Source of the DNA: Terriglobia bacterium | GTDB taxonomy: Bacteria; Acidobacteriota; Terriglobia; JAIQFV01 | NCBI GenBank assembly: GCA_020073085.1 | Contig: JAIQFV010000001.1 | Coordinates: 124,001 to 188,000 of the forward strand | Direction: 5' to 3' | Length of the DNA stretch: 64,000 nt | Shown here: positions 1 through 64,000 of the stretch, piece by piece | How the letters are laid out: every line of letters begins with the position of its first letter | How positions within the stretch are numbered: position 1 is the first letter of the stretch | Translations under genes and position numbers: made by a program | Notes under the pieces: model-generated | Seen by the model: the letters and a program-made list of their open reading frames with translations, nothing else | Databases searched by the model: none | Told to the model about the DNA's origin: nothing

Positions 1-1
1 G

Positions 2-208
2 CGGGTGGATAACTGGATGGTGCGCTCGGCTGCCGCGGAAGCCCTCTCAAAAATCGGCGATTCCCGGGCCAATCGGGCACTGGCGGCGGCTCTCAAGCAC
101 CGCAATGCGGCGGTTCGCAAGAGGGCCGCGGAAGCCTTGAGGAGGATTGATCCAACCTGGGAAGCCTCAGGGAGCGTCGACAAGGCCTCGCAAGAAGGTG
201 CAGGATAG
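2..208 (+). CDS. HEAT-repeat protein, C-terminal fragment
   Basis: The open frame enters from beyond the left edge and stops at TAG, so only the last 68 residues or so are visible. They contain two helical repeats of the HEAT/PBS-lyase type: VRSAAAEALSKIGD followed by VRKRAAEALRRID, with the usual alternation of Ala, Leu and Arg. Such repeats form solenoids used for protein-protein contacts or phycobilin-lyase-like folds. The tail after the last repeat is polar and probably disordered. The full length and role cannot be judged from here. The next gene is on the other strand, so this one ends its transcription unit in the roughly 100-bp gap. Confidence 0.7.
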   Translation, partial: RVDNWMVRSAAAEALSKIGDSRANRALAAALKHRNAAVRKRAAEALRRIDPTWEASGSVDKASQEGAG

Positions 209-305
209 CAGGAAGCGCATTATCTCGGTCCTTCCCCCAGACGTGGAGTTTCATGAACAGACTGGATAACGCGCCTTGTTTTCCACCGTGCTTCGCTGAG
301 CCCGA

Positions 306-2369
306 TCATCCCCTCTTTCTCATCAGGACCACGATCGACCGTGCTCCGACAAGATAGGTCCCGGACTGGAGGGGCACTTCCTGGCCGGGATCGCAAAAGT
401 CTCCAGGACTGTCCAGCCCCGTGTCGATCACCCGTTTCCATTCCCCGAACCCTCCCTCCTGAAGGATGAAAGGGAGATCCTCCCAATAGGCGTTGACCAT
501 GACGTAGAGATCGTCGTCTTGCTGTGACGCCCCATGGAGGCTGAATGCCACGCTGTGGGAGTCGTAGGACATGTCGACGGTCGGGCCTACCCCGTACCAT
601 CGGATATCATCGCGCCAGAAACGGCTGCGGCACAGCGACGGATGGGCTTTGCGGAACGCGATCATCCGCTTAAAAAATCGAAAAATGTCCTGGTTCGCTT
701 GAAGTCGATCCCAATCCAACCAGGTCGTCGGATTGTCCTGGTTGTACGGATTATTGTTGCCACCCTGCCTCCGGAGGAACTCATCTCCCATCCGGAACAT
801 CGGGGTCCCGTTGGATAGAAAGAGCAGGCAGCTGAAGTTCTTGACCTGGCGCTTGCGCAGCTTCATGACCTCAGGGGGGACTCCTTCATCCCCTTCCCAA
901 CCGCAGTTCCAACTGTAGTTGTCATTCGTCCCATCGGTATTGTTCTGACCATTCTCCCAGTTGCGCTTCTGGTTGTAGGAAACCAGGTCATAAAGCGTAA
1001 AACCATCATGGGAGGCGATGTAATTCACGCTCTGGTAGGGATGGTAGGCGTCCATCCGGTCATCCGGGAAAAGGTCATCACTGCCGTAAAGACGCTGCAT
1101 CAGGGCAGTCACTGTTCCAGCATCGCCCTTCACGAATCGCCTCACGTCGTCGCGGAACCTGCCGTTCCACTGAGACCACCTCACCGCGGGAAAGGACCGA
1201 CCCAGTTGATATGCCCCGGCCGCATCCCAGGGCTCGGCAATGAGCCGGGTGGTCGCCAGGGTGGGATCGGTGACGATTTCCCCGTAGATGGCCGGGTCAT
1301 CGATGTTGATCGACCCGTCGTCTTTCCGGGAAAAGACTGATGCGAGGTCGAACCGGAATCCATCGACGTGCATGTCCCTTGCCCAGTGTCGAAGGCTGTC
1401 GACGATCATTCTCCGCACATGCCGGTTGGCACAGTGAAGCGAGTTTCCGGTACCGGAAAAATTGGCGTAAGGGTCCGAAGGGGGGTTGGAGATGAAGTAG
1501 TAGGTGCTGTTATCGATGCCTTTGTAACTGTACACGGGGCCGTTCTGGTTCCCTTCGCCGGTGTGATTGTATACAACATCCAAGAGAACCTCGATGCCGG
1601 CCTCATGCAGAGCCTGAACCATGGAACTGAATTCTATGTTCGCATCACCGGGCCGTTTTGAACTGGCGTAGCCATGGTGGGGGGCAAAGAAACCCAGGGG
1701 CATATAACCCCAGTATTCCGCTGCCTGGGGGTCATACTGGAAGATGGGCATGAGTTCCACCACCGTGACCCCAAGATCCTTGAGATAAGGGATCTTTTCG
1801 ATGAGTCCGCTAAACGTGCCCCGCTTCTCGGGAGCAACGCCGGAATTGGGATTATTCGTGAATCCCCTCACGTGCAGCTCGTAGATGATGGCGTCCGATT
1901 CATGGCGAATAGCACGTCGGTTCCCCCCGGCGAAGGGGTCGACCCACTTTTCAATCACACCCAGCGGCGCCTTGCCGTCATTGGGTCCGGGTTGAACGGC
2001 CGCTCGCTGATCAAAGTCGGGAGGAAAGAAGATCGATTTTGCGTATGGGTCGAACAGAATCTTTTGTGGATTGAAGGCATGCCATTCAAAACGCCCGTTC
2101 GGCGGCGGGCCGGAAATCCGGTATGCATAGTAGCGGGCGTCCCTCATTGCCGGCTCGGGGAGGCGGCAGTGCCAGTTTCTCCAGGATTTGTTCTTCAGAT
2201 AATCCATGGAGTAGGTGGCAATGGGGTGGATGAGATCCCCTTCCTGATATAACAGCAGCGTGACGCTCTCGGCGTGCTTCGAATACAGTGAAAAGTTGTA
2301 GGCTTGCTCTTCGACGATCCAAGAGACGCCTTGAGGGAAAGGGAAACCCTCGACGGTTGCCCAGGTCAT
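306..2369 (-). CDS. glgX: Glycogen debranching enzyme GlgX / isoamylase (GH13)
   Basis: This enzyme hydrolyses alpha-1,6 branch points of glycogen or limit dextrins in the cytoplasm. An N-terminal CBM48-type beta domain (about residues 1-110) precedes the GH13 barrel. Conserved barrel motifs are visible: LLDVVYNHTGEG, the nucleophile Asp in DGFRFDLAS (about residue 341), the acid/base Glu in IAEPWD (about 379) and the transition-state Asp in ASHDGFTLYD (about 455). The length, 687 residues, is normal for GlgX. The open frame extends 39 codons further upstream, but the ATG used here follows GAGG eight bases earlier and begins the conserved MTWATVEG. No other glycogen gene is nearby, so it appears as a single-gene unit. 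Confidence 0.93.
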   Translation of the reverse strand: MTWATVEGFPFPQGVSWIVEEQAYNFSLYSKHAESVTLLLYQEGDLIHPIATYSMDYLKNKSWRNWHCRLPEPAMRDARYYAYRISGPPPNGRFEWHAFNPQKILFDPYAKSIFFPPDFDQRAAVQPGPNDGKAPLGVIEKWVDPFAGGNRRAIRHESDAIIYELHVRGFTNNPNSGVAPEKRGTFSGLIEKIPYLKDLGVTVVELMPIFQYDPQAAEYWGYMPLGFFAPHHGYASSKRPGDANIEFSSMVQALHEAGIEVLLDVVYNHTGEGNQNGPVYSYKGIDNSTYYFISNPPSDPYANFSGTGNSLHCANRHVRRMIVDSLRHWARDMHVDGFRFDLASVFSRKDDGSINIDDPAIYGEIVTDPTLATTRLIAEPWDAAGAYQLGRSFPAVRWSQWNGRFRDDVRRFVKGDAGTVTALMQRLYGSDDLFPDDRMDAYHPYQSVNYIASHDGFTLYDLVSYNQKRNWENGQNNTDGTNDNYSWNCGWEGDEGVPPEVMKLRKRQVKNFSCLLFLSNGTPMFRMGDEFLRRQGGNNNPYNQDNPTTWLDWDRLQANQDIFRFFKRMIAFRKAHPSLCRSRFWRDDIRWYGVGPTVDMSYDSHSVAFSLHGASQQDDDLYVMVNAYWEDLPFILQEGGFGEWKRVIDTGLDSPGDFCDPGQEVPLQSGTYLVGARSIVVLMRKRG

Positions 2370-2614
2370 ATGATTTTCCTCGTGACTGAGGGCGCTATTA
2401 TGCACCGATTCAGGTTGAAAATTGAAGGGAAGAAAGAAGCCGAAGTTCTCCAGACGCGCGCGGATTGAAACTGCTTGTCTGGGCAAGCGGACTCGGCAAA
2501 CTCCGGGGCATCGGTCCCCCCAATATTCCCCGGGGCATCCACAGAGGGCTTAAGACCCATCGCCGACGATGCTTAAAAGCGGGTCGGAATCCCGCCCTTC
2601 GAGTTGGGGTCGTC

Positions 2615-3745
2615 TTATTCCAGGGTCTTGTGGAACCTTTTTGAGGCCAGCCACAGCGTACACACCCCCATCACCCCCAAGGCCAGCATCTGGGTCCACA
2701 GGACATCGGTTCCGACCCCCTTGAGGAAGAGTCCCCGGACGATCACCAGGATGTATCGCATCGGATTCAACAAGGTGAGCCACTGGATGAACTTTGGCAT
2801 GTTGGCGATCGGGAAGATAAATCCTGAAAGGAGCACGGCCGGCTGGAAGAATAAAAATGCGCTGAGCATAGCCTGCTGTTGAGTCTGACTGATCGTGGAA
2901 ATCAACAGACCGATTCCGAGGCACGGCATGAGGTACAGTCCTGTCGAAAGGAAGAGCAACCCCAGGCTCCCCCGAATCGGGACATCAAACCAAAACACGC
3001 CCACCGCGGTGATTACCATGACATCGAAGAATGCAATTAAGGCGAACGGGACGGTCTTGCCCAGGATGAACTCCACCGGCCGGATGGGAGTGACCATGAC
3101 CTGCTCCATGGTTCCAATTTCCTTTTCCCGGACAACTGCCATGCTGGTGAGCAGCAACGTGATCAGCATGACCATCAGGGAGATCACGCCGGGGATGTAA
3201 AAATCGCGGCTCTCAAGGTTCTCGTTGAACCAGGCGCGGGTGCTCAACTCCACGGTGGGCGGAAGGGGAGCGTTGCCGCGAAGTCTCTTGAATTGCTCGA
3301 TCAGGGTGGTCCGGGAAAACTCGCCGGCGATCCGGGTACAGTAGTTGAGCACGATCCCGGCTGAATTGGAGTCGCTTCCGTCGAGAAGAACTTGGACTGT
3401 TGAGGAACGCCCTGCCTGCAGATCGTCCTCGAAACCGCGGTTTATGCGAAGAACGGCGAGGACTTCCCCGCGGTCGATCAACTCGCCCGCCCGCGCATCA
3501 CTCGTCACATACTCGACGATGTCGAAGTATTTTGAATGCTCAAACCGCGCCACCAGTTCCCGGGAAGAGACCGAGTTGTCGAGATCATAGACCGCGGTCG
3601 CCACGTGATTAACGTTGGTCGTGACCGCATAACCGAAAACCAGGATCTGGATGACGGGGACGAGAAAAATAATGCGCTTCATCTTGGGGTCACGGAAGAC
3701 CTGGATGAACTCCTTGATCAGCATGTGTTTGATGCGCTCGAACAT
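2615..3745 (-). CDS. ABC-2 type efflux permease, YbhR-like
   Basis: This is the second membrane subunit of an ABC exporter, 376 residues. One N-terminal membrane helix (about 20-40) is followed by a large periplasmic domain and then five helices in the C-terminal half, the ABC-2 membrane 3 layout. The motif KEIGTMEQVMVTPIRP just before the membrane block is typical of the YhhJ/YbhR/YbhS family. The open frame runs much further upstream, but that part reads through the neighbouring permease out of frame. The ATG chosen begins MFERIKHMLIKEF and lies 2 bases after the stop of the upstream permease, which implies coupled translation. It is the last gene of the efflux operon. Substrate unknown; in E. 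coli the equivalent system affects cefoperazone and chloramphenicol sensitivity. Confidence 0.9.
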   Translation of the reverse strand: MFERIKHMLIKEFIQVFRDPKMKRIIFLVPVIQILVFGYAVTTNVNHVATAVYDLDNSVSSRELVARFEHSKYFDIVEYVTSDARAGELIDRGEVLAVLRINRGFEDDLQAGRSSTVQVLLDGSDSNSAGIVLNYCTRIAGEFSRTTLIEQFKRLRGNAPLPPTVELSTRAWFNENLESRDFYIPGVISLMVMLITLLLTSMAVVREKEIGTMEQVMVTPIRPVEFILGKTVPFALIAFFDVMVITAVGVFWFDVPIRGSLGLLFLSTGLYLMPCLGIGLLISTISQTQQQAMLSAFLFFQPAVLLSGFIFPIANMPKFIQWLTLLNPMRYILVIVRGLFLKGVGTDVLWTQMLALGVMGVCTLWLASKRFHKTLE

Positions 3746-3747
3746 AA

Positions 3748-4881
3748 CTATTCCAATTTCTTTCTGAATTTCAAATTCGCTATGGCCACCATCACAATCC
3801 CAAACAGGGTCAGCAGCGCCGCTTCCAGTCCCAATATCCTGAGGCCGGTGCCTTTGAGATAGATTCCCTTGAGCAGGGTGATGAAATATCTTGCCGGGAT
3901 CAGATAAGAAATCAATTGGAGCGGCAAGGGCATATTGGAGATGGCGAACGCGAATCCGGACAACAGAAATGCCGGCAGGAAGGTCAGCACCATTGCCATC
4001 TGGCTGGCGAGAAGCTGGCTCTTGGTCGTGATACTCATCAGCATGCCCATCGAAAGGGCGCCCGCCAGGAACAACGCCGCCATGATAAACAGCAGGGGCA
4101 CACTCCCGCGCAAGGGGACCTTGAACACGAACCGCCCCATGAGGACGGCCAGAAGCACATCGAACATGCCAATGGTGAAGTAAGGCAGCAGCTTGCCCAG
4201 GATCAACTCCTGCCTCTTGACCGGGGTGGAAATGAGCTGCTCCATGGTTCCCCGTTCCCACTCGCGCGCCACCGTCAGCGAGGTCAACAGGGCGGCGATG
4301 ATCATCATGATGACCGCAATGAGCCCGGGGATAATGTAGTTCCGCGATTCCAGGTCGGCATTGAACCAAACGCGCGGTTGCACCTCGAGCGGATTGCGGA
4401 GGGGGGAAACACCGGAACGGCGGATTTTCTCAAGCGCCACCTCCTGGGAGAAAACCTGCGTGACGCCCTCGGCGTACCCTATCGCCAGGGTGGCCGTGTT
4501 CGAATCGCTCCCATCGACGATCAGCTGGGCCGTGGCAGCCCGTCCCGATTCCACCTGTCCGGCGAGATCCGTGGGAATCACCAGCGCGACCATTGCCCGG
4601 CGGGTGTCGATGGCCCGTTCCAGCTCCGGGTAATCCGCCACGTAGCCGCGAATAGAAAAATAGCGGGAGCCGCCGAACCTGCTGACAAATTCCCGGCTCA
4701 CCTGGGACTGGCTCTGGTCCCACACCACCAGCGGGACGTTGTCTACATCCAGGGACAGGGCATACCCGAAAAGGATCAACATCAACATTGGAAGCGCGAT
4801 GGAGATTGCCAGACTGCGCGCATCCCGGATGACATGAATAAACTCTTTTCGCGCCACAGCCCAAAGACGTCGGAACTTCAT
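3748..4881 (-). CDS. ABC-2 type efflux permease, YbhS-like
   Basis: This is the first of two related ABC-2 permeases (377 residues) that would form the membrane channel as a heterodimer with the downstream gene. It has one N-terminal helix, a roughly 150-residue extracytoplasmic domain rich in SDSNTATL-like segments, and five C-terminal helices. The motif REWERGTMEQLISTPVKRQE precedes the membrane block. It shares the domain plan and several motifs (DGSDSN, GTMEQ) with its neighbour, so the pair arose by duplication, as in E. coli YbhS/YbhR. It is separated by about 150 bp from the ATPase gene upstream. Confidence 0.9.
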   Translation of the reverse strand: MKFRRLWAVARKEFIHVIRDARSLAISIALPMLMLILFGYALSLDVDNVPLVVWDQSQSQVSREFVSRFGGSRYFSIRGYVADYPELERAIDTRRAMVALVIPTDLAGQVESGRAATAQLIVDGSDSNTATLAIGYAEGVTQVFSQEVALEKIRRSGVSPLRNPLEVQPRVWFNADLESRNYIIPGLIAVIMMIIAALLTSLTVAREWERGTMEQLISTPVKRQELILGKLLPYFTIGMFDVLLAVLMGRFVFKVPLRGSVPLLFIMAALFLAGALSMGMLMSITTKSQLLASQMAMVLTFLPAFLLSGFAFAISNMPLPLQLISYLIPARYFITLLKGIYLKGTGLRILGLEAALLTLFGIVMVAIANLKFRKKLE

Positions 4882-5031
4882 GGCTGCCTCTTTAGAAACC
4901 GGTATCTCATGCCCTTGTGATCCGTCCCCGCTCCCATCCGGGAGACACCAAAGAAACGCGTGGTTTGATTGCCTTCCACGTCTCTCGCCAAGTCAATCGC
5001 GTGATTCGGTCTTCACGGATTCATCCCTCGA

Positions 5032-6012
5032 TTACTGTCCCACGTCCTGAATCGGTCGTTCGGCGCGATCGCGCGATTCAATCAGCGACACAAAGACATC
5101 TTCCAGGGAAGGAGCAACCTTCCCCACCCGTGCCGGTCCGTACCCTCGCTCCTCCAGCAATCGGCGCACTGTGGCCGCCGCGGCATCACCTTCTTTGGCC
5201 ACAACGTGGAGCCCTTTGCCGAACATGGCGGCCTCTTGGACTTCCCTCAATTGCTCAATCTCTCTCATGGCGTCCTGAGGACGCTCACACTGGACCTCCA
5301 GAACGTCTTCCTGCATGTACTGGGTCTTGAGGATGGCGGGCGTTCCCATGGCGATCAGCTCGCCGCGGTAAATCAAAGCCAGACGGTCACAATATTCGGC
5401 CTCATCCATGTAATGTGTGGTGACGAAAACCGTGACCTTTCGGCCGGCCAGTTCATAAATCAAATCCCAAAACAGGCGCCGGCTGATGGGATCCACCCCC
5501 GAGGTGGGCTCATCCAGAAAAAGGATGGGCGGCTCATGAAGGATGGCGCATCCCAGGGCCAGGCGCTGTTTCCAGCCACCCGAAAGAATGGAGGTGAGAG
5601 AGCGGCGGTGGTCTTTGAGACCCGACATCTCAATCACCCACTCTTTCCGCTCCTTCTTCCTCTCCGCCGGGATCTGATAGATTCCACTATAGAAATCGAT
5701 GTTCTCTTCTACTGTTAAGTCCTCATAGAGCGAAAACTTCTGGCTCATGTACCCGATGTGATTTTTGACCTTTTCGGCCTCGGTCCGAACATCAAAACCT
5801 GCCACCGTCCCTTTGCCACCGGTCGGCGCGAGGATGCCGCAGAGCATTCGAATGGTCGTAGACTTTCCAGCGCCGTTAGGGCCCAGAAAACCGAAAATTT
5901 CGCCCCGGCTTACTTCAAAACTGATCCCGTGGACAGCATAAAAGCTGCCAAACCGCTTGACCAAATTTTCCACAACGACAGCGTTGTCGCCCTCAGCGTC
6001 GCCATCTCTCAT
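5032..6012 (-). CDS. ABC transporter ATPase, second half-equivalent of YbhF
   Basis: Cytoplasmic ATPase subunit, 326 residues. Walker A is GPNGAGKST near residue 47, the signature is LSGGWKQRLALG (Trp in place of the usual Met/Glu after SGG), and Walker B is LFLDEPTSGVDP. The H-loop His lies in VTTHYMDEAEYCD. The C-terminal 90 residues resemble the regulatory tail of drug-export ATPases of the DrrA/CcmA type. AGAAGG lies about 6 bases before the ATG. In E. coli the equivalent protein, YbhF, carries two ATPase domains in one chain. Here this gene matches the C-terminal one, by order and by its SGVDP motif. Confidence 0.92.
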   Translation of the reverse strand: MRDGDAEGDNAVVVENLVKRFGSFYAVHGISFEVSRGEIFGFLGPNGAGKSTTIRMLCGILAPTGGKGTVAGFDVRTEAEKVKNHIGYMSQKFSLYEDLTVEENIDFYSGIYQIPAERKKERKEWVIEMSGLKDHRRSLTSILSGGWKQRLALGCAILHEPPILFLDEPTSGVDPISRRLFWDLIYELAGRKVTVFVTTHYMDEAEYCDRLALIYRGELIAMGTPAILKTQYMQEDVLEVQCERPQDAMREIEQLREVQEAAMFGKGLHVVAKEGDAAAATVRRLLEERGYGPARVGKVAPSLEDVFVSLIESRDRAERPIQDVGQ

Positions 6013-6171
6013 GTTTGCCTTCTCGTCGGGTTATCGAGTCCAATACGCTTCTGCCGTCCACCCTGTTTGGCCTGGCGATCCACAGTGAACCGTCCAAACC
6101 GCGCGGATCAGGTCTGCCTTCAGCTCTTCCCTTCCCGCGCTTTCCATGGCTCTTGGTGGTGGAGTAGCCCG

Positions 6172-7104
6172 TCAGCCTTTTACCGTGCTTCCCTCACCCA
6201 GCAAGGAAACGAACACATCCTCCAGCGCCGGCTCAATGGCATGGACATCACCCGGAGCAAGCCCCGCCTCCGCGAGGAGTTCCTTCACCTGCCGCATGGC
6301 AGGTTCCGGATCCACGGCCACAAGATGAATACGATCTCCAAAAAGTCCGACGGCACTGAACGGCATCTGTTGGCGCAACAGGGAGGTCGCCTTGCGCGGC
6401 TCCGAAGTCCGGATCTCAATGATGGATCCGCGGGCCAACTTTTTGATCTCTCCCGGGTTACCGACGGTGAAAAGCTTTCCTTTGTGGATCAGTCCCACGC
6501 GATTGCATCGCTCCGCCTCATCCAGGTATGCCGTCGATACAAAGATGGTCACCCTCTCCCGAAGGAGCTGATAAAGGATGCGCCAGAAGTCGCGACGCGA
6601 AACGGGATCGACCCCATTGGTGGGTTCGTCAAGAAAGAGAATCCGGGGGGTGTGGATCAGGGCGCAGGCCAGGCCAAGCTTTTGTTTCATTCCCCCCGAC
6701 AAATTGGCGGCGAGGCGCTTTTTAAAAGGGAGGAGATTACTGAAGGCGAGCAGCCGGTCCACCTTCTCCCCCCGTCCCTTCAAAGGGACTCCGTAGATAT
6801 CGGCATAGAAGGCCATGTTTTCAGCCACGGTGAGGTCGGGATAAAGACCGAATCGCTGGGACATGTATCCGATCACTTCTTTGATCGCCTCCGCCTCTTT
6901 CACAACATGGTGTCCGGCCACCCAGGCGTCGCCCGAGGTCGGCTCCATGATCGCCGTGAGCAGCCGCATCGTGGTCGTTTTGCCCGCTCCATCCGGCCCG
7001 ACCAGACCAAAGATTTCCCCTTCTGCAACAGACAGCGTGAGCCCGCTGAGAGCTTCCACGCTTCCAAAGGACTTCGTCAGGGTCTCGGTCTTAATGGCAT
7101 CCAC
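6172..7104 (-). CDS. ABC transporter ATPase, first half-equivalent of YbhF
   Basis: Cytoplasmic ATPase, about 310 residues. Walker A is GPDGAGKTT, with Asp where most family members have Asn; the signature is LSGGMKQKLGLA and Walker B is LFLDEPTNGVDP. GPDGAGKTT is also the form I recall in the N-terminal ATPase of YbhF. In the switch region VSTAYLDEAERC a Tyr occupies the H-loop position, so the usual His is missing. That suggests an asymmetric ATPase pair in which one site is degenerate. The frame extends to an upstream ATG, but the GTG chosen is preceded by CAGGAG eight bases away. The C-terminal end, EPALEDVFVSLLGEG, matches the tail of the downstream ATPase. Confidence 0.88.
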   Translation of the reverse strand: MDAIKTETLTKSFGSVEALSGLTLSVAEGEIFGLVGPDGAGKTTTMRLLTAIMEPTSGDAWVAGHHVVKEAEAIKEVIGYMSQRFGLYPDLTVAENMAFYADIYGVPLKGRGEKVDRLLAFSNLLPFKKRLAANLSGGMKQKLGLACALIHTPRILFLDEPTNGVDPVSRRDFWRILYQLLRERVTIFVSTAYLDEAERCNRVGLIHKGKLFTVGNPGEIKKLARGSIIEIRTSEPRKATSLLRQQMPFSAVGLFGDRIHLVAVDPEPAMRQVKELLAEAGLAPGDVHAIEPALEDVFVSLLGEGSTVKG

Positions 7105-7270
7105 GAAAACATCTCCTGCAGGGGCTTCGAAGGCAGTCCCGACGGGCATTCTCCCCGGGAAGCATCCGGCGAATGCTGCCAATCACCGCCGGATCCATCA
7201 CGCTTGCGCCGGGTCTGATCCAGCCTGCATGATTCACCCTCGCGATCTCAGAAGGCAATTCCCTTGCGGG

Positions 7271-8449
7271 TCAGCGTGCGGGCCTTGATTCCCCGCCTGC
7301 ATTTTCCAAATAGATAGAGGCGTCGGCAGGCATTCCCGGTTTCAGTTCCATCTGGGGATTCAAAATGTCGATCTTGATCCGATACACCAGTTTGACGCGT
7401 TCCTTCTCCGTTTGAACGTTCTTGGGGGTAAATTCAGCCTTCGAGGCGATGAAGGAAACATGTCCGGTGTACTGCTTTCCGGGATAGGTGTCGGTCGTCA
7501 CCGTGGCCGGCTGCCCCACTTTGACGCGGCCGAGATCAGTCTCGTTGATGTAGGCGCGCACCCACACTTTCTCAAGATTGCCAATCGTGACGACCGGGGT
7601 CCCGGGGGCAACCATCTCACCGGGTTCGACATTCTTTGACAGCACGACCCCCGGCATGGGTGCTGTCAGTACGGCATAACCGAATTGGGTTTCAGTCACG
7701 GCGAGCGCCTGCCGGGCCTGCTCCAGACGGGCGCGCGCCTGATCGATCTCCTCCTGGCGTGGGCCTTTTCGAACAAGGGCATATCTTTCCTTCGCCTGGA
7801 CCAGGGCCTCGCGGGCCTGTTCGATCTGTTCCTTGCGGGGACCTTCCTGTACCAGCTTCAGTTGCTCTTCCGCCTCGCGCTGTCTGGCTTGTGCCATTTC
7901 AAAACCGGCCTTTGCGGCATCGTATTGCTGGGCCGATACATTCACCTTCTCGAAGAGGCGGGCGTACCGGTCATAATCCAGCCTGGCCCGCTCGGCGTCC
8001 GCGCGGGTGCGCGTTACGGCTGCCTGCGCCGCCGCAATTTCCTGTGCTCTCGAACCGTGCAGCAGTTCATCCAGTCGCGCCTGGCTCTGTCGCATCATGG
8101 CCTCGGCCTGTACGATTTCTTCAGGCCGGGAGCCCGCCTGCAGTTGAGTAAGAAAGGCCGCTGCGGCCTGGGTCTCTGCCTTCCGCATGGCAACCTGTTC
8201 CCCCAGATCGCGGCTTTCCAGCCGGGCCACCACTGCCCCCGCAGCGACAATGTCCCCCTCGTCCACAAGTCGCTCCTGAATCCGGCCCGGGATCTTGAAG
8301 CTGACCTCCACATCGGTCACTTCAATGTTCCCAGAAACTCGAAGTGAGGACGCGGATTGTCCGGAACGAAGTACAAAGTAGAGGACCGTCACAACTGCCA
8401 GTAACCCCACGGCTCCAAGGGGGATAACGAGTTTCTTCTTATCCTTCAT
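7271..8449 (-). CDS. HlyD-family membrane fusion protein, YbhG-like
   Basis: Periplasmic adaptor of the exporter, 392 residues. A single N-terminal membrane anchor (about residues 7-27) is followed by the lipoyl-like half motif VSFKIPGRIQERLVDEGDIV and a long alpha-helical hairpin. The hairpin contains four imperfect repeats built around GSRPEEI, GSRAQEI, GPRKEQI and GPRQEEI. The second lipoyl half and beta-barrel follow (VLTAPMPGVVLSKNVEPGEMV). This matches the YbhG/YhiI group. It is the first gene of the operon after the TetR gene, and the palindromic TetR-type site lies 14 bp upstream of its ATG. A separate outer-membrane channel gene is not present in the window. Confidence 0.92.
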   Translation of the reverse strand: MKDKKKLVIPLGAVGLLAVVTVLYFVLRSGQSASSLRVSGNIEVTDVEVSFKIPGRIQERLVDEGDIVAAGAVVARLESRDLGEQVAMRKAETQAAAAFLTQLQAGSRPEEIVQAEAMMRQSQARLDELLHGSRAQEIAAAQAAVTRTRADAERARLDYDRYARLFEKVNVSAQQYDAAKAGFEMAQARQREAEEQLKLVQEGPRKEQIEQAREALVQAKERYALVRKGPRQEEIDQARARLEQARQALAVTETQFGYAVLTAPMPGVVLSKNVEPGEMVAPGTPVVTIGNLEKVWVRAYINETDLGRVKVGQPATVTTDTYPGKQYTGHVSFIASKAEFTPKNVQTEKERVKLVYRIKIDILNPQMELKPGMPADASIYLENAGGESRPAR

Positions 8450-8462
8450 GTTGGGACCTCAA

Positions 8463-8505
8463 TGTGAATGCTTATTCACTACACAAAGATCGCATTAGGC
8501 TTCAA
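8463..8505 (-). promoter_or_regulatory. Putative hlyD promoter with TetR operator
   Basis: The imperfect palindrome TGTGAATG-CT-TATTCACT occupies 8463-8480, in the 45-bp gap between the tetR stop and the hlyD start. It repeats the perfect palindrome at the tetR promoter with two changed positions. On the minus strand a weak promoter, TTGAAG with an 18-bp spacer and TAGTGA, overlaps it, so a bound repressor would block polymerase. Confidence 0.65.
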
Positions 8506-9097
8506 TCGCCCTCTTGAAAATCCTCCATGATTTTTCGGCATTGTTAGTAACATCGAATTCTCCGTCGCTTAGAAACCAGAGAATTCCCGAGGACTGAAAT
8601 ATGGCCAGAAAGATTCTTGCGGCACTCGGGGGGTCGACGCCCGCGTGAATTTCCCCCCGCTGCTTTCCTTCGACAATGATATCGCTCAATCTCCCGATGA
8701 AACCTTCCAGGATTCTATACACCTGGACACGTTTCTGGGGACTACGACCGTAAAGATTGTCGGAGAAGATGATTCTAGGCATGGCCACGACTTGATTTTC
8801 CCGGATCATTCGGACTTGTCGTCTCAGAAGCCGGTGGAGGCGTTCCAAGCACTGGGGGGTTTCCCGCTCGACCTCCTCAAAATTCGTGCGGACCTGAGCC
8901 TGGAAGAGGTCGATGGCCGCTTTCAGCATCTGATCCTTGTTCTCAAAATGCCGGTAGAGTGCGGAGGGAACCAGCCCCACCCGGCGTGCAACCGCTGCCA
9001 CGCTGAGCCCCTTTGCCCCACGCGTGGCGATCAAACCGAGGACAGCTTGAGCAATTTGCTCCTGCCTGAGGCCGGTGTTCAACTTCTCGGTGGCCAT
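8495..9097 (-). CDS. TetR/AcrR-family repressor, CecR-like
   Basis: Dimeric DNA-binding repressor of about 200 residues. The N-terminal helix-turn-helix is clear: GLSVAAVARRVGLVPSALYR (about residues 31-50) followed by HFENKDQML. The rest is an all-helical ligand-binding domain typical of TetR proteins. The frame begins four codons earlier, but the second ATG (MATEKLN) has GGAG 6 bases upstream within GGAGTATTCG, and is preferred. It lies directly upstream of the hlyD exporter operon in the same orientation, as cecR lies before ybhGFSR. The identical operator core at its own promoter and at the hlyD promoter implies that it represses both. The inducing ligand is unknown. Confidence 0.9.
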   Translation of the reverse strand: MATEKLNTGLRQEQIAQAVLGLIATRGAKGLSVAAVARRVGLVPSALYRHFENKDQMLKAAIDLFQAQVRTNFEEVERETPQCLERLHRLLRRQVRMIRENQVVAMPRIIFSDNLYGRSPQKRVQVYRILEGFIGRLSDIIVEGKQRGEIHAGVDPPSAARIFLAIFQSSGILWFLSDGEFDVTNNAEKSWRIFKRAIEA

Positions 9098-9109
9098 CGA
9101 ATACTCCAT

Positions 9110-9155
9110 TGTGAATATCTATTCACAATCTATTCACAATTCCCTCTTCTGTCAA
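9110..9155 (-). promoter_or_regulatory. tetR promoter with palindromic operator
   Basis: On the minus strand TTGACA (9150-9155), a 17-bp spacer and TAGATT (9127-9132) form a good sigma-70 promoter. A perfect palindrome, TGTGAATA-TC-TATTCACA, lies at 9110-9127 just downstream, and an extra half-site TATTCACA at 9131-9138 overlaps the -10 and spacer. Binding there would block initiation, so autorepression is likely. Confidence 0.75.
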
Positions 9156-9317
9156 GAGGGAGATTCTGTTTAAGGAGGGCAATCTTCTCGAAATCCTTAC
9201 GGAAGTCTCTGGCCGCGATACGAGAAATTCCTGAAACAATTGTGTTTCATGATGGTAGTGCGTCAGAGTCCAAAGCGGTGAGTTCTTACCGCTCAAACGT
9301 CAACGGAGAGGTTCAGC

Positions 9318-10007
9318 ATGGACAGAAGAAGGTTGCTCGTGATCGACGACGAGCCGCAGATTCGGACCTTCGTTTCCGAGGCCTTTGCCGGTCAATACGA
9401 GGTGGTGACAGTGGGGACAGGGGAGGAAGCCATCCGTCGGGCCATCCTGGAACGGCCGAACTGCATTTTGATGGACGTCATGATGCCGCAAATGGGCGGA
9501 TTCATGTTGTGTGAGATCTTCAAATCCATCAGACAGACCAAATTGATTCCCATCGTCCTGATGAGTGGAAAACCCCGACACATGGTCTGGCCGACGGCCC
9601 AAGAGATGGGTGTCCTCGACTACATCGAAAAGCCTTTTTCCATAGAGCGAATGTCGGACTCGCTCAAGCGCGCCCTCGAAGAATCTCCCGTGGAACGGCG
9701 CAGGGCCCCCCGCGTCACCATGAAGATCCCTCTTATTGTGCGGGGCAGGGATGAATCTGGAAACGATTTTGAAGTCGGCGGGGAAACCGGCGATGTCAGC
9801 CGACTGGGGGCAATGGTGCGGTTGCCCGTTCGGGTCCCGGTCGGGGGCCTCATTGAGATACGCCAATCGGAGGCTCCTTCCCCCAACCGGCCCGCGCTCC
9901 TGACGGCGGCACGGGTCGCCTGGAATGGCCAGGTCAGCCCGGACGGTCCTTTTTTGCATGGGTGCGAGTTTTCCCACCCTTCATCCGAATGGGTCATCAT
10001 CCAGTAG
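9318..10007 (+). CDS. Response regulator with REC and PilZ domains
   Basis: A 229-residue two-domain protein. The REC domain (about 1-120) has the acidic pair DDE near the start, the phospho-acceptor Asp53 in ILMDVMMPQM and the conserved Lys in YIEKPFS. The PilZ domain (about 125-229) begins ERRRAPRVTM, supplying the RxxxR c-di-GMP motif, and continues with DVSRLGAMV, the D/NxSxxG motif. It would therefore link phosphorylation by a histidine kinase to c-di-GMP binding, a combination used in motility and surface behaviour. No kinase gene is adjacent. A second receiver protein that would degrade c-di-GMP follows about 390 bp downstream on the same strand. Confidence 0.9.
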   Translation: MDRRRLLVIDDEPQIRTFVSEAFAGQYEVVTVGTGEEAIRRAILERPNCILMDVMMPQMGGFMLCEIFKSIRQTKLIPIVLMSGKPRHMVWPTAQEMGVLDYIEKPFSIERMSDSLKRALEESPVERRRAPRVTMKIPLIVRGRDESGNDFEVGGETGDVSRLGAMVRLPVRVPVGGLIEIRQSEAPSPNRPALLTAARVAWNGQVSPDGPFLHGCEFSHPSSEWVIIQ

Positions 10008-10396
10008 CCTCATCCCCAGACTTTTCAGAAGCCCGTCTGCGACAACCTGCAGCCCTCTTGTCCTGACCTCAGGACGGAACGGGAACGATCAGCCTGATTC
10101 GCGGGGAACTCAAATTTTCCAGATACGTGGTCTTCTTCAACACCAGGGCGGGCGAGCGGCTGGGCACGCCTCTTAAGCGCGGTTCCACAACCAAGGGAGC
10201 GATCCCCCATCATAATAAAATTCTCTATGGTTTAATAAGGAGTCTGCCGATAAGGCTACTGGCTGCGTGGCCCGGTGTCACCAAACCACTTGCCGGACCA
10301 AATGAGGTTGCTTGAAAAGACCCGGCCTTTGAGCGTTCGGGGTAAACCCTGCCGTACCGTTGAGCTGCAAATTTCGAGAAGACGAAAACACCACAG
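10008..10396 (+). other. 389-bp spacer between the two regulator genes
   Basis: No gene is supported here. A perfect 7-bp inverted repeat, GTCCTGA-CC-TCAGGAC, lies at 10060-10075 without a T-run. The rest is AT-richer around 10210-10245. I compared it with the c-di-GMP riboswitch consensus because of the downstream HD-GYP gene, and found no convincing match. Confidence 0.4.
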
Positions 10397-11485
10397 ATGA
10401 GCGAAGTCCCGAGAGAAGCAATTCTAATTGTCGATGATGAAGAGCCCATCCGCCAACTTCTGGACCAGTGTCTCAAAGGCCAGGGGTACCAAACGAGCGC
10501 GGCGAGTAATGCCGAGGAGGCGCTCTCTGCGTTATCGACAAGCCACTTTGATCTGGTCCTTTCCGATGTCCGGATGCCCGGCATGAGCGGTCTCGAGTTA
10601 CTCGAGGCCATCAGGAGTCGTCATGACGAAGTCGGGGTCCTGATGTTGACCGCCTGTGACGATGTGTTCATGGCCGTGCAGGCCATGAAGATGGGCGCCC
10701 TCGATTATGTGCTGAAGCCCTTCCGGATCAATGAAATCAGCGCGACGGTCCGGAAAGCGCTCCGTTTGCACCAGGAGGATGTCGGTCAAAGGCGATACGT
10801 GCTGCAGCTTGAGGAGGTCGTCAGGAATCAGACCTTCGAGCTCCGCAAGACTTTCGAGCATTTTCAGAACGCTTCAGAAACAACTCTGGAAGCACTGGTC
10901 GCGGCGCTGGATGCGCGCGAACGTGAAACCCAGGCCCATTCCAGGCGGGTGAGCGAATATACACTGCATCTGGCACATGTGGTGGGGGTGGACGAGGACT
11001 TGCTGGCGGATATTGGCCGAGGGGCCATGCTTCATGACATCGGCAAAATTGGAGTATCCGACAATATCTTGCTCAAGCCTGGCAAACTGACTGAGGCGGA
11101 ATGGGTGGAGATGAGGAAGCACCCTCAAATTGGTTATTGGATTCTCGATGGAATCCATGGCCTCAAGTCCGCGTCGGAGATTGTCCTGGCACATCAGGAG
11201 AAATTTGATGGGACCGGATACCCTCGCACACTGAAGGGAGAGGACATCCCGCTGGGCGCCCGGATCTTCTCGGTCATCGATTGTTTCGATGCCATTACTT
11301 CCGACCGCCCCTATCGGAAAGCATCCCCTTACGAGACCGCCCGCGCGGAAATCGCCCGCTGCTCGGGGACTCAGTTCGATCCGCTGATTGCCCGGTACTT
11401 TCTCAATGTCCCACCGCAGAAGTGGCAGGAGATCCGAGCGCGACTGCAAGAAGAGATCGAGAGATCGGTGCGCGCCCCACTTTAA
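10397..11485 (+). CDS. Response regulator with HD-GYP phosphodiesterase domain (RpfG-like)
   Basis: A 362-residue protein: REC domain (about 1-125, acceptor Asp57 in LVLSDVRMP, Lys in YVLKPFR), a coiled-coil linker (about 125-165) and an HD-GYP domain. The HD pair is in MLHDIGKIGV (about 211-220) and the GYP motif is in HQEKFDGTGYP (about 266-276), with the following metal and substrate residues (LGARIFSVIDCFDAITSDRPY) intact. Such proteins hydrolyse c-di-GMP to GMP when phosphorylated. With the preceding REC-PilZ protein it forms a plausible c-di-GMP response pair. The Shine-Dalgarno before the ATG is weak. Confidence 0.93.
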   Translation: MSEVPREAILIVDDEEPIRQLLDQCLKGQGYQTSAASNAEEALSALSTSHFDLVLSDVRMPGMSGLELLEAIRSRHDEVGVLMLTACDDVFMAVQAMKMGALDYVLKPFRINEISATVRKALRLHQEDVGQRRYVLQLEEVVRNQTFELRKTFEHFQNASETTLEALVAALDARERETQAHSRRVSEYTLHLAHVVGVDEDLLADIGRGAMLHDIGKIGVSDNILLKPGKLTEAEWVEMRKHPQIGYWILDGIHGLKSASEIVLAHQEKFDGTGYPRTLKGEDIPLGARIFSVIDCFDAITSDRPYRKASPYETARAEIARCSGTQFDPLIARYFLNVPPQKWQEIRARLQEEIERSVRAPL

Positions 11486-12034
11486 TCCTCAGTTTCATCT
11501 TCCGACCGCAATCGGCCCATCCCGTTGCCAGACCACCCTCCAAGAAATTCCCAAATTTCTCCGCGCCCGTCCTGGAGAAAGTCCCGGGGATTCTTGCTTG
11601 GAAATCCTCTGCTCCCCATTCCCACCAGAAGAAAAGGTCTGCCCTGGATCGAACTCAGGGCGTCTGACCTTTGTTCCTGGATCTCTCGTGATTTAATAGG
11701 CTTATTAAAAGGAAGTGGGAAGGCTGGTTGGGTTGCGACACCAGCCATCCCGGGTTTGTCCTCAGTTGGAGGTAAGGACAAGTTACACGTTAAGACGCCA
11801 ATCTTTTTGAAAAGGTTTCTTACGTTACAAGATTTTACAACCGGGGGGACCGGGGAGTGGACCCGGATCAATCCTCGGCGAGGGGCTCAAAGGCATCCTA
11901 AAAAACACCGTTTCTGAGGAACCGGGGATACTTTATTGCGTGCTCGGGGGCGATCGTCGTGACCACCGTGCGGATATAATCAGCCCTGGCGCTCACCCGG
12001 TGAACCGGACGCTGCGTCTCGGGCCGAAAAACAC
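11486..12034. other. Spacer between convergent genes
   Basis: About 550 bp between the HD-GYP gene (plus) and the DUF3108 gene (minus). Its only distinct element is the hairpin listed separately. Short open frames exist on both strands, but none has a good start site or recognisable sequence. Confidence 0.4.
11633..11675. terminator. Possible bidirectional terminator hairpin
   Basis: Nested inverted repeats AAAGGTC...GACCTTT and GCCCTG...CAGGGC enclose a 9-nt loop, with A/T-rich flanks on both sides (AAAAGG and CCTTTGTT). It sits between convergent genes. The loop, read on the minus strand, contains GTTCGATC and looks like a tRNA T-arm, but the stem register is wrong for a tRNA. Confidence 0.4.
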
Positions 12035-12931
12035 TCAGTGCCTCAGCTCAGAGGTTGATGCGCCGGGCTGGGTCCCAGACGATGAGGCCAGGGACGCAGT
12101 AATGGTGCCCACAGAAATGCGAGCCTTCAATTGTACAAGGCGATGGCGGGGTTCGTCCGTGTACCAAACATACATCCGTCCGGCTTGACGGAACAATCCT
12201 TCGAACACCTTCGGCTCGACCCGGATGGCTTGAAATGTCCCGGCATCCGTTTTTATGGTTTCCCGTTGCTGTATCTCCACAGTCACGTTGTAGGTTTTGC
12301 CCCCGTCATTGACAGGGAACTGGACCGAATTGCCCACTGTGAACGGCTGGGTCTGCATATAGAAAAGCGCCGAAAGGACGTCCTGCACACAACCCGGCGT
12401 GGCCGTCTGGGCCTTCCGGATGGGAGACGAGGGGAGAAGGAGATTGCGATCCTGCAACTGGGCCGTCTTTTGACCAGGGGGGAAATCGACAATCGTTTCA
12501 CGGTGTCGGCGGCCTTCGTTGATCCGCTTCATGATCCGAAGGGAACAAAAATTCTTGAGAGCAACCAAAGACTCAAATTGGTCCTCTACACGGTAAAGCG
12601 TAGACACGAACCGGCTGGAATGAGCATCCCCGGTGATCTTCAATTGGCCAGAGGAGGGATCGCGGTCGACTCGAATGCTGGCCACCCCGGCACTTGCGGC
12701 TCTCCAGTAGACATTATAGTTCAACGTCTGATTCTCGACTTCAACGGCGGCCGGCGGTTTTGCAGACTGTGGCGCGGCCTCCGTTGCACTCCGGGATTTT
12801 CCGGTCACCAGAGCCAAAGCAACAAAGAAGGCCAGGGTCAGGCTCACCCTGTAAATCATCGGGGTGGAGTTGCGGACGATGGTTTGAACCTTTGGCATCC
12901 GTGCCAGATATCGCGATATGGTCTGTTTCAT
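12035..12931 (-). CDS. DUF3108 domain secreted protein
   Basis: A protein of 298 residues with a hydrophobic segment near residues 26-45 and an Ala-rich stretch suggesting export. The mature part fits DUF3108: an opening strand LNYNVYWRAASAGVASIRV, a central part with sensitivity to reducing Cys residues, and the C-terminal hallmark VWYTDEPRHRLVQLKARISV. The family is thought to be periplasmic and is often found near envelope biogenesis genes; no biochemical function is established. The ATG chosen is 8 bases after GAGG and overlaps the upstream stop as TGATG, so it is translationally coupled as the last gene of the LPS operon. A TTG one codon earlier is a less likely start. Confidence 0.8.
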   Translation of the reverse strand: MKQTISRYLARMPKVQTIVRNSTPMIYRVSLTLAFFVALALVTGKSRSATEAAPQSAKPPAAVEVENQTLNYNVYWRAASAGVASIRVDRDPSSGQLKITGDAHSSRFVSTLYRVEDQFESLVALKNFCSLRIMKRINEGRRHRETIVDFPPGQKTAQLQDRNLLLPSSPIRKAQTATPGCVQDVLSALFYMQTQPFTVGNSVQFPVNDGGKTYNVTVEIQQRETIKTDAGTFQAIRVEPKVFEGLFRQAGRMYVWYTDEPRHRLVQLKARISVGTITASLASSSGTQPGASTSELRH

Positions 12932-13491
12932 CAAGAACCCCTCAGGTATTTTATAAGAAACAGCAATGCCACTGCACTACAAAAACCCAGGAGGACATTA
13001 TACTCGCGATTCCGCCAATATAGGCCCCAAGAGAATGAAACCTGTCCTTCTCCCCGGCGCGACTTCCCCCTCCAGGGGAGAAAAAGGGGGACCTCCCGTG
13101 CATAGGCAGAGAAAGCGTCGCCAAAAAGGCCTTTCAGATGCTCTTCCTCTTGTCGCATCACAGGCCAATAAATCGCCAGGAAAAACAGCACAATCCCCAG
13201 CATGAGGATCACGCGGTGAGCGGCCCACGCAAAGCCGAGGGCAATGAGAAAACTCCCGAAGTAGAGCGGATTTCTCGAAAGTCCATACGGCCCATCCCGG
13301 GCTAAGGTCGCATTCTTTCTGATCAATCCCGAGGCCCAGGCCCGCCATCCCACTCCGAAGAGGGCCACTGGTGCGCCGGAACTTATCGACAGCAGTGTGG
13401 GACGCGCCAAAACAAAATACACAATCGCCACCATAAAGCCAAGGGGCACCCGCCATCGGGCAAGGCGACGGCCGAATGAAGGTCTGCTCAT
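12931..13491 (-). CDS. Isoprenylcysteine methyltransferase-family membrane protein
   Basis: An integral membrane protein of 186 residues with about four helices. The motif GPYGLSRNPLYFGSFLIALG and the later RQEEEHLKGLFGDAFSAYA match the ICMT/PEMT-like methyltransferase family, in which the RNPxY and EE segments bind S-adenosylmethionine. The substrate is not known for bacterial members; given the operon it may be a lipid or a core-LPS component. The frame continues upstream through waaC out of phase, so the ATG at MSRPSFGRR, 4 bases after the waaC stop, is taken as the start. Its end overlaps the DUF3108 start. Confidence 0.82.
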   Translation of the reverse strand: MSRPSFGRRLARWRVPLGFMVAIVYFVLARPTLLSISSGAPVALFGVGWRAWASGLIRKNATLARDGPYGLSRNPLYFGSFLIALGFAWAAHRVILMLGIVLFFLAIYWPVMRQEEEHLKGLFGDAFSAYAREVPLFLPWRGKSRRGEGQVSFSWGLYWRNREYNVLLGFCSAVALLFLIKYLRGS

Positions 13492-13495
13492 GGGA

Positions 13496-14599
13496 TTACC
13501 CCGGACCGGCCCGATTTTGCGAAATCGGAAGCATCCGTTGGAGCCGTGACTGAATGGCATCGAACACCGCAGCCACCGGGATTTCTGCGATGCAGCGGCG
13601 CCCCCCACAATCCCGTCGATAGCAATACCGGCCGCACTGGTTCTGCTGCACCACGATGTCCGCCGGGTGGTATGGACCGTTTCGGACGGGATCGGTGGAC
13701 GCATAAATCCCCACGATGGGTGTCCGGGCGGCCGCGGCAATATGGAGCGGGCCGGTATCGGGCCCCACAAAAAGCCTCGCGCGTCCAGCCAGGGCCGCAA
13801 ATTGCGGCAGGGTGGGGGAAAGCAGGACAGCGGGTTGACCCGTCAGATGAGACAGAATTTCCTCTCCAAGTCCATTCTCCGAAGGCCCGACCGTAATCGC
13901 CACGGGCCACCCCAATTCGTCCAGAATTCGCTTTGACAACTGGGCGTACTTGTCCACCGGCCACCGCTTGCTCTTCCAATTGGCGCCAGGGTTTACAATG
14001 ACGAAATCCTTCCACTGACGGTCTGTCAAGTGTTCCTCGACCCAGTCCTGATCCTCAACTCCGAATAGGCGGTCAAACTCAAGTTCGCTCGGATTCACCG
14101 GATTCGTCGGCGCCGTTTCCCCTGATTTCCACCTTGACCGGAGGAATGTATCCACAATGTTCAAATGCTCAAAAATCACATTTCCCCGGCGGGGATTCCT
14201 GTCCACCCTCCGTGAATAGAAAATGGAAGAGTGCGGCTCGCGGAGGGAATTGCGATCTCCTCCAATGATCCCCCCGGGGCTTGTCAGATACGCAAAGGCC
14301 GCGGATTTCCACAGTCCCTGGAGGTCGAAAACAACGTCATAATGCATGCCGCGCAGATTTTGCATTGTCTGGAGGATCGCCTGCCAGGTGTGACGGCTGT
14401 AGAAAGATTTCCGCCAGCGAAGCGTATCGATTTCAATAATTCGATTGACGGCCTGGGCGTGATCCAGGATGGGCCGGGCATACCGCTCCACCAGCCAATC
14501 CAGGCGCGCTTCCGGCAAGGCGCGCCGGAGTCGGACCACGGCGGGCATCGCGTGAATCACATCGCCAATGGAACCGAGTTTCACGATCAAGATCTTCAA
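13496..14599 (-). CDS. waaC: LPS heptosyltransferase I (GT9)
   Basis: Glycosyltransferase of family 9, 367 residues, which transfers L-glycero-D-manno-heptose from ADP-heptose to the Kdo region of lipid A on the inner face of the inner membrane. The N-terminus MKILIVKLGSIGDVIHAMP is the family signature, and the C-terminal half carries FVGPDTGPLHIAAA, the nucleotide-sugar site. Of the two GT9 proteins in this operon, this one has the GDVIHAMPA start and the FDLQGLWKSA segment typical of heptosyltransferase I. A Cys-rich tail (CGRYCYRRDCGGRRC) resembles the SPYCxRDC tail of GT9 enzymes. It starts one base after the hldE adenylyltransferase stop region. Confidence 0.9.
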   Translation of the reverse strand: MKILIVKLGSIGDVIHAMPAVVRLRRALPEARLDWLVERYARPILDHAQAVNRIIEIDTLRWRKSFYSRHTWQAILQTMQNLRGMHYDVVFDLQGLWKSAAFAYLTSPGGIIGGDRNSLREPHSSIFYSRRVDRNPRRGNVIFEHLNIVDTFLRSRWKSGETAPTNPVNPSELEFDRLFGVEDQDWVEEHLTDRQWKDFVIVNPGANWKSKRWPVDKYAQLSKRILDELGWPVAITVGPSENGLGEEILSHLTGQPAVLLSPTLPQFAALAGRARLFVGPDTGPLHIAAAARTPIVGIYASTDPVRNGPYHPADIVVQQNQCGRYCYRRDCGGRRCIAEIPVAAVFDAIQSRLQRMLPISQNRAGPG

Positions 14600-14600
14600 C

Positions 14601-15092
14601 TCAATTCCTTTCCCCGCGTCTTCCGAGGACCCGTCGAATCAAGTCGCGTGTGGAATGGTCCTTGGGATCCCCCACAATCGCTACCTCTCCGCCATAGGAA
14701 CGGACCGCTTCGCGTTCAGGAACGGTCTCTTGCGTATAGTCCGTTCCTTTGGCGTGGACATCTGGACGAAGCGCTTTAATCAAGGGCTCCACCGTCGGAT
14801 CGTCAAACACCGTGACATAATCCACACATTCCAGCGCCGCCACCAACCGAACCCGGGCGGCCTCTGACATCAGAGGTCGCCCCGCATCCTTGATCTGCCG
14901 CATCGAACGGTCACCATTCACTCCGACCACTAAGACATCGCCCAGTGCTTTGGCCCCCCGAAGATAGCGGATATGACCCACATGCAGGACATCAAAGCAC
15001 CCGTTGGCGAGCACAATCTTATGGTTTCCGGCGCGTTGAGCCGCAACGACCGTCCGGAGGGTGGCGAGGTCAAGGATCTTCTTCTCAGTCAT
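14601..15092 (-). CDS. hldE (C-terminal domain, separate gene): D-glycero-beta-D-manno-heptose 1-phosphate adenylyltransferase
   Basis: This cytidylyltransferase-fold enzyme of 163 residues makes ADP-heptose from heptose 1-phosphate and ATP. The nucleotide-binding motif ANGCFDVLHVGHIRYL (about 30-45) and the KGTDYTQETVPE segment are clear. In E. coli it is the C-terminal half of HldE (RfaE); here it is a separate gene 44 bp after the kinase gene. The long upstream extension of the frame overlaps the kinase end and is not plausible; the ATG at MTEKKILDL is used. No strong Shine-Dalgarno is visible. Confidence 0.92.
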   Translation of the reverse strand: MTEKKILDLATLRTVVAAQRAGNHKIVLANGCFDVLHVGHIRYLRGAKALGDVLVVGVNGDRSMRQIKDAGRPLMSEAARVRLVAALECVDYVTVFDDPTVEPLIKALRPDVHAKGTDYTQETVPEREAVRSYGGEVAIVGDPKDHSTRDLIRRVLGRRGERN

Positions 15093-15136
15093 GATTTCGA
15101 GGATTCCAAAGCGTGGATCTGCGGGGGCGGAGCGCC

Positions 15137-16153
15137 CTACTTGACATCGGACTCCACCGCCGCCACGAGCTCTTCGCGGCGGATTGTCGCCGTGCCATGT
15201 TTCATAACGACGAGACCTCCGGCATAATTGGAAAGGCGTGCCGCCTGTAAAAAACCGGCCCCACACGCCAGGGCCAGCGTGAAGACGGCAATGACCGTGT
15301 CCCCGGCGCCCGTGACATCTGCCACCTGGTCCGTGCCGTAAATGGGGAGGTGGCGGGTAGTCCGGCCGGGTTCAAAAAGGGCCATCCCCTCCTTGCCGCG
15401 AGTGATGAGCAGGGCCTTTGTATGCAGCCGCTTCAGCAGCCTCCTTCCCGCCACTTCCAGCGCCGGGAGATGGTTGCCGATGGCTATCCCCAGCGCGGCC
15501 TCTACCTCCGGCTCATTAGGGGTCGCAGCAGTAAAGGATTTAAAGCGGAGGATCTGATACCTCGAATCCACATTCAGCGGAATGGGCCGATTCCGAATCG
15601 CGGTCCTCAGCGTGTCCAGACTCTCGGAACTGATCATCCCCGATCCGTAATCAGACACAAGGATCCCATTCATTTTGGGGACGATTTCACTCGCCTTTTT
15701 GATCAACCGCTCCCGGACCTTCACATCCGGGGGCGCCGGGGCCTGCCGGTCGATGCGGACCACCTGTTGGTGGGTGGTATGCGCGGAGCCCGCCAGGATG
15801 CGGGATTTGGTCGTCGTTGAAAACCCCTTGTCCATCAAAATCCCGGTCGCCGGAACTCCTTTGCGGCGGAAGAACTGAACCAGTTGGGCACCCTGTGCAT
15901 CCCGCCCGACGATGCTGAACGGAAATACCTTGGCGCCCAGCTCAACCAGGTTGTTCGCCGCGTTGGCCCCTCCGCCCGGAAAAATCTCGGTACGCCGGTG
16001 CTTCAAAATCAACACCGGCGCCTCCCGGGAGACCCGCGAGATTTCGCCATCGACGTACTCATCGGCCACGAAATCGCCCAACACCAGGATCCGGGCCTTT
16101 GAGAATTGATCGATGGTCCGGAGCAGGAGTTCACATTCCTTGGACTCGATCAT
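15137..16153 (-). CDS. hldE (N-terminal domain, separate gene): D-glycero-beta-D-manno-heptose-7-phosphate kinase
   Basis: PfkB/ribokinase-family sugar kinase, 338 residues. It phosphorylates heptose 7-phosphate at C1 for ADP-heptose synthesis. Family features are GDFVADEYVDGEISRVSREA near the N-terminus, FPGGGANAANNL in the substrate region and DVTGAGDTVIAVFTLAL near the C-terminus with the catalytic Asp. The ATG overlaps the gmhB stop as ATGA, and AAGGGA lies about 10 bases upstream, so this internal ATG is preferred over the frame's first codon. The split of HldE into two adjacent genes is common outside enterobacteria. Confidence 0.93.
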   Translation of the reverse strand: MIESKECELLLRTIDQFSKARILVLGDFVADEYVDGEISRVSREAPVLILKHRRTEIFPGGGANAANNLVELGAKVFPFSIVGRDAQGAQLVQFFRRKGVPATGILMDKGFSTTTKSRILAGSAHTTHQQVVRIDRQAPAPPDVKVRERLIKKASEIVPKMNGILVSDYGSGMISSESLDTLRTAIRNRPIPLNVDSRYQILRFKSFTAATPNEPEVEAALGIAIGNHLPALEVAGRRLLKRLHTKALLITRGKEGMALFEPGRTTRHLPIYGTDQVADVTGAGDTVIAVFTLALACGAGFLQAARLSNYAGGLVVMKHGTATIRREELVAAVESDVK

Positions 16154-16746
16154 CGGCGATGTTCCCTTCTTGAATGTATCAGGATTTTCTTCACAGCCTG
16201 CAAAAGGTTCGTGCAGACCCAGTCCGGCTGAAACCCCCATTGGGGAAGGTGATACTCGAACTCCCCCCGGCCGTATCCCGTCATCACGAGGGCGCTTCTC
16301 AATCCATGAAGGGCTGCCATTTCGATGTCACTCCGGCGGTCTCCAACGATGTAGGATCGGGACAGGTCCACGCCCAGTTCCCGTTCAGCGCGGTCCAACA
16401 TCCCCCGGCCCGGTTTTCGGCACTCACAGTTGAGACGATACGGCGGTTCTCCGACATCGGGGTGATGCGGACAGTAATAGATGGCATCGAGGTGCGCTCC
16501 TCTGGATTTCAATGTCCGGGCGATCTTCTTATTGACCTTCACCACGAGGGACTCCGGGAAATATCCGCGTGCCACCCCTGCCTGATTGGAGATGATCACG
16601 GCCTTCGCGCCCGCCCGATTGATGGCGCGCACCGCTTCGGCGCTGAAAGGATAGATTTGACAGCGGGAGGGATGATTGACGTATCCGACCTCCTCGCACA
16701 CGGTCCCGTCGCGATCCATAAACACGGCAAAAGGCTTTTCTGACAT
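16150..16746 (-). CDS. gmhB: D-glycero-beta-D-manno-heptose-1,7-bisphosphate 7-phosphatase
   Basis: HAD-superfamily phosphatase of 198 residues. The nucleophile motif is FMDRDGTVCEE, motif II is ISNQAGVARG, the zinc-binding loop is CPHHPDVGEPPYRLNCECRKP, and motif IV is VGDRRSDIEMA. The Cys/His zinc loop separates GmhB from the related histidinol-phosphate phosphatase. It removes the 7-phosphate between the kinase and adenylyltransferase steps. A TTG five codons upstream overlaps the waaF stop, but the ATG is preferred. The isomerase GmhA, needed for the first step, is not in this window. Confidence 0.92.
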   Translation of the reverse strand: MSEKPFAVFMDRDGTVCEEVGYVNHPSRCQIYPFSAEAVRAINRAGAKAVIISNQAGVARGYFPESLVVKVNKKIARTLKSRGAHLDAIYYCPHHPDVGEPPYRLNCECRKPGRGMLDRAERELGVDLSRSYIVGDRRSDIEMAALHGLRSALVMTGYGRGEFEYHLPQWGFQPDWVCTNLLQAVKKILIHSRREHRR

Positions 16747-16757
16747 GTAAAAGGAAC

Positions 16758-17801
16758 TCAATGTGAGAGCAGATCAGCCGCCACGCGGTAAACGTCTTCG
16801 ACCGAGACGCCGGTCATGCAGCGGTGGTCCAGCGGGCATTCTCGAAGCAAGCAGGGACTACATGATACGGGATGCTTGACCACGCGGGTATGCGGTCCCA
16901 CGGGCGCTGTCGCCTGCTCATCAGTCGGCCCGAAGATGGCCAAGGTCCGGGTGCCAACAGCGGCCGCCAAATGCATCGGCCCGGAATCATTCGTCACGAA
17001 GAGGGAACAACATTTCAACAGCGCGGCCAGGTCCCCCAAGGTGGTTTCCCCGCTGAATATCTTCGCAGGGTGTCGCATTTCACGCGCAATAGAATCGGCC
17101 ATGGCCCGCTCGCTGGCCGAGCCAAAGATTAGCACAATGGCTCCCAAGGCATCAACGAATCGATCCGCCAAGGCAGCATATCGCTCTGGAAGCCAGCGCT
17201 TCGCTGTTCCGTAAAACGCCCCTGGATTCAGTCCAACGAGCAGCTTTCCCTCCACGACTCCCTTCGCCGAGAGAAGTAGGCGCGCTCTTTGATGGTGTGC
17301 TTCGGAAATCTCAAGCGATACCCCTGGAACGGGGGGGAGCGCAGGAATGAAGCCGGACTGCCTCAGGATTTCGAGGTAGTATTGAGTCTGGTGCTGCAGC
17401 AGAATTTCCCCGGGAATACTGAGACGGCGTGTCAGAAGCAGGCTTCTTCCATCGGTGGCGTAGCCAATGCGTTCGGGAATGTCTGCCTTCCAGGCCAGGT
17501 AGGCACTTTCAAAGGAGTTCGGGAACATTATCGCCACATCGAAACGCCCCCGAGCCAACTCCGAGATGAACCTCGATCGGCCTCGCCACCCCCGGTGCTG
17601 GAGAGAACGATCGTAGATCTGAATATGATCCACGGCAGAAGTCCTCTCAAAAATTTCACTGACCCACGGGCGCACCGCCAGGGTGATCTCTGCCTCCGGC
17701 CGGGCCCGCCGAAGGGCCTCCAAAGCGGGGATCGTGAGAATGGAATCTCCCACCCAGTTCGTTCCACGAACCCAGATCCTTGTCCGGTAAGGTGTCGTCA
17801 T
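16758..17801 (-). CDS. waaF: LPS heptosyltransferase II (GT9)
   Basis: GT9 glycosyltransferase of 347 residues adding the second heptose. The N-terminus IWVRGTNWVGDSILTIPALE is characteristic of WaaF, with the NWVGD motif, and the nucleotide-sugar site is FVTNDSGPMHLAAAVG followed by ALFGPTDEQATAPVGP-like sequence. Near the end, SCSPCLLRECPLDHRCM is the typical Cys-rich WaaF motif. It is separated by 36 bp from lpxK and lies immediately before gmhB. Confidence 0.93.
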   Translation of the reverse strand: MTTPYRTRIWVRGTNWVGDSILTIPALEALRRARPEAEITLAVRPWVSEIFERTSAVDHIQIYDRSLQHRGWRGRSRFISELARGRFDVAIMFPNSFESAYLAWKADIPERIGYATDGRSLLLTRRLSIPGEILLQHQTQYYLEILRQSGFIPALPPVPGVSLEISEAHHQRARLLLSAKGVVEGKLLVGLNPGAFYGTAKRWLPERYAALADRFVDALGAIVLIFGSASERAMADSIAREMRHPAKIFSGETTLGDLAALLKCCSLFVTNDSGPMHLAAAVGTRTLAIFGPTDEQATAPVGPHTRVVKHPVSCSPCLLRECPLDHRCMTGVSVEDVYRVAADLLSH

Positions 17802-17837
17802 GCGAGAAAACCCGGAAACAGAGAAATCCTTCTTCGA

Positions 17838-18881
17838 TCAAGTCAACAGAGAGTGGAGAAATCGAGCTTCGTCGTCCAATTTCATCTCAATTTCGAAGAT
17901 ATAGCACGGCCAATTTCCAAACGCTCGGGGCGGGAGGTTCATCGCGTCCTTGGCAGTGGTGATGAGAGCCTCTGCCCCGCACTCCATGGCATGCAGAATA
18001 ATGTTGCGTGTATCAGAGGGGCTGTAGCGATGGTGGTCCGGATAAACCAGGGATTCTGTCACGGTGAGTCCATGCCCCCGCAAATCGCGAAAGAATTGGG
18101 TCGGTTGTGCAATCCCACAGAAGGCGACCAGCTTCCTTCCTTGGATCTCTTCGACCGGCCCGAGACTCCTACTTTCAGTCATCGACACTCCAGTGCAGTG
18201 CCGATGAGCGCTAAACAGTTCGGCCGAAGGGCAGAGGGCCTTCCACCGTTCCGGGGTGAACTGTTCGGGGGGGGAGTCCCCGCCCTTCACCAGAACCACG
18301 ATGTCAGCCCGCTGGATCGCCTGGGGAGACTCGCGAAGCCGGCCCAGGGGGATGACTTCGCCATTATCAAAGGGTCGATCTGCATCAAGGAGCAGAATAT
18401 TCCGGTCGCGTGCCAGTTTCAGATGCTGGAAGCCGTCATCCAGCACAATCCAATCCACTCCAAGATGTGACTCGATCCATTGTGCGGCCCGCCACTTGGG
18501 AGAGCCCACCACGACTGAAACATCGCGCAGTCGTTGGGCCATCAGTTGGGCTTCGTCTCCAGCTTGTAACGCCTCTGTGAACATGGTCTTCCCATCTGAG
18601 ACCAGGCAGATCGCCCCCCCATGCCCCGATCTCCTTTTGTATCCTCTGCAAAGGATGGCCACCGATAGTTTCTGAGCCCGGAGCAGTTCTGTTACCTGCA
18701 TCGTGAAAGGAGTCTTCCCTGACCCGCCAAGCGTCAGATTCCCAATGCTGATCACCCGCGGGGCCACCTTGACGGTTTTCAAAAGTCCCTTCTCATAAAG
18801 ATGGGCGCGCAGATTCACTACTGCGGAATAGAGGGCAGCTCCCGGCCGAAGGCAGATTCTCAGTAGCGGGCTTTGGATCAT
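17838..18881 (-). CDS. lpxK: Tetraacyldisaccharide 4'-kinase
   Basis: Inner-membrane lipid A kinase of 347 residues which adds the 4'-phosphate to the disaccharide precursor. The P-loop is ISIGNLTLGGSGKTPF (about residues 45-60), followed by LCRGYKRR and the LDDGFQHLKLARD motif with the catalytic Asp region. The N-terminal hydrophobic segment is short. Its ATG overlaps the waaA stop by four bases (ATGA), consistent with one transcript carrying lipid A and core genes. Confidence 0.94.
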   Translation of the reverse strand: MIQSPLLRICLRPGAALYSAVVNLRAHLYEKGLLKTVKVAPRVISIGNLTLGGSGKTPFTMQVTELLRAQKLSVAILCRGYKRRSGHGGAICLVSDGKTMFTEALQAGDEAQLMAQRLRDVSVVVGSPKWRAAQWIESHLGVDWIVLDDGFQHLKLARDRNILLLDADRPFDNGEVIPLGRLRESPQAIQRADIVVLVKGGDSPPEQFTPERWKALCPSAELFSAHRHCTGVSMTESRSLGPVEEIQGRKLVAFCGIAQPTQFFRDLRGHGLTVTESLVYPDHHRYSPSDTRNIILHAMECGAEALITTAKDAMNLPPRAFGNWPCYIFEIEMKLDDEARFLHSLLT

Positions 18882-20155
18882 AGGAGTTTCATGATCATTT
18901 CGACTGTACGTGCCGTTGCCCCGGAGCTCTTGGCAACCAGCGCTCGCCCCCGTTCGCCGATGACTCGTCCCTGGGCCGCATCTTCAAGCAATGTGATGGT
19001 GGCTGAAGCCAGTTCGTCGGCATTTTCAACCTGCAGGGCTGCTTTGTGGCTGAGAAAATCCTCGGCCATCTTCTGAAAGTTGGACATGTACGGGCCAAAC
19101 AGGACGGCGACCCCGGCTGCGGCGGGTTCAAGAATGTTGTGCCCGCCTTTCTTCACCAGGCTGCCCCCGACAAAGGCGACTTTCGCCAGCGAGTAAAGGG
19201 CCGCTAGCTCGCCGACCGAGTCCAGCAGGAGAATGTCGCGATGGCGTCCTTCACCCCCCTCGAGCTGGGAGCGACGGACCACGCTGAAACTGAATTTGCC
19301 CACCAGATTGGCAACCGTGTCAAATCGCTCGGGCCGGCGGGGCGCAAGAATCAGCCGCGCAGCCGGGATTCGCGCCTTGACTTCTGCGAAAGCCCTCAAT
19401 ACAAGTTCTTCCTCACCCTCCGCCGTACTTCCGGCTATCCACAAGGACGAGCCGTCCTGACCTAAAAACCTCTCGCGGACCAGATTCTGCCCCTCCTCGG
19501 ACTTCCCGCTCAGCTGAATATCGTACTTCAGATTCCCGCACACCCCGACCTTTTCAGGCGGCGCTCCCAGCGTCCGGATGCGCTCCGCATCTTCTTCTGT
19601 TTGCATGAGGAAGAGATCGATCTCGGGCAGGAATCGACGCAGGAATCCCTTGATCTGCCCATACCAATGGAAAGACTTTTCCGAAATGCGTCCATTTACA
19701 ACCACCAGCTTGATACCCTGCCCATGGGCCTCGTGAATGAAGTTTGGCCACAGTTCGGTCTCCGCCAGGCAGACCAGCGCGGGTTGGATGTACCCGAGGC
19801 TTCGCCGGACATTCCGACGCCAATCGAACGGGTAATAGAAAAACCCGCTCGCCCCCGAGATTCGCTCGCGCGCATTCTGCTGCCCGGTGAGCGTGGTTGT
19901 GGAGATGAAGATCTTCCGGGTAACTGCACGGGCTCTGAGCTGCGACACCAAGGGTGCGATCGCGTTGCTCTCCCCCACAGAAACGGCATGGATCCAGATC
20001 GCCCCCTTCGAGCCCTGGTGCAGTTCCCGGGGAAGTCTTCCCGTCCGCTCGATCAGGCTGACAACGTATTTTCCGTGTCTCATGGCCTGCACAAGGAAGT
20101 AAGGCAGGAGGAGCACAAATCCAAGGCACAGAAGAATACTGTAAAGGGTGAACAC
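18878..20155 (-). CDS. waaA: 3-deoxy-D-manno-octulosonic acid (Kdo) transferase
   Basis: GT30 enzyme which transfers Kdo from CMP-Kdo to lipid IVA at the inner membrane. An N-terminal membrane anchor (YSILLCLGFVLLLPYFLVQA) is followed by the family motifs GAIWIHAVSVGESNA with the catalytic Glu, LAETELWPNF, and the C-terminal FVGGSLVKKGGHNILEPAA. The open frame begins with a TTG 24 codons earlier and no ribosome site; the GTG used here gives 425 residues, the length of E. coli WaaA, and has a modest AGGT 7 bases upstream. It is the first gene of the LPS operon; no strong promoter was found in the 250 bp upstream. Confidence 0.92.
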   Translation of the reverse strand: MFTLYSILLCLGFVLLLPYFLVQAMRHGKYVVSLIERTGRLPRELHQGSKGAIWIHAVSVGESNAIAPLVSQLRARAVTRKIFISTTTLTGQQNARERISGASGFFYYPFDWRRNVRRSLGYIQPALVCLAETELWPNFIHEAHGQGIKLVVVNGRISEKSFHWYGQIKGFLRRFLPEIDLFLMQTEEDAERIRTLGAPPEKVGVCGNLKYDIQLSGKSEEGQNLVRERFLGQDGSSLWIAGSTAEGEEELVLRAFAEVKARIPAARLILAPRRPERFDTVANLVGKFSFSVVRRSQLEGGEGRHRDILLLDSVGELAALYSLAKVAFVGGSLVKKGGHNILEPAAAGVAVLFGPYMSNFQKMAEDFLSHKAALQVENADELASATITLLEDAAQGRVIGERGRALVAKSSGATARTVEMIMKLL

Positions 20156-20475
20156 TGGTTGACCTGTAATGAGGCGACGCGAAAATACGGACAAGAAAAT
20201 ATAACGGATGGGCGGTTCATGCGCCAAGCGATTTTGTGCGCGGGGGTGATTCCTCTGTCCGATAGACCCTGGGCGGGGTCCTTTTCAGGCTCTCGAAAGG
20301 AGAAGAAGGGCTCGAGACGGGACCAACTTCCTTTGGGTCCCTGAAGAGTCTATCCGTATTGGTTCGTTTCCTGGAGTTTCACCGGAGGAGAGCAACATTT
20401 GACAGTTTCGTGGGGCTCCTATAAATTTAATGCCGCTGATTGCTGACCCGGGTTGATCTCGGGAGGAGTTCGTCA

Positions 20476-21114
20476 ATGCAATGTCCCTTGTGCGGCAGTC
20501 GCAAGGCCAGGCGGTCCTGCCCTGCCAAATCCGCTCGGATTTGCGGCGTGTGCTGCGCCACGAAACGGGAAATTGAAATCGATTGTCCGCCGTCCTGCAG
20601 CTATCTTCGAGAGGGGTACCAGTACGCCATGGAAAAGAATCCCCTCGAACAAAGGGCGCGCTCGATGACCCTCGGTCGGACCTTCGACCGCGGATTTCTC
20701 CTGGAAAATGAGAGATTCTTGATGGAGGTCTCGAGCGTGATCAGGGAAGGCTATAAGTCGGTCCCGCAATTACATGACTCGGACATCGTGGGCGCGTTCG
20801 CCGCCCTCGAAAAGACCTATCGAACTCTCGACAAGGGGCTTTATTACGACACCACCCCAGAAGGGGGATTGGGGCAATTCCTGTATTCAAAACTCAAAGA
20901 AAGCATCGATCTCAAAATGCAGAATCCCGATGCCCACGGTCGCCGCCTGAAGGTCTCGACGGTGATCGACTGCCTGGTCTTTTTGCAGCAATTTGTTCAA
21001 TTGAAGGGCTCGGGCCGCCCTCTGAGCCGAGGATACCTTTCCCACCTCGAGGAAGTTTTCGAGCACGCTCCCAAGGATGCTCCGTCGGAGGAGCCGCGCA
21101 TATTGCTCGCGTGA
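20476..21114 (+). CDS. Cys-rich N-terminal zinc-binding protein of unknown function
   Basis: A 212-residue protein not assigned to a named family. The first 42 residues hold eight Cys (C3, C6, C15, C23, C26, C27, C37, C41) arranged CPLCG...CPA...CGVCC...CPPSCSYL, which looks like a compact zinc-ribbon-like fold binding one or two metals. The rest is helical and soluble, with no membrane segment. An excellent ribosome site, GGGAGGAG seven bases before the ATG, fixes the start and excludes twelve upstream codons of the frame. It stands alone between the divergent LPS operon and a minus-strand secreted protein gene. A regulatory or nucleic-acid-binding role is possible but not shown. Confidence 0.75.
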   Translation: MQCPLCGSRKARRSCPAKSARICGVCCATKREIEIDCPPSCSYLREGYQYAMEKNPLEQRARSMTLGRTFDRGFLLENERFLMEVSSVIREGYKSVPQLHDSDIVGAFAALEKTYRTLDKGLYYDTTPEGGLGQFLYSKLKESIDLKMQNPDAHGRRLKVSTVIDCLVFLQQFVQLKGSGRPLSRGYLSHLEEVFEHAPKDAPSEEPRILLA

Positions 21115-21134
21115 CCTCCCTCCCTGGACTCAGT

Positions 21135-21968
21135 TCAACGCAACTCCACCCGATCCCCGAGGGTAATCTCCTCATCGCTCTTTGTAACGATCGCCGTCGA
21201 ACTATTTTCTTCGGTCTGCAAGATCACGCATTCTCCCAGAATCTGCCGTGGAAAATGCCCCGTCTTTCCCACCTTTGAATAAAAGACTTGATTATACACG
21301 TTGACCGCGCCTTCACTTGCGGACCGGGAGATTCGCAGGGTTGACCCGACCTGGACGCCCTGGTTGGTCCCCACATTAAGATACACGATGGACCCTTGAC
21401 CCAACTGTACCTCTCTCCACTTTGAGTCGATGATCTGTCCTTCGGCCTTCCCTGATGAAGGAGCAAAGTGGTCCATGACTCCGCCTGCTCCCGCCGGCGG
21501 CAAAAGCCTGGATTGGGGCGCAACCACCCAGTCTCCCACGAGCAGGGATTGACAGGAAAAAACGATCTCCGCGACCACGATGTTGTCCCGAATATCCACA
21601 ATCTTGACATGGGCGATATCGCTGTAAAGGGTCCCCAGATTTTTGAATTTCTGGACGGTGCGGATGATGAATAATTCCTGGCCCTTTTGAAAATTCGACA
21701 ATGTCCCGTTTCCCAGGTAAACCAGGTCTCCGGTGACTAGTTCGTTCTTCAGCCGTCCCTCTTCAGCACCCAGTACTTCTCCAATGCGGGAGATTTCTCC
21801 CTCCGCAATGAAGCCGCTGCAATAGGTATCACTGTAGGATGCAGCGGTAGGCGCTGATTTAGGGGGCAGAGCCATTGCGAGCGGCGCCATGGCCGTCCCC
21901 AGCAAGAGCCCGACTATCAAGAGCTGCCAGATGCCGAACTTCACTTGATCTTTTCTTCTGGACTCCAT
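21135..21968 (-). CDS. Secreted protein of unknown function with FlgT-like C-terminal domain
   Basis: A 277-residue protein with an N-terminal signal peptide: positive residues, a hydrophobic core WQLLIVGLLLGTAMAPLAMA and an Ala-rich cleavage region. The mature part has two similar beta-rich modules. The first contains GDLVYLGNG and KGQELFIIR, the second GSIVYLNVGTNQGVQVGSTL and ITLGDRVEL. The second module resembles the C-terminal domain of FlgT-like envelope proteins (D/NxGxxxGVxxGxxxxV). Acidobacterial genomes carry such proteins with a LysM-like first part, so envelope attachment is possible. It has a single-gene context and convergent orientation with the Cys-rich gene. Confidence 0.65.
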   Translation of the reverse strand: MESRRKDQVKFGIWQLLIVGLLLGTAMAPLAMALPPKSAPTAASYSDTYCSGFIAEGEISRIGEVLGAEEGRLKNELVTGDLVYLGNGTLSNFQKGQELFIIRTVQKFKNLGTLYSDIAHVKIVDIRDNIVVAEIVFSCQSLLVGDWVVAPQSRLLPPAGAGGVMDHFAPSSGKAEGQIIDSKWREVQLGQGSIVYLNVGTNQGVQVGSTLRISRSASEGAVNVYNQVFYSKVGKTGHFPRQILGECVILQTEENSSTAIVTKSDEEITLGDRVELR

Positions 21969-22097
21969 AGAACCTCCGACATGCCTGTGGATCGAGGCGT
22001 TGGATATTTAGCGCAGAGCTTAACGGGCCATGGCTCGGTTGTCAAATGTCCTGACGGAAACCGGGCACAAAATCAACGCGCGCCTGCTTATGGGAAT

Positions 22098-22106
22098 TGA
22101 TACAAT
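22098..22106 (+). promoter_or_regulatory. Possible extended -10 promoter before aroDE
   Basis: TGATACAAT provides an extended -10 element (TGN plus TACAAT) with no clear -35. Transcription would begin near 22113, leaving a leader of only about a dozen bases if the GTG start of aroDE is right. Confidence 0.45.
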
Positions 22107-22124
22107 AGGCTGTCATTCATAGGT

Positions 22125-23696
22125 GTGTCGGCCGTCACACAATGCACGAAATCCCTTGCGTCCAAACCACTCAAGGCCAGGTCACCTTTGCCCCGATCCG
22201 TTTATGAGTCTCTGTGCGTACCCGTCGCGGAACCCACTGCACGACGTGCTTTAGCTGCGATGGAACAGGCGAAAAAGCATGCCCGATGGATTGAATTGCG
22301 GCTGGATTACCTCGATTCAACCCGCCAGATCGACGAACTACTCTCCCGGTTGAAGGGCATCTCTCATCTCCGGCATACCCTCATTTTTACACTCCGCAGG
22401 AGGAATGCGGGAGGAAGGTTTGGAGGGAGCATCGCCTCGCAGCTTCTCTGGTTGGGCCGGGCCGCCACCCTCGGACAGTGGCTGGATCTTGAGATTGAGA
22501 CGATTCGGACACAGGGAACGCAAATCGTTTCGCAGTTGCAGCGAATCGGGGCCAAGCTGATCGTTTCCTCCCATGATTTCAAAGAGACTCCGACCCATTT
22601 GGAGCATCTTGCGAAACAGCTTCTGGAAACCGGCGGCGATTTGATTAAGATTGCAGTTCAGGCGAATTCACTCTCGGACGCAGCCCGCCTTTTGAGTATG
22701 CAGTGTAAGCTGGCTCGCCGGGGGCACCGCAGCGTCGTGCTCGGGATGGGTGCCTGTGGGGCGGTAACGCGGGTCCTCGGTCCCTCGCAGGGAGCGGAGT
22801 TCACCTACGCGGCCCTCACCCGGGGAAAGGAATCAGCGTCCGGGCAGTTGACCGTCTCGGCGTTGGAGAAAATCTTTCGAATTGACCGGATCAACTCGAG
22901 GACTCGGATCTATGGCCTTCTCGGCTGCCCCCTTTCCCACTCATTATCCCCTGCTCTCTACAATGCCGCATTTGCGCAACTGGGCATAAACGCAATTTAT
23001 CTTCCGTTTGAAACTGGCGTGCTGGACGATTTTCCCTTCTGGACAAAACGGCTCAAGGTTAAAGGGCTCAGTGTCACCCTCCCCCACAAAGCAGGGGTCG
23101 TGAAGTTTGTGTCGAAGCAGGATCCTGCGGCGAGGCACGTCGGCGTTGTGAACACTCTGCGTCGAAGGCAAGGGCGGTGGTTCGGATATAACACGGATGC
23201 CCGGGGAATCGAGAAGCCTTTGGAGGAACTTGGACTCCACTTGAAGGAATCGGAGGTCCTGCTTCTGGGAGCGGGAGGCGCCGCCCAGGGGGTGGCGGCT
23301 GTTCTTCGCGAGAAGGGGGCGAAGGTCTTGATTTTGAACCGGACCCTCGCGACGGCTCAAAAACTGGCCAGGAAATTCGACCATCGAGTGGTTCGGCAGG
23401 AGAACCTGCGGAATCATCACTTTGCCCTCATCGTGAATGCCACCTCCGTCGGCATGTGGCCCGAGGTCAACAAGGTTCCCATTGACCTGACTGAGGTAAG
23501 TGCGGACGTTGTCTTTGAATTGATTTACAACCCGCCCGAAACGCGGTTGTTGCGGGAGGCACGGCGTCGAAAGATGCAAACCATTTCAGGAATGAAGATG
23601 TTCATTTCCCAAGCTGAAGCTCAATTTAAGATCCTGACCGGGAAGAAACTGCCCACCGCGATCTGGCAGGAGATCGCACGAAGGGGTTTTTCATGA
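22125..23696 (+). CDS. aroDE: Bifunctional 3-dehydroquinate dehydratase / shikimate dehydrogenase
   Basis: A fusion of two consecutive shikimate-pathway enzymes, 523 residues. The N-terminal half (about 30-245) is a type I dehydroquinase: IELRLDYLD, catalytic His in LIVSSHDFKETPTH and Schiff-base Lys in GDLIKIAVQA. The C-terminal half (about 255-520) is AroE: YGLLGCPLSHSLSPALYNAA, SVTLPHKAG with the catalytic Lys, the NADP loop GAGGAAQGVA and NRTLATAQKLA. The fusion is known in plants, chlamydiae and several environmental phyla. The GTG start is weakly supported; the conserved part begins at about residue 25. It heads the aro-thr-his superoperon and overlaps thrB by four bases. Confidence 0.93.
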   Translation: MSAVTQCTKSLASKPLKARSPLPRSVYESLCVPVAEPTARRALAAMEQAKKHARWIELRLDYLDSTRQIDELLSRLKGISHLRHTLIFTLRRRNAGGRFGGSIASQLLWLGRAATLGQWLDLEIETIRTQGTQIVSQLQRIGAKLIVSSHDFKETPTHLEHLAKQLLETGGDLIKIAVQANSLSDAARLLSMQCKLARRGHRSVVLGMGACGAVTRVLGPSQGAEFTYAALTRGKESASGQLTVSALEKIFRIDRINSRTRIYGLLGCPLSHSLSPALYNAAFAQLGINAIYLPFETGVLDDFPFWTKRLKVKGLSVTLPHKAGVVKFVSKQDPAARHVGVVNTLRRRQGRWFGYNTDARGIEKPLEELGLHLKESEVLLLGAGGAAQGVAAVLREKGAKVLILNRTLATAQKLARKFDHRVVRQENLRNHHFALIVNATSVGMWPEVNKVPIDLTEVSADVVFELIYNPPETRLLREARRRKMQTISGMKMFISQAEAQFKILTGKKLPTAIWQEIARRGFS

Positions 23697-24625
23697 AGGC
23701 ATCCAAAGCGAACTTTCAATTTCTGATCCGAGTCCCTGCCTCGACCTCCAACCTGGGACCGGGATTTGACGTCCTGGGGTTGGCCGTCAACCTCCACTTG
23801 GGGGTCGGTGTGGAGCCCTCTGCCAAAGGGTCGAATGTTCTCCTCTTCAAGGGGGTGGGCAGCGACGTGCTTTCGCAGGAAGGCTCCAACCTGATTCTCC
23901 GGGTCGCCCAGCAAGTGGCGCGCGCCGAAAGGGTCTTACTCCCTCCCCTGCGATTGACGATACACAATGAAATCCCCCTGGCTCGCGGGTTGGGAAGCAG
24001 CGCCGCCGCCATCGTGGCTGGAGTCTCCCTGGCAGAGCTATTCTCCCGGCGCCCGTTCCCTCCTTCCCGGATTCTGGAATATGCCCTGGAGTTTGAATCC
24101 CATCCCGACAACCTCGCCGCTTGCCTCATGGGCGGCCTAACGGCAGCGCGTCTCGATCCCCCGCGTTCCGCTTATTTCTTGCCGCTGTCCATCGATCGCC
24201 GTCTGAAAGTTGTTTTTGTCGTTCCTGAGTTTACTGTATCGACCGTCAAGGCTCGCCGGGTGCTACCGCGACGGTATGCAAGGGAGGATGTGGTAACCAA
24301 CCTTCAAAACGCCGTTTTGCTTTCTCAGGTCCTGAGTAAGATCCCAGGCCACCCTTTACGACGCCTTTTCGTCGATCGGATGCATCAACCCTTCCGCGCT
24401 TCCCTGGTCCCGGGACTTCAGGAGGCGCTCGCCCTGCCCCAGCTCCGCGGTCTGGTCGGGGTCTTCCTGAGCGGGTCAGGACCAACACTGGCCGCTTTGG
24501 CTACTGAGAACTACCGAACCATCGGCCGCGCGCTCCAGAACTGCTTTTCAAAACATGGATTGTCATCTACAATTGCCGTTCTGAATGTCGATCGAAAAGG
24601 AAGAAGCATCAAGCGTCTCGCCTAA
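23693..24625 (+). CDS. thrB: Homoserine kinase
   Basis: GHMP-family kinase of 310 residues which phosphorylates homoserine for threonine synthesis. N-terminal VPASTSNLGPGFDVLGLAV, the ATP loop PLARGLGSSAAAIVAG (about 90-105) and the C-terminal GVFLSGSGPTLAALA are all intact. Its ATG overlaps the aroDE stop as ATGA. Threonine synthase and homoserine dehydrogenase are not in the window, so its presence here links aromatic, threonine and histidine synthesis in one transcription unit. Confidence 0.94.
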   Translation: MKASKANFQFLIRVPASTSNLGPGFDVLGLAVNLHLGVGVEPSAKGSNVLLFKGVGSDVLSQEGSNLILRVAQQVARAERVLLPPLRLTIHNEIPLARGLGSSAAAIVAGVSLAELFSRRPFPPSRILEYALEFESHPDNLAACLMGGLTAARLDPPRSAYFLPLSIDRRLKVVFVVPEFTVSTVKARRVLPRRYAREDVVTNLQNAVLLSQVLSKIPGHPLRRLFVDRMHQPFRASLVPGLQEALALPQLRGLVGVFLSGSGPTLAALATENYRTIGRALQNCFSKHGLSSTIAVLNVDRKGRSIKRLA

Positions 24626-24658
24626 GAATTCCATCCCGGCTGCCAACCTCGCGGACAC

Positions 24659-25750
24659 ATGGATGCATTGACACAGATCCCTTTGGGCACACAGGTCCTC
24701 CTGGGTGAAAAGGCGCGCGCCAGGCGGCGCGTCGAGACGATGGTCACGAGCGTCTTTGAGGGGTGGTCTTACGACGAGATCATTCCCCCACTCTTCGATT
24801 ACATGGATGTTTTCGAGCGAGGGGTGGGCGCCGAGCTCGGGAAAAAGGTGTACCGTTTTCTCGATCGGGAGGGAAACATCCTGGCGCTTCGGCCCGAATT
24901 CACCTCGCTGGTCGCCAAAACCGTCGCCTGCCGGATGAGCGAGTCGCCGAAACCGATTCGCTTGTATTACTCAGGCGAGGTCCTGCGCTATGAGCCTCCG
25001 CGAGGGGGTCAACAGCGGGAATTCTCTCAGATCGGCCTGGAACATATCGGGGGACCCCGACTCGAGGCGGATGTCGAGGTCCTGGCAATTGCAATCGAGG
25101 TACTCACGCGGCTCGGCCTGAAGGATTTTCAAATCAATCTGGGTCACATGGAGTACTTTGCCGGCATCGTTGAGCGAATGGGTTTTGAACCCGCCGTTTT
25201 GCAGAGGCTTCGCGAACTGATCGACATCAAGGATAAGACCTCGCTCCGGGCAGAACTCGGCAGCCTGAATCTTAAGGACCGCCGTCAGGCCACCATGCTG
25301 GCCATCCCGGATCTGACCGGGGGACGCGCGGTCCTTCGCAGGGCGCGTGAACTGGTCAGCAATGAGCGTTCGGTCGCGGCATTGGACCATTTGGAAAGGA
25401 TTACTCGAACCCTCTCCGCCCTGGGATTCGCCCGGCACTTGACCCTTGACCTCAGCGAAGTGCGCGGGCTGGAGTATTACACGGGAACGGTATTTCGCAT
25501 CTTCGTTCCGGGACTCGGGTTTGAGGTTGGGGGCGGGGGACGCTATGACAAATTGTTCTCCAATTTCGGCGCGGCGTGGCACGCCGTGGGGTTCTCATTC
25601 AGCCTGGAGCGGTTGATGCAGAGCGCCCGCCTCAGATCTATCCCCCGTCATCCTTTGCGACGATTCAAGCTGAAGCCAGATCACCTGAGGCGACAATTCG
25701 CCGACATTCTCAGGGAACGACGGTCTGGCCGTCGGATCAAGCTGGAGTAG
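24659..25750 (+). CDS. hisZ: ATP phosphoribosyltransferase regulatory subunit
   Basis: A HisRS-like protein of 363 residues that lacks tRNA synthesis activity and instead activates short-form HisG and confers histidine feedback. It shows class II synthetase motifs in degraded form: LFDYMDVFERG (motif 1 region), LALRPEFTSLVAKTVA (motif 2 region) and FEVGGGGRYDKL (motif 3 region). The anticodon-binding domain of true HisRS is absent. The downstream hisG encodes the short form that needs HisZ, which confirms the assignment. It ends in the repeat-rich gap before hisG. Confidence 0.92.
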   Translation: MDALTQIPLGTQVLLGEKARARRRVETMVTSVFEGWSYDEIIPPLFDYMDVFERGVGAELGKKVYRFLDREGNILALRPEFTSLVAKTVACRMSESPKPIRLYYSGEVLRYEPPRGGQQREFSQIGLEHIGGPRLEADVEVLAIAIEVLTRLGLKDFQINLGHMEYFAGIVERMGFEPAVLQRLRELIDIKDKTSLRAELGSLNLKDRRQATMLAIPDLTGGRAVLRRARELVSNERSVAALDHLERITRTLSALGFARHLTLDLSEVRGLEYYTGTVFRIFVPGLGFEVGGGGRYDKLFSNFGAAWHAVGFSFSLERLMQSARLRSIPRHPLRRFKLKPDHLRRQFADILRERRSGRRIKLE

Positions 25751-25780
25751 GGCGGGGGTTAGGGAAGAGGTAATAGGGAA

Positions 25781-25821
25781 TAGGTGGTAGGTGGTAGGTG
25801 GTAGGTGGTAGGTGGTAGGTG
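25781..25821 (+). repeat. Tandem heptanucleotide array TAGGTGG
   Basis: Five perfect consecutive copies of TAGGTGG and a sixth imperfect one, just after the hisZ stop. It is the most regular of several seven-base-period arrays in the window. Confidence 0.95.
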
Positions 25822-25867
25822 CCGGGTGTCAGTGAAACCGTTGCCAGTTCTCGGTGGCCGGGTGATA

Positions 25868-26010
25868 AAGCCGGAGGCCAGAGGCGAGAAGTCAGAGGTA
25901 GGAAATTGGAGGTCGGAAGCCAGAAGAAGCATTCGGGCGTTAACTTTGAACTTGGAACTTTGAACTGGGTTTTTGGACTTTGGACCTTGGACTTGGAACT
26001 TTGAACTCCT
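25868..26010 (+). repeat. Composite degenerate heptamer array before hisG
   Basis: A purine-rich block with period 7 (variants of CGGAGGC, CAGAGGT, CGGAAGC) is joined by AGAAGCATT and GGGCG to a second block of TTTGAAC/TTGGAAC/TTGGACT variants that runs to 4 bases before the hisG ATG. The same two-block order and the same junction recur before hisH. The last units provide the only purine-rich ribosome-site candidates (GGAAC) for hisG. Confidence 0.9.
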
Positions 26011-26658
26011 ATGTTAACCGTTGCCATCTCCAAAGGGCGATTGTTCGATCCATCCCTGGAAATGTTCTCACAGCTTGGATATCGGGTTCATGCCCGTGAG
26101 GCAGAGTCGCGCAAGCTGGTGGTTGTGGACCGCCGGGGCATGATTCGGTTCATTTATGTAAAACCCGCCGACGTGCCGGTTTACGTCGAGTATGGAGTCG
26201 CCGATTTGGGGATCGTCGGACTGGACGTGCTGTTGGAGGCCTCGCCCGATGTTCACCAGCCCCTGGATTTGAAATTTGGAAGATGCAAAATTGTCGTGGC
26301 AGCGCTCGAGGGGTCCAAACAGGGTGGCGAACAGGACAGAGTTTCCACCTTGCGCGTCGCCACCAAATATCCCCGCCTCGCCGCAGAATATTTCACCAGG
26401 CATGGCGTCCCGGTAGAGATTATTGTGCTCTCCGGGTCGATCGAACTCGCCCCGGTGCTCGGATTGGCAGACTGCATCGTGGATCTGGTACAGACGGGAG
26501 TTACACTGAGGCAAAACGGTTTGAAGATCGTCCATGTGATCGGCGAATCGTCGGCCCGGCTGATCGTCAATCGCGCCTCTTATCAACTGCGGCGCGAGCC
26601 AATTTCTGAATTGTTGGAGCAGATCGAGCGCCTGGTGGCTCGCGGCACGACCCCATGA
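26011..26658 (+). CDS. hisG: ATP phosphoribosyltransferase, short form
   Basis: First enzyme of histidine synthesis, 215 residues, joining ATP and PRPP. The short form lacks the C-terminal regulatory domain and works in complex with HisZ. Visible motifs are VAISKGRLFDPSLEMF at the N-terminus, DLGIVGLDVLLE, and DCIVDLVQTGVTLRQNGL in the PRPP-binding region. Its start codon abuts the heptamer array, and its end overlaps hisD by four bases. Confidence 0.95.
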   Translation: MLTVAISKGRLFDPSLEMFSQLGYRVHAREAESRKLVVVDRRGMIRFIYVKPADVPVYVEYGVADLGIVGLDVLLEASPDVHQPLDLKFGRCKIVVAALEGSKQGGEQDRVSTLRVATKYPRLAAEYFTRHGVPVEIIVLSGSIELAPVLGLADCIVDLVQTGVTLRQNGLKIVHVIGESSARLIVNRASYQLRREPISELLEQIERLVARGTTP

Positions 26659-27977
26659 TCGAAATCATTCCCGGATCCCAATACCAAAGTCACCCCAAAA
26701 TACGGAGAATTCTCTCCCGCCGACAGAGTATGGATCCGAAGGTTTTTCGAGCGGTCGAGGCCATCGTCGGAAGGGTCCGGAAAGACGGCGACTTGGCGCT
26801 GCGACAACTGACTCAGAATCTGGATGGGGTGCAACTTCGGGCGATCCGGTTTCCATTTTCAAGGATTGAGCGACAAGCCGCGCGGGCGTCAGCCGCTCTC
26901 CGCCGGGCGATCGCGCAGGCCCGCCACCATATCGAAGCGTTCCATCGACGGCAGGTTGAGAGATCCTGGACAATCTCCCGGGGCTTTGGCGCCTCTGTAG
27001 GCCAGCGGTTGACTCCGATCGCCGCCCTGGGACTTTATGTTCCCGGCGGCACTGCCGCTTATCCTTCGACCGTCCTCATGAATGCCATCCCGGCCCAGGT
27101 TGCCGGGGTCCGCCGGATCGCTGTCGTCACTCCTCCCGGCAATCTGGAGCACAATCCCGGGCTCGCCGCGGCCCTGGTGGAACTGAATCTGGAGGAGGTT
27201 TACGCTGTGGGGGGAGCCCAGGCGGTGGCCGCACTCGCCTATGGCACCCCGACTATTCCCCGTGTCGATAAGATTGTGGGGCCCGGCAACCGATACGTCG
27301 CGGCCGCGAAGCGCATGGTTTACGGAACTGTGGACATTGATATGATCGCCGGCCCCAGTGAGGTGGTGGTTGTGGCGGACTCGACCGCCCAAGCCCGGTG
27401 GGTCGCCGCCGATCTGCTCGCCCAGGCCGAACACGATGTTCATGCGTCCGCCATCTGTATTACCCGTTCTAACGATCTTGCTCGTCGAATACAAGACGAG
27501 GTTGAAGAGCAAATGGCTTGGCTTGAACGAAGCGCCATCTGCCGGCGTTCCATAGACGCGCTGGGCGCGGTCATTGTGGCTCGAAGCCAGTCTCAGATAG
27601 AGATGATTGTGAACGAGCTGGCACCGGAACATTTGGAACTGCACCTCCGACGGCCCGAGCCGTTCAGCCGAAGAATCCGGAATGCAGGAGCCATTTTCCT
27701 GGGCGCCTATTCCCCTGAGGCGGTAGGAGACTACTTCGCAGGGCCGAACCACGTCCTCCCCACGAGTGGGACGGCACGCTTCTCATCCCCGCTGGGCGTC
27801 TACGATTTCATCAAGCGAACCTCTATTATCCGATATTCAAGAAAGCGATTTGAACGAGATGCCCGTGCTATCATCCAGCTTGCGCGGGCGGAACAGCTGA
27901 CCGCCCATGCCCGCAGCGTCGAGATCCGCTTGAGGGGAAAGACTATCGAGACTAAGTCCCTCAAACGAACCGATTGA
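26655..27977 (+). CDS. hisD: Histidinol dehydrogenase
   Basis: Zinc enzyme of 440 residues which oxidises histidinol to histidine in the last two steps. Family segments are PIAALGLYVPGGTAAYPSTV, YAVGGAQAVAALAYGT, KIVGPGNRYVAAAKRMVYG, IDMIAGPSEVVVVAD and LLAQAEHDVHASA with catalytic and zinc residues; NHVLPTSGTARFSSPLGVYDF follows near the end. ATG overlaps the hisG stop. Its stop overlaps the TTG proposed for hisC. Confidence 0.96.
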   Translation: MIEIIPGSQYQSHPKIRRILSRRQSMDPKVFRAVEAIVGRVRKDGDLALRQLTQNLDGVQLRAIRFPFSRIERQAARASAALRRAIAQARHHIEAFHRRQVERSWTISRGFGASVGQRLTPIAALGLYVPGGTAAYPSTVLMNAIPAQVAGVRRIAVVTPPGNLEHNPGLAAALVELNLEEVYAVGGAQAVAALAYGTPTIPRVDKIVGPGNRYVAAAKRMVYGTVDIDMIAGPSEVVVVADSTAQARWVAADLLAQAEHDVHASAICITRSNDLARRIQDEVEEQMAWLERSAICRRSIDALGAVIVARSQSQIEMIVNELAPEHLELHLRRPEPFSRRIRNAGAIFLGAYSPEAVGDYFAGPNHVLPTSGTARFSSPLGVYDFIKRTSIIRYSRKRFERDARAIIQLARAEQLTAHARSVEIRLRGKTIETKSLKRTD

Positions 27978-29113
27978 ACCGAGGTATGACCGCTTTCCCC
28001 ATGAATGTTTTTCTAAACAAGATCAGGCCGAATGTCCGGGAGCTTGTTCCCTATTCGCTTGAACACGTGGATGCGCGTGTGAAACTTGATATGAACGAGA
28101 ACCCCCTGGATACTCCCGAGGTCATCAAGGCGGCAGTGATTGAACAATTGCAGCATCGGGAATGGACGCGGTATCCAGAGCTGGTTCCTCGTAGATTGCT
28201 CACCAAACTCTCGCGGTTTGTGGGGTGGCCGGAGGACGGCCTTCTCGTAGGCAACGGCTCGAACGAAATCCTGAAGACCATTTTGATGGCCGTCGCGGGT
28301 CCGGGTAGTCGGGTGACCGTGGTTCAGCCCTCGTTCTCCGTCTACCAGCAGCTCATCAGGATCACCGGGGCGGAGTACCGTCCCGTGCTTCTCACTCCAG
28401 AGCTGCAATTCGACATCGAAGCCATCTGCCAGCAAGCCCGGGGGTCGGACCTGACCATTGTTTGCGTCCCCAATAACCCCACGGGCACACGGCTCGACCC
28501 CGAGGCCATCCGCGAGATTCTCAGTTCCACTTCGGGGCTGGTCATAGTGGATGAGGCGTATCATGAGTTCAGCGGAATGAGTTGCTTTGACCTGCTTCGG
28601 AAATTCTCGAACTTAATCCTGCTTCGCACTTTCTCGAAAGCCATGGCGATGGCTGGACTTCGTATCGGCTACTTGCTCGCGGACCCTCAAATCACCGCCG
28701 AGGTCGCCAAGGCGAAACTCCCTTACAACCTCAATTTCGTGTCGATCGCAGCGGCCGAGGCGGGCCTGGATCATATCGAACTGCTCCAAGCCAACGTCCA
28801 GCGAGTCATTGACCTGCGTGCCACGCTCACGGCCCGGCTGAACCGGATGGCGGGAGTTGAGACATTTCCTTCCGGTGCAAATTTCATTCTTTTCCGAACA
28901 CCTCTGCCCGGGTCGGCGTTGTTCGAATCCTTGTATGCCCAATCGGTCCTGGTTCGAGATGTGAGCAAAGCCCCCTTGCTCGATCGTTGCCTCCGCGTCA
29001 CGGTGGGCAATGCGGAGGAGAATGAAGTCTTTCTCGCGGCGGTGAAGAGGTCTTTGCTCGAGGGAGTTGTCCCGCACGTCCCCATGAAGGAAGACAACCC
29101 CGGAATTCTTTGA
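27974..29113 (+). CDS. hisC: Histidinol-phosphate aminotransferase
   Basis: PLP-dependent class II aminotransferase of about 370-379 residues. Near the N-terminus KLDMNENPLDTPE is the family opening; VVDEAYHEFSG and the PLP Lys in LRTFSKAMAMAGLRIGY are clear. The start is uncertain: the TTG used overlaps the hisD stop (TTGA), while ATGs lie 12 and 27 bases further in and the latter starts MNVFLNKIRP, where homologues usually begin. A 92-bp gap separates it from hisB. Confidence 0.94.
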   Translation: MNRGMTAFPMNVFLNKIRPNVRELVPYSLEHVDARVKLDMNENPLDTPEVIKAAVIEQLQHREWTRYPELVPRRLLTKLSRFVGWPEDGLLVGNGSNEILKTILMAVAGPGSRVTVVQPSFSVYQQLIRITGAEYRPVLLTPELQFDIEAICQQARGSDLTIVCVPNNPTGTRLDPEAIREILSSTSGLVIVDEAYHEFSGMSCFDLLRKFSNLILLRTFSKAMAMAGLRIGYLLADPQITAEVAKAKLPYNLNFVSIAAAEAGLDHIELLQANVQRVIDLRATLTARLNRMAGVETFPSGANFILFRTPLPGSALFESLYAQSVLVRDVSKAPLLDRCLRVTVGNAEENEVFLAAVKRSLLEGVVPHVPMKEDNPGIL

Positions 29114-29205
29114 GTCCGGAGACGAAGTGGATACACCCGCGCGGCACGGCGACTCAGCGCACCAGTGAATTGGCATTCAACGGTAGACCCGCTTGAGATG
29201 ACATT

Positions 29206-29802
29206 ATGAATAAACGGCAGCGCGTCGCGATCGTCAATCGAAAGACCAAAGAGACGGATATCCATCTCCGCCTCAATTTGGACGGTACCGGCAAAGGAAG
29301 GATCAAGACCGGGATTAACTTTCTTGACCACATGCTCACGGGCTTCGCCCGGCATGGACTGTTTGACCTGAATCTACGGTGCAAAGGGGACCTTCACATC
29401 GACGCTCATCATTCCGTCGAAGACATTGGGATCGCCTTGGGACAGGCGTTCGCGCTGGCGGCAGGGGACAAGTCAGGCCTCGTTCGTTACGGCCATGCCT
29501 ACGTCCCCATGGATGAAACCCTGGTGCGAGGCTGCGTTGATTTTTCGGGTCGTCCCTATACGCTTTTTAAGGTGAAGATCCCAAGAAAGAACCTTGGAGA
29601 TCTGGACACAGAACTGGTGGAGCATTTTTTTGAATCCCTGGGGACACACGCCCGAATCAATCTGCATCTCGAACTTCTTTACGGGAAGAACTCGCATCAT
29701 ATCTGCGAAGCGTGTTTCAAGGCTTGTGCACGGGCCTTGTGCGCTGCCACCCGCCTCGACCCCCGCGTGGTGGGGGTCCCTTCCACCAAGGGAAGGCTCT
29801 AA
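29206..29802 (+). CDS. hisB: Imidazoleglycerol-phosphate dehydratase
   Basis: Single-function IGPD of 198 residues; the histidinol-phosphatase domain found in enterobacterial HisB is absent. Two similar halves show the manganese-binding HHSVEDIG-type motifs (DAHHSVEDIGIALG; KNSHHICEACFKA) and FLDHMLTGFARHG. A GAGATGACATT leader gives a weak ribosome site before the ATG. A separate histidinol phosphatase is not seen in the window. Confidence 0.95.
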   Translation: MNKRQRVAIVNRKTKETDIHLRLNLDGTGKGRIKTGINFLDHMLTGFARHGLFDLNLRCKGDLHIDAHHSVEDIGIALGQAFALAAGDKSGLVRYGHAYVPMDETLVRGCVDFSGRPYTLFKVKIPRKNLGDLDTELVEHFFESLGTHARINLHLELLYGKNSHHICEACFKACARALCAATRLDPRVVGVPSTKGRL

Positions 29803-29852
29803 AAGGGGCCGGGGGACAGGAATCGGGGCGCGGAACTCGGAAGTCCGTTGCA

Positions 29853-30075
29853 TGAAGTCGGAGGCCGGAAGTCAGAAGTCGGAAATCGGAGGTCAGAAGG
29901 CAGAAGTCAGATGTCGGAAGCCGGAGGCCAGAAGTCGAAGGCCGGAAGAAGCATTGGGGCTTTAACTTTGAACTGGGTTTGTCGAACGCTGGACCTTGGA
30001 ATTTGGACCTGGACTGGTTTTTGAACTTTGAACTTTGAACTTTGAACTTGGAACTTTGGACTTGGAACTTTGGAC
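29853..30075 (+). repeat. Composite degenerate heptamer array before hisH
   Basis: A purine block of seven-base units (GGAAGTC, AGAAGTC, GGAGGTC, AGAAGGC and variants) is followed by GGAAGAAGCATT-GGGGC and then TTTGAAC-type units. The last eight units, from 30020, are TTTGAAC four times, then TTGGAAC, TTTGGAC, TTGGAAC, TTTGGAC, and the hisH ATG follows immediately. Order and junction match the array before hisG. Confidence 0.93.
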
Positions 30076-30684
30076 ATGATTACCATTATTGACTGTGGGA
30101 TGGGGAACCTTCGCAGCGTTCAGAAAGCCTTTGAACATCTGGGCTATCCCGCACGAATTTCCTCCTCCCCCGAGGCCATTCAGAATGCAGTGAAGCTTGT
30201 CCTGCCAGGAGATGGGGCGTTTGGAGATGAAATGAAGCGATTGAAGGACCTCGAGCTCGTATCGCCCATTCTGGAGGCGGTGGGGCGAGGGGTCCCCTTC
30301 CTTGGCATTTGTGTTGGACAGCAAGTGTTATTCGAGGCAAGCGAGGAATTCGGAAATCATCAAGGGTTGGGGTTGTTCCAGGGAAGAATTAAACGACTGC
30401 CCGGCGGTCTGCCAGTTCCGCACATGGGGTGGAACCAGCTCCATCTGAAGAAGAATTCCGTCCTGTTGGCGGGTGTCGCGCCTGAATGCTTTGTTTATTT
30501 CATTCATTCATACTACATCGCAGAGTGCGAGCGGACCCATGTGACGGCAACGACCGATTACGGCATCGAATTCCCGGTGGTGGTCGAGCGTGAAAACGTG
30601 TTTTCCACACAATTTCATCCGGAGAGAAGCCAGTGCCCGGGTCTTCGTCTGCTCAAGAACTTTGCCGGCCTTTCAGGCGTGTGA
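30076..30684 (+). CDS. hisH: Imidazole glycerol phosphate synthase, glutamine amidotransferase subunit
   Basis: Class I glutaminase of 202 residues that feeds ammonia to HisF. It opens MITIIDCGMGNLRSV, has the catalytic Cys in LGICVGQQVLFE and the His/Glu pair in TQFHPERSQ. A TTG two codons earlier lies within the repeat array; the ATG is preferred. The ribosome site can only be the GGAAC of the array. Confidence 0.95.
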   Translation: MITIIDCGMGNLRSVQKAFEHLGYPARISSSPEAIQNAVKLVLPGDGAFGDEMKRLKDLELVSPILEAVGRGVPFLGICVGQQVLFEASEEFGNHQGLGLFQGRIKRLPGGLPVPHMGWNQLHLKKNSVLLAGVAPECFVYFIHSYYIAECERTHVTATTDYGIEFPVVVERENVFSTQFHPERSQCPGLRLLKNFAGLSGV

Positions 30685-30747
30685 GGAATAGGGGAAGACG
30701 AAATTGGGGCCCGGTCGGAATCCGGGCGAAAGGCTTCTCAATCTCAA

Positions 30748-31476
30748 ATGATTCTATATCCTGCCATCGATGTTAAAGACGGAAAATGTGTTCGGCTGGT
30801 GCAGGGGCGGGACGACACAGCAAAAGAATACTCCGCCAATCCGGTTCAAATGGCGTTGCACTGGGAGCGGGAAGGGGCGGAGTGGCTGCACATCGTAGAC
30901 CTGGATGCGGCGCTCTCCGAAGGTCGCAAGAATGAAGACACGATTGAGGAAATCCTCCGGGTGGTCCGGATCCCAATCCAGTTAGGGGGCGGGATTCGGT
31001 CCCTCCCGCTCATCGAAAAGGCGATCGCCCTGGGAGCGAGCCGGGTTGTCATCGGAACGGCCGCCGTCGAAAATTATGAGATGTTTCATCGGGCCATGGA
31101 GCAGTACGGAGATTACATTGCCGTCGGAATCGATGTGAAGAATGGCCACGTTGCCACACACGGCTGGAAGCTGGAAACGGACTCCGAACCGGCGCAATTC
31201 GCAAAGAGTCTGGCGCTCCACGGAGTCAGTGTTTTCATTGTGACGGATATAGCCCAGGACGGAATGCTGTCCGGTCCCAACTATGCTCTGGCCGAGCGCG
31301 TGGCGCAGGCCACGAAAGGGTCGGTGATTCTGTCCGGTGGAATTGGATCAATCGAGGATATACTTCGGGCCCGTACCCTTGGAAACCGGGGCGTGGAGGG
31401 GGTCATTGTCGGAAGGGCTCTGTACGAAAAGAAATTTACACTCAAGGAAGCCCTGGGGGTCACGTCAAACCCATGA
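30748..31476 (+). CDS. hisA: ProFAR isomerase
   Basis: TIM-barrel isomerase of 242 residues. The catalytic Asp is in ILYPAIDVKDGKCVRLVQG, with the phosphate sites IPIQLGGGIRS and VILSGGIGS, and the second catalytic Asp in VTDIAQDGMLSGPN. It converts ProFAR to PRFAR, the substrate of HisF-HisH. Between it and hisF lies an unrelated membrane protein gene. Confidence 0.95.
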   Translation: MILYPAIDVKDGKCVRLVQGRDDTAKEYSANPVQMALHWEREGAEWLHIVDLDAALSEGRKNEDTIEEILRVVRIPIQLGGGIRSLPLIEKAIALGASRVVIGTAAVENYEMFHRAMEQYGDYIAVGIDVKNGHVATHGWKLETDSEPAQFAKSLALHGVSVFIVTDIAQDGMLSGPNYALAERVAQATKGSVILSGGIGSIEDILRARTLGNRGVEGVIVGRALYEKKFTLKEALGVTSNP

Positions 31477-31568
31477 CCCTCTCTCAAACCAAATGGCGTT
31501 TGTGCCCTCCTGATACGAGGATCCCTGCGCTCCTTGACTTCTCCGGAGACGCTTCAACCTGAACGCGA

Positions 31569-32144
31569 ATGAAAATCACCAGCAACTCACAACCCGTCGA
31601 GAACATGCGCTCCACGGGTTCTAGCCATACTGGTCCTGCCCTCCTCATGATCCTGTGTGTCCTGGGGATGCTGGGCACGCTCCTGGCGGGACTCCACTGT
31701 CTCAGTCTAGCCGAAAGCGCGCAAACCCAGGCAACCGGCCGCTGGGTGGTCTATTGGTCAGACTTCCACCTGGAGCATTTCTATAAGATTCAGAAAGAAC
31801 AGCTGCAGCTCCGGCTCAACGAGCTGGCGATTCGCGAAGACCTCGACAACCTCGTCCTCGAGAATTACCGGCTGAGAATAGCCGAGTACGCCGGCCAGGT
31901 CGAAACGGCTCACAAGAAAAGCGTCCAAGAGGACGACGAGGCCCACGGGTATGAGGCGCAGCGGGACCGGAATCTGAGGCGGTCGCGTTGGCTGATGGCG
32001 GGAGCTGCAGGATTTGTTCTTGTCCTCGCGTGTCTTATGCTCCATGTGCTTGCTGGAGGGAAGGGATTCATGGTCGCGGCCCTGCTCCTAGTGGTCATCT
32101 CGCTCGCCGTCTGCGGGAATGCCTTCCTTCAATTGTGGAGATAG
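31569..32144 (+). CDS. Three-helix membrane protein with coiled coil (DUF4337-like)
   Basis: A 191-residue protein. One membrane helix lies at about 25-45 (ALLMILCVLGMLGTLLAGLH), then a charged helical stretch of about 85 residues likely to form a coiled coil, then two C-terminal helices (about 140-160 and 166-186). The segment with W-VYWSDFHLEHFYKIQ after helix 1 and the final helix pair resemble DUF4337 proteins, which I suggest with moderate doubt. No catalytic motif is visible. It sits between hisA and hisF, 12 bases from the hisF ATG, so it is co-transcribed with the histidine genes though it has no obvious metabolic part. Confidence 0.7.
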   Translation: MKITSNSQPVENMRSTGSSHTGPALLMILCVLGMLGTLLAGLHCLSLAESAQTQATGRWVVYWSDFHLEHFYKIQKEQLQLRLNELAIREDLDNLVLENYRLRIAEYAGQVETAHKKSVQEDDEAHGYEAQRDRNLRRSRWLMAGAAGFVLVLACLMLHVLAGGKGFMVAALLLVVISLAVCGNAFLQLWR

Positions 32145-32155
32145 ACTGAATCCCC

Positions 32156-32938
32156 ATGCTCGCCAAGCGAATTATTCCCTGCCTTGATGTGGATGACGGC
32201 CGAGTCGTCAAAGGAATTCGTTTCGTCCAGTTGCGCGACGCCGGAGATCCGGTGGAATGCGCTCGCCGCTACGACGAGGAAGGGGCGGATGAGTTGGTCT
32301 TCCTGGACATCACGGCCTCCTCTTCCCAACGGAAAACCGCCGGGGATTTGGCGGCCCGTGTGGCTGAGGAGGTGTTTATCCCATTTACTATCGGCGGCGG
32401 GATCCGAACCATCGAGGAAGTTCGGAACATTCTGAAATCGGGAGCGGACAAGGTTTCCTTGAATACCGCGGCCCTTCAAAGCCCGCACCTGATTACCGAG
32501 GCCGCGGAGAAGTTTGGAAGCCAGTGCGTGGTGGTAGCGATCGATGCTCGCCGCCAGGGCCCGAATGGGAGTGTGTTGGGAACAGACCCGGCACGATGGA
32601 AAGTCTTCAGCCACGGGGGGCGGCAAGAGACTCCACTTGATGCCGTGGAATGGGCGCAGCAGGTGGTGGAGCTCGGCGCGGGAGAGATCCTGCTCACTTC
32701 GATGGACCGGGATGGCACCCAAGATGGTTATGACCTCGCATTGACGCACACCATCGCTGGAGCGGTGCGTGTTCCCGTTATCGCGTCGGGAGGGGCCGGC
32801 TCACTTGACCATCTTTACGAGGGCCTGACGACAGGTGGGGCGAGTGCCGTTCTGGCTGCCTCCATCTTCCATTTTGGTACCCATTCAATCCGGGAGGCGA
32901 AGGAATTCCTGAAGCGGAAAGGTGTCCTGGTACGGTAA
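32156..32938 (+). CDS. hisF: Imidazole glycerol phosphate synthase cyclase subunit
   Basis: TIM-barrel cyclase of 260 residues, paralogue of HisA. The catalytic Asp is in [15 protein letters not shown] and in [15 protein letters not shown]; phosphate sites are [10 protein letters not shown] and VIASGGAGS. With HisH it makes imidazole glycerol phosphate and AICAR. It follows the DUF4337-like gene by 12 bases. Confidence 0.96.
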
Positions 32939-33046
32939 GATCCGAAGTCGCAGGTCCATGGTCCAGATGAGTCGCTCCGTGCTCCATCGCGGCGCGAAAA
33001 CCCCTGCATTTAAACAGACCATCGAGGTCAGTCCGGCCCATTCAAA

Positions 33047-33745
33047 ATGCCTATCTCTTCCATTGACGCTCTTGCGCAACTCAGGTTCGATGAGCAGGGC
33101 TTGATTCCGGCGGTTGTTCAGGATGTACGCACCAGACAGCTCCTGACCCTGGCCTACATGAACAAAGAAAGCTTGAGAAAAACCCTGGAAACTGAGGAAA
33201 CATGGTTCTGGAGCCGCTCCCGAAACGCGCTGTGGCACAAGGGTGAAACCAGCGGCCATACCCAGCGCGTGGAGAGAATCACCCTGGATTGCGACGGCGA
33301 CGCCCTGCTGATTGAGGTGACCCCCCGTGGGCCGGCCTGTCACACGGGGGCAGAGAGCTGTTTCTCCGCAGAATTATCCGGAAAAGCCGATCCGGAACCC
33401 GCCCCCGGTCATCGCTCAACCGACCCCGGCTCGACTCATCTCGGACAAGTCCTTGGCGAACTGGCGGCGGTGATCGCCCGGCGCCGAAGAGATCTGCCGG
33501 AAGACTCCTATACGGCCACGCTCTTCAAAAAGGGATTGGATCACATCGCGAGGAAGGTGGCCGAAGAATCAGCGGAGACCCTTCTGGCCGCCAAAGCCCA
33601 CTCCAAAAGTCAAATTGCCTACGAAACCGCCGATCTCCTCTATCATCTTCTTGTCCTTCTGGCCGAGGAGGACGTCGCGCTCGATGACGTAGCGCTTGAA
33701 CTGGCAGGCCGGCTCGGCAAGAAGAAATCAGAATATCGTTCCTGA
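33047..33745 (+). CDS. hisIE: Bifunctional phosphoribosyl-AMP cyclohydrolase / phosphoribosyl-ATP pyrophosphatase
   Basis: Fusion of the second and third steps of histidine synthesis, 232 residues. The HisI half (about 1-115) holds [26 protein letters not shown] and the zinc Cys in [12 protein letters not shown]. The HisE half (about 140-232) has [18 protein letters not shown] and [11 protein letters not shown] with the metal-binding acidic residues. It is the last his gene; a 112-bp gap with a promoter-like element precedes trpE. Confidence 0.95.
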
Positions 33746-33789
33746 GAATTTTGCTGGCTTTTCTCCCATCCCCGGAAATGTAATGTGGA

Positions 33790-33798
33790 TGATATAAT
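33790..33798 (+). promoter_or_regulatory. Extended -10 promoter before trpE
   Basis: TGATATAAT supplies a perfect TATAAT (33793-33798) with an upstream TG, but no clear -35. It would give trpEG its own start about 50 bases before the ATG, in addition to readthrough from the his genes. No Trp-rich leader peptide is visible. Confidence 0.55.
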
Positions 33799-33857
33799 CC
33801 GACGTTTGTTCTTCGCCCGCATCCTCTTGAGGCCGTGAATGCCTGCCTAAGGAAGAG

Positions 33858-35372
33858 ATGATGAGTCATTCCCAATCGACCGTCGACTGGACGCAATTCG
33901 AAAAACTCGCCCGCGAGGGAAATGTCATTCCCGTCTTCAAGTGGGTCACGGCCGATTTGCTCACCCCCGCATCGGCTTTTCTGAAATTGGAATCCCAGTC
34001 CCCTTTTGGCTTCCTGCTCGAAAGTGTGGAAGGGGGGGAGACCATTGCCCGGTACTCATTTCTCGGTGTCGGTCCATTCCGCTCTCTCCGGTATCGCAAC
34101 GGCGAAGCCTCCATCACTTCGGCCGCCGGGTCGCAACGCCGGCGCCAGGACCTCTTTGATCTGCTGCGGGCCGAGGTAAACCAGTTTCGGCCGGTTCGGT
34201 TGGAAGGGATTCCGCCCTTCACCAGCGGGGCCGTAGGATTTCTGGGATACGATCTGGTGCGATTGATTGAGAACATCCCGGACCGCACGACCCGGGATCT
34301 TGATTTGGACGACGCGGTGCTGTTGTTTTTTTCAAACCTCGTCATCTTTGATCATGTGCGTCACCAGGCGCTCATTGTCTCCAATGTGCTGACGGAGGAG
34401 ACCGGCGACCGACTCTCTCTCAAGGAGAAGTATCAAAAGGCGGTTCGAAAGATTGCCTCCATGGAGCGGTTACTCCATGCTCCCCTCGTGAGGACGAAAG
34501 CCAGCCGCGCGGCCCCGCCGGCTCTTCCCGCCGGCGCGGTGACCTGCAACTTCACGGCGGAAGGATTTGAGAATGCCGTCCGGCAAGCAAAGCAGTACAT
34601 TACGGCCGGCGACATTTTTCAGGTGGTTCTGTCACAGCGGTTTGACAGGACTTGTGCCGCTGATCCCTTCGAGGTGTACCGGGCGCTGCGGATTGTGAAT
34701 CCTTCGCCGTACCTGTATTATCTCAAGCTGGGCGATTTTCAGATCGTGGGTTCTTCCCCCGAAATGCTGGTCAAGGTTCAGGGGAAGAAGATCGCCTACC
34801 GTCCCATCGCGGGAACAAGACCAAGGTCTCGCGGCGCAGATGATGCCACTGATCAGGAGTTGGCGGTCGAATTACAACACGACGAAAAGGAATGTGCCGA
34901 ACATATCATGCTGGTCGACCTCGGACGGAATGATGTCGGCCGGGTATCGCGGTTCGGATCGGTCCGGGTTCAGCGCCTGATGTTTGTCGAGAGATACTCC
35001 CATGTCATGCATCTCGTTTCGGCCATTGAAGGGGAGTTGAAAGAGGGACTCGACGCGATCGATGTCTTGCGGGCGTGCTTTCCCGCGGGGACGGTCTCCG
35101 GGGCCCCTAAGATCCGGGCCATGGAAATTATCGACGAGTTGGAACCCACGCGCCGGGGCATTTATGCGGGCGGGATCCTTTACCTTGATTTCTCCGGCAA
35201 TCTGGACTCCTGCATTGCGATCCGCACCATCGTGATGAAGGACCACCGCGCCTATATCCAGGCGGGGGCCGGGATCGTGGCGGATTCTCAGCCCGATCGG
35301 GAACATCAGGAATGTATCAACAAAGCGCGCGCCTCCTTAAAGGCCATCGAATTGGCTGAGGAAGGGCTTTAA
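33858..35372 (+). CDS. trpE: Anthranilate synthase component I
   Basis: Chorismate-utilising enzyme of 504 residues. The feedback-site motif PFGFLLESVEGG near residue 48 (LLES) marks TrpE rather than PabB. The catalytic C-terminal domain contains AGDIFQVVLSQRF, PSPYLYYL, GSSPEMLV, RPIAGTRPR and the DLGRNDVGRV and GAPKIRAMEII motifs. AGGAAGAG lies just before the ATG-ATG start. It precedes the amidotransferase gene by 37 bp, which contain a perfect palindrome. Confidence 0.95.
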   Translation: MMSHSQSTVDWTQFEKLAREGNVIPVFKWVTADLLTPASAFLKLESQSPFGFLLESVEGGETIARYSFLGVGPFRSLRYRNGEASITSAAGSQRRRQDLFDLLRAEVNQFRPVRLEGIPPFTSGAVGFLGYDLVRLIENIPDRTTRDLDLDDAVLLFFSNLVIFDHVRHQALIVSNVLTEETGDRLSLKEKYQKAVRKIASMERLLHAPLVRTKASRAAPPALPAGAVTCNFTAEGFENAVRQAKQYITAGDIFQVVLSQRFDRTCAADPFEVYRALRIVNPSPYLYYLKLGDFQIVGSSPEMLVKVQGKKIAYRPIAGTRPRSRGADDATDQELAVELQHDEKECAEHIMLVDLGRNDVGRVSRFGSVRVQRLMFVERYSHVMHLVSAIEGELKEGLDAIDVLRACFPAGTVSGAPKIRAMEIIDELEPTRRGIYAGGILYLDFSGNLDSCIAIRTIVMKDHRAYIQAGAGIVADSQPDREHQECINKARASLKAIELAEEGL

Positions 35373-35374
35373 GA

Positions 35375-35400
35375 GTAGTAACGACTGAAGTCGTTACTAC
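35375..35400. repeat. Perfect 26-bp palindrome between trpE and trpG
   Basis: Two 12-base arms, GTAGTAACGACT and its exact reverse complement, are separated by only GA. There is no T-run, so it is a poor terminator. It starts 2 bases after the trpE stop and ends 9 bases before the trpG ATG. It resembles REP/MITE-type palindromes dispersed in many genomes; in RNA it would form a strong hairpin between the two cistrons. Confidence 0.9.
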
Positions 35401-35409
35401 ACGAAAATC

Positions 35410-35973
35410 ATGATTCTTGTCATCGATAATTACGATTCCTTCACCTATAACCTGGTTCAATATCTCGGGGAGATGACCCCCGAGATTGTCGTCGAGCGGA
35501 ACGACCAGGTGACCGTGGACGAGATCGCCGCCATCAAACCCGATCGGATAGTGATTTCACCGGGGCCGGGTCGTCCGGAAAACGCAGGGATCATTGTTGA
35601 GTGCATCAAGGCGTTCACGGGGAAGATGCCTCTTCTGGGCGTTTGTCTGGGGCTGCAGGCGATTGGCCATGCCTTCGGCGGCCGGGTGGTGGGCGCTCAA
35701 CGGCTAATGCATGGGAAGACCTCCAAGGTAAGTCACGATGGGAGGACCCTCTTCCAGGGGGTGCCTCAGGGTTTTACGGCGACCCGCTATCATTCCCTGG
35801 TCGTTGAAGAAGGGTCGCTTCCGGATGCGCTGGAAATCTCCGCGCGCAGCGATGACGGAGAAATCATGGGATTGCGCCACCGGCGCTTTCCCACCGAAGG
35901 CGTGCAGTTCCACCCCGAGTCGATTCTGACAACCGAGGGCAAAACCATTTTGAAAAATTTCCTGAAGCTCTGA
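35410..35973 (+). CDS. trpG: Anthranilate synthase component II, glutamine amidotransferase
   Basis: Class I amidotransferase of 187 residues. It opens [20 protein letters not shown], has the catalytic Cys in [17 protein letters not shown], and His/Glu in [11 protein letters not shown]. It may also serve aminodeoxychorismate synthase (PabA), as is common where only one such gene exists. The hairpin just before its start could hide or pace translation. Confidence 0.94.
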
Positions 35974-36146
35974 AAAGCGGGGACAGCCGGGAATTCAGTC
36001 TGAAGGAAGTTTGATCCAGGAATGAGACGTTCGAAGCCTTGGGCCTTCGGAAGACCCATGAGGCTTCCTTCGAAGCCATTGCCCGTTTTTCACAGGCACA
36101 TTCTAACTGCGACGCTGTTTTTCGGACCGGGGAGAGGAGTTCAATT

Positions 36147-37934
36147 GTGAAGCTCGATTTCCTGGGCACCACCAAACGGACACACATGTGCGGAGAACTC
36201 CGTGCATCGCACGAGGGGCAGCGCGTGACGCTGATGGGCTGGGTGGCGCGGCGACGCGACCTGGGCCAATTGATCTTCATCGACCTGCGCGACCGCACGG
36301 GTTTGACACAAATCGTCTTCAAAACCGATATCGACCGGGAGATTCATGAGAAGGCGGAACAGCTCCGCACCGAGTTCGTAGTGGCGATCGAGGGCGCCGT
36401 TGTCGGTCGTGACTCCAACACGGTCAACAAGAACCTTCCCACGGGCGAGATCGAGGTAGTTGCTTCGCTCCTGAAAGTCCTGAACGAGGCTCAAACCACG
36501 CCCTTCCCCATTGACGACAGCATTGGCACCAGCGAAGACATTCGTTTGAAGTACCGCTATCTCGACCTGCGGAGGCCCAAAATGCAGGCGAATTTCCGCC
36601 AGCGCCACGAGGTCACCATGGCCGCCCGGAAATACCTGAACGACCAGGGCTACTACGAAATCGAGACCCCCTTTCTCACCAAATCCACGCCGGAAGGGGC
36701 CCGCGACTACCTCGTTCCCTCTCGATTTCACCGCGGAAAATTCTACGCCCTCCCGCAGTCTCCCCAACTCTTCAAGCAGCTGCTCATGGTCTCAGGCTTT
36801 GACAAGTACTTTCAAATCGTCCGCTGCTTCCGGGATGAGGATATCCGTGCGGACCGTCAGCCCGAGTTTACACAAATCGACATCGAGCATTCGTTTCCTC
36901 ACCTGGATGATTTCTTCATGTCCATTGAGGGCCTGATCGCTTCGATTTTCGCGACCGCGGGGATTACTTTCTCCCAACCCTTTCCGAGGATGTCCTACGC
37001 CGAGGCCATGCGGAGGTACGGCAGCGACAAACCGGACACGCGGTTTGAGATGGAAATCCTCGATCTGAGTTCTCTCGTCGGCAAGACAGAGTTCGTGCCA
37101 TATAGAAAAGCGCTCGATACCGGCGGGGTCGTGCGGGCAATTTGCGCCAAGGGCTGTGCAAAATATTCCCGGAAGCAGACTGATGAGCTGGCTGAAACGG
37201 CAAAGATCTTTGGAGCAAGCGCCCTGGCTACCCTTAAGGTCACCTCCGAAGGGGTCCAATCCAGCCTTGAGAAGGTTTTGGGCAAGCCCCTGGTTGTAGA
37301 GCTCGCCGCCGCCACCCGCGCCTCGGTGGGAGATCTGCTGTTGATTGCGGCGGGGGAGAAAAAGGTGGTCGAGGAATCCCTGGGGGCGGTCCGGCTTCAG
37401 GTCGCAAAACAGGAGAGGCTGTTGGAGGGTCCGGCCCGATGGAATTTTCTGTGGGTGACCGACTTTCCAATGTTCGAATGGAGCGCGACCGACCAGCGGT
37501 TTGTCGCAATGCATCACCCCTTTACCTCCCCGGTCGAGGAAGACATCGAGAGAGGACTGGTGGAACAGGATCCCGGAAAGGTGCGGGCGAAGGCCTATGA
37601 CCTGGTTTTGAACGGGTCCGAGATTGGGGGAGGGTCCATACGAATTCATCGTCAGGATGTCCAGGCCAGGGTGTTCAAGGCCTTGGGTCTCAGTGACGAA
37701 GAAGCTCGTCAACGCTTTGGATTTTTCCTGGAGGCCCTTCAGTACGGCACGCCTCCCCATGGCGGGATAGCCCTGGGACTGGATCGCATCATGACCGTCC
37801 TGACGGGTGAGCCCTCACTGCGGGGCGTTATCGCCTTTCCGAAGACCGCCACTTATGTGGACCTCATGACTGAGTCGCCATCCCCCGTGGATCAGCATCA
37901 GCTCGATGAGTTGGGAATTGTGATCAAACCATAG
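36147..37934 (+). CDS. aspS: Aspartyl-tRNA synthetase
   Basis: Class IIb synthetase of 595 residues, bacterial type. The OB-fold anticodon domain (MGWVARRRDLGQLIFIDLRD) is followed by motif 2 FRDEDIRADRQPEFTQIDIE, the GAD insertion domain and motif 3 GIALGLDRIMTVL. The frame extends 36 codons upstream, but the GTG used follows GGAGAGGAG at 7 bases and begins VKLDFLGTTKRTHMCGEL, as in homologues. Whether it also charges tRNA-Asn (non-discriminating) cannot be told from here. Confidence 0.95.
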   Translation: MKLDFLGTTKRTHMCGELRASHEGQRVTLMGWVARRRDLGQLIFIDLRDRTGLTQIVFKTDIDREIHEKAEQLRTEFVVAIEGAVVGRDSNTVNKNLPTGEIEVVASLLKVLNEAQTTPFPIDDSIGTSEDIRLKYRYLDLRRPKMQANFRQRHEVTMAARKYLNDQGYYEIETPFLTKSTPEGARDYLVPSRFHRGKFYALPQSPQLFKQLLMVSGFDKYFQIVRCFRDEDIRADRQPEFTQIDIEHSFPHLDDFFMSIEGLIASIFATAGITFSQPFPRMSYAEAMRRYGSDKPDTRFEMEILDLSSLVGKTEFVPYRKALDTGGVVRAICAKGCAKYSRKQTDELAETAKIFGASALATLKVTSEGVQSSLEKVLGKPLVVELAAATRASVGDLLLIAAGEKKVVEESLGAVRLQVAKQERLLEGPARWNFLWVTDFPMFEWSATDQRFVAMHHPFTSPVEEDIERGLVEQDPGKVRAKAYDLVLNGSEIGGGSIRIHRQDVQARVFKALGLSDEEARQRFGFFLEALQYGTPPHGGIALGLDRIMTVLTGEPSLRGVIAFPKTATYVDLMTESPSPVDQHQLDELGIVIKP

Positions 37935-37957
37935 TCCATGAGAAGTCCTGATTGCTG

Positions 37958-39970
37958 ATGTCCAAAATCCGTGTTCTCCCGGAAATCGTTGCCAACAAGA
38001 TCGCCGCAGGTGAGGTGGTGGAACGTCCGGCGAGCGTGGTGAAGGAACTGGTGGAAAACGCGATTGACGCCGGGGCCCACCGGATCTTTGTGGACACCGA
38101 AGCCGGCGGGAGGCGGCTGATCCGCGTCAGCGATGATGGCTGCGGCATGCCCCCCGATGATGCGCTGCTCGCCTTTGAGCGCCATGCCACCTCCAAAATG
38201 AAAACCGCGGAAGACCTTCTTTCCATCGCGACTCTCGGATTCCGGGGAGAGGCCATCCCTTCCATCGCTGCGGTCTCCCGGGTTTTGATGGAAACACGAT
38301 CGCTTGAATCGCCGGTCGGATCACAGGTGGAAATGGCTGGGGGGAGGATGATCGCGGTCAAGGAAGTGGCGGCGGCGCCAGGAACCACCATCACGGTGCG
38401 AGATCTCTTTTACAACATTCCGGCCCGGCGCAAGTTCCTCAAATCTGAATCCACCGAATTGGGACACATTTCCTCGCTGGTCACACACTACGCCCTTGCG
38501 AATCCTCAGATTCATTTTCAGCTTCATTCCACGACCAACGAGATTCTGAATGTCTCGCCGGTTGAGAGTTTCCGGGAACGAATCTTCCAGATCTTCGGCC
38601 GCGATCTCCTCTCCCAGTTAATTGAGATTGAGGGCCAGAGCGCCGAACTCGTCGAGGCAGCCGGAATTGCGCCCGCGGAGGCGAACCAACCCCCGGAGAG
38701 GCAGGAAGAGCCACGCCCATCGGAACGGATCCGTATTTCCGGATTTGTGTCGCTGCCCGAAGTGCACCGGCTCAATCGCAATGCCATCTATATCTTTGTC
38801 AACCGGAGGCTGGTGCGCGACCGGCTTTTGATGCACGGCCTGTCCGAGGCGTATCACAATCTCATGCCATCCGCTGTTTATCCCGCGGCCCTGGTTTTTA
38901 TCGATATGCCGTTTTCAGAGGTGGATGTCAACGTTCACCCCTCGAAAATCGAAGTCCGATTTCGACGATCCGCGCTCGTTCACGATCTCCTGCGGGACAC
39001 CATTCGTGGCGGCATCCTAAAACAAAAGCCGATCGCCTCTTTCCGGCCCAAAGACCGGGTGACTCCGGATGACCTTGCTGCGCACAGTGCGGCCCAGGAT
39101 AACCTGGGGACCGAGGGCCTGGGGCCGGAGTTAGACTCCAGGGGAATGCCCGGATCGTCAACAGTGGGTCCGCACCACACTGGCCCCACCCAGGCTCTCT
39201 CCGCATTCCGACTCCGTCCCGAGATGGCGGAACCGGAAACCCTGCGAATGAGGTTTGATCCGGCGATTGCCCTGTCGCCCTATTCCCCGATTTCCGGCGC
39301 TTCGGAAAACGCCTTACCGGGAGGGTGCGGCGGAAGCAGCGTCTCAGGGGAGGTCAGCCCGTTTACTGAGAATGAAATTGCAACTCTGATCGATCACCAC
39401 ATCACCCCGCTGGGGCAGATTCGCGATAGCTTTATTGTGGCGACGGATGATCGGGATCTCTATCTGATTGACCAGCATGTTGCGCATGAGCGGGTTTTAT
39501 TCGAGTTGCAGTTGAAGGAACGCGCGCGCGGCACCCTCCAAGGTCAACGGCTGCTGCTGCCGATGATCGTCGAGCTTGATCCGCGACAACTGTCGATTCT
39601 GGAAAATATTCTTCCGGAGATGGAACATAGTGGATTTGATGTAGAACCCTTTGGCCACAAGACGATCGCAGTCAAGTCCGCTCCCGCCGGGGTGGTTGCC
39701 GGCGATGTCGAGGCTCTCCTCCGTGAGATCCTTGACGCGCTCGAGCGGGAATCCCAGGCGGTTAACATCGAAAAGCTTCAGACCAAGATCGCGGCTTCGG
39801 TAGCCTGCCATGCTGCCATCAAGGTCAACATGAAGCTCGATCAAGACAAGATGCGATGGCTGATTGATGAATTGATGAAGACGGACTACCCGATGAGCTG
39901 TCCCCATGGACGGCCGGTCATAATCCGGTATACCCTGCGCGAGATTGAGCGCGCCTTTAAGCGACCCTGA
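37958..39970 (+). CDS. mutL: DNA mismatch repair protein MutL with endonuclease motif
   Basis: Mismatch repair ATPase of 670 residues. The GHKL ATPase domain shows KIAAGEVVERPASVVKELVE, VSDDGCGM and TLGFRGEAIPSIAAVS. A Pro/Gly-rich linker (about 345-470) leads to the C-terminal dimerisation domain. That domain has the metal-binding DQHVAHERVLFE (about residue 505), matching DQHA(x)2E(x)4E except Val for Ala, with ACHAAIK and SCPHGRP further on. It is therefore the nicking type used in bacteria without MutH. A TTG two codons earlier is an alternative start, with better spacing to GAGAAG. Confidence 0.95.
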   Translation: MSKIRVLPEIVANKIAAGEVVERPASVVKELVENAIDAGAHRIFVDTEAGGRRLIRVSDDGCGMPPDDALLAFERHATSKMKTAEDLLSIATLGFRGEAIPSIAAVSRVLMETRSLESPVGSQVEMAGGRMIAVKEVAAAPGTTITVRDLFYNIPARRKFLKSESTELGHISSLVTHYALANPQIHFQLHSTTNEILNVSPVESFRERIFQIFGRDLLSQLIEIEGQSAELVEAAGIAPAEANQPPERQEEPRPSERIRISGFVSLPEVHRLNRNAIYIFVNRRLVRDRLLMHGLSEAYHNLMPSAVYPAALVFIDMPFSEVDVNVHPSKIEVRFRRSALVHDLLRDTIRGGILKQKPIASFRPKDRVTPDDLAAHSAAQDNLGTEGLGPELDSRGMPGSSTVGPHHTGPTQALSAFRLRPEMAEPETLRMRFDPAIALSPYSPISGASENALPGGCGGSSVSGEVSPFTENEIATLIDHHITPLGQIRDSFIVATDDRDLYLIDQHVAHERVLFELQLKERARGTLQGQRLLLPMIVELDPRQLSILENILPEMEHSGFDVEPFGHKTIAVKSAPAGVVAGDVEALLREILDALERESQAVNIEKLQTKIAASVACHAAIKVNMKLDQDKMRWLIDELMKTDYPMSCPHGRPVIIRYTLREIERAFKRP

Positions 39971-40041
39971 GCGCCAGGGGATGATTTTTCTCTGCAACCT
40001 CCCGACCTCTCCAAGGGAATGAATGGAAATCGCTTCGTCCC

Positions 40042-40737
40042 ATGCCCACTCGCCGAAACCTGATCATTGCGATTGATGGACCTGCCGGCTCAGGGAAGTC
40101 AACGGTCGGCAGGAGGGTCGCCGAGCATCTCGGATACCTCTATGTAGACACGGGCGCCATGTATCGAGCCGCGGCATGGAAAGCGCTCCAAATGAAGGTT
40201 CCCCTGGACGATGTGAAGGCGATGACGGGGCTCGTGCGTGATACTCAAATGCAGGTAAGGTGTGATCATCGACAGTTCCAAATCTCCATCGACGGGGTCG
40301 ATGTGACGCAGGCCATCCGAGCCGCGGAAGTCAGCGAGGCCTCGTCCAGGATTTCCACCATCGCGGCCGTTCGACGGGAGCTTGTGGCCCAGCAACAGCA
40401 CCTGGGAAAACAAGGAGGGGTAGTGATGGAGGGCCGAGACATCGGCACGGTGGTCTTTCCGGATGCGGAGATTAAGGTCTTTCTCGATGCCACTCCCGAG
40501 GCGCGCGGCGAACGGCGTTACGCCGAGGATGCACGAATTGGAAAACCCGCCAGTCGGGAATCCACGATTGAAGCTGTTCGGGGGCGCGATCGCCGCGATG
40601 CTTCGCGGAAGGCCTCTCCCATGATGCCCGCTCCAGATGCCATCTACATCGACACGACTGGCTTGACTATCGATCAGGTCGTCGATCAGGTTCTTGCATT
40701 GGTCGCGGCCAAGCGAAAGACCTCCTCTCCGAAGTAA
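40042..40737 (+). CDS. cmk: Cytidylate kinase
   Basis: P-loop kinase of 231 residues making CDP/dCDP. The P-loop is AIDGPAGSGKSTVGRRVAE (about 11-25), followed by YVDTGAMYRAAAWKAL, MEGRDIGTVVFPDA and a lid with ARGERRYAEDARIG. It ends IYIDTTGLTIDQVVDQVL as in homologues. It follows mutL by 71 bp on the same strand. Confidence 0.95.
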   Translation: MPTRRNLIIAIDGPAGSGKSTVGRRVAEHLGYLYVDTGAMYRAAAWKALQMKVPLDDVKAMTGLVRDTQMQVRCDHRQFQISIDGVDVTQAIRAAEVSEASSRISTIAAVRRELVAQQQHLGKQGGVVMEGRDIGTVVFPDAEIKVFLDATPEARGERRYAEDARIGKPASRESTIEAVRGRDRRDASRKASPMMPAPDAIYIDTTGLTIDQVVDQVLALVAAKRKTSSPK

Positions 40738-40799
40738 CAAACACGGCGCTTGCCGCTCGACAAAGGTCGACCGACCCTGCGAGAGAAACCGAACCAATT

Positions 40800-40922
40800 G
40801 CGGATTGTGGATTTCGGAATGCGGAATTAAAGCCCCGACCCGCCCTCGAAGCCTTTCTCAGCCTCGTCTTTTACCCAGTCGTAAGGCAACTTCCAATCTC
40901 AAATTTGAAATTTCAGATTTGT
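40800..40922 (+). repeat. Two short degenerate heptamer arrays after cmk
   Basis: Units GCGGATT, GTGGATT, TCGGAAT, GCGGAAT form one block at 40802-40829, and CCAATCT, CAAATTT, GAAATTT, CAGATTT form a second near 40892-40919. Both have period 7, like the arrays in the his operon, but different bases. The second can pair with itself (AAATTTGAAATTT). The rest of the 40738-41222 gap holds only the terminator listed below. Confidence 0.7.
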
Positions 40923-41033
40923 GAGGCCGCTCCGTATCCGCCAGGGTCCACGCCGCGGTCGGACCTTGAGGGACCGTCTGATCCACTTCGATGTCCGAGC
41001 GCGTCAGGATGACCGGAGTTCTGGCGGAAGTTT

Positions 41034-41077
41034 AAAAAAGCCTCGCAAGGGATTTGTCGAATCGACCCCAGCGAGGC
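41034..41077 (-). terminator. Intrinsic terminator for the SH3 protein gene
   Basis: On the minus strand GCCTCGC (41071-41077) pairs with GCGAGGC (41040-41046), and inner segments TCGA/TCGA and a G/C triple extend the hairpin; TTTTTT follows directly. It lies about 145 bp beyond the stop of the minus-strand gene. Confidence 0.75.
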
Positions 41078-41222
41078 ATTATTTGTAGGGCTGTCGATGC
41101 AGGACCCCGATGCAGTTCTTATGACAGGATGGCTCCCAAAGCGAAAACCGGTGATTGATGTCTGTTGATAAGTCCGGCAAGAGGTGTAGAACAGGGCCCC
41201 TGCGGCACCGGATGTGCGTGCT

Positions 41223-41825
41223 CTACTGGCCCTCTTGCCTCGATAGAGAAGAGATACGAGTTGAGTCCACCCAGCCTAAAGTCCCTTCGTACTCTCCATC
41301 CAACACGATGACCCGACATAACCCACCCGAGACATCCAAGACTCGAACAGTCGTCCCCGCGGGGACAGGGGCGACCTTGCCAGCTGACCGCTTCGCTCCT
41401 GCTTGCCTTGGAGTTTTCGCGGATTTTTGTGCGATTTGATTTGGCGCGCCTGACTTCCCTCGCAGAGCGAGAAGATCGGTCTTGCTCTTTGCCACCAGAA
41501 TTACCGGCTCCCCGGTCAAGAACAGACGCCCTTCTTGCCCCATGGCGCCCGGAAGGGGCTCGACCGAAGAGTTCTGAACATTTCCTGGCTGAATCAGAGG
41601 CCCCAAAAAAACAATTAAGCAAACGAGAGCACCCAAAAAGATTTGAATCCACTTCCCCCACCCTAACCGGTTTCCATTCCTGAATGCGGGTCTTGTCGGG
41701 GGTTCAATTGCAATTTCTGGTGGCTGACGGTATGAAGGCCTTTCCTGGGGCACAAGTTCCTTATGACATGCGGTGCAGACAATATATCGATCCGGCATCT
41801 TCTCAGCGCAGTGCGGACAAATCAT
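41223..41825 (-). CDS. Zinc-ribbon, single-membrane-helix protein with SH3-like domain
   Basis: A 200-residue protein. An N-terminal zinc ribbon (CPHC...CTAC, residues 3-20) is followed by a Pro-rich linker, one membrane helix (about 58-78, IQIFLGALVCLIVFLGPLI), a polar Lys/Ala segment, and a bacterial SH3-like domain (about 145-195, PVPAGTTVRVLDVSGGLCRV...GWVDSTRI). The zinc ribbon would be cytoplasmic and the SH3 domain periplasmic, possibly binding peptidoglycan or peptide. GGAGGAAG eight bases before the ATG is an excellent ribosome site. Function unknown; the layout is recurrent in acidobacteria-like genomes. Confidence 0.78.
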   Translation of the reverse strand: MICPHCAEKMPDRYIVCTACHKELVPQERPSYRQPPEIAIEPPTRPAFRNGNRLGWGKWIQIFLGALVCLIVFLGPLIQPGNVQNSSVEPLPGAMGQEGRLFLTGEPVILVAKSKTDLLALRGKSGAPNQIAQKSAKTPRQAGAKRSAGKVAPVPAGTTVRVLDVSGGLCRVIVLDGEYEGTLGWVDSTRISSLSRQEGQ

Positions 41826-42035
41826 CGTTCTTCCTCCGTTGGCTCTGCTGCAATACCCTCAAAATAGTCAGTCATCCCCCACACCACAGATGAAGATCTG
41901 CTTGTATTCCGGGGCAGGACTTGTGTCTCCGGATCCCTCTTATAGATTTCTTTTTTCAATACCAGGGGATTTAAGGCAACACAATCCGGGCCGTTCTTCC
42001 TCCCACGTCTTTAGTACTGGCAACCATGATTCCAA

Positions 42036-42062
42036 CCCGTGCGGTCAAATTGACCGCACGGG
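42036..42062. repeat. Perfect 27-bp palindrome
   Basis: Arms CCCGTGCGGTCAA and the exact reverse complement flank a single A. No T-run follows (GGGGTTTAC). It lies in the 547-bp gap between the SH3 gene and chorismate mutase, where no transcript obviously ends. A REP/MITE-like element is the simplest reading. Confidence 0.9.
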
Positions 42063-42088
42063 GGGTTTACGGCTAGGCTGTTGATTTC

Positions 42089-42145
42089 ACAAACCCGAGC
42101 GGGGTTGCGCTCCGAAAACCCGCTTCGACAAAAGGTTGGGTTTGT
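42089..42145 (+). other. Nested hairpin in the spacer before chorismate mutase
   Basis: ACAAACCC (42089-42096) pairs with GGGTTTGT (42138-42145), and an inner near-match GAGCGGG with CCCGCTTC extends the structure. It is about 25 bp after the perfect palindrome. It could be a weak terminator (TCCTTT follows) or part of a repeat element. The rest of the 41826-42372 gap shows no gene. Confidence 0.5.
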
Positions 42146-42317
42146 TCCTTTCGGAAACATGATTAACAATTTCTGTAACTCCCACTTACAAATTCCGTCG
42201 CCTCATGAGTCTCCCGCTTGTGCATCAAGCGCCAGGGAGGGAGTGTTTTCGAATTCACCCAGGGGAAGTCTGACGATCTTCATCCCTACGCCCCACAGGT
42301 CGAAAACACAACGTTGC

Positions 42318-42346
42318 TTGCGTCGGCCAGTCAAAGCCTCTATAAT
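42318..42346 (+). promoter_or_regulatory. Sigma-70 promoter before chorismate mutase
   Basis: TATAAT at 42341-42346 is a perfect -10; TTGCGT at 42318-42323 is a weak -35 with a 17-bp spacer. Transcription would begin about 20 bases before the ATG at 42373. Confidence 0.6.
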
Positions 42347-42372
42347 CGCGCGCTTCCGCATCTGGAGGGCGA

Positions 42373-42696
42373 ATGGACTTGGATGGATGGCGCAGGCGCA
42401 TCGACGCGGTGGATTTAAAGCTGGTGGAACTTTTGAACCGTCGCTCGCGCTATGCCCTCGAGATTGGAAAAATCAAAGCAAGGTTGGATCTCCCGGTGTA
42501 CACGCCCAGCCGGGAAGTGGAAGTTTTGAACAACGTCGTCCTTGCCAATGAAGGCCCCCTCGATGATCCGGCCATGCGACGTTTATTCGAGCGTATTATT
42601 GACGAGGCTCGTCTCTTGGAGCGAGAGTATATTGAAAGAAAGAGACAGAGGAGAGGTCAGAGACCGGAAGCAAGGAAGAGAACCCGGGCGCGTTGA
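42373..42696 (+). CDS. Chorismate mutase (AroQ type)
   Basis: An all-helical chorismate mutase of 107 residues that makes prephenate for phenylalanine and tyrosine. The AroQ pattern is clear: WRRRIDAVDLKLVELLNRRS with the first Arg and Asp, AYALEIGKIKA-like helix with the Lys, and RLFERIIDEARLLE with the Glu/Arg near the end. The C-terminus is a basic tail rich in Arg. GGAGG lies 4 bases before the ATG. It is followed by DAHP synthase 57 bp on, a common pair for Phe/Tyr control. Confidence 0.92.
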   Translation: MDLDGWRRRIDAVDLKLVELLNRRSRYALEIGKIKARLDLPVYTPSREVEVLNNVVLANEGPLDDPAMRRLFERIIDEARLLEREYIERKRQRRGQRPEARKRTRAR

Positions 42697-42753
42697 TTTC
42701 AGAAGAAGCGTCCATTGTGAGGTACCGGGGGGCCTCTGGAAGGAAGATCCTCG

Positions 42754-43779
42754 ATGGTTGTAGTCATGCAAGTGGGGGCGAAAGAGCCCCAGATTCAGAA
42801 GGTGATTGACCGCCTGGTCGCCATGGGCTTTGATGTTCACCGGTCGACTGGAGTCAGTCAAACGGTGCTGGGGGCGGTCGGCGCCAAGCCGGCGATTGAT
42901 ACACGGGATCTGGAGGTGTTAGACGGGGTGGCGGAGGTCATCCGCATCAGCACCCCGTTCAAGCTCGCCAGCCGCACCTTTAGACCGGAAGATTCCGTCA
43001 TCCGGGCCGGGCCGAAAGGCCACCAGGTCGCCATCGGGGGCAAGACCGTCGTCATGATGGCGGGCCCCTGCACGGTCGAATCCGCCGAGCAGATCCGCGA
43101 GGTGGCCCGACGCGTCAAGCAGGGAGGAGCGGTCATCCTGCGCGGTGGGGCATTTAAGCCCCGGACCTCACCCTACAGCTTTCAGGGTTTGGGAGAAAAG
43201 GGGTTGAAATTCATTCGCCGGGCTGCTGACGAGAACGGGTTGCTCGTGGTCACCGAGTGCCTGGATACCGGACATGTGAGCATGGTCACCGAGTATGCGG
43301 ACATCGTGCAGGTGGGGGCGCGGAACATGCAGAACTTCGAGATGCTCAAGGCCCTGGGAAAGATCCGAAAACCCGTGCTCCTCAAGCGGGGCATGAGCGC
43401 AACGATCGAAGAATGGCTCATGAGCGCCGAATACATCCTGACAGGCGGCAATCATCACGTCATCCTGTGCGAGCGCGGCATTCGGACATTCGAAACCTAC
43501 ACCCGCAACACGCTCGATATCTCCGCGATCCCCGTCGTCAAGAAGCTGTCACATCTGCCCATCATCGTCGACCCCAGTCACGGGACCGGGCGCCGCGACA
43601 AGGTGGCGCCGATGGCCCGGGCCGGTGTAGCCGCTGGCGCTGACGGCATTCTCATTGAGGTTCACCATGACCCGGAGAAGGCACTCTGCGACGGCGCCCA
43701 GTCTCTGTTCCCCGAACAGTTCGAACAGCTGATGAAGGAACTCCGCATCATCGCGCCAGCCGTGGGGCGGGAAATCTGA
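42754..43779 (+). CDS. aroF: 3-deoxy-7-phosphoheptulonate synthase (type I-beta) with N-terminal regulatory domain
   Basis: DAHP synthase of 341 residues, first step of the shikimate pathway. An N-terminal ferredoxin-like (FDL) domain of about 70 residues (MVVVMQVGAKEPQIQKVI...) precedes the TIM-barrel core, as in Thermotoga-type enzymes where it gives Tyr/Phe feedback. The core contains MAGPCTVESAEQIREVA, LRGGAFKPRTSPYSFQG, LKRGMSATIEEWL and DPSHGTGRRDKV. With chorismate mutase it forms a two-gene unit. Confidence 0.95.
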   Translation: MVVVMQVGAKEPQIQKVIDRLVAMGFDVHRSTGVSQTVLGAVGAKPAIDTRDLEVLDGVAEVIRISTPFKLASRTFRPEDSVIRAGPKGHQVAIGGKTVVMMAGPCTVESAEQIREVARRVKQGGAVILRGGAFKPRTSPYSFQGLGEKGLKFIRRAADENGLLVVTECLDTGHVSMVTEYADIVQVGARNMQNFEMLKALGKIRKPVLLKRGMSATIEEWLMSAEYILTGGNHHVILCERGIRTFETYTRNTLDISAIPVVKKLSHLPIIVDPSHGTGRRDKVAPMARAGVAAGADGILIEVHHDPEKALCDGAQSLFPEQFEQLMKELRIIAPAVGREI

Positions 43780-43911
43780 CGCGCGAAAGAGGTCCCGGAT
43801 CTCCGGCCGGGTGGGAACGGGAAAGGAAGAAGGCCGAGGAGCTGGGTCGATTCCCCCCTCTTTGTTGTTTACGAGCTTTCTCCCCCTGGCAGGCATGTTC
43901 CTAAAGGCGAT

Positions 43912-44793
43912 TCATCCATTTGAGCCAGGAGCGATGAGTTCGGTGACGAACGCCTCCAGGTGCCGGGCGAGCGCTTCAACCTCGGGCAAAGATCCCCGGT
44001 TCGAGGCGACCTGCTGTTCAATCCTCTGAACAATCGCACTGCCCACGACCGCCGCATCGGCGACCTTCCATACACTCTGTACCTGGGCGCGGGTTGATAT
44101 CCCAAAACCCACGGCAATCGGAAGGGTGGTAAATCGGCGAATTCTGTTTACCAGATTCTCGACCCCTTCCGAGAGGCTTTCCCGGGTGCCGGTGGTTCCG
44201 GTGCGGGAGACCGCGTATACAAATCCACGCGCCGCATTACAAATCTTCCGGATCCGCTCATCCGTGGAGGTCGGCGCAATCAGAAAAATCAAATCCAAAT
44301 CATGGGCGTCAAATACCTTTTTGATCTCTCCGGACTCCTCTGGGATGAGATCCGTCAACAACACTCCGTCTACTCCCGCTTCTCTTGACCGTTGCGCAAA
44401 TTTCTCAATTCCCATCTGCCAGACCGGATTGAGATAACTGAAAAGCACGAACGGTATTTCATCTTTATTCCCTTCTCCTCCAACCTTGTCCTGCCCTTGA
44501 CGTTTGGCAGAGACCTCGATCCCTCCCCTGATTTCCGCCACCATCTTGAGAATTTTTCTCAGACTTGCTCCAGCCTCCAAGGCCCGTTGAGAGGCCCGTT
44601 GGATGACCGGGCCGTCGGCCAGGGGATCCGAAAACGGCACCCCCACTTCGAGCACATCCACCCCCGCCCTCAGAAGAGCACGGATCAGCGAATCGGTGTG
44701 TTGAAGGGAAGGATCGCCCGCGGTGAGATAGGCAATAAACCCCTTCCTGCCGGATCTGCGGAGGGTCTCAAATCTTTTTTGAATACGCGACAA
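43912..44793 (-). CDS. trpA: Tryptophan synthase alpha chain
   Basis: TIM-barrel lyase of 293 residues which splits indole-glycerol phosphate. The catalytic Glu and Asp lie in VLEVGVPFSDPLADGPVIQ; PTSTDERIRKI and GFVYAVSRTGTTGTRESL carry loop 6 and the phosphate site, and PIAVGFGIST is typical. A charged insertion of about 25 residues (SAKRQGQDKVGGEGNKDE) sits after the second helix and is not usual. It is alone on the minus strand, convergent with aroF; trpB, trpC, trpD and trpF are not in the window. Confidence 0.94.
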   Translation of the reverse strand: MSRIQKRFETLRRSGRKGFIAYLTAGDPSLQHTDSLIRALLRAGVDVLEVGVPFSDPLADGPVIQRASQRALEAGASLRKILKMVAEIRGGIEVSAKRQGQDKVGGEGNKDEIPFVLFSYLNPVWQMGIEKFAQRSREAGVDGVLLTDLIPEESGEIKKVFDAHDLDLIFLIAPTSTDERIRKICNAARGFVYAVSRTGTTGTRESLSEGVENLVNRIRRFTTLPIAVGFGISTRAQVQSVWKVADAAVVGSAIVQRIEQQVASNRGSLPEVEALARHLEAFVTELIAPGSNG

Positions 44794-45100
44794 GGGGTAG
44801 CTCCTTATGCCCGTCTTTCAATGATTGACGACCCCCGGGGGGCTCGTTCTTGTTCAACCCGCATGGCCCCGAACGTCAAGGGTGGTCGGTCCGATCATAA
44901 AGGGTCTGCCGATTTCGCACAAGCCAGGCCCCGAGAAATCTCTCCATAACTGGCTCTTTCCCCTCTTGCATCCGCCTCTGTGGAAAACTAAAATAAATGT
45001 AACCTCTCTTTAAACCTTTTCGTCATTTCGCCATCTAAAGTAACTCGGCGCGACTAGCCTGTTCCCCAGGGAAGCGAGCGGTGCGGTTTTCCCCTCCAGC
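44794..45100. other. Spacer between divergent trpA and PAP2 genes
   Basis: About 300 bp holding whatever promoters serve the two divergent genes. An AT-rich stretch near 44985-45010 (AAACTAAAATAAATGTAACC) is the likeliest promoter area. No palindrome, repeat or gene was identified. Confidence 0.35.
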
Positions 45101-46162
45101 ATGGGGAGAGTTCTGCTCTTCAAAATCCAAAAGAAGGGATTTTCTTTCGGTTCACTGACTGCGACCGTGCAAAAAATCTCCCTGACCCCACAGCAACGCG
45201 AGTGGTTAATCCCCTTTTTAGGTTACCTGATCATCGTCCTGGTCGCCAACTATCGCGTGCATGAGCTGTATGATTCCGACTTTGCCTTCCTGATTTTGAT
45301 CCTGGGCGCTTTCGCGCTGGGGCGTGTCTCAAGTTTTATCCGTGACTGGACGCCGGTAGTCCTCCTTCTTTTCTCTTATGAGTATCTGCATGGGTATGCA
45401 GACAAGATCATCGGGAGTGTGCATTCGACCGACATCATCCACCTGGAGGAGCGACTCTTCGGCTATCCCGTGGCCACAGTCACGCTCCAGAGGATCCTCT
45501 ACACGCCCGGCGTCGGCCACTGGTACGATTATGCCTCCAGCCTGATCTATTATGCCCATTCCTTTGTGGTGCTGTTTGTGGCGTTTGGCCTGTGGGTCTA
45601 CCGGCGGGACCTCTACCGGATTTGGGCGAGGTTGTTTGTGTACCTCTCCTTTGCCGGTTTCATAACTTATGTTCTTTTCCCCGCCATGCCCCCCTGGATG
45701 GCCTCACAAAACCATTTGATTCCACATATTCATAAAATCATTGACGAGGTCATGCCGGATGGGACGGTGGGGGTGGTCAGCGCCATGACCTCGAACCTCG
45801 TTGCGGCCATGCCCTCCTTGCATGCTGCCTATCCGACGCTCGGTTTTCTGTTCATGTGCCGCTATTTCAAGAAGGCGGCACCCTTTTATGCTGCCTATTG
45901 TCTTACGGTCTATTTTGCGATCATTTATCTGGGTGAACATTATATTCTGGACACGCTGGCGGGAATTGGATACGCGGCGGGAGTTTTTTTCATCCACGAG
46001 TGGGTAACATCCCGACAATGGCGATCCCCTTACCGATCGGCGTCCACGGCCGTGTTTGAAGTTTCACCCAACAGGATTCGTAGTAACCCCACGTGGCCCT
46101 ATTCGCCCGTCCCGGAGGCGGAGTCCTATCGAGTGAGGCGAAGCGGAAAAAATGAAGCTTGA
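45101..46162 (+). CDS. PAP2_3-family membrane phosphatase / phosphotransferase (Aur1-like)
   Basis: An integral membrane protein of 353 residues with about six to seven helices. The lipid-phosphatase motifs are present: AAMPSLHAAYPTLG (C2, with the catalytic His) and GEHYILDTLAG (C3, with the second His). The loop FPAMPPWMAS is typical of the PAP2_3 branch that includes inositol phosphorylceramide synthase. It probably removes or transfers a phosphate or headgroup on a lipid at the outer side of the inner membrane. The start is not well marked by a ribosome site; a later start within the first 30 codons is possible. Confidence 0.85.
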   Translation: MGRVLLFKIQKKGFSFGSLTATVQKISLTPQQREWLIPFLGYLIIVLVANYRVHELYDSDFAFLILILGAFALGRVSSFIRDWTPVVLLLFSYEYLHGYADKIIGSVHSTDIIHLEERLFGYPVATVTLQRILYTPGVGHWYDYASSLIYYAHSFVVLFVAFGLWVYRRDLYRIWARLFVYLSFAGFITYVLFPAMPPWMASQNHLIPHIHKIIDEVMPDGTVGVVSAMTSNLVAAMPSLHAAYPTLGFLFMCRYFKKAAPFYAAYCLTVYFAIIYLGEHYILDTLAGIGYAAGVFFIHEWVTSRQWRSPYRSASTAVFEVSPNRIRSNPTWPYSPVPEAESYRVRRSGKNEA

Positions 46163-46475
46163 AATGTAGCATCATTGTTGCAGTGACGGCGTTCAAGTCA
46201 CACTGCTAATGAGTTTCGCCATCACCGCGGAGGATTGGCGCCCTATTGACTGTTATCGGATTGATACTCCACCTTTCGCTTTCCACACCTAGACCCTCCC
46301 CGACCGATCCGTTCCTTCCACCGACCATTCAATCACCCCAACGCGGTATCTGTGCCCGCCCGGTCAAGCCCATAGGTCATCACAGCGCGGGAAAATCCTT
46401 CATTCGGGTTTGATCCGGCTCTCGCCATGGAGCACAAGACTCCACTCTCGCGGCACCCTTGCCTTCCGCTGCAGG
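46163..46475. other. Spacer between convergent PAP2 and DUF2905 genes
   Basis: About 310 bp without gene or repeat. A 6-bp inverted repeat, GCAGTG...CACTGC, near 46180-46206 has no T-run. Otherwise nothing recognisable. Confidence 0.35.
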
Positions 46476-46694
46476 TTACCTTCGAAACAGGGAGAAAAAG
46501 AAGGTGAGGATGAGGCTAATTAAGAGACATGTTACCAGGGGAAAATAAAAGGTAAAGTGACCACGGTGGATCCGGATATCGCCGGGGAGCCGACCCAGAT
46601 GAAGAAAATTGAACCGGTCCAGCAGGAGGATCGCGCCGCCCAGCAGCACAAGAATAATGCCTAATTGAAGAATGAACTTACCGACACCAAACAC
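46476..46694 (-). CDS. DUF2905 small membrane protein
   Basis: A two-helix protein of 72 residues: helix one KFILQLGIILVLLGGAILLL, the conserved LGRLPGDIRI segment, and helix two YFPLVTCLLISLILTFFFSLF. This matches DUF2905, whose role is unknown. The open frame runs 41 codons further upstream, but that part (FGIWFLFGIWILEFGIWG) is a translation of the AATTTGG heptamer array. The GTG start with GGGGT six bases before is preferred. It is the last gene of the suc-ndk unit. Confidence 0.82.
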   Translation of the reverse strand: MFGVGKFILQLGIILVLLGGAILLLDRFNFLHLGRLPGDIRIHRGHFTFYFPLVTCLLISLILTFFFSLFRR

Positions 46695-46702
46695 ATTGAT
46701 AC

Positions 46703-46893
46703 CCCAAATTCCAAATTCCAGTATCCAAATTCCAAATAAAAACCAAATTCCAAAGTCCAAGACAAAACCAACAAGACAAGCAAAGTAATCTGATTCTAAA
46801 CCGCATCCTCCAGGCATGTTTTTGAGACAATCATTTGAACGGTTGGAATTTGGTTTTTATTTGGAATTTGGACTTTGGGATTTGGAGTTTCCC
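46703..46893. repeat. Heptamer array forming a 30-bp perfect inverted repeat
   Basis: Two blocks of CCAAATT-type heptamers face one another. The 30 bases at 46724-46753 are the exact reverse complement of 46843-46872, with an 89-bp spacer between them. It fills the gap between ndk and DUF2905 and would fold as a long AU-rich stem in their transcript. Confidence 0.92.
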
Positions 46894-46894
46894 T

Positions 46895-47317
46895 TCATGG
46901 AAGTATTTCCAGCTCATTAAAAAAATACCGGGTCTCGAAGGCCGCCGTCTCAGGGGCATCGCTGCCGTGGGTCGCGTTGTTTTGAATGGAAGACCCGAAT
47001 CGTTTTCTCAGGGTTCCCTCGGCAGCCTTCGAGGGATCTGTCGCCCCCATGACCTCTCGCCACTTGCGGATCGCGTCCTCGCGTTCCAGAATCATTGCAA
47101 CAATGGGTCCCGACTGCATAAACTCGGTGAGGGGGCCGAAAAAGGGGCGTTCGCGGTGCACGGCATAGAATCCTTCAGCTTGCCTCTTCGATAAATGGAT
47201 CAGCTTCAAGGCGATGATCCTGAATCCGTTCGATTCAATCACTTTGATGATATCCCCCGTGTAGCCGGCCCTCAGGGCGTCGGGTTTGACGAGTGCCAGT
47301 GTGCGTTCCAAAGACAA
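46895..47317 (-). CDS. ndk: Nucleoside diphosphate kinase
   Basis: NDP kinase of 140 residues, which balances NTP pools. ERTLALVKPDALRAG opens the fold, the catalytic His is in NNATHGSDAPETA, and REVMGATDPSKAAEGTLRKRF is typical. The frame continues 29 codons upstream without homology; a TTG preceded by GAGGAG nine bases away gives the standard length and is chosen. It follows sucD, whose GDP/ADP-linked product it could exchange. Confidence 0.94.
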   Translation of the reverse strand: MSLERTLALVKPDALRAGYTGDIIKVIESNGFRIIALKLIHLSKRQAEGFYAVHRERPFFGPLTEFMQSGPIVAMILEREDAIRKWREVMGATDPSKAAEGTLRKRFGSSIQNNATHGSDAPETAAFETRYFFNELEILP

Positions 47318-47476
47318 GGTGTTATTCTCCTCAAGAGGAATTTGTATAAATAGTTCCAGTGACAGGTGGAAAGGCCCAGCCTTACAAAACCTTTCACGAG
47401 GCAAGTTTCCTTGGACAGGTGGCAGGCCCCATCGAAGGGTCAGGACCGAGCTTGAAGAAGAGACCTTTTCTCCCGA

Positions 47477-48373
47477 TTACTTCCGGAGTGTCTTCTCGAC
47501 CATCGCCCCAATCTCCGCAGGTGATTCAACGACGAAGATCCCGGCATCGCGCATGGCCTTCATTTTTTCAGCGGCGGTCCCTTTGCCGCCGGCGATGATG
47601 GCGCCGGCATGACCCATGCGTCGTCCGGGAGGGGCTGTTTGTCCGGCGACAAAACCGATGACCGGTTTCCTGACATGCTCTTTCACATAAGCGGCCGCCT
47701 CCTCCTCTGCCGTCCCGCCTATCTCTCCGATCATGACGATGGCATGGGTTTCCGGATCCTGATTAAACATTCGAATGGCATCCAGGTGGGTCGTTCCAAT
47801 GATCGGGTCACCCCCAATGCCGATGCACGTCGATTGTCCGATCCCACGCCGTGTCAGCTGGTCTACCGCCTCGTAGGTCAAGGTCCCGCTTCGGGACACC
47901 ACGCCGACATTGCCCTCCTTGTGAATGTGTCCCGGCATGATCCCCACCTTGCACCTTCCGGGCGAGATGATACCCGGGCAATTGGGACCGATCAGGCGCG
48001 TCGTTTTCTTCTCTTGAAGATATCGCCAGGCCCGTACCATGTCCAAGGTCGGAATCCCTTCGGAGATGCAAACAACCAGCGCCAATGCCGCGTCCGCGGC
48101 CTCCATGACGGCATCGGCCGCAAAGGGAGGTGGCACGAAGATGACCGAAACATTCGCTCCTGTGGTCTTGACGGCATCCGCGACCGTGTTGAACACGGGA
48201 ACCGAGGGATGATTCGCACCGTCCAGCGAATGGTACGTTCCTCCCTTCCCCGGGGTGACTCCCGCAACGATTTGAGTCCCGTATTCCATGCACGTCCGGG
48301 CATGGAATGTGCCTTCCTTCCCGGTTAACCCCTGGACCACGACGCGGGAATTCTTGTCAACGAGAATGCTCAT
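47477..48373 (-). CDS. sucD: Succinyl-CoA ligase, alpha subunit
   Basis: Alpha subunit of 298 residues, TCA cycle. The CoA-binding Rossmann part contains [20 protein letters not shown] and [12 protein letters not shown]; the ligase part contains the phosphohistidine in [20 protein letters not shown] and the [12 protein letters not shown] motif. It is separated from its partner sucC by a gene of unknown function, which is unusual as sucC and sucD are normally adjacent. Confidence 0.95.
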
Positions 48374-48454
48374 GAATGAATCCCTTCCCTGGCTGGATGA
48401 AGTTCCGACGGGTTGATGTCACCCTTCCGCCGGTCGTGCCCCGAAACACCCGTC

Positions 48455-49000
48455 TCAATTGCTCTCCGCGAAACTATCCACCATCTTTACAGCCCGCTCT
48501 TCAAGGCCATTCTTATCCGCCAACTCCAACGGGATGGTAATGATAATCGAAAACTTGTGCTTTTCCCCGTCGACACTGATGACATGCACGCGATATTCCT
48601 TGTGGGCATCATCAGGCCCCCCCTTGATTTCGTAAACCGATTCGAACCCCTTTTCATTTCCAACGCGCCGTTTGTCCCATTTGACCTTGTTGTGTTTCGG
48701 CGGGCCCTCCATTGCTCTCAGGGCAAACTGTAGCGCCATCTTGCGGTGCAAAGTCTCAAGATCGTTCCCCCGAAAGACCGGATAAATAATGAAAGAGACC
48801 TCCTCGCCCGTGATGGTAAAGGTGGATCCATCCGCGCTCTCCACCACCTTCCATGCAGCAGGAGCCTTGACGGAGAAACGCTTCATGGAATCCTGGACCA
48901 CCCTTTCTGTATCGGCTCCCGCTGCCGCGGAAGCCAGCCCCGCAATGAAGATCAGCAGGGTTGTGATGATCCGATTTCTCATTGTGTTTTGGATACTCAC
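48455..49000 (-). CDS. Secreted protein of unknown function between sucC and sucD
   Basis: A 181-residue protein with a signal peptide (MRNRIITTLLIFIAGLASAAAGA within the first 30 residues; cleavage probably after AGA). The mature domain of about 150 residues begins MKRFSVKAPAAWKVV and has a pattern like PsbP/DUF1795 proteins (F-v-k-P-W, then a beta-alpha-beta fold), a comparison I hold loosely. GTG with AAGGAG 5 bases before it is the likely start. It is wedged between sucC and sucD on the same strand. Confidence 0.72.
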   Translation of the reverse strand: MSIQNTMRNRIITTLLIFIAGLASAAAGADTERVVQDSMKRFSVKAPAAWKVVESADGSTFTITGEEVSFIIYPVFRGNDLETLHRKMALQFALRAMEGPPKHNKVKWDKRRVGNEKGFESVYEIKGGPDDAHKEYRVHVISVDGEKHKFSIIITIPLELADKNGLEERAVKMVDSFAESN

Positions 49001-49061
49001 GAATTCTCCTTCCGGTTGAATGCTCGTCAAGCGCCCCGCCCGATGGCCCTGGCTCGAATCG

Positions 49062-50246
49062 CTAATGAACGCTCGCCCCCGGCATAGAATGACTTGCCAG
49101 GGCGACGACCTTTTCCGCTGCGTCCTTCATATTCAATCCCACGGTGAAGTTCAGTCCGGATTCCTTGAGGATCTGCCGGCCCCGTTCGACGTTTGTCCCC
49201 TCCATCCGGACGACAATGGGTATGGAGAGGGCCAGTTCCTTGGCAGCCTCGACCACGCCGGTGGCCAGCGTGTCGCATCGCAAGATGCCGCCAAAGATAT
49301 TGATGAGAACCGCCTTCACGTTCTTATCGCTCATCAGGATGCGAAACGCGTTCTTCACCTGCTCGGCGCTGGCTCCTCCCCCGACATCGAGAAAATTGGC
49401 GGGCATGCCCCCTGCGTACTTGATGATGTCCATCGTGGCCATGGCCAGTCCGGCCCCATTCACCATGCATCCCACATTGCCGTCGAGTTTGATGTAATTC
49501 AGATTGTACTTGCTGGCGTCCACCTCCAGCGGATCCTCTTCGTTCAGGTCGCGGAGCGAGGCAAACTCCTTGTGCCGAAACAAGGCGTTGTCGTCAAAGT
49601 TGATTTTGGCGTCCAAGGCGTAGAAGTCACCCTCTTCGGTCAATAGGAAGGGATTGATTTCAGCCAGGGAACCATCCGTCGAGTGGAACGCCTGAAACAA
49701 AGCGGTCATGAACTGTACCGCTTTATTCACGAGTTCGGGAGCGAGCCCCAATCCAAAGGCCAGCTTGCGAGCCTGGTAGGCTTGAAATCCGATTCCCGGA
49801 TCGATCCACTCCTTCAGGATCAACTCGGGGCTCTTGGCGGCGACCTCTTCGATTTCCATGCCCCCCGCGGCACTGGCCATGAAGACAGGCTTCCCGGCGG
49901 TGCGGTCAATCACGATGCCGAGGTAGTACTCCTTTTTGATGTGCAGGGCCTCTTCCACCAGGAGGCGCTGTACGATTCTTCCCTCGGGGCCGGTCTGATG
50001 GGTCACCAGTTTCATCCCGAGCATTTGTCCGGCAAGGCGGGCCGCTTCCTCCGGCGTTTTGGCCAATTTCACACCACCTCCTTTTCCCCGTCCGCCAGCG
50101 TGGATTTGCGCCTTCACCACGACGGGACCTCCCAGCTCCACGGCAATCTTTCTGGCTTCCTCCGCTGTCGTCGCCGGCCGCCCTCTCGGAATTTTCACCT
50201 GATACTTTGCCAGAATCTCTTTCGCCTGATACTCGTGGATTTTCAT
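49062..50246 (-). CDS. sucC: Succinyl-CoA ligase, beta subunit
   Basis: ATP-grasp subunit of 394 residues binding nucleotide and succinate. It opens [20 protein letters not shown] and shows [40 protein letters not shown] and the succinate-site [11 protein letters not shown] strong promoter lies 57-85 bp upstream, so it heads the sucC-unknown-sucD-ndk-DUF2905 unit. Confidence 0.96.
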
Positions 50247-50302
50247 TGTGTAGGCCTCGTCTCTCAGATCAGTGGGGATGTACGGCTGGAAAGCGAAACG
50301 CC

Positions 50303-50331
50303 ATTATAGACATGGCCCTCTCGACGGTCAA
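50303..50331 (-). promoter_or_regulatory. Strong sigma-70 promoter of the sucC operon
   Basis: On the minus strand TTGACC (50326-50331), a 17-bp spacer and perfect TATAAT (50303-50308). It lies back to back with the guaB promoter, with 10 bp between the two -35 elements. Confidence 0.85.
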
Positions 50332-50341
50332 GGTAAGCGTC

Positions 50342-50370
50342 TTGACATTCCCGGGCACCTTCTCTAGAAT
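50342..50370 (+). promoter_or_regulatory. Strong sigma-70 promoter of guaB
   Basis: Perfect TTGACA (50342-50347), a 17-bp spacer and TAGAAT (50365-50370). Transcription would start near 50377, leaving a leader of about 175 bases before the guaB ATG. Confidence 0.85.
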
Positions 50371-50428
50371 TCCACATGGTATTTCGCGCCAGAAAATTTA
50401 TTTGGCTTCTTCGAGCGATGACGCTCCC

Positions 50429-50460
50429 AACCCGTCCCATGAAATGGGCCGGGTTTTTTT
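50429..50460 (+). terminator. Intrinsic terminator inside the guaB leader
   Basis: AACCCG-T-CCCAT pairs across a GAA loop with ATGGG-C-CGGGTT, and a run of seven T follows. It begins about 50 bases after the predicted start and ends about 90 bases before the guaB ATG. A small hairpin GAGCG-ATGA-CGCTC lies just upstream. The only plus-strand transcript here is that of guaB itself, so it either attenuates guaB or ends a short independent RNA of about 85 bases. Confidence 0.8.
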
Positions 50461-50552
50461 GTTAGGGGGGGGCCGCCGTACGCGGGACGCCCCGATCCCG
50501 TTTCCAGCGGGAGGGGCAAGGAGGAGCCATTGACCCTTTACCAGGAGCCTAA

Positions 50553-52016
50553 ATGCTAGCTGACAGAGTGTACGAAGCACTTACATTTGATGATGTTTTA
50601 TTGCTTCCCCTGCGAACGTCCGTTTTGCCCACCGAAGCACAGACCACCACCCTGATTTCCCGTCACATCAAACTGAACATCCCGATTGTCAGTGCGGCCA
50701 TGGATACGGTCACCGAAGCCCGTCTCGCCATCGCGCTCGCCCAGCAAGGCGGGATCGGGATTGTCCATCGGAACATGCCCGTGGAACGCCAGGCCAGTGA
50801 AGTGGACAAGGTGAAACGATCGGAAAGCGGGATGATCGTTGATCCCATTACGACCACGCCGGACAAGAAAATCTCCGATGCCCTGGAAATCATGCAGCAT
50901 TATAAGATTTCGGGGGTCCCCGTCACGGACAAGTCCGGGACACTGGTGGGCATCCTCACGAACCGCGATCTCCGGTTTGAAACACACCTCGACCGGCCCA
51001 TCAGCGAGGCCATGACCAAGCGCAACCTCATCACGGTTCCGGTGGGCACGACACTCGACCAAGCGGAAGAGAAATTGCATCAGCATCGAGTAGAAAAGCT
51101 GCTCGTGGTCGACAAGAATTACAAGCTGAAGGGGCTCATTACCGTCAAGGACATTCAGAAGAAGATCCAGTATCCGAACTCCGCGAAGGATACGCAGGGC
51201 CGTCTGCGTGTGGGCGCCGCCATTGGCGCCACGGGGGATTTCGTGGAGCGGGCCACGGAGCTGGTTCGGTCCAAGGTCGACCTGCTGGTCATTGACACGG
51301 CGCACGGGCATTCGGAGAGGGTTCTTCAGGCTGTGAAGACCATCAAGAAACGGTTCCCGTCGGTCGATCTCGCTGCGGGCAACATTGCCTCCGCCCAAGC
51401 CGCACGGGATTTGATTCGCCTGGGGGTCGATGCCATCAAAGTCGGCATTGGCCCGGGGTCCATCTGCACCACGCGCATCGTCACCGGCGTGGGGGTTCCG
51501 CAGATCACCGCGATCACAGCCTGTGCCGGCGTGGCGCACAAGGCCGGGGTTCCTCTGATTGCGGATGGTGGAATCAAATTTTCAGGGGACATCACGAAAG
51601 CGCTGGCAGCAGGGGCGAACGCGGTCATGATCGGAAGCCTGTTCGCGGGCACCGACGAAAGCCCCGGAGAAACGATTCTCTTTCAAGGCCGAAGCTTCAA
51701 ATCCTACCGTGGCATGGGATCCCTGAACGCCATGCAATTGGGATCGGGCGACCGCTATGCCCAGGAGCGCACGAGCGGGAAGGAAATGATTGCGGAGGGC
51801 GTTGAAGGACGCGTCCCTCACAAGGGACCGCTTGCATCCATGGTTCATCAATTGGTGGGTGGACTGAAATCAGGGATGGGGTACTGCGGGGCAAAGACTT
51901 TATCGGAATTGCACCGCAAGACGAAGTTCATCCGCATCACGTCCGCAGGGCTCCGCGAGAGCCACGTTCATGATGTCATCATTACCAAGGAAGCTCCCAA
52001 CTACCAGTTGGATTAG
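50553..52016 (+). CDS. guaB: Inosine-5'-monophosphate dehydrogenase
   Basis: Rate-limiting enzyme of GMP synthesis, 487 residues. The barrel has [12 protein letters not shown], the catalytic Cys loop [19 protein letters not shown], the [17 protein letters not shown] phosphate site and the flap SSRGMGSL-type [11 protein letters not shown]. Two CBS domains occupy about residues 90-205, able to bind purine nucleotides. The leader terminator suggests premature termination as a level of control. Confidence 0.97.
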
Positions 52017-52088
52017 ACCGGAGGCGGTGTCCGGACACTCGGGCCTGGATTCTGCTGTTGCGGGGTGTCGAAGCGCGGCCCGGCCGTC

Positions 52089-53309
52089 TCACACCCCGAG
52101 CGCGTCCGCGAGCTCACGGACAAATAACTCGGCGTCGGTCACCAGGCCCAGGGCCTGGAAGGTCCCGCGGTCCGCCAGTTTGGTAACCACGGCAGGGTTG
52201 ATATCCACAGCGACCACCTTCACCGAGGCCGGCAACATGTTGCCAGTCGCAATGGAGTGGAGCATCGTGGCGATCATCAGGACCATCTCAACGCCCTGAA
52301 CAGCGGCCCGCATCTGACGCTGGGCCAGTCCCATGTCAACGATGACATCGGGGAGGGGCCCGTCGTCGCGGACCGAACCGGCCAGCACCAGTTCGACGTG
52401 ATGACGGATGCATTCATACATGATCCCTTCCTTGAGAATACCCGCCTCCACTGCTTTCCGAAGTGAGCCGGCCCGCCGGATCGTATTGATGGCCACCATG
52501 TGATGGCGGTGTCCGCCTTCAATCGGCTGCCCGCTGTGCAGGGCGACGCCGAGCGAGGTGCCGAGAAGGGCCCCCTCCACATCATGAGCGGCAATTGCGT
52601 TTCCCCCGAACAAGACCTGCACAAATCCCGCCCGGATCATGCGCGCCAGAAACGACGCTGCCCCGCTGTGGACGACCGCGGGACCGGCGACCACCAGGAT
52701 CTTCCCCCCATGCGCCCGCGTCTCCCGCATCTGCTTGGCGATCTCTTCGATGACCAGGCGCTTCGGTTTTTCCGGCGACACGTCGCTCGCCATGAAGGAG
52801 AAGATTTCACGCTCCCGGGAACGCTGCAGCGGAATGACCCGGATCCCCTCGTGTCCCACAACCACGGCCTCATCCTTGCGCACCTCGGCCATCGGCATCA
52901 TGTGAGCCCGCGAGTGGGCCCGGTCAACCACAATCGCCAGGTCCATCTCCGTCCGCGTGACATCCACCCAAACGCCATTCAACCTGACCTGAGTCGGGAA
53001 ATGCGTGGTGGAGTAGAAATCGTCGGGGAGCCCACCGTCACAAGGGGCGGCCTCGGTGCGGACATCCTCCCGCGACACCAGCACCGCCCCGTAATCCTGC
53101 AGGGCCGTTAAAATGCGCTGCAACTGCACATCGCTGTCGGCGGTGATCTTAAGCCGGGCGAAGGAGGTTTCATCCTTGTGCCGGCCCACCCGAATCTCCT
53201 GTAAATCGAATGTGCCTCCCAGATCCATCACCGCATCAAACACCCGGGGAAGGATCCACGAGTCGATAATGTGACCTTCCAACGTAATCTCTTCGCTAAA
53301 TTCAGCCAT
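52089..53309 (-). CDS. TIGR00300 / LOR-SDH family protein (possible ornithine cyclodeaminase)
   Basis: A 406-residue protein of the LOR/SDH bifunctional conserved domain family. The N-terminal 80 residues (EEITLEGHIIDSWILPRVFD) are the LOR-type domain; the larger C-terminal part binds NAD in a Rossmann-like fold (KILVVAGPAVVHSGAASFLA, VLFGGNAIAAHDVEGALLGTSLG). The GGHRHHMVAINTIRRAGS segment is highly conserved in the family. Archaeal members are reported as ornithine cyclodeaminases and the cyanobacterial ArgZ/AgrE carries this domain after an arginine dihydrolase domain, absent here. It converges on guaB with a 72-bp gap holding the palindrome GTGTCCGGACAC. Confidence 0.85.
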   Translation of the reverse strand: MAEFSEEITLEGHIIDSWILPRVFDAVMDLGGTFDLQEIRVGRHKDETSFARLKITADSDVQLQRILTALQDYGAVLVSREDVRTEAAPCDGGLPDDFYSTTHFPTQVRLNGVWVDVTRTEMDLAIVVDRAHSRAHMMPMAEVRKDEAVVVGHEGIRVIPLQRSREREIFSFMASDVSPEKPKRLVIEEIAKQMRETRAHGGKILVVAGPAVVHSGAASFLARMIRAGFVQVLFGGNAIAAHDVEGALLGTSLGVALHSGQPIEGGHRHHMVAINTIRRAGSLRKAVEAGILKEGIMYECIRHHVELVLAGSVRDDGPLPDVIVDMGLAQRQMRAAVQGVEMVLMIATMLHSIATGNMLPASVKVVAVDINPAVVTKLADRGTFQALGLVTDAELFVRELADALGV

Positions 53310-53553
53310 GCGATTGACCTCCCTGCCCCCGGATCTCGAAATGCGGTGAAAGCAAACTGCGGGCCGGCACCCGCACTAACCCTTCCAGGCTCGGACTGGA
53401 ATGAAAGAATGCGGGACCGGATTCCTGGGCCGATGTCTCTTTGGATCGGCACACCAGTATGGGGCGCAATGAATGGAATTCGAAACGCGAGGGTAATGAC
53501 TCACACTGCTGACGCCACGGGAACGATGGACCCGGGTTGAGAAGACCGAAACC

Positions 53554-54948
53554 TCAAAGCACCCCGCCACTGGGCAACCGGCGAGTTATTTCCTCTTCGA
53601 AAGGTTTACCCAGCTGATCGGTCGCGAAGTGCTTGAAAATGATCCTGTCGTCGTAAATTTTCAGGACTTCCCCGTCGTGCAGAACATCCTTCTCGCGAAG
53701 AAAAATTGCCGCGGGGTTTGAGGCTGATTGGACGACCGCATAGTATCCATCCATGCCCTTGACGATCCCCTTGAGCAGGAGTTTATTGACCTGCAACCCC
53801 TTCTTGCCGGGCGGAAGGCTTGAGGGAGGCTCATCACTGGCGCGGACGACGAGGGGGCGGAAAGGATCTCGGCGGCTCAGGAATACAACTCCCTTTTCTT
53901 CAGGTTCCTCCGCCTTGGGCTTCGCTTTCTCGACGCCTTCCTTTTTCGCTTCGCTTGCCTTGGCGGTCTTGCCCGGCTTTCCAGGCTTTGTCTTTGGCGT
54001 GATTGCGGCAGAAGCAGCTGACGTCTTGGCGGCAGGCTTGAGAACCGCCGGTTCGTTCGGTTTTGCAGCTTCCTTGGGCGCCGCTGCTTTCGTCTCCTTG
54101 GTCTTCTGGGTCACTGCTGGGATCCCTGGCTTTTGCACCTGGGCCATTGCCGTGGTTTTGGGTTTCTCTTCCTTTTTAGCCATGGGAGGAACAGGCTTTG
54201 TTGGAGGTTGCGTCTTTGCTGTCGTCTCGGCCTTCTTCGGGAGCTGTTTTTCCTTGGCCTGAGCCGTTACCGCCGGCGGTTTGACTACCTGCGGCTTGGA
54301 AAGGGCCGGACTGACTTTGGCGGCTACTGCGGGTGTGAGTTTTTCAGTCTTGACTGCCGCTGGGGATGAAGCTCCTTTTTTCGGTCCTTCAGCCGAAGCT
54401 GGCTGTTTGGGGGCTTCTTTCTTGGCTTCCGCCACCGGGCCTCTTCCGGCAGGTGGCAAAGGTTTTTTTGCCGGCTCTTTACTGGCCCCCTCCTGCTTGG
54501 CAGGTTGAGGTTTGGTCTCGACCGGTTTCGTCTTATCCTTGGCACCCGCTACCGAACCAGGGGAAGGTTTCCGGCCTTTGGCGGAAGTGTCCAACTCATC
54601 GTGCAACTTGCGAGTGAGCGGGCTCTTGGGAAACTCTTTGTCCATTGACTCCGCAATTTTTCGCGCATCGTCAAACCGATTGAGGGCGATGAGCGTGCGG
54701 CCATACCAGAGCAATCCAATATCCCGGATCATACTCTTGGGATTATTGTTGAGATAGGAGGAGAGCAATTTCTCGGCGGTGGCATAATCGCCAGAACTGT
54801 ATGCCTTTACACCCCGCGAGAAGACATCCTCCTCTTGAGGAGGCCGAGGCGGTGCAACGGCAGCCATTAAGTTCGAATTCAATAATATAACTGAATAAGC
54901 AAGACAGATGCCGAGCACAATGGATTTGCAGCGATTGGTCGGAAGCAT
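53554..54948 (-). CDS. TPR protein with Lys/Ala/Pro-rich linker and PilP-like C-terminus
   Basis: A 464-residue exported protein. After a signal peptide (about 1-30) come TPR-like helices (about 40-110: FSRGVKAYSSGDYATAEKLL, AKIAESMDKEFP-like), then about 235 residues of low-complexity Lys, Ala and Pro. The last 110 residues begin FLSRRDPFRPLV and include VNKLLLKGIVKGMDGYYAVV, which resembles the PilP domain of type IV pilus and secretion systems (RDPF motif, then a beta-barrel). A periplasm-spanning role in a pilus-like machine is possible, but no other pilus gene is near. A strong promoter lies about 50-75 bp upstream. Confidence 0.75.
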   Translation of the reverse strand: MLPTNRCKSIVLGICLAYSVILLNSNLMAAVAPPRPPQEEDVFSRGVKAYSSGDYATAEKLLSSYLNNNPKSMIRDIGLLWYGRTLIALNRFDDARKIAESMDKEFPKSPLTRKLHDELDTSAKGRKPSPGSVAGAKDKTKPVETKPQPAKQEGASKEPAKKPLPPAGRGPVAEAKKEAPKQPASAEGPKKGASSPAAVKTEKLTPAVAAKVSPALSKPQVVKPPAVTAQAKEKQLPKKAETTAKTQPPTKPVPPMAKKEEKPKTTAMAQVQKPGIPAVTQKTKETKAAAPKEAAKPNEPAVLKPAAKTSAASAAITPKTKPGKPGKTAKASEAKKEGVEKAKPKAEEPEEKGVVFLSRRDPFRPLVVRASDEPPSSLPPGKKGLQVNKLLLKGIVKGMDGYYAVVQSASNPAAIFLREKDVLHDGEVLKIYDDRIIFKHFATDQLGKPFEEEITRRLPSGGVL

Positions 54949-55290
54949 TGTTTAACCTCGTTGCGAGGATACACGAAGGCGGTAACTGTTGGAGATACTA
55001 GAAATGAACATCGAGAATGTCAACACAAATCAATTTTTCCCGGGCCACTCCACCGGAAACATAAAAGTTGGACCCCGATCACAAAACCTGTTGCGACCGT
55101 GACTACTAGCATACATTGGTCTCTAGCGGGAACTGTAATGGCCATCACATGGTCAGAATTTCTTTTGCCGGAGGTGGCGCCCTGCATTTCCTTCAAAATC
55201 CTCAACAAGGGGTGGAAAAAACCTCAATTCCCCCGTCCCGCGAGAAGATCTGCTGGTGTCCATTCGTCCAGGAACGATGTCCTCCACCGG
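54949..55290. other. Spacer before the rapZ stop
   Basis: About 340 bp holding the promoter of the TPR/PilP-like gene. Nothing else is recognisable; no terminator for rapZ was found. Confidence 0.35.
54995..55023 (-). promoter_or_regulatory. Sigma-70 promoter of the TPR/PilP-like gene
   Basis: On the minus strand perfect TTGACA (55018-55023), a 17-bp spacer and TAGTAT (54995-55000). The leader would be about 40 bases. Confidence 0.8.
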
Positions 55291-56319
55291 CTACTTCTCC
55301 CCATTCGTGATGTCCCGGTGTTCGAGCGTGGTCCGGTAATGGAGCGATTTGAACAGCTGATCGAGTTGGTTCGCGATCACTACCGAGCGATGCCGGCCGC
55401 CGGTGCAGCCGACCGCGATGGTCAGATAACTCTTTCCTTCCGCCACATATTGGGGAATGAGAAATTTCAGCAGATCGCTCAAGCGATTCAGAAACTCGCG
55501 CGTTTGTTTAAACGAAAGCACGTAGCGGCGAACCCGGGCATCATTCCCTGTACGTTCACGGTATGAGGCCACAAAATTCGGGTTCGGAAGGAACCGGACG
55601 TCAAACACGAGATCGCTCATCGGGGGCACGCCGTTACGATAGCCGAAGCTGAGGGTGTTGATATGGAGGGGCCGATGTTGTCTCTGTTCGGTAAACCGCT
55701 CCATAATGGTTCGCCTCAGTTCATGAACCGTGAAGGTGGTGGTATCGATCACGGCGTCGGCAAGGGCCCGAATCGGCTTCAGTTTCTTGCGCTCGATGGC
55801 GATCGACTGGCTGACGGCTTGCCGTGCGGTCAGGGGATGGGGGCGGCGGGTTTCACTGTACCGCCGCACCAGGATGGGCGTGGCCGCCTCCAGGAAAAAC
55901 AGCCTGGTGCTGACTCCCATCAACCTCAGCTGGCGGTAGATCTTGGGAAAACGCCGCAAGGCGGTCCCTTCACGCACATCCACGACCATCGCCGTCTGAT
56001 GGAATTCCGCACCTGAACTCATGCTTAGTTCGGCGAAAAGGGGGATCAAATCAATAGGCAGGTTGTCGATGCAGTAATAGCCGAGGTCTTCGAAGGTCTT
56101 GAGGGCTGATCCCTTTCCGGACCCGCTTAGGCCGGTGATGACAACAAACTGGATTTCCTCGGGCCTGAAAAACAGGGGCGGCTTGGGTTCCTTGGTCTTG
56201 CGATGGGAATGGGGTGACACAAGTCTGTTTTTGGGTTCGAAGAATTCTTCAGCCCGGGTTACGGAACACGTCCCCGGAGGAGGCGGCCATGACCCCGCCT
56301 CGCCCCGCTTCTCCGCCAC
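55291..56319 (-). CDS. rapZ: RNase adapter protein RapZ / YvcJ-family nucleotide-binding protein
   Basis: A P-loop protein of up to 342 residues. Walker A is GLSGSGKGS (Gly rather than Ser/Thr directly after Lys), followed by FEDLGYYCIDNLP and, in the C-terminal domain, FGYRNGVPPMSDLVFDVRFLPNP and IAVGCTGGRHRSV. In E. coli RapZ binds GlmZ RNA to control amino-sugar synthesis. The first 55 residues precede the usual RapZ start and have no ribosome site, so the true start may be a GTG near residue 34. It ends the rpoN-hpf-rapZ group; ptsN is absent. Confidence 0.9.
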   Translation of the reverse strand: MAEKRGEAGSWPPPPGTCSVTRAEEFFEPKNRLVSPHSHRKTKEPKPPLFFRPEEIQFVVITGLSGSGKGSALKTFEDLGYYCIDNLPIDLIPLFAELSMSSGAEFHQTAMVVDVREGTALRRFPKIYRQLRLMGVSTRLFFLEAATPILVRRYSETRRPHPLTARQAVSQSIAIERKKLKPIRALADAVIDTTTFTVHELRRTIMERFTEQRQHRPLHINTLSFGYRNGVPPMSDLVFDVRFLPNPNFVASYRERTGNDARVRRYVLSFKQTREFLNRLSDLLKFLIPQYVAEGKSYLTIAVGCTGGRHRSVVIANQLDQLFKSLHYRTTLEHRDITNGEK

Positions 56320-56372
56320 TACATCAGGGGCAAGGAGAAGAGGTCAATCGCATGGATGCGAAGCAGGCTTTA

Positions 56373-56915
56373 TTAAACCTCCGGCTCAATGAGTCCAAAA
56401 TGACCATCACTCCGGCGGTAGATGACATTGATTGAATCGGATTCGGCATTTCGGAACACGAGGAACTCGTCCTTGGACTCATTCACTTCCTGGACGGCCT
56501 CTTCCACCGACATGGGTTTCACGGCAAATTTACGCGTTTTGATGATACGAATCCCGTCGCCGGAAACCTGGACCGTCTCCCGATCCAGCACGTTCATGGT
56601 GACATGCGAGAGCGATTCCGATCGTCGCTTGCTCTCCTTGCGCTTGGCCTTCGATTTTTTCGCCTGTTTCTCAATCTTTTCGAGTGCGCCCAGTATGGAG
56701 GAATACATATCCGTCGTCTCGTGGACTCCCACAAAAGCAGCGAGGCGGGCCTTCGCGGTAATTTCTGCAATATGGCGGTGCTTTTCCACAGTTAGAATCA
56801 CATGGGCCTTGATCTGGTCACCCAATATCCGCTTCAGCTTAAACAGATGCTCTTCGGTGTACTCTTTAATGGCGGGAGTAATGTCCATCTGACGACCCGT
56901 GTAATCGATTTGCAT
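56373..56915 (-). CDS. hpf: Ribosome hibernation promoting factor, long form
   Basis: A 180-residue HPF. The N-terminal domain (MQIDYTGRQMDITPAIKEYT ... about 1-100) sits in the mRNA channel of the 30S subunit; the C-terminal domain (about 120-180, KPMSVEEAVQEVNESKDEFLVFRN) mediates 100S dimer formation in long-form HPF. They are joined by a Lys-rich linker. AGGAGGT seven bases before the ATG is a near-perfect ribosome site and excludes 22 upstream codons. It follows rpoN by about 90 bp. Confidence 0.95.
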   Translation of the reverse strand: MQIDYTGRQMDITPAIKEYTEEHLFKLKRILGDQIKAHVILTVEKHRHIAEITAKARLAAFVGVHETTDMYSSILGALEKIEKQAKKSKAKRKESKRRSESLSHVTMNVLDRETVQVSGDGIRIIKTRKFAVKPMSVEEAVQEVNESKDEFLVFRNAESDSINVIYRRSDGHFGLIEPEV

Positions 56916-57006
56916 GGACGCCACCTCCTGACTTGAGTTACCAGCGTTGATGGGACCGAACATGGGTTGTTCCGCGTTCACTTGGTTCCTGGATCATATG
57001 TGCAGG

Positions 57007-58479
57007 CTAACTTTTGATGCGTCGCTGATGGGTTGAGGGAATCTTCATATCCTCGCGGTACTTGGCCACCGTGCGTCGAGTCACCTGGATTCCTTCGCCA
57101 TTGAGCCGCCGGGTGATCTCCTCGTCGGTTAATGGATTCTGGGAATCCTCTTCTTCGATCATCTTCTTGACGCGTCGCTTCAAAATCACGAGCGACGTCT
57201 CGTTCCCCATGGGCCCGCCGACGGCTTCCGAGAAGAAATAACGCAACTCGTACACCCCCTGCGGGGTATGCGCGTACTTATGCGCCACGGCGCGGCTGAC
57301 GGTGGAGGGGTGCACCCCCAGCTCTTCCGCCACTTCCTTGATCATCATGGGCTTCATTTGGTCGATGCCGAAGTCCAGAAACTCGCGCTGCCGGCGGACA
57401 ATCGATTCACACACCCTCAGGATGGTCAGCTTACGCTGCTCGATATTCTTCAGGAGCTGGAGCGCCGAACCGAACCGCTCCCGCACATAATCCCGGACAT
57501 CCTTGGGGGACGCGTTCTTCTCGACCATCTTCTTGTAGGTCTGGTTGAGACGAAGCTGGGGGATGTCGTCCTCATTCAGCACAATGGTATAAGTGTCTCC
57601 CACTTTGACAAAGAAGACGTCCGGCTGGATGAGTCGAGGTTCCACTTTGTTGTACCGCTGTCCCGGGCGCGGATCGAGCGTCTTGATCTGCTCCACTGCG
57701 GCAATGACCGCATTCACCGGCCGGTTGACGGCCCGGGCAATCTCGCGGTATTGCTTGTTCTGCACCTGCCTCAAGTGATTCTCGACGATGGTGACCGCCA
57801 AGGGATTGGGCTCTCCCAAACTGTGCAGCTGGATCAGCAAAGATTCCCTCAGGTCGCGTGCTGCTACGCCGACCGGATCAAATTCCTGGACCAGCTTTAA
57901 TCCCTGCTCGATGAGCTCTACGGGCAGGCCGCTGGAAGAGGAAATCTCCTCCAGCGTCGCTTTCAGCAATCCGTCCTCATCCAGATTGCCGATGATCTCA
58001 GAGGCTGCCGTACGCACGTCCTCCTCCACCACCGCAAAACCAAGTTGCCAGCTGAGATGATCAGCCAGCGTCTGGGGCTTCGAGAGGAAATTCTCAAAGG
58101 AGGGTTTCTCGATGACTTCGGATTGGGTGGCTGTCGAGGACGGCTCGAAATAATCGTCAAAATACTGGCTGAACTCAAAGTCCCCGCCCATGCTCGCGGA
58201 GTCGTCGGCGGGCAGAGTTTCGATCACTTCCTTTTCGCGGACGCGTTCCGAAGGTGCCTTGGTTCGGGCCTCCCGGTCCGCTCCCTCTTCCTCCTCTTCC
58301 GGCGCGGGACCTTCCAGCGCGATCTCTTCAAGAACCGGATTCTCCATGACCTCCTGACGGATCATCTCGCCCAGCTCCAGGTTGTTGAGCGCCAGAATGG
58401 ACACCATCTGGACCAGGCCAGGAGTGAGGATTTGCTTTTGAGCGATTCGAAGGCTCAGTTTGGGTTGTAAGCTCGACAT
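57007..58479 (-). CDS. rpoN: RNA polymerase sigma-54 factor
   Basis: Sigma-54 of 490 residues. Region I (about 1-50: LSLRIAQKQILTPGLVQMVS) is Gln/Leu-rich; region II is acidic with EEEEEGAD; region III holds the core-binding part, an HTH in VAEELGVHPSTVSRAVAHKY and the RpoN box RRTVAKYREDMKIPST near the end. It needs AAA+ activators, none of which is in the window. Its position between lptB and hpf is widely conserved. Confidence 0.97.
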   Translation of the reverse strand: MSSLQPKLSLRIAQKQILTPGLVQMVSILALNNLELGEMIRQEVMENPVLEEIALEGPAPEEEEEGADREARTKAPSERVREKEVIETLPADDSASMGGDFEFSQYFDDYFEPSSTATQSEVIEKPSFENFLSKPQTLADHLSWQLGFAVVEEDVRTAASEIIGNLDEDGLLKATLEEISSSSGLPVELIEQGLKLVQEFDPVGVAARDLRESLLIQLHSLGEPNPLAVTIVENHLRQVQNKQYREIARAVNRPVNAVIAAVEQIKTLDPRPGQRYNKVEPRLIQPDVFFVKVGDTYTIVLNEDDIPQLRLNQTYKKMVEKNASPKDVRDYVRERFGSALQLLKNIEQRKLTILRVCESIVRRQREFLDFGIDQMKPMMIKEVAEELGVHPSTVSRAVAHKYAHTPQGVYELRYFFSEAVGGPMGNETSLVILKRRVKKMIEEEDSQNPLTDEEITRRLNGEGIQVTRRTVAKYREDMKIPSTHQRRIKS

Positions 58480-58636
58480 ACGTGGTGGTTGAAGACCCTC
58501 CTGAATTCAATCGATGCGGAATGTCAGATCCATTTTACTTCGAACTGAGTTCCAGCGAAAGTCTCCCATTCAATTTCAACTCGTTTCCTTTCCAAAAGTA
58601 TGACAACAGCCCATCCCCGGCACCGCCGACACCCCA

Positions 58637-59407
58637 TCAACTCAACGAGAAATTATCGCCCAGGTAGACGCGCCGAACATCGGGATCATTGGACAACCCA
58701 TCCGGAGTGCCCACCCGAAAGATCTTCCCGTCGTGAATGATATAAGCCCGATCGGTCACGCGCAGGGTTTCACGGACATTATGATCAGTCATCAGAACCC
58801 CGATCTTCCGGGTCTTGAGATGGGAGATGATCTTCTGGATGTCATCGACCGCCTGGGGGTCGATGCCCGCAAAGGGCTCGTCCAGCAGGATGAAGGACGG
58901 TGAGATGACCAGTGACCGGGCGATTTCCACGCGGCGACGCTCGCCCCCCGAAAGGGTGTACCCGTAGCTCCGACGCACCTGGGTAATGCCGAGATCCTCG
59001 AGCAGGTTTTCGCACCGGTGACGGCGCTCATAGGCAGACAGGGGCAGCATTTCCAGGATTGACAGCAGATTCTCTTCGACGGTCAACTTCCGGAAGATGG
59101 AAGTCTCCTGCGGCAGATAGCTGATCCCATTGCGGGCCCGCAGAAACATCGGCAGCCGGGTGATATCCTCGCTGTTGAGCTTCACGCTGCCCGAGTCCGG
59201 CAGGGTCAGGCCCACGATAATGTGAAATGTCGTGGTCTTCCCCGCCCCGTTCGGGCCCAACAGCCCGACAACCTCTCCCTGCGTTACTTCCAGGTTCACG
59301 GAATTCACTACACGGCGACCTCGAAACGACTTGTTAATCTCGATTGTCCGGAGGACCTGGGAGCCGTTCGATGACGAACTGTTGGCGGGAGTTCGGTTCG
59401 ACGTCAT
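58637..59407 (-). CDS. lptB: LPS export ABC transporter ATP-binding protein
   Basis: ATPase of 256 residues driving LPS extraction from the inner membrane with LptF/G. Walker A is GPNGAGKTT, the signature [14 protein letters not shown], Walker [13 protein letters not shown] and the switch His is in [11 protein letters not shown]. Its start overlaps the end of the lptC-lptA gene by four bases. lptF and lptG are not in the window. Confidence 0.96.
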
Positions 59408-61764
59408 TGCCGAGCTACTTTATGCTGCGTGGTTGCAAGCGCCTGATTGTCCCCATCAATCAAAATCCTATCATCGCGTGTGAAGAAAGTCAATTCACGG
59501 CCGGTGGATGCGCCCTTCACCGCATCGACAATCGTGGGATGGTTCCCGCTCAAAAGGACCCGGTTTTCACGGGGAAAAAACTCTGCGCGCTCGCTGGTGG
59601 CCCGCCGTTGAGGCTGTTCAATCAGAACCCCTCCCTGGGCGATGGCACGGTCGACCCGTCCTTCGTGGGGTTTGGGTTTCTCAACGAAAAAGATATCGAG
59701 GGTGGGCGCTCCCAGGGTCCCCATCTCCCCCTTCATGACCACATGATCCTGGTAGTGGGCCCGCTGCTTGGAGTCGTCATACTGCAGCTCGTCGGCGGTC
59801 ACCGACACAAAGTCTTTCTTTCCCTTCCCACTCTCTTCCGTCAGAAAGGTGCTCATGACATGGTGTGACGCCACCATTGTTTTGGCGGTTTGATCCAGGT
59901 GGATCTCATCACCCTTCACCACGTCATCATCCTGCCACATGCGGGCATTCCCCGAGTATAAGGCCGTATGTTCCCGCGAGCGCGCAACGAGCCGGTGGGC
60001 GGAGATGAAGACTGGACTATTGGTGTTCGAAAAGGGAGCTGACGTGGATTTTCGATCCTGGTAAATCGTCAGGACATTTCCCTCTGCCGTGAGTTTGTCG
60101 GATTGTTCGTCCATGGTCATGGTGCGTGCGGTAGTCTTGGCGGTCGAATCCCATACCTCGGGGTCCCCCTGGAGCAAGGTCACTCTTTCCGCCGCCGTAT
60201 AATGGGCCCTCGTGGCGGTTGCCTGGCGCAGCAGCGTCGCGTTCCGGGAGGCCGGCTGGGAGCTGAGGCCCGTTTCCACGAATCGAAAACCACCGGTCTG
60301 ATCGATGCTGGTCAACAGTCCGCTGGCGGGATCAAATCGTGCCACGAGCGCGTCGCTTTGCGTCTTTCGATGAGTGCTGGACGGGAGCGGAGACCTCGGC
60401 TCCAGGTCCACCGTGACGTGTCCCGTCGCCCGGAAGGAATCCAATGTATTCCTCTGCCCGGAGAAGGTGGCATCGAATCGGTCTCCCGCCACGACCTTTC
60501 GATCCAGGGTGGGCTGGGTGGGGATCAGTTCCAGGATCCCGGGGACGGGAGTGATCAGGCCCTCAAATTCGCGTCCTCCCGCACGCAGTGTGATTTCAAC
60601 CCGGGCTGAATGCAGGATTTCGGTTTCCGTGGTGTTCGACAGAGAGAGGGCGGGGGCGCCAGGAGGCGAGGGGGCCGTCGAGCGTGCTTCTTTTCCGCCG
60701 GCAGGAATGATCTTCAGGACGACGTCATTCTCTGCAATTAATTGATGCGGCTCGTTACGGCTTCCGGTAAACAGGGTGGTGAGCCGCTGGGCGTTCAGTT
60801 CCGTCGTCGAGGTAAGGGAGCGGCTCTCTGAATGGACATTGCCCTCTGCGACAATCTGGTCCAATGATTTCGCTTCACCTCCAAGTTTTGCCGTGATGAC
60901 ATTCGCTGTTAAATCTGATTGTGCATTGGGTGCCTGGGTTTTCACCGAGGGGTTCCCCCGCGCCTCTGCCGTCTCAACCCGGTTGTCCGAACCCAGGTGG
61001 ATCACCAAATCCATCGCATCCAGCGAGTCGTCTCCATGACTGAGATGAACCGGGCTTCCAAATGCGATCTGGTGGGCTGCCTTTTCGAAACTCAGAGACC
61101 CACTCGTGATTTCCACGGGAGGCGCGCCCTGGCCTCGATCCAGTTTGACGTGCACGTCCTGCAGCAAGCTCAGACGATCCTTCGAAGCATCATATTTCAT
61201 TCCCAGGGCACTGCCGCTGAGATCGTTGAAGGTGAATTGCACCGGGGCGGCGGTTTCCACTCGGTTTTCTCTCTGGGAATAAAGCACCTTCGAGGTTTTG
61301 ACCAAGGTCTTATTCAGATAAGCCTTGCTCGGATCGGTCTCGGCGAGGCGGGTGGCCCGGACCTCCTGGTTCTTGCTGCTCAACAGAATGCTCACATCAC
61401 CTTCAAATTGAATGGTGCCGGAGTCCTGACTATAGTCAGCGCGAGCGCTGTGGATTCGGTCATAGCGATCGCCATCCCGGCCGTAAACCAGAACCTCAAC
61501 GTCTTCGAGAAGGTTCTTGTTGCCCTTCAGACCCAGATTGCGCCAGGCCTTAATGGAGTAAACGGTTCGGCCGGATTCAATCTTGGTATAGTTGAAACCG
61601 ACGGTGGAGTTCTCCACATTCTGAGGCAGCAATTCGGGAATAGTATGCTTCAGCGCCTTGAGGCGCGAGGCGCGACGCAGGTAGTTCCACGACGTCAAGG
61701 CGACAATGAGGAGCAGGGCGATGACAACGATGACTCGCGTGACTCGAATGTGATGATATTGCAC
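59404..61764 (-). CDS. LptC-LptA fusion / OstA-like LPS transport protein
   Basis: A large periplasmic LPS-transport protein of 786 residues. An N-terminal membrane anchor (about 6-26, [20 protein letters not shown]) leads to an LptC-like domain (about 60-230). The rest is a series of OstA/LptA-like beta-jellyroll repeats, ending [20 protein letters not shown]...[19 protein letters not shown], the LptA hallmark. In E. coli LptC (191 residues) and LptA (185) are separate; the extra length implies several tandem jellyrolls in one chain bridging the periplasm. The GTG used has AGGGG six bases before; a GTG 32 codons earlier is possible. Confidence 0.85.
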
Positions 61765-61912
61765 TGTGCGCCCCTGGCCCGCGGCTTCTTGTCTTGGCAG
61801 GAAGTGGTCTACTGATTCAATGAGGCGGCAGGAGTTCCGGGGGCCCTCGAGCCCCTTCACCGGAGCTGCTCTGAGCTTTGACCCCTGGGATCAAAGCGCT
61901 GCGTCCCTGGTT

Positions 61913-63628
61913 CTACTCGAAATCCTTAATCGTCAATTGCAAGGAGGTCACGGCCTGAAACGTATTTTGATTGAGTTGAAACGCCATGGAAATTTCGCGC
62001 CCTCTTCCAGCACCCCCATTGAGCCGTGCCCCCATTCCCCATCCCAAAGCATCCAGAGAAACCCCATCCTGTTCCACACGCAATTTTAGATGCTTTTCCT
62101 TGAGGATGCGTGGCTCATACACCATTCTCAAATCGCGCGCGACAAACGTGGGAACCGGGTTCCCCTCCCCATACGGTTCAAGCGAGACCATCTCCGCATA
62201 CAGCTGGTCATCTAGATCGGAGAGGCGAACTTCAGCGTCAATCTCCAGACTCGGGATCAGATCCTCCGGCGTAAGGACCGCGCGCGCATAGGCATTCAAC
62301 CGTTGGCGCAGTTCCGCAATCCGCTCCACCGGCAGAGAGAAGCCGACGGCATGAGAATGTCCGCCATAGCGCGTGAATAGATCCTGCACCTGGTCCAGGG
62401 CCCGAAGCAGATGAAATGCCTTGATCGACCGTCCGGACCCCTGGGCCACTCCATCTTCACAGGCCAGGATGAGGGTCGGACGGTGGTATTTCTCCAGGAC
62501 TTTCGAAGCGGCGATCCCGATGACCCCACGGTGCCACCCCTCGCCCGCGAGAACCATGACCAGGTCCTCTGTCAAGGCGGGATCCCGGGTGAGTTGCTCA
62601 TCGATGGACTGAAGGATGTGCTGCTCGATCTGCTGCCGCTCGGAGTTCATCTGATTCATTTTCTCGGCGAGCGACCGGGTCACCGATTCATCATCGGTTG
62701 AGAACAGTTCGACCACCTCGTTTGCCCCGCCCATCCGCCCCACAGCATTGATACGCGGAGCGATCCGGAAGCCGATGTCACTCGAAAGAATCTTTTTATC
62801 CTTCAACCCCGAGATTTCCAAAAGCGCCTTCAATCCCACATTGGCGGGCTGGGCCAACCGCTCCAGGCCAAACTTGACGATGACCCGATTCTCCCCGACC
62901 AGCGGCACGACGTCGGCAACCGTTCCGATGGCGACTATCTTCAGAAATGAAGGGAGGAGCGACAGCCGGTTGGTCTTCTGGAGCAGGGCTTGGACGACCT
63001 TGAAGGCGACCCCGCAGCCGCACAGGTTCTCATTGGGATACCCGCAGTCGCTGCGCTTGGGATTGAGGACGGCCAGCGCCTGGGGAATTTCGGTCTGGCC
63101 TGCTTCGTCTTCTTCCGGAAGATGATGGTCGGTGATGATCGTATCGAGGCCCAGGGCAGACGCCGCCCGCACGACTTCAAACGACCGGATACCGGTGTCC
63201 ACGCTGATGACGAGTCGAAAGCCCTCGGCGGCGGCACGCTCGATAACGTCCTCTTTCATCCCGTACCCGTCGATCAGCCGGCGCGGGATGTGGTAACGCA
63301 CCTCACCCCCCAGCATCTGGATCGCTTTTCGAAGGATGACCACGGCCGTCATCCCGTCGACGTCATAGTCCCCATAGATCAGGATTTTTTCGTGCTTTTC
63401 GACTGCTTCCAGAATACGCTCGACTGCCCGCGGAAGACCGCACATCAACGCGGGATCATGCAGGTCAGAGAGCGAGGGGTGCAAGAACTTGTAGGCGTGC
63501 TCCGGGTTGGCGAGCCCGCGGTTGATCAGCAGGCGTGCCATCAGCTCGGAACAACCCAGTTCTCCCTTGAGCGTGGCCGTTTTCGAAGGATCGGCGGTAG
63601 CGAGTGACCATTTCATGATTCGGCCCAT
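61913..63628 (-). CDS. recJ: Single-stranded-DNA-specific exonuclease RecJ
   Basis: DHH-family 5'-3' exonuclease of about 571 residues. Motif I is LIYGDYDVDGMTAVV, motif III TDHHLPEEDEAG with the DHH triad, and the DHHA1 domain has RYGGHSHAVGFSL. C-terminal OB-like domain ends the protein. The frame runs 117 codons further upstream, but that part is a translation of the 82-bp tandem repeats in shifting frames, so the ATG at MGRIMKWSLA is used; another ATG lies four codons later. It leads the lpt-rpoN gene string. Confidence 0.94.
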   Translation of the reverse strand: MGRIMKWSLATADPSKTATLKGELGCSELMARLLINRGLANPEHAYKFLHPSLSDLHDPALMCGLPRAVERILEAVEKHEKILIYGDYDVDGMTAVVILRKAIQMLGGEVRYHIPRRLIDGYGMKEDVIERAAAEGFRLVISVDTGIRSFEVVRAASALGLDTIITDHHLPEEDEAGQTEIPQALAVLNPKRSDCGYPNENLCGCGVAFKVVQALLQKTNRLSLLPSFLKIVAIGTVADVVPLVGENRVIVKFGLERLAQPANVGLKALLEISGLKDKKILSSDIGFRIAPRINAVGRMGGANEVVELFSTDDESVTRSLAEKMNQMNSERQQIEQHILQSIDEQLTRDPALTEDLVMVLAGEGWHRGVIGIAASKVLEKYHRPTLILACEDGVAQGSGRSIKAFHLLRALDQVQDLFTRYGGHSHAVGFSLPVERIAELRQRLNAYARAVLTPEDLIPSLEIDAEVRLSDLDDQLYAEMVSLEPYGEGNPVPTFVARDLRMVYEPRILKEKHLKLRVEQDGVSLDALGWGMGARLNGGAGRGREISMAFQLNQNTFQAVTSLQLTIKDFE

Positions 63629-63676
63629 TCTACCACGCCGAAAAGATGTGGGGAATTTCAATCGTGGGGTGCCGCA

Positions 63677-63922
63677 CCGGGTGCCGCGGGCATCGCGCTT
63701 TTTGTGATGCCTGCGCTGTCGATAGGGTCGCCCCGCCGAGCTGCTCGAGAATGAACTGCCGGGTGCCGCGGGCATCGCGCTCTTTGCGATGCCTGCGCTG
63801 TCGATAGGGTCGAACCGCCGAGCTGATCGAGAATGAACTGCCGGGTGCCGCGGGCATCGCGCTCTTTGCGATGCCTGCGCTGTCTCTAGGGTCGAACCGC
63901 CGAGCTGATCGAGAATGAACTG
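63677..63922. repeat. Three tandem copies of an 82-bp hairpin-bearing unit
   Basis: Copies lie at 63677-63758, 63759-63840 and 63841-63922, head to tail with no spacer. Copies 2 and 3 differ at 2 positions, copies 1 and 2 at 5. Each holds an 8-bp inverted repeat GGCATCGC...GCGATGCC around a 7-nt loop; in copy 1 one change turns a G-C pair into G-T, keeping pairing. As 82 is not a multiple of 3, the array reads in all three frames and is not a coding repeat. Confidence 0.95.
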
Positions 63923-64000
63923 CCCAAGAATGCCGCAGCCGCCCAGGAGAACCATCAACGCACCTTTATCCGACTCCACCTCTCTCCAGAAATCAACTGT

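Follow-up and report, generated by a model that had tools for sequence, protein, structure and literature searches.

The guaB gene of a genome from a soil lineage of Acidobacteria is preceded by a conserved leader RNA of ~85 nt that ends at an intrinsic terminator, and we think it probable that this leader behaves as UpsM of Rhodobacter sphaeroides does, with most transcripts stopping as a short, possibly trans-acting RNA and guaB being made by readthrough. The guaB product commits purines to guanine nucleotides, and the GTP pool determines both growth rate and the stringent response; guanine riboswitches account, to our knowledge, for most of what is known of guaB control at the RNA level. 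A conserved, terminated guaB leader in the Acidobacteriota offers a defined ~85-nt RNA that is open to direct testing, in a phylum in which hardly any of the predicted attenuators has been given a function (PMC2965389).

The leader lies in a window of 64,000 nucleotides, the whole stretch of DNA that was analyzed, from a 5.8-Mb draft genome (G000). It was compared with two metagenome-assembled Terriglobia genomes, one of the same genus (G001, JAIQFY010000002.1) and one of the same family (G002, JAQUPQ010000038.1), so that the comparison within the order comprises three genomes, one relative being very close, and covariation is only suggestive. Each genome contains a single match to the IMP dehydrogenase gene, and guaB (50553-52016, plus strand; TIGR01302, 629.7 bits against a cut-off of 481.5) is the sole copy in G000.

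A σ70-type promoter with 11 of 12 consensus matches, TTGACA-17-TAGAAT, is found at 50342-50370 on the plus strand, where the initial annotation had placed a near-consensus promoter; its hexamers are identical in G001 and read TTGACA-18-TACAAT in G002. This promoter probably drives the leader RNA and guaB as well. Transcription is predicted to start at A50376, five bases past the −10 box, which would give a transcript of ~85 nt to the end of the T run. Alignment and folding place a conserved, mostly unpaired 5′ segment at 50376-50412 (AUGGnAUUnCG..AAAUUUAUU..UCnUC), followed by a hairpin, P2, at 50413-50426 (GAGCG-AUGA-CGCUC). The 3′ end of the RNA is formed by an intrinsic terminator at 50429-50460 that was recognized by fold, pattern and shuffles: a hairpin of −15.0 kcal/mol at 50429-50455 (AACCCG-U-CCCAU-GAA-AUGGG-C-CGGGUU), seven T at 50454-50460 and then 92 nt to guaB, which bears out the earlier claim of a strong hairpin plus seven T about 90 bases ahead of the gene. 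In the predicted fold of the whole leader, a weak and unconserved 5′ stem precedes P2 and the terminator hairpin, the latter running into the T7 tract, and this fold is better than that of 196 of 200 shuffles. Alignment also defines a poorly conserved spacer (50461-50519) between the terminator and the ribosome-binding region of guaB, and the 33 nt before the gene (50520-50552), with the Shine-Dalgarno sequence AGGAG at 50543-50547, are again conserved.

All three genomes of the order retain the promoter, the RNA and the terminator as a set ahead of guaB. In an ungapped alignment the leader RNA of G000 is identical to that of G001 at 72 of 78 positions (92%) and to that of G002 at 49 of 78 (63%), compared with 67% and 38%, respectively, at fourfold-degenerate sites of guaB, an excess with binomial probabilities of 9e-8 (G001) and 6e-6 (G002). 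All of the G001 differences within the RNA body fall in loops or unpaired positions, none of them in P2 or the terminator stem. In G002 the pairing of both hairpins is retained with changed bases, as P2 is found at the same place with pairs of the type GAGCUU-UGA-AGGCUC and the terminator reads AACCCGC-CCCU-UGA-AGGG-A-GCGGGUU. The hairpin on whose conservation the initial annotation had staked its reading is therefore kept, with its inner pairs changed, in three of three genomes. The first 41 nt of the RNA, which are largely unpaired, are identical at 28 of 41 positions in G002, and the spacer from 50461 to ~50519 has diverged and acquired indels. Since identity in the RNA is far above the fourfold rates and pairing is kept while the spacer has diverged, we conclude that selection acts on the RNA as a whole.

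Pattern scans, which do not cover unusual promoters, revealed no promoter-like site in the stretch from the terminator to guaB, either in the window or in G002, and G001 contains there only a 9/12 site that overlaps the start codon and would be of no use. As guaB has a visible promoter ahead of the terminator and no useful one was seen behind it, the simplest reading is that mostly short RNA is made and that a minority of transcripts continues into guaB; it is only because of this lack of a visible downstream promoter that full guaB expression is taken to need readthrough. RNA polymerase would start at the 50342-50370 promoter, and most transcripts would end near 50460 to yield a stable RNA of ~85 nt composed of the unpaired 5′ segment, a hairpin, the terminator hairpin and a U tail. 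The guaB mRNA would be the minority fraction that reads through the terminator, so guaB output would be tied to the leader promoter and to the efficiency of termination, and the short RNA may also act in trans.

The proven case of such a layout of promoter, RNA, terminator and gene is UpsM, a 5′-leader-derived small RNA of the dcw cluster in Rb. sphaeroides (PMC5089854). Both systems consist of a promoter, a short RNA and an intrinsic terminator followed by an essential gene, UpsM having no other start site and guaB no other visible promoter, and they share a small open frame across the terminator and conservation in one bacterial family (PMC5089854). The UpsM-type succession of a promoter and then an intrinsic terminator inside a gene leader is kept in the three genomes, so the guaB leader adds a new instance to a known type of layout, in which a leader RNA is made by premature termination. 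There are also differences, as UpsM covers 206 nt before mraZ compared with 85 nt before guaB and has a possible fold competing with its terminator, whereas the guaB leader has none; in addition, transcription, Hfq binding and ~1% readthrough are proven for UpsM but are predictions for the guaB leader. Other 5′ UTR-derived small RNAs, such as ChiZ and IspZ of Escherichia coli, arise from premature termination and were found by 3′-end mapping (PMC7815308). Like these, the guaB leader would yield a short RNA from an mRNA leader that may be able to act in trans; ChiZ and IspZ have been characterized as sponges, whereas the guaB leader RNA is a prediction from sequence.

Several features of the RNA fit a role of this kind. 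An hfq gene is encoded in all three genomes (97 bits), and the layout of an Hfq-dependent small RNA is present: an unpaired 5′ seed, a hairpin and a terminator with a U tail. In a genome that encodes hfq, the conserved unpaired 5′ segment and the U tail suggest that the short RNA may also act in trans. With its conservation in the unpaired 5′ segment and two hairpins, the element has more the look of a small RNA doubling as the guaB leader. Predicted pairing of the RNA with the starts of guaB and sucC, the two starts tried, was no better than that of shuffles. A short terminated RNA that adjoins guaB, Yfr1, is known from cyanobacteria (PMC1242208), and was rejected as a counterpart since it lies downstream of guaB and before trxA, has its own start and shows no sequence likeness.

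A regulated attenuator, in which termination follows the supply of guanine nucleotides through the leader itself or through a factor on its conserved 5′ segment and the short RNA is a mere by-product, is possible with no visible switch, and we hold it to be unlikely while giving it serious weight. This assessment includes the candidate factors that could control the terminator from the 5′ segment, namely a protein or, as in pyrBI-type control, a ribosome on the frame that begins with the +1 AUG. The strict association of the leader with guaB in the three genomes speaks for such control, as does an AUG that lies five bases past the −10 box in each of them; its frame, which in G000 begins at 50376, crosses the terminator and stops at 50463, is open across the terminator in all three (29, 50 and 46 codons), and some G000 genes have a −10 box ~6 nt before their ATG. 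Premature hairpins ahead of guaB in an unrelated lineage, described below, also favor it. The conservation of residues in the leader frame is, however, no better than expected from random placement of the changes (p 0.10-0.60), so a leader peptide under protein-level selection is unsupported by the substitution pattern.

Nor does the leader contain an alternative fold that competes with the terminator. No antiterminator was found, as upstream partners give the 5′ arm of the terminator at most 2.7 kcal/mol compared with 15-19 kcal/mol for the terminator itself, and no replacement helix forms when the terminator is blocked in folding; a fold-switching attenuator or riboswitch was thus set aside. 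A known riboswitch was likewise rejected, as no Rfam family, the purine (guanine) riboswitch included, matched the leader at the gathering score, in agreement with the initial annotation, which had recognized no purine riboswitch consensus; relaxed thresholds gave only two meaningless matches. The xpt-pbuX-guaB-guaA operon of Staphylococcus aureus, for example, is preceded by a guanine riboswitch (PMC2858708), and resembles the present case in having a leader RNA ahead of an operon containing guaB, but the leader described here has neither a purine-riboswitch match nor a switching fold and belongs to a different phylum. The earlier proposal of either an attenuator or a separate RNA of about 85 bases therefore loses attenuation by an RNA switch, there being no competing pairing, and keeps both of its general readings. 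A combined view, in which the promoter yields both a trans-acting small RNA and, linked to it, guaB made by controlled readthrough, and the ratio of the two reports guanine nucleotide supply via a factor on the unpaired 5′ segment, would be a previously undescribed control of guaB, and we offer it as a speculation with little chance of being right in full.

It is also conceivable, and in our judgement slightly more doubtful still, that an independent small-RNA gene merely adjoins guaB, which would be transcribed from its own unrecognized, weak or unusual promoter within 50461-50552. In favor of this, the RNA forms a complete unit of its own, and the mostly unconserved spacer is followed by 33 conserved nucleotides, identical in G001 (chance 1.5e-6 at the fourfold rate of 67%), an identity that exceeds the needs of a Shine-Dalgarno sequence, so this stretch could hold more than a ribosome site. 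Against this stand the adjacency to guaB in three of three genomes and a spacer in which no promoter-like site is seen in these genomes, save the useless one in G001.

A chance or relic terminator without present function is very improbable, since dinucleotide shuffling of the divergent intergenic region produced a hairpin of −15 kcal/mol or stronger with T6 in only 13 of 3000 cases and constraint is strong across the three genomes, even though a looser terminator pattern alone is not above the shuffled expectation (3 found, 3.3 expected). It cannot serve as the terminator of an upstream gene, as sucC runs in the opposite direction. A strict hairpin-plus-T5 pattern occurs at 46 sites in 800 kb of G000 (contigs C1 and C2), many of them within genes, and of these the guaB leader terminator alone clearly falls between an upstream gene that is divergent and a downstream gene on its own strand, gene classes in this census being approximate because they derive from a simple, purpose-made codon-usage caller. 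One more site in the 800 kb qualifies formally; it is the weaker of the two and sits at the edge of a gene called on the opposite strand. Strict terminators are so sparse that this lineage would seem to end most of its transcripts by other means.

The leader RNA is restricted to one poorly sampled order. A search of 399 genomes of the class with the leader model (R1) found no homolog in the 396 further genomes (other matches had E values of 0.3-0.8), and BLAST found no second copy in the three genomes, where the other matches were short and those read were due to chance, mostly in coding sequence. In other Acidobacteriota guaB is often found behind secA or with a short leader of its own. Across guaB upstream regions of many phyla, 9 of 69 contain a candidate terminator: three represent the leader RNA of the G000 type, four an actinobacterial leader, and the remaining two are L035, rejected because its terminator lies directly behind secA, and L053, rejected as weak. 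With so few regions, of mixed kinds, a terminator before guaB was dismissed as a general trait.

The four actinobacterial candidates (L048, L054, L061 and L064) carry a second promoter-hairpin-guaB leader, of a Thermoleophilia kind, that is unrelated to the G000 leader and has no sequence in common with it. Examples are found at 4817-4930 of L048, 1362-1475 of L054 and 4817-4930 of L061, and also in L064, L183, L184, L186 and others. A model built from nine of these leaders matches 20 of 399 genomes of that actinobacterial class, most matches lying shortly upstream of an IMP dehydrogenase reading frame, with the downstream motif unconfirmed in several and one match, L202, possibly misplaced. 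The elements follow the order of an extended −10 (TGnTAnnAT), CUUGARAG, a hairpin, UUUUUGC or UUCGUGC, and AAGGGG just before guaB, and the hairpin GCCCAGGCGACC-N4-GGCGCCUGGGC hardly varies, even in leaders with an interrupted T run. The four loci tested had no Rfam match, and this leader is a candidate new cis-regulatory RNA that would act as a terminator in only some of the genomes. As judged from these predicted structures, leader hairpins before guaB occur in more than one phylum.

The upstream neighbor sucC (50246-49062) is oriented away from guaB, and the two form a divergent pair in all three genomes. A promoter for sucC, TTGACC-17-TATAAT, at 50303-50331 on the minus strand, is kept in G001, and none was seen in G002. 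Its −35 box and that of the leader promoter lie back to back ~10 bp apart (50303-50370), a layout present in G001 and absent in G002, and at this predicted spacing two RNA polymerases could hardly bind at the same time. Beyond guaB, and convergent with it, 52089-53309 encodes an ornithine cyclodeaminase of the nickel-pincer nucleotide-dependent kind (TIGR00300, 547 bits).
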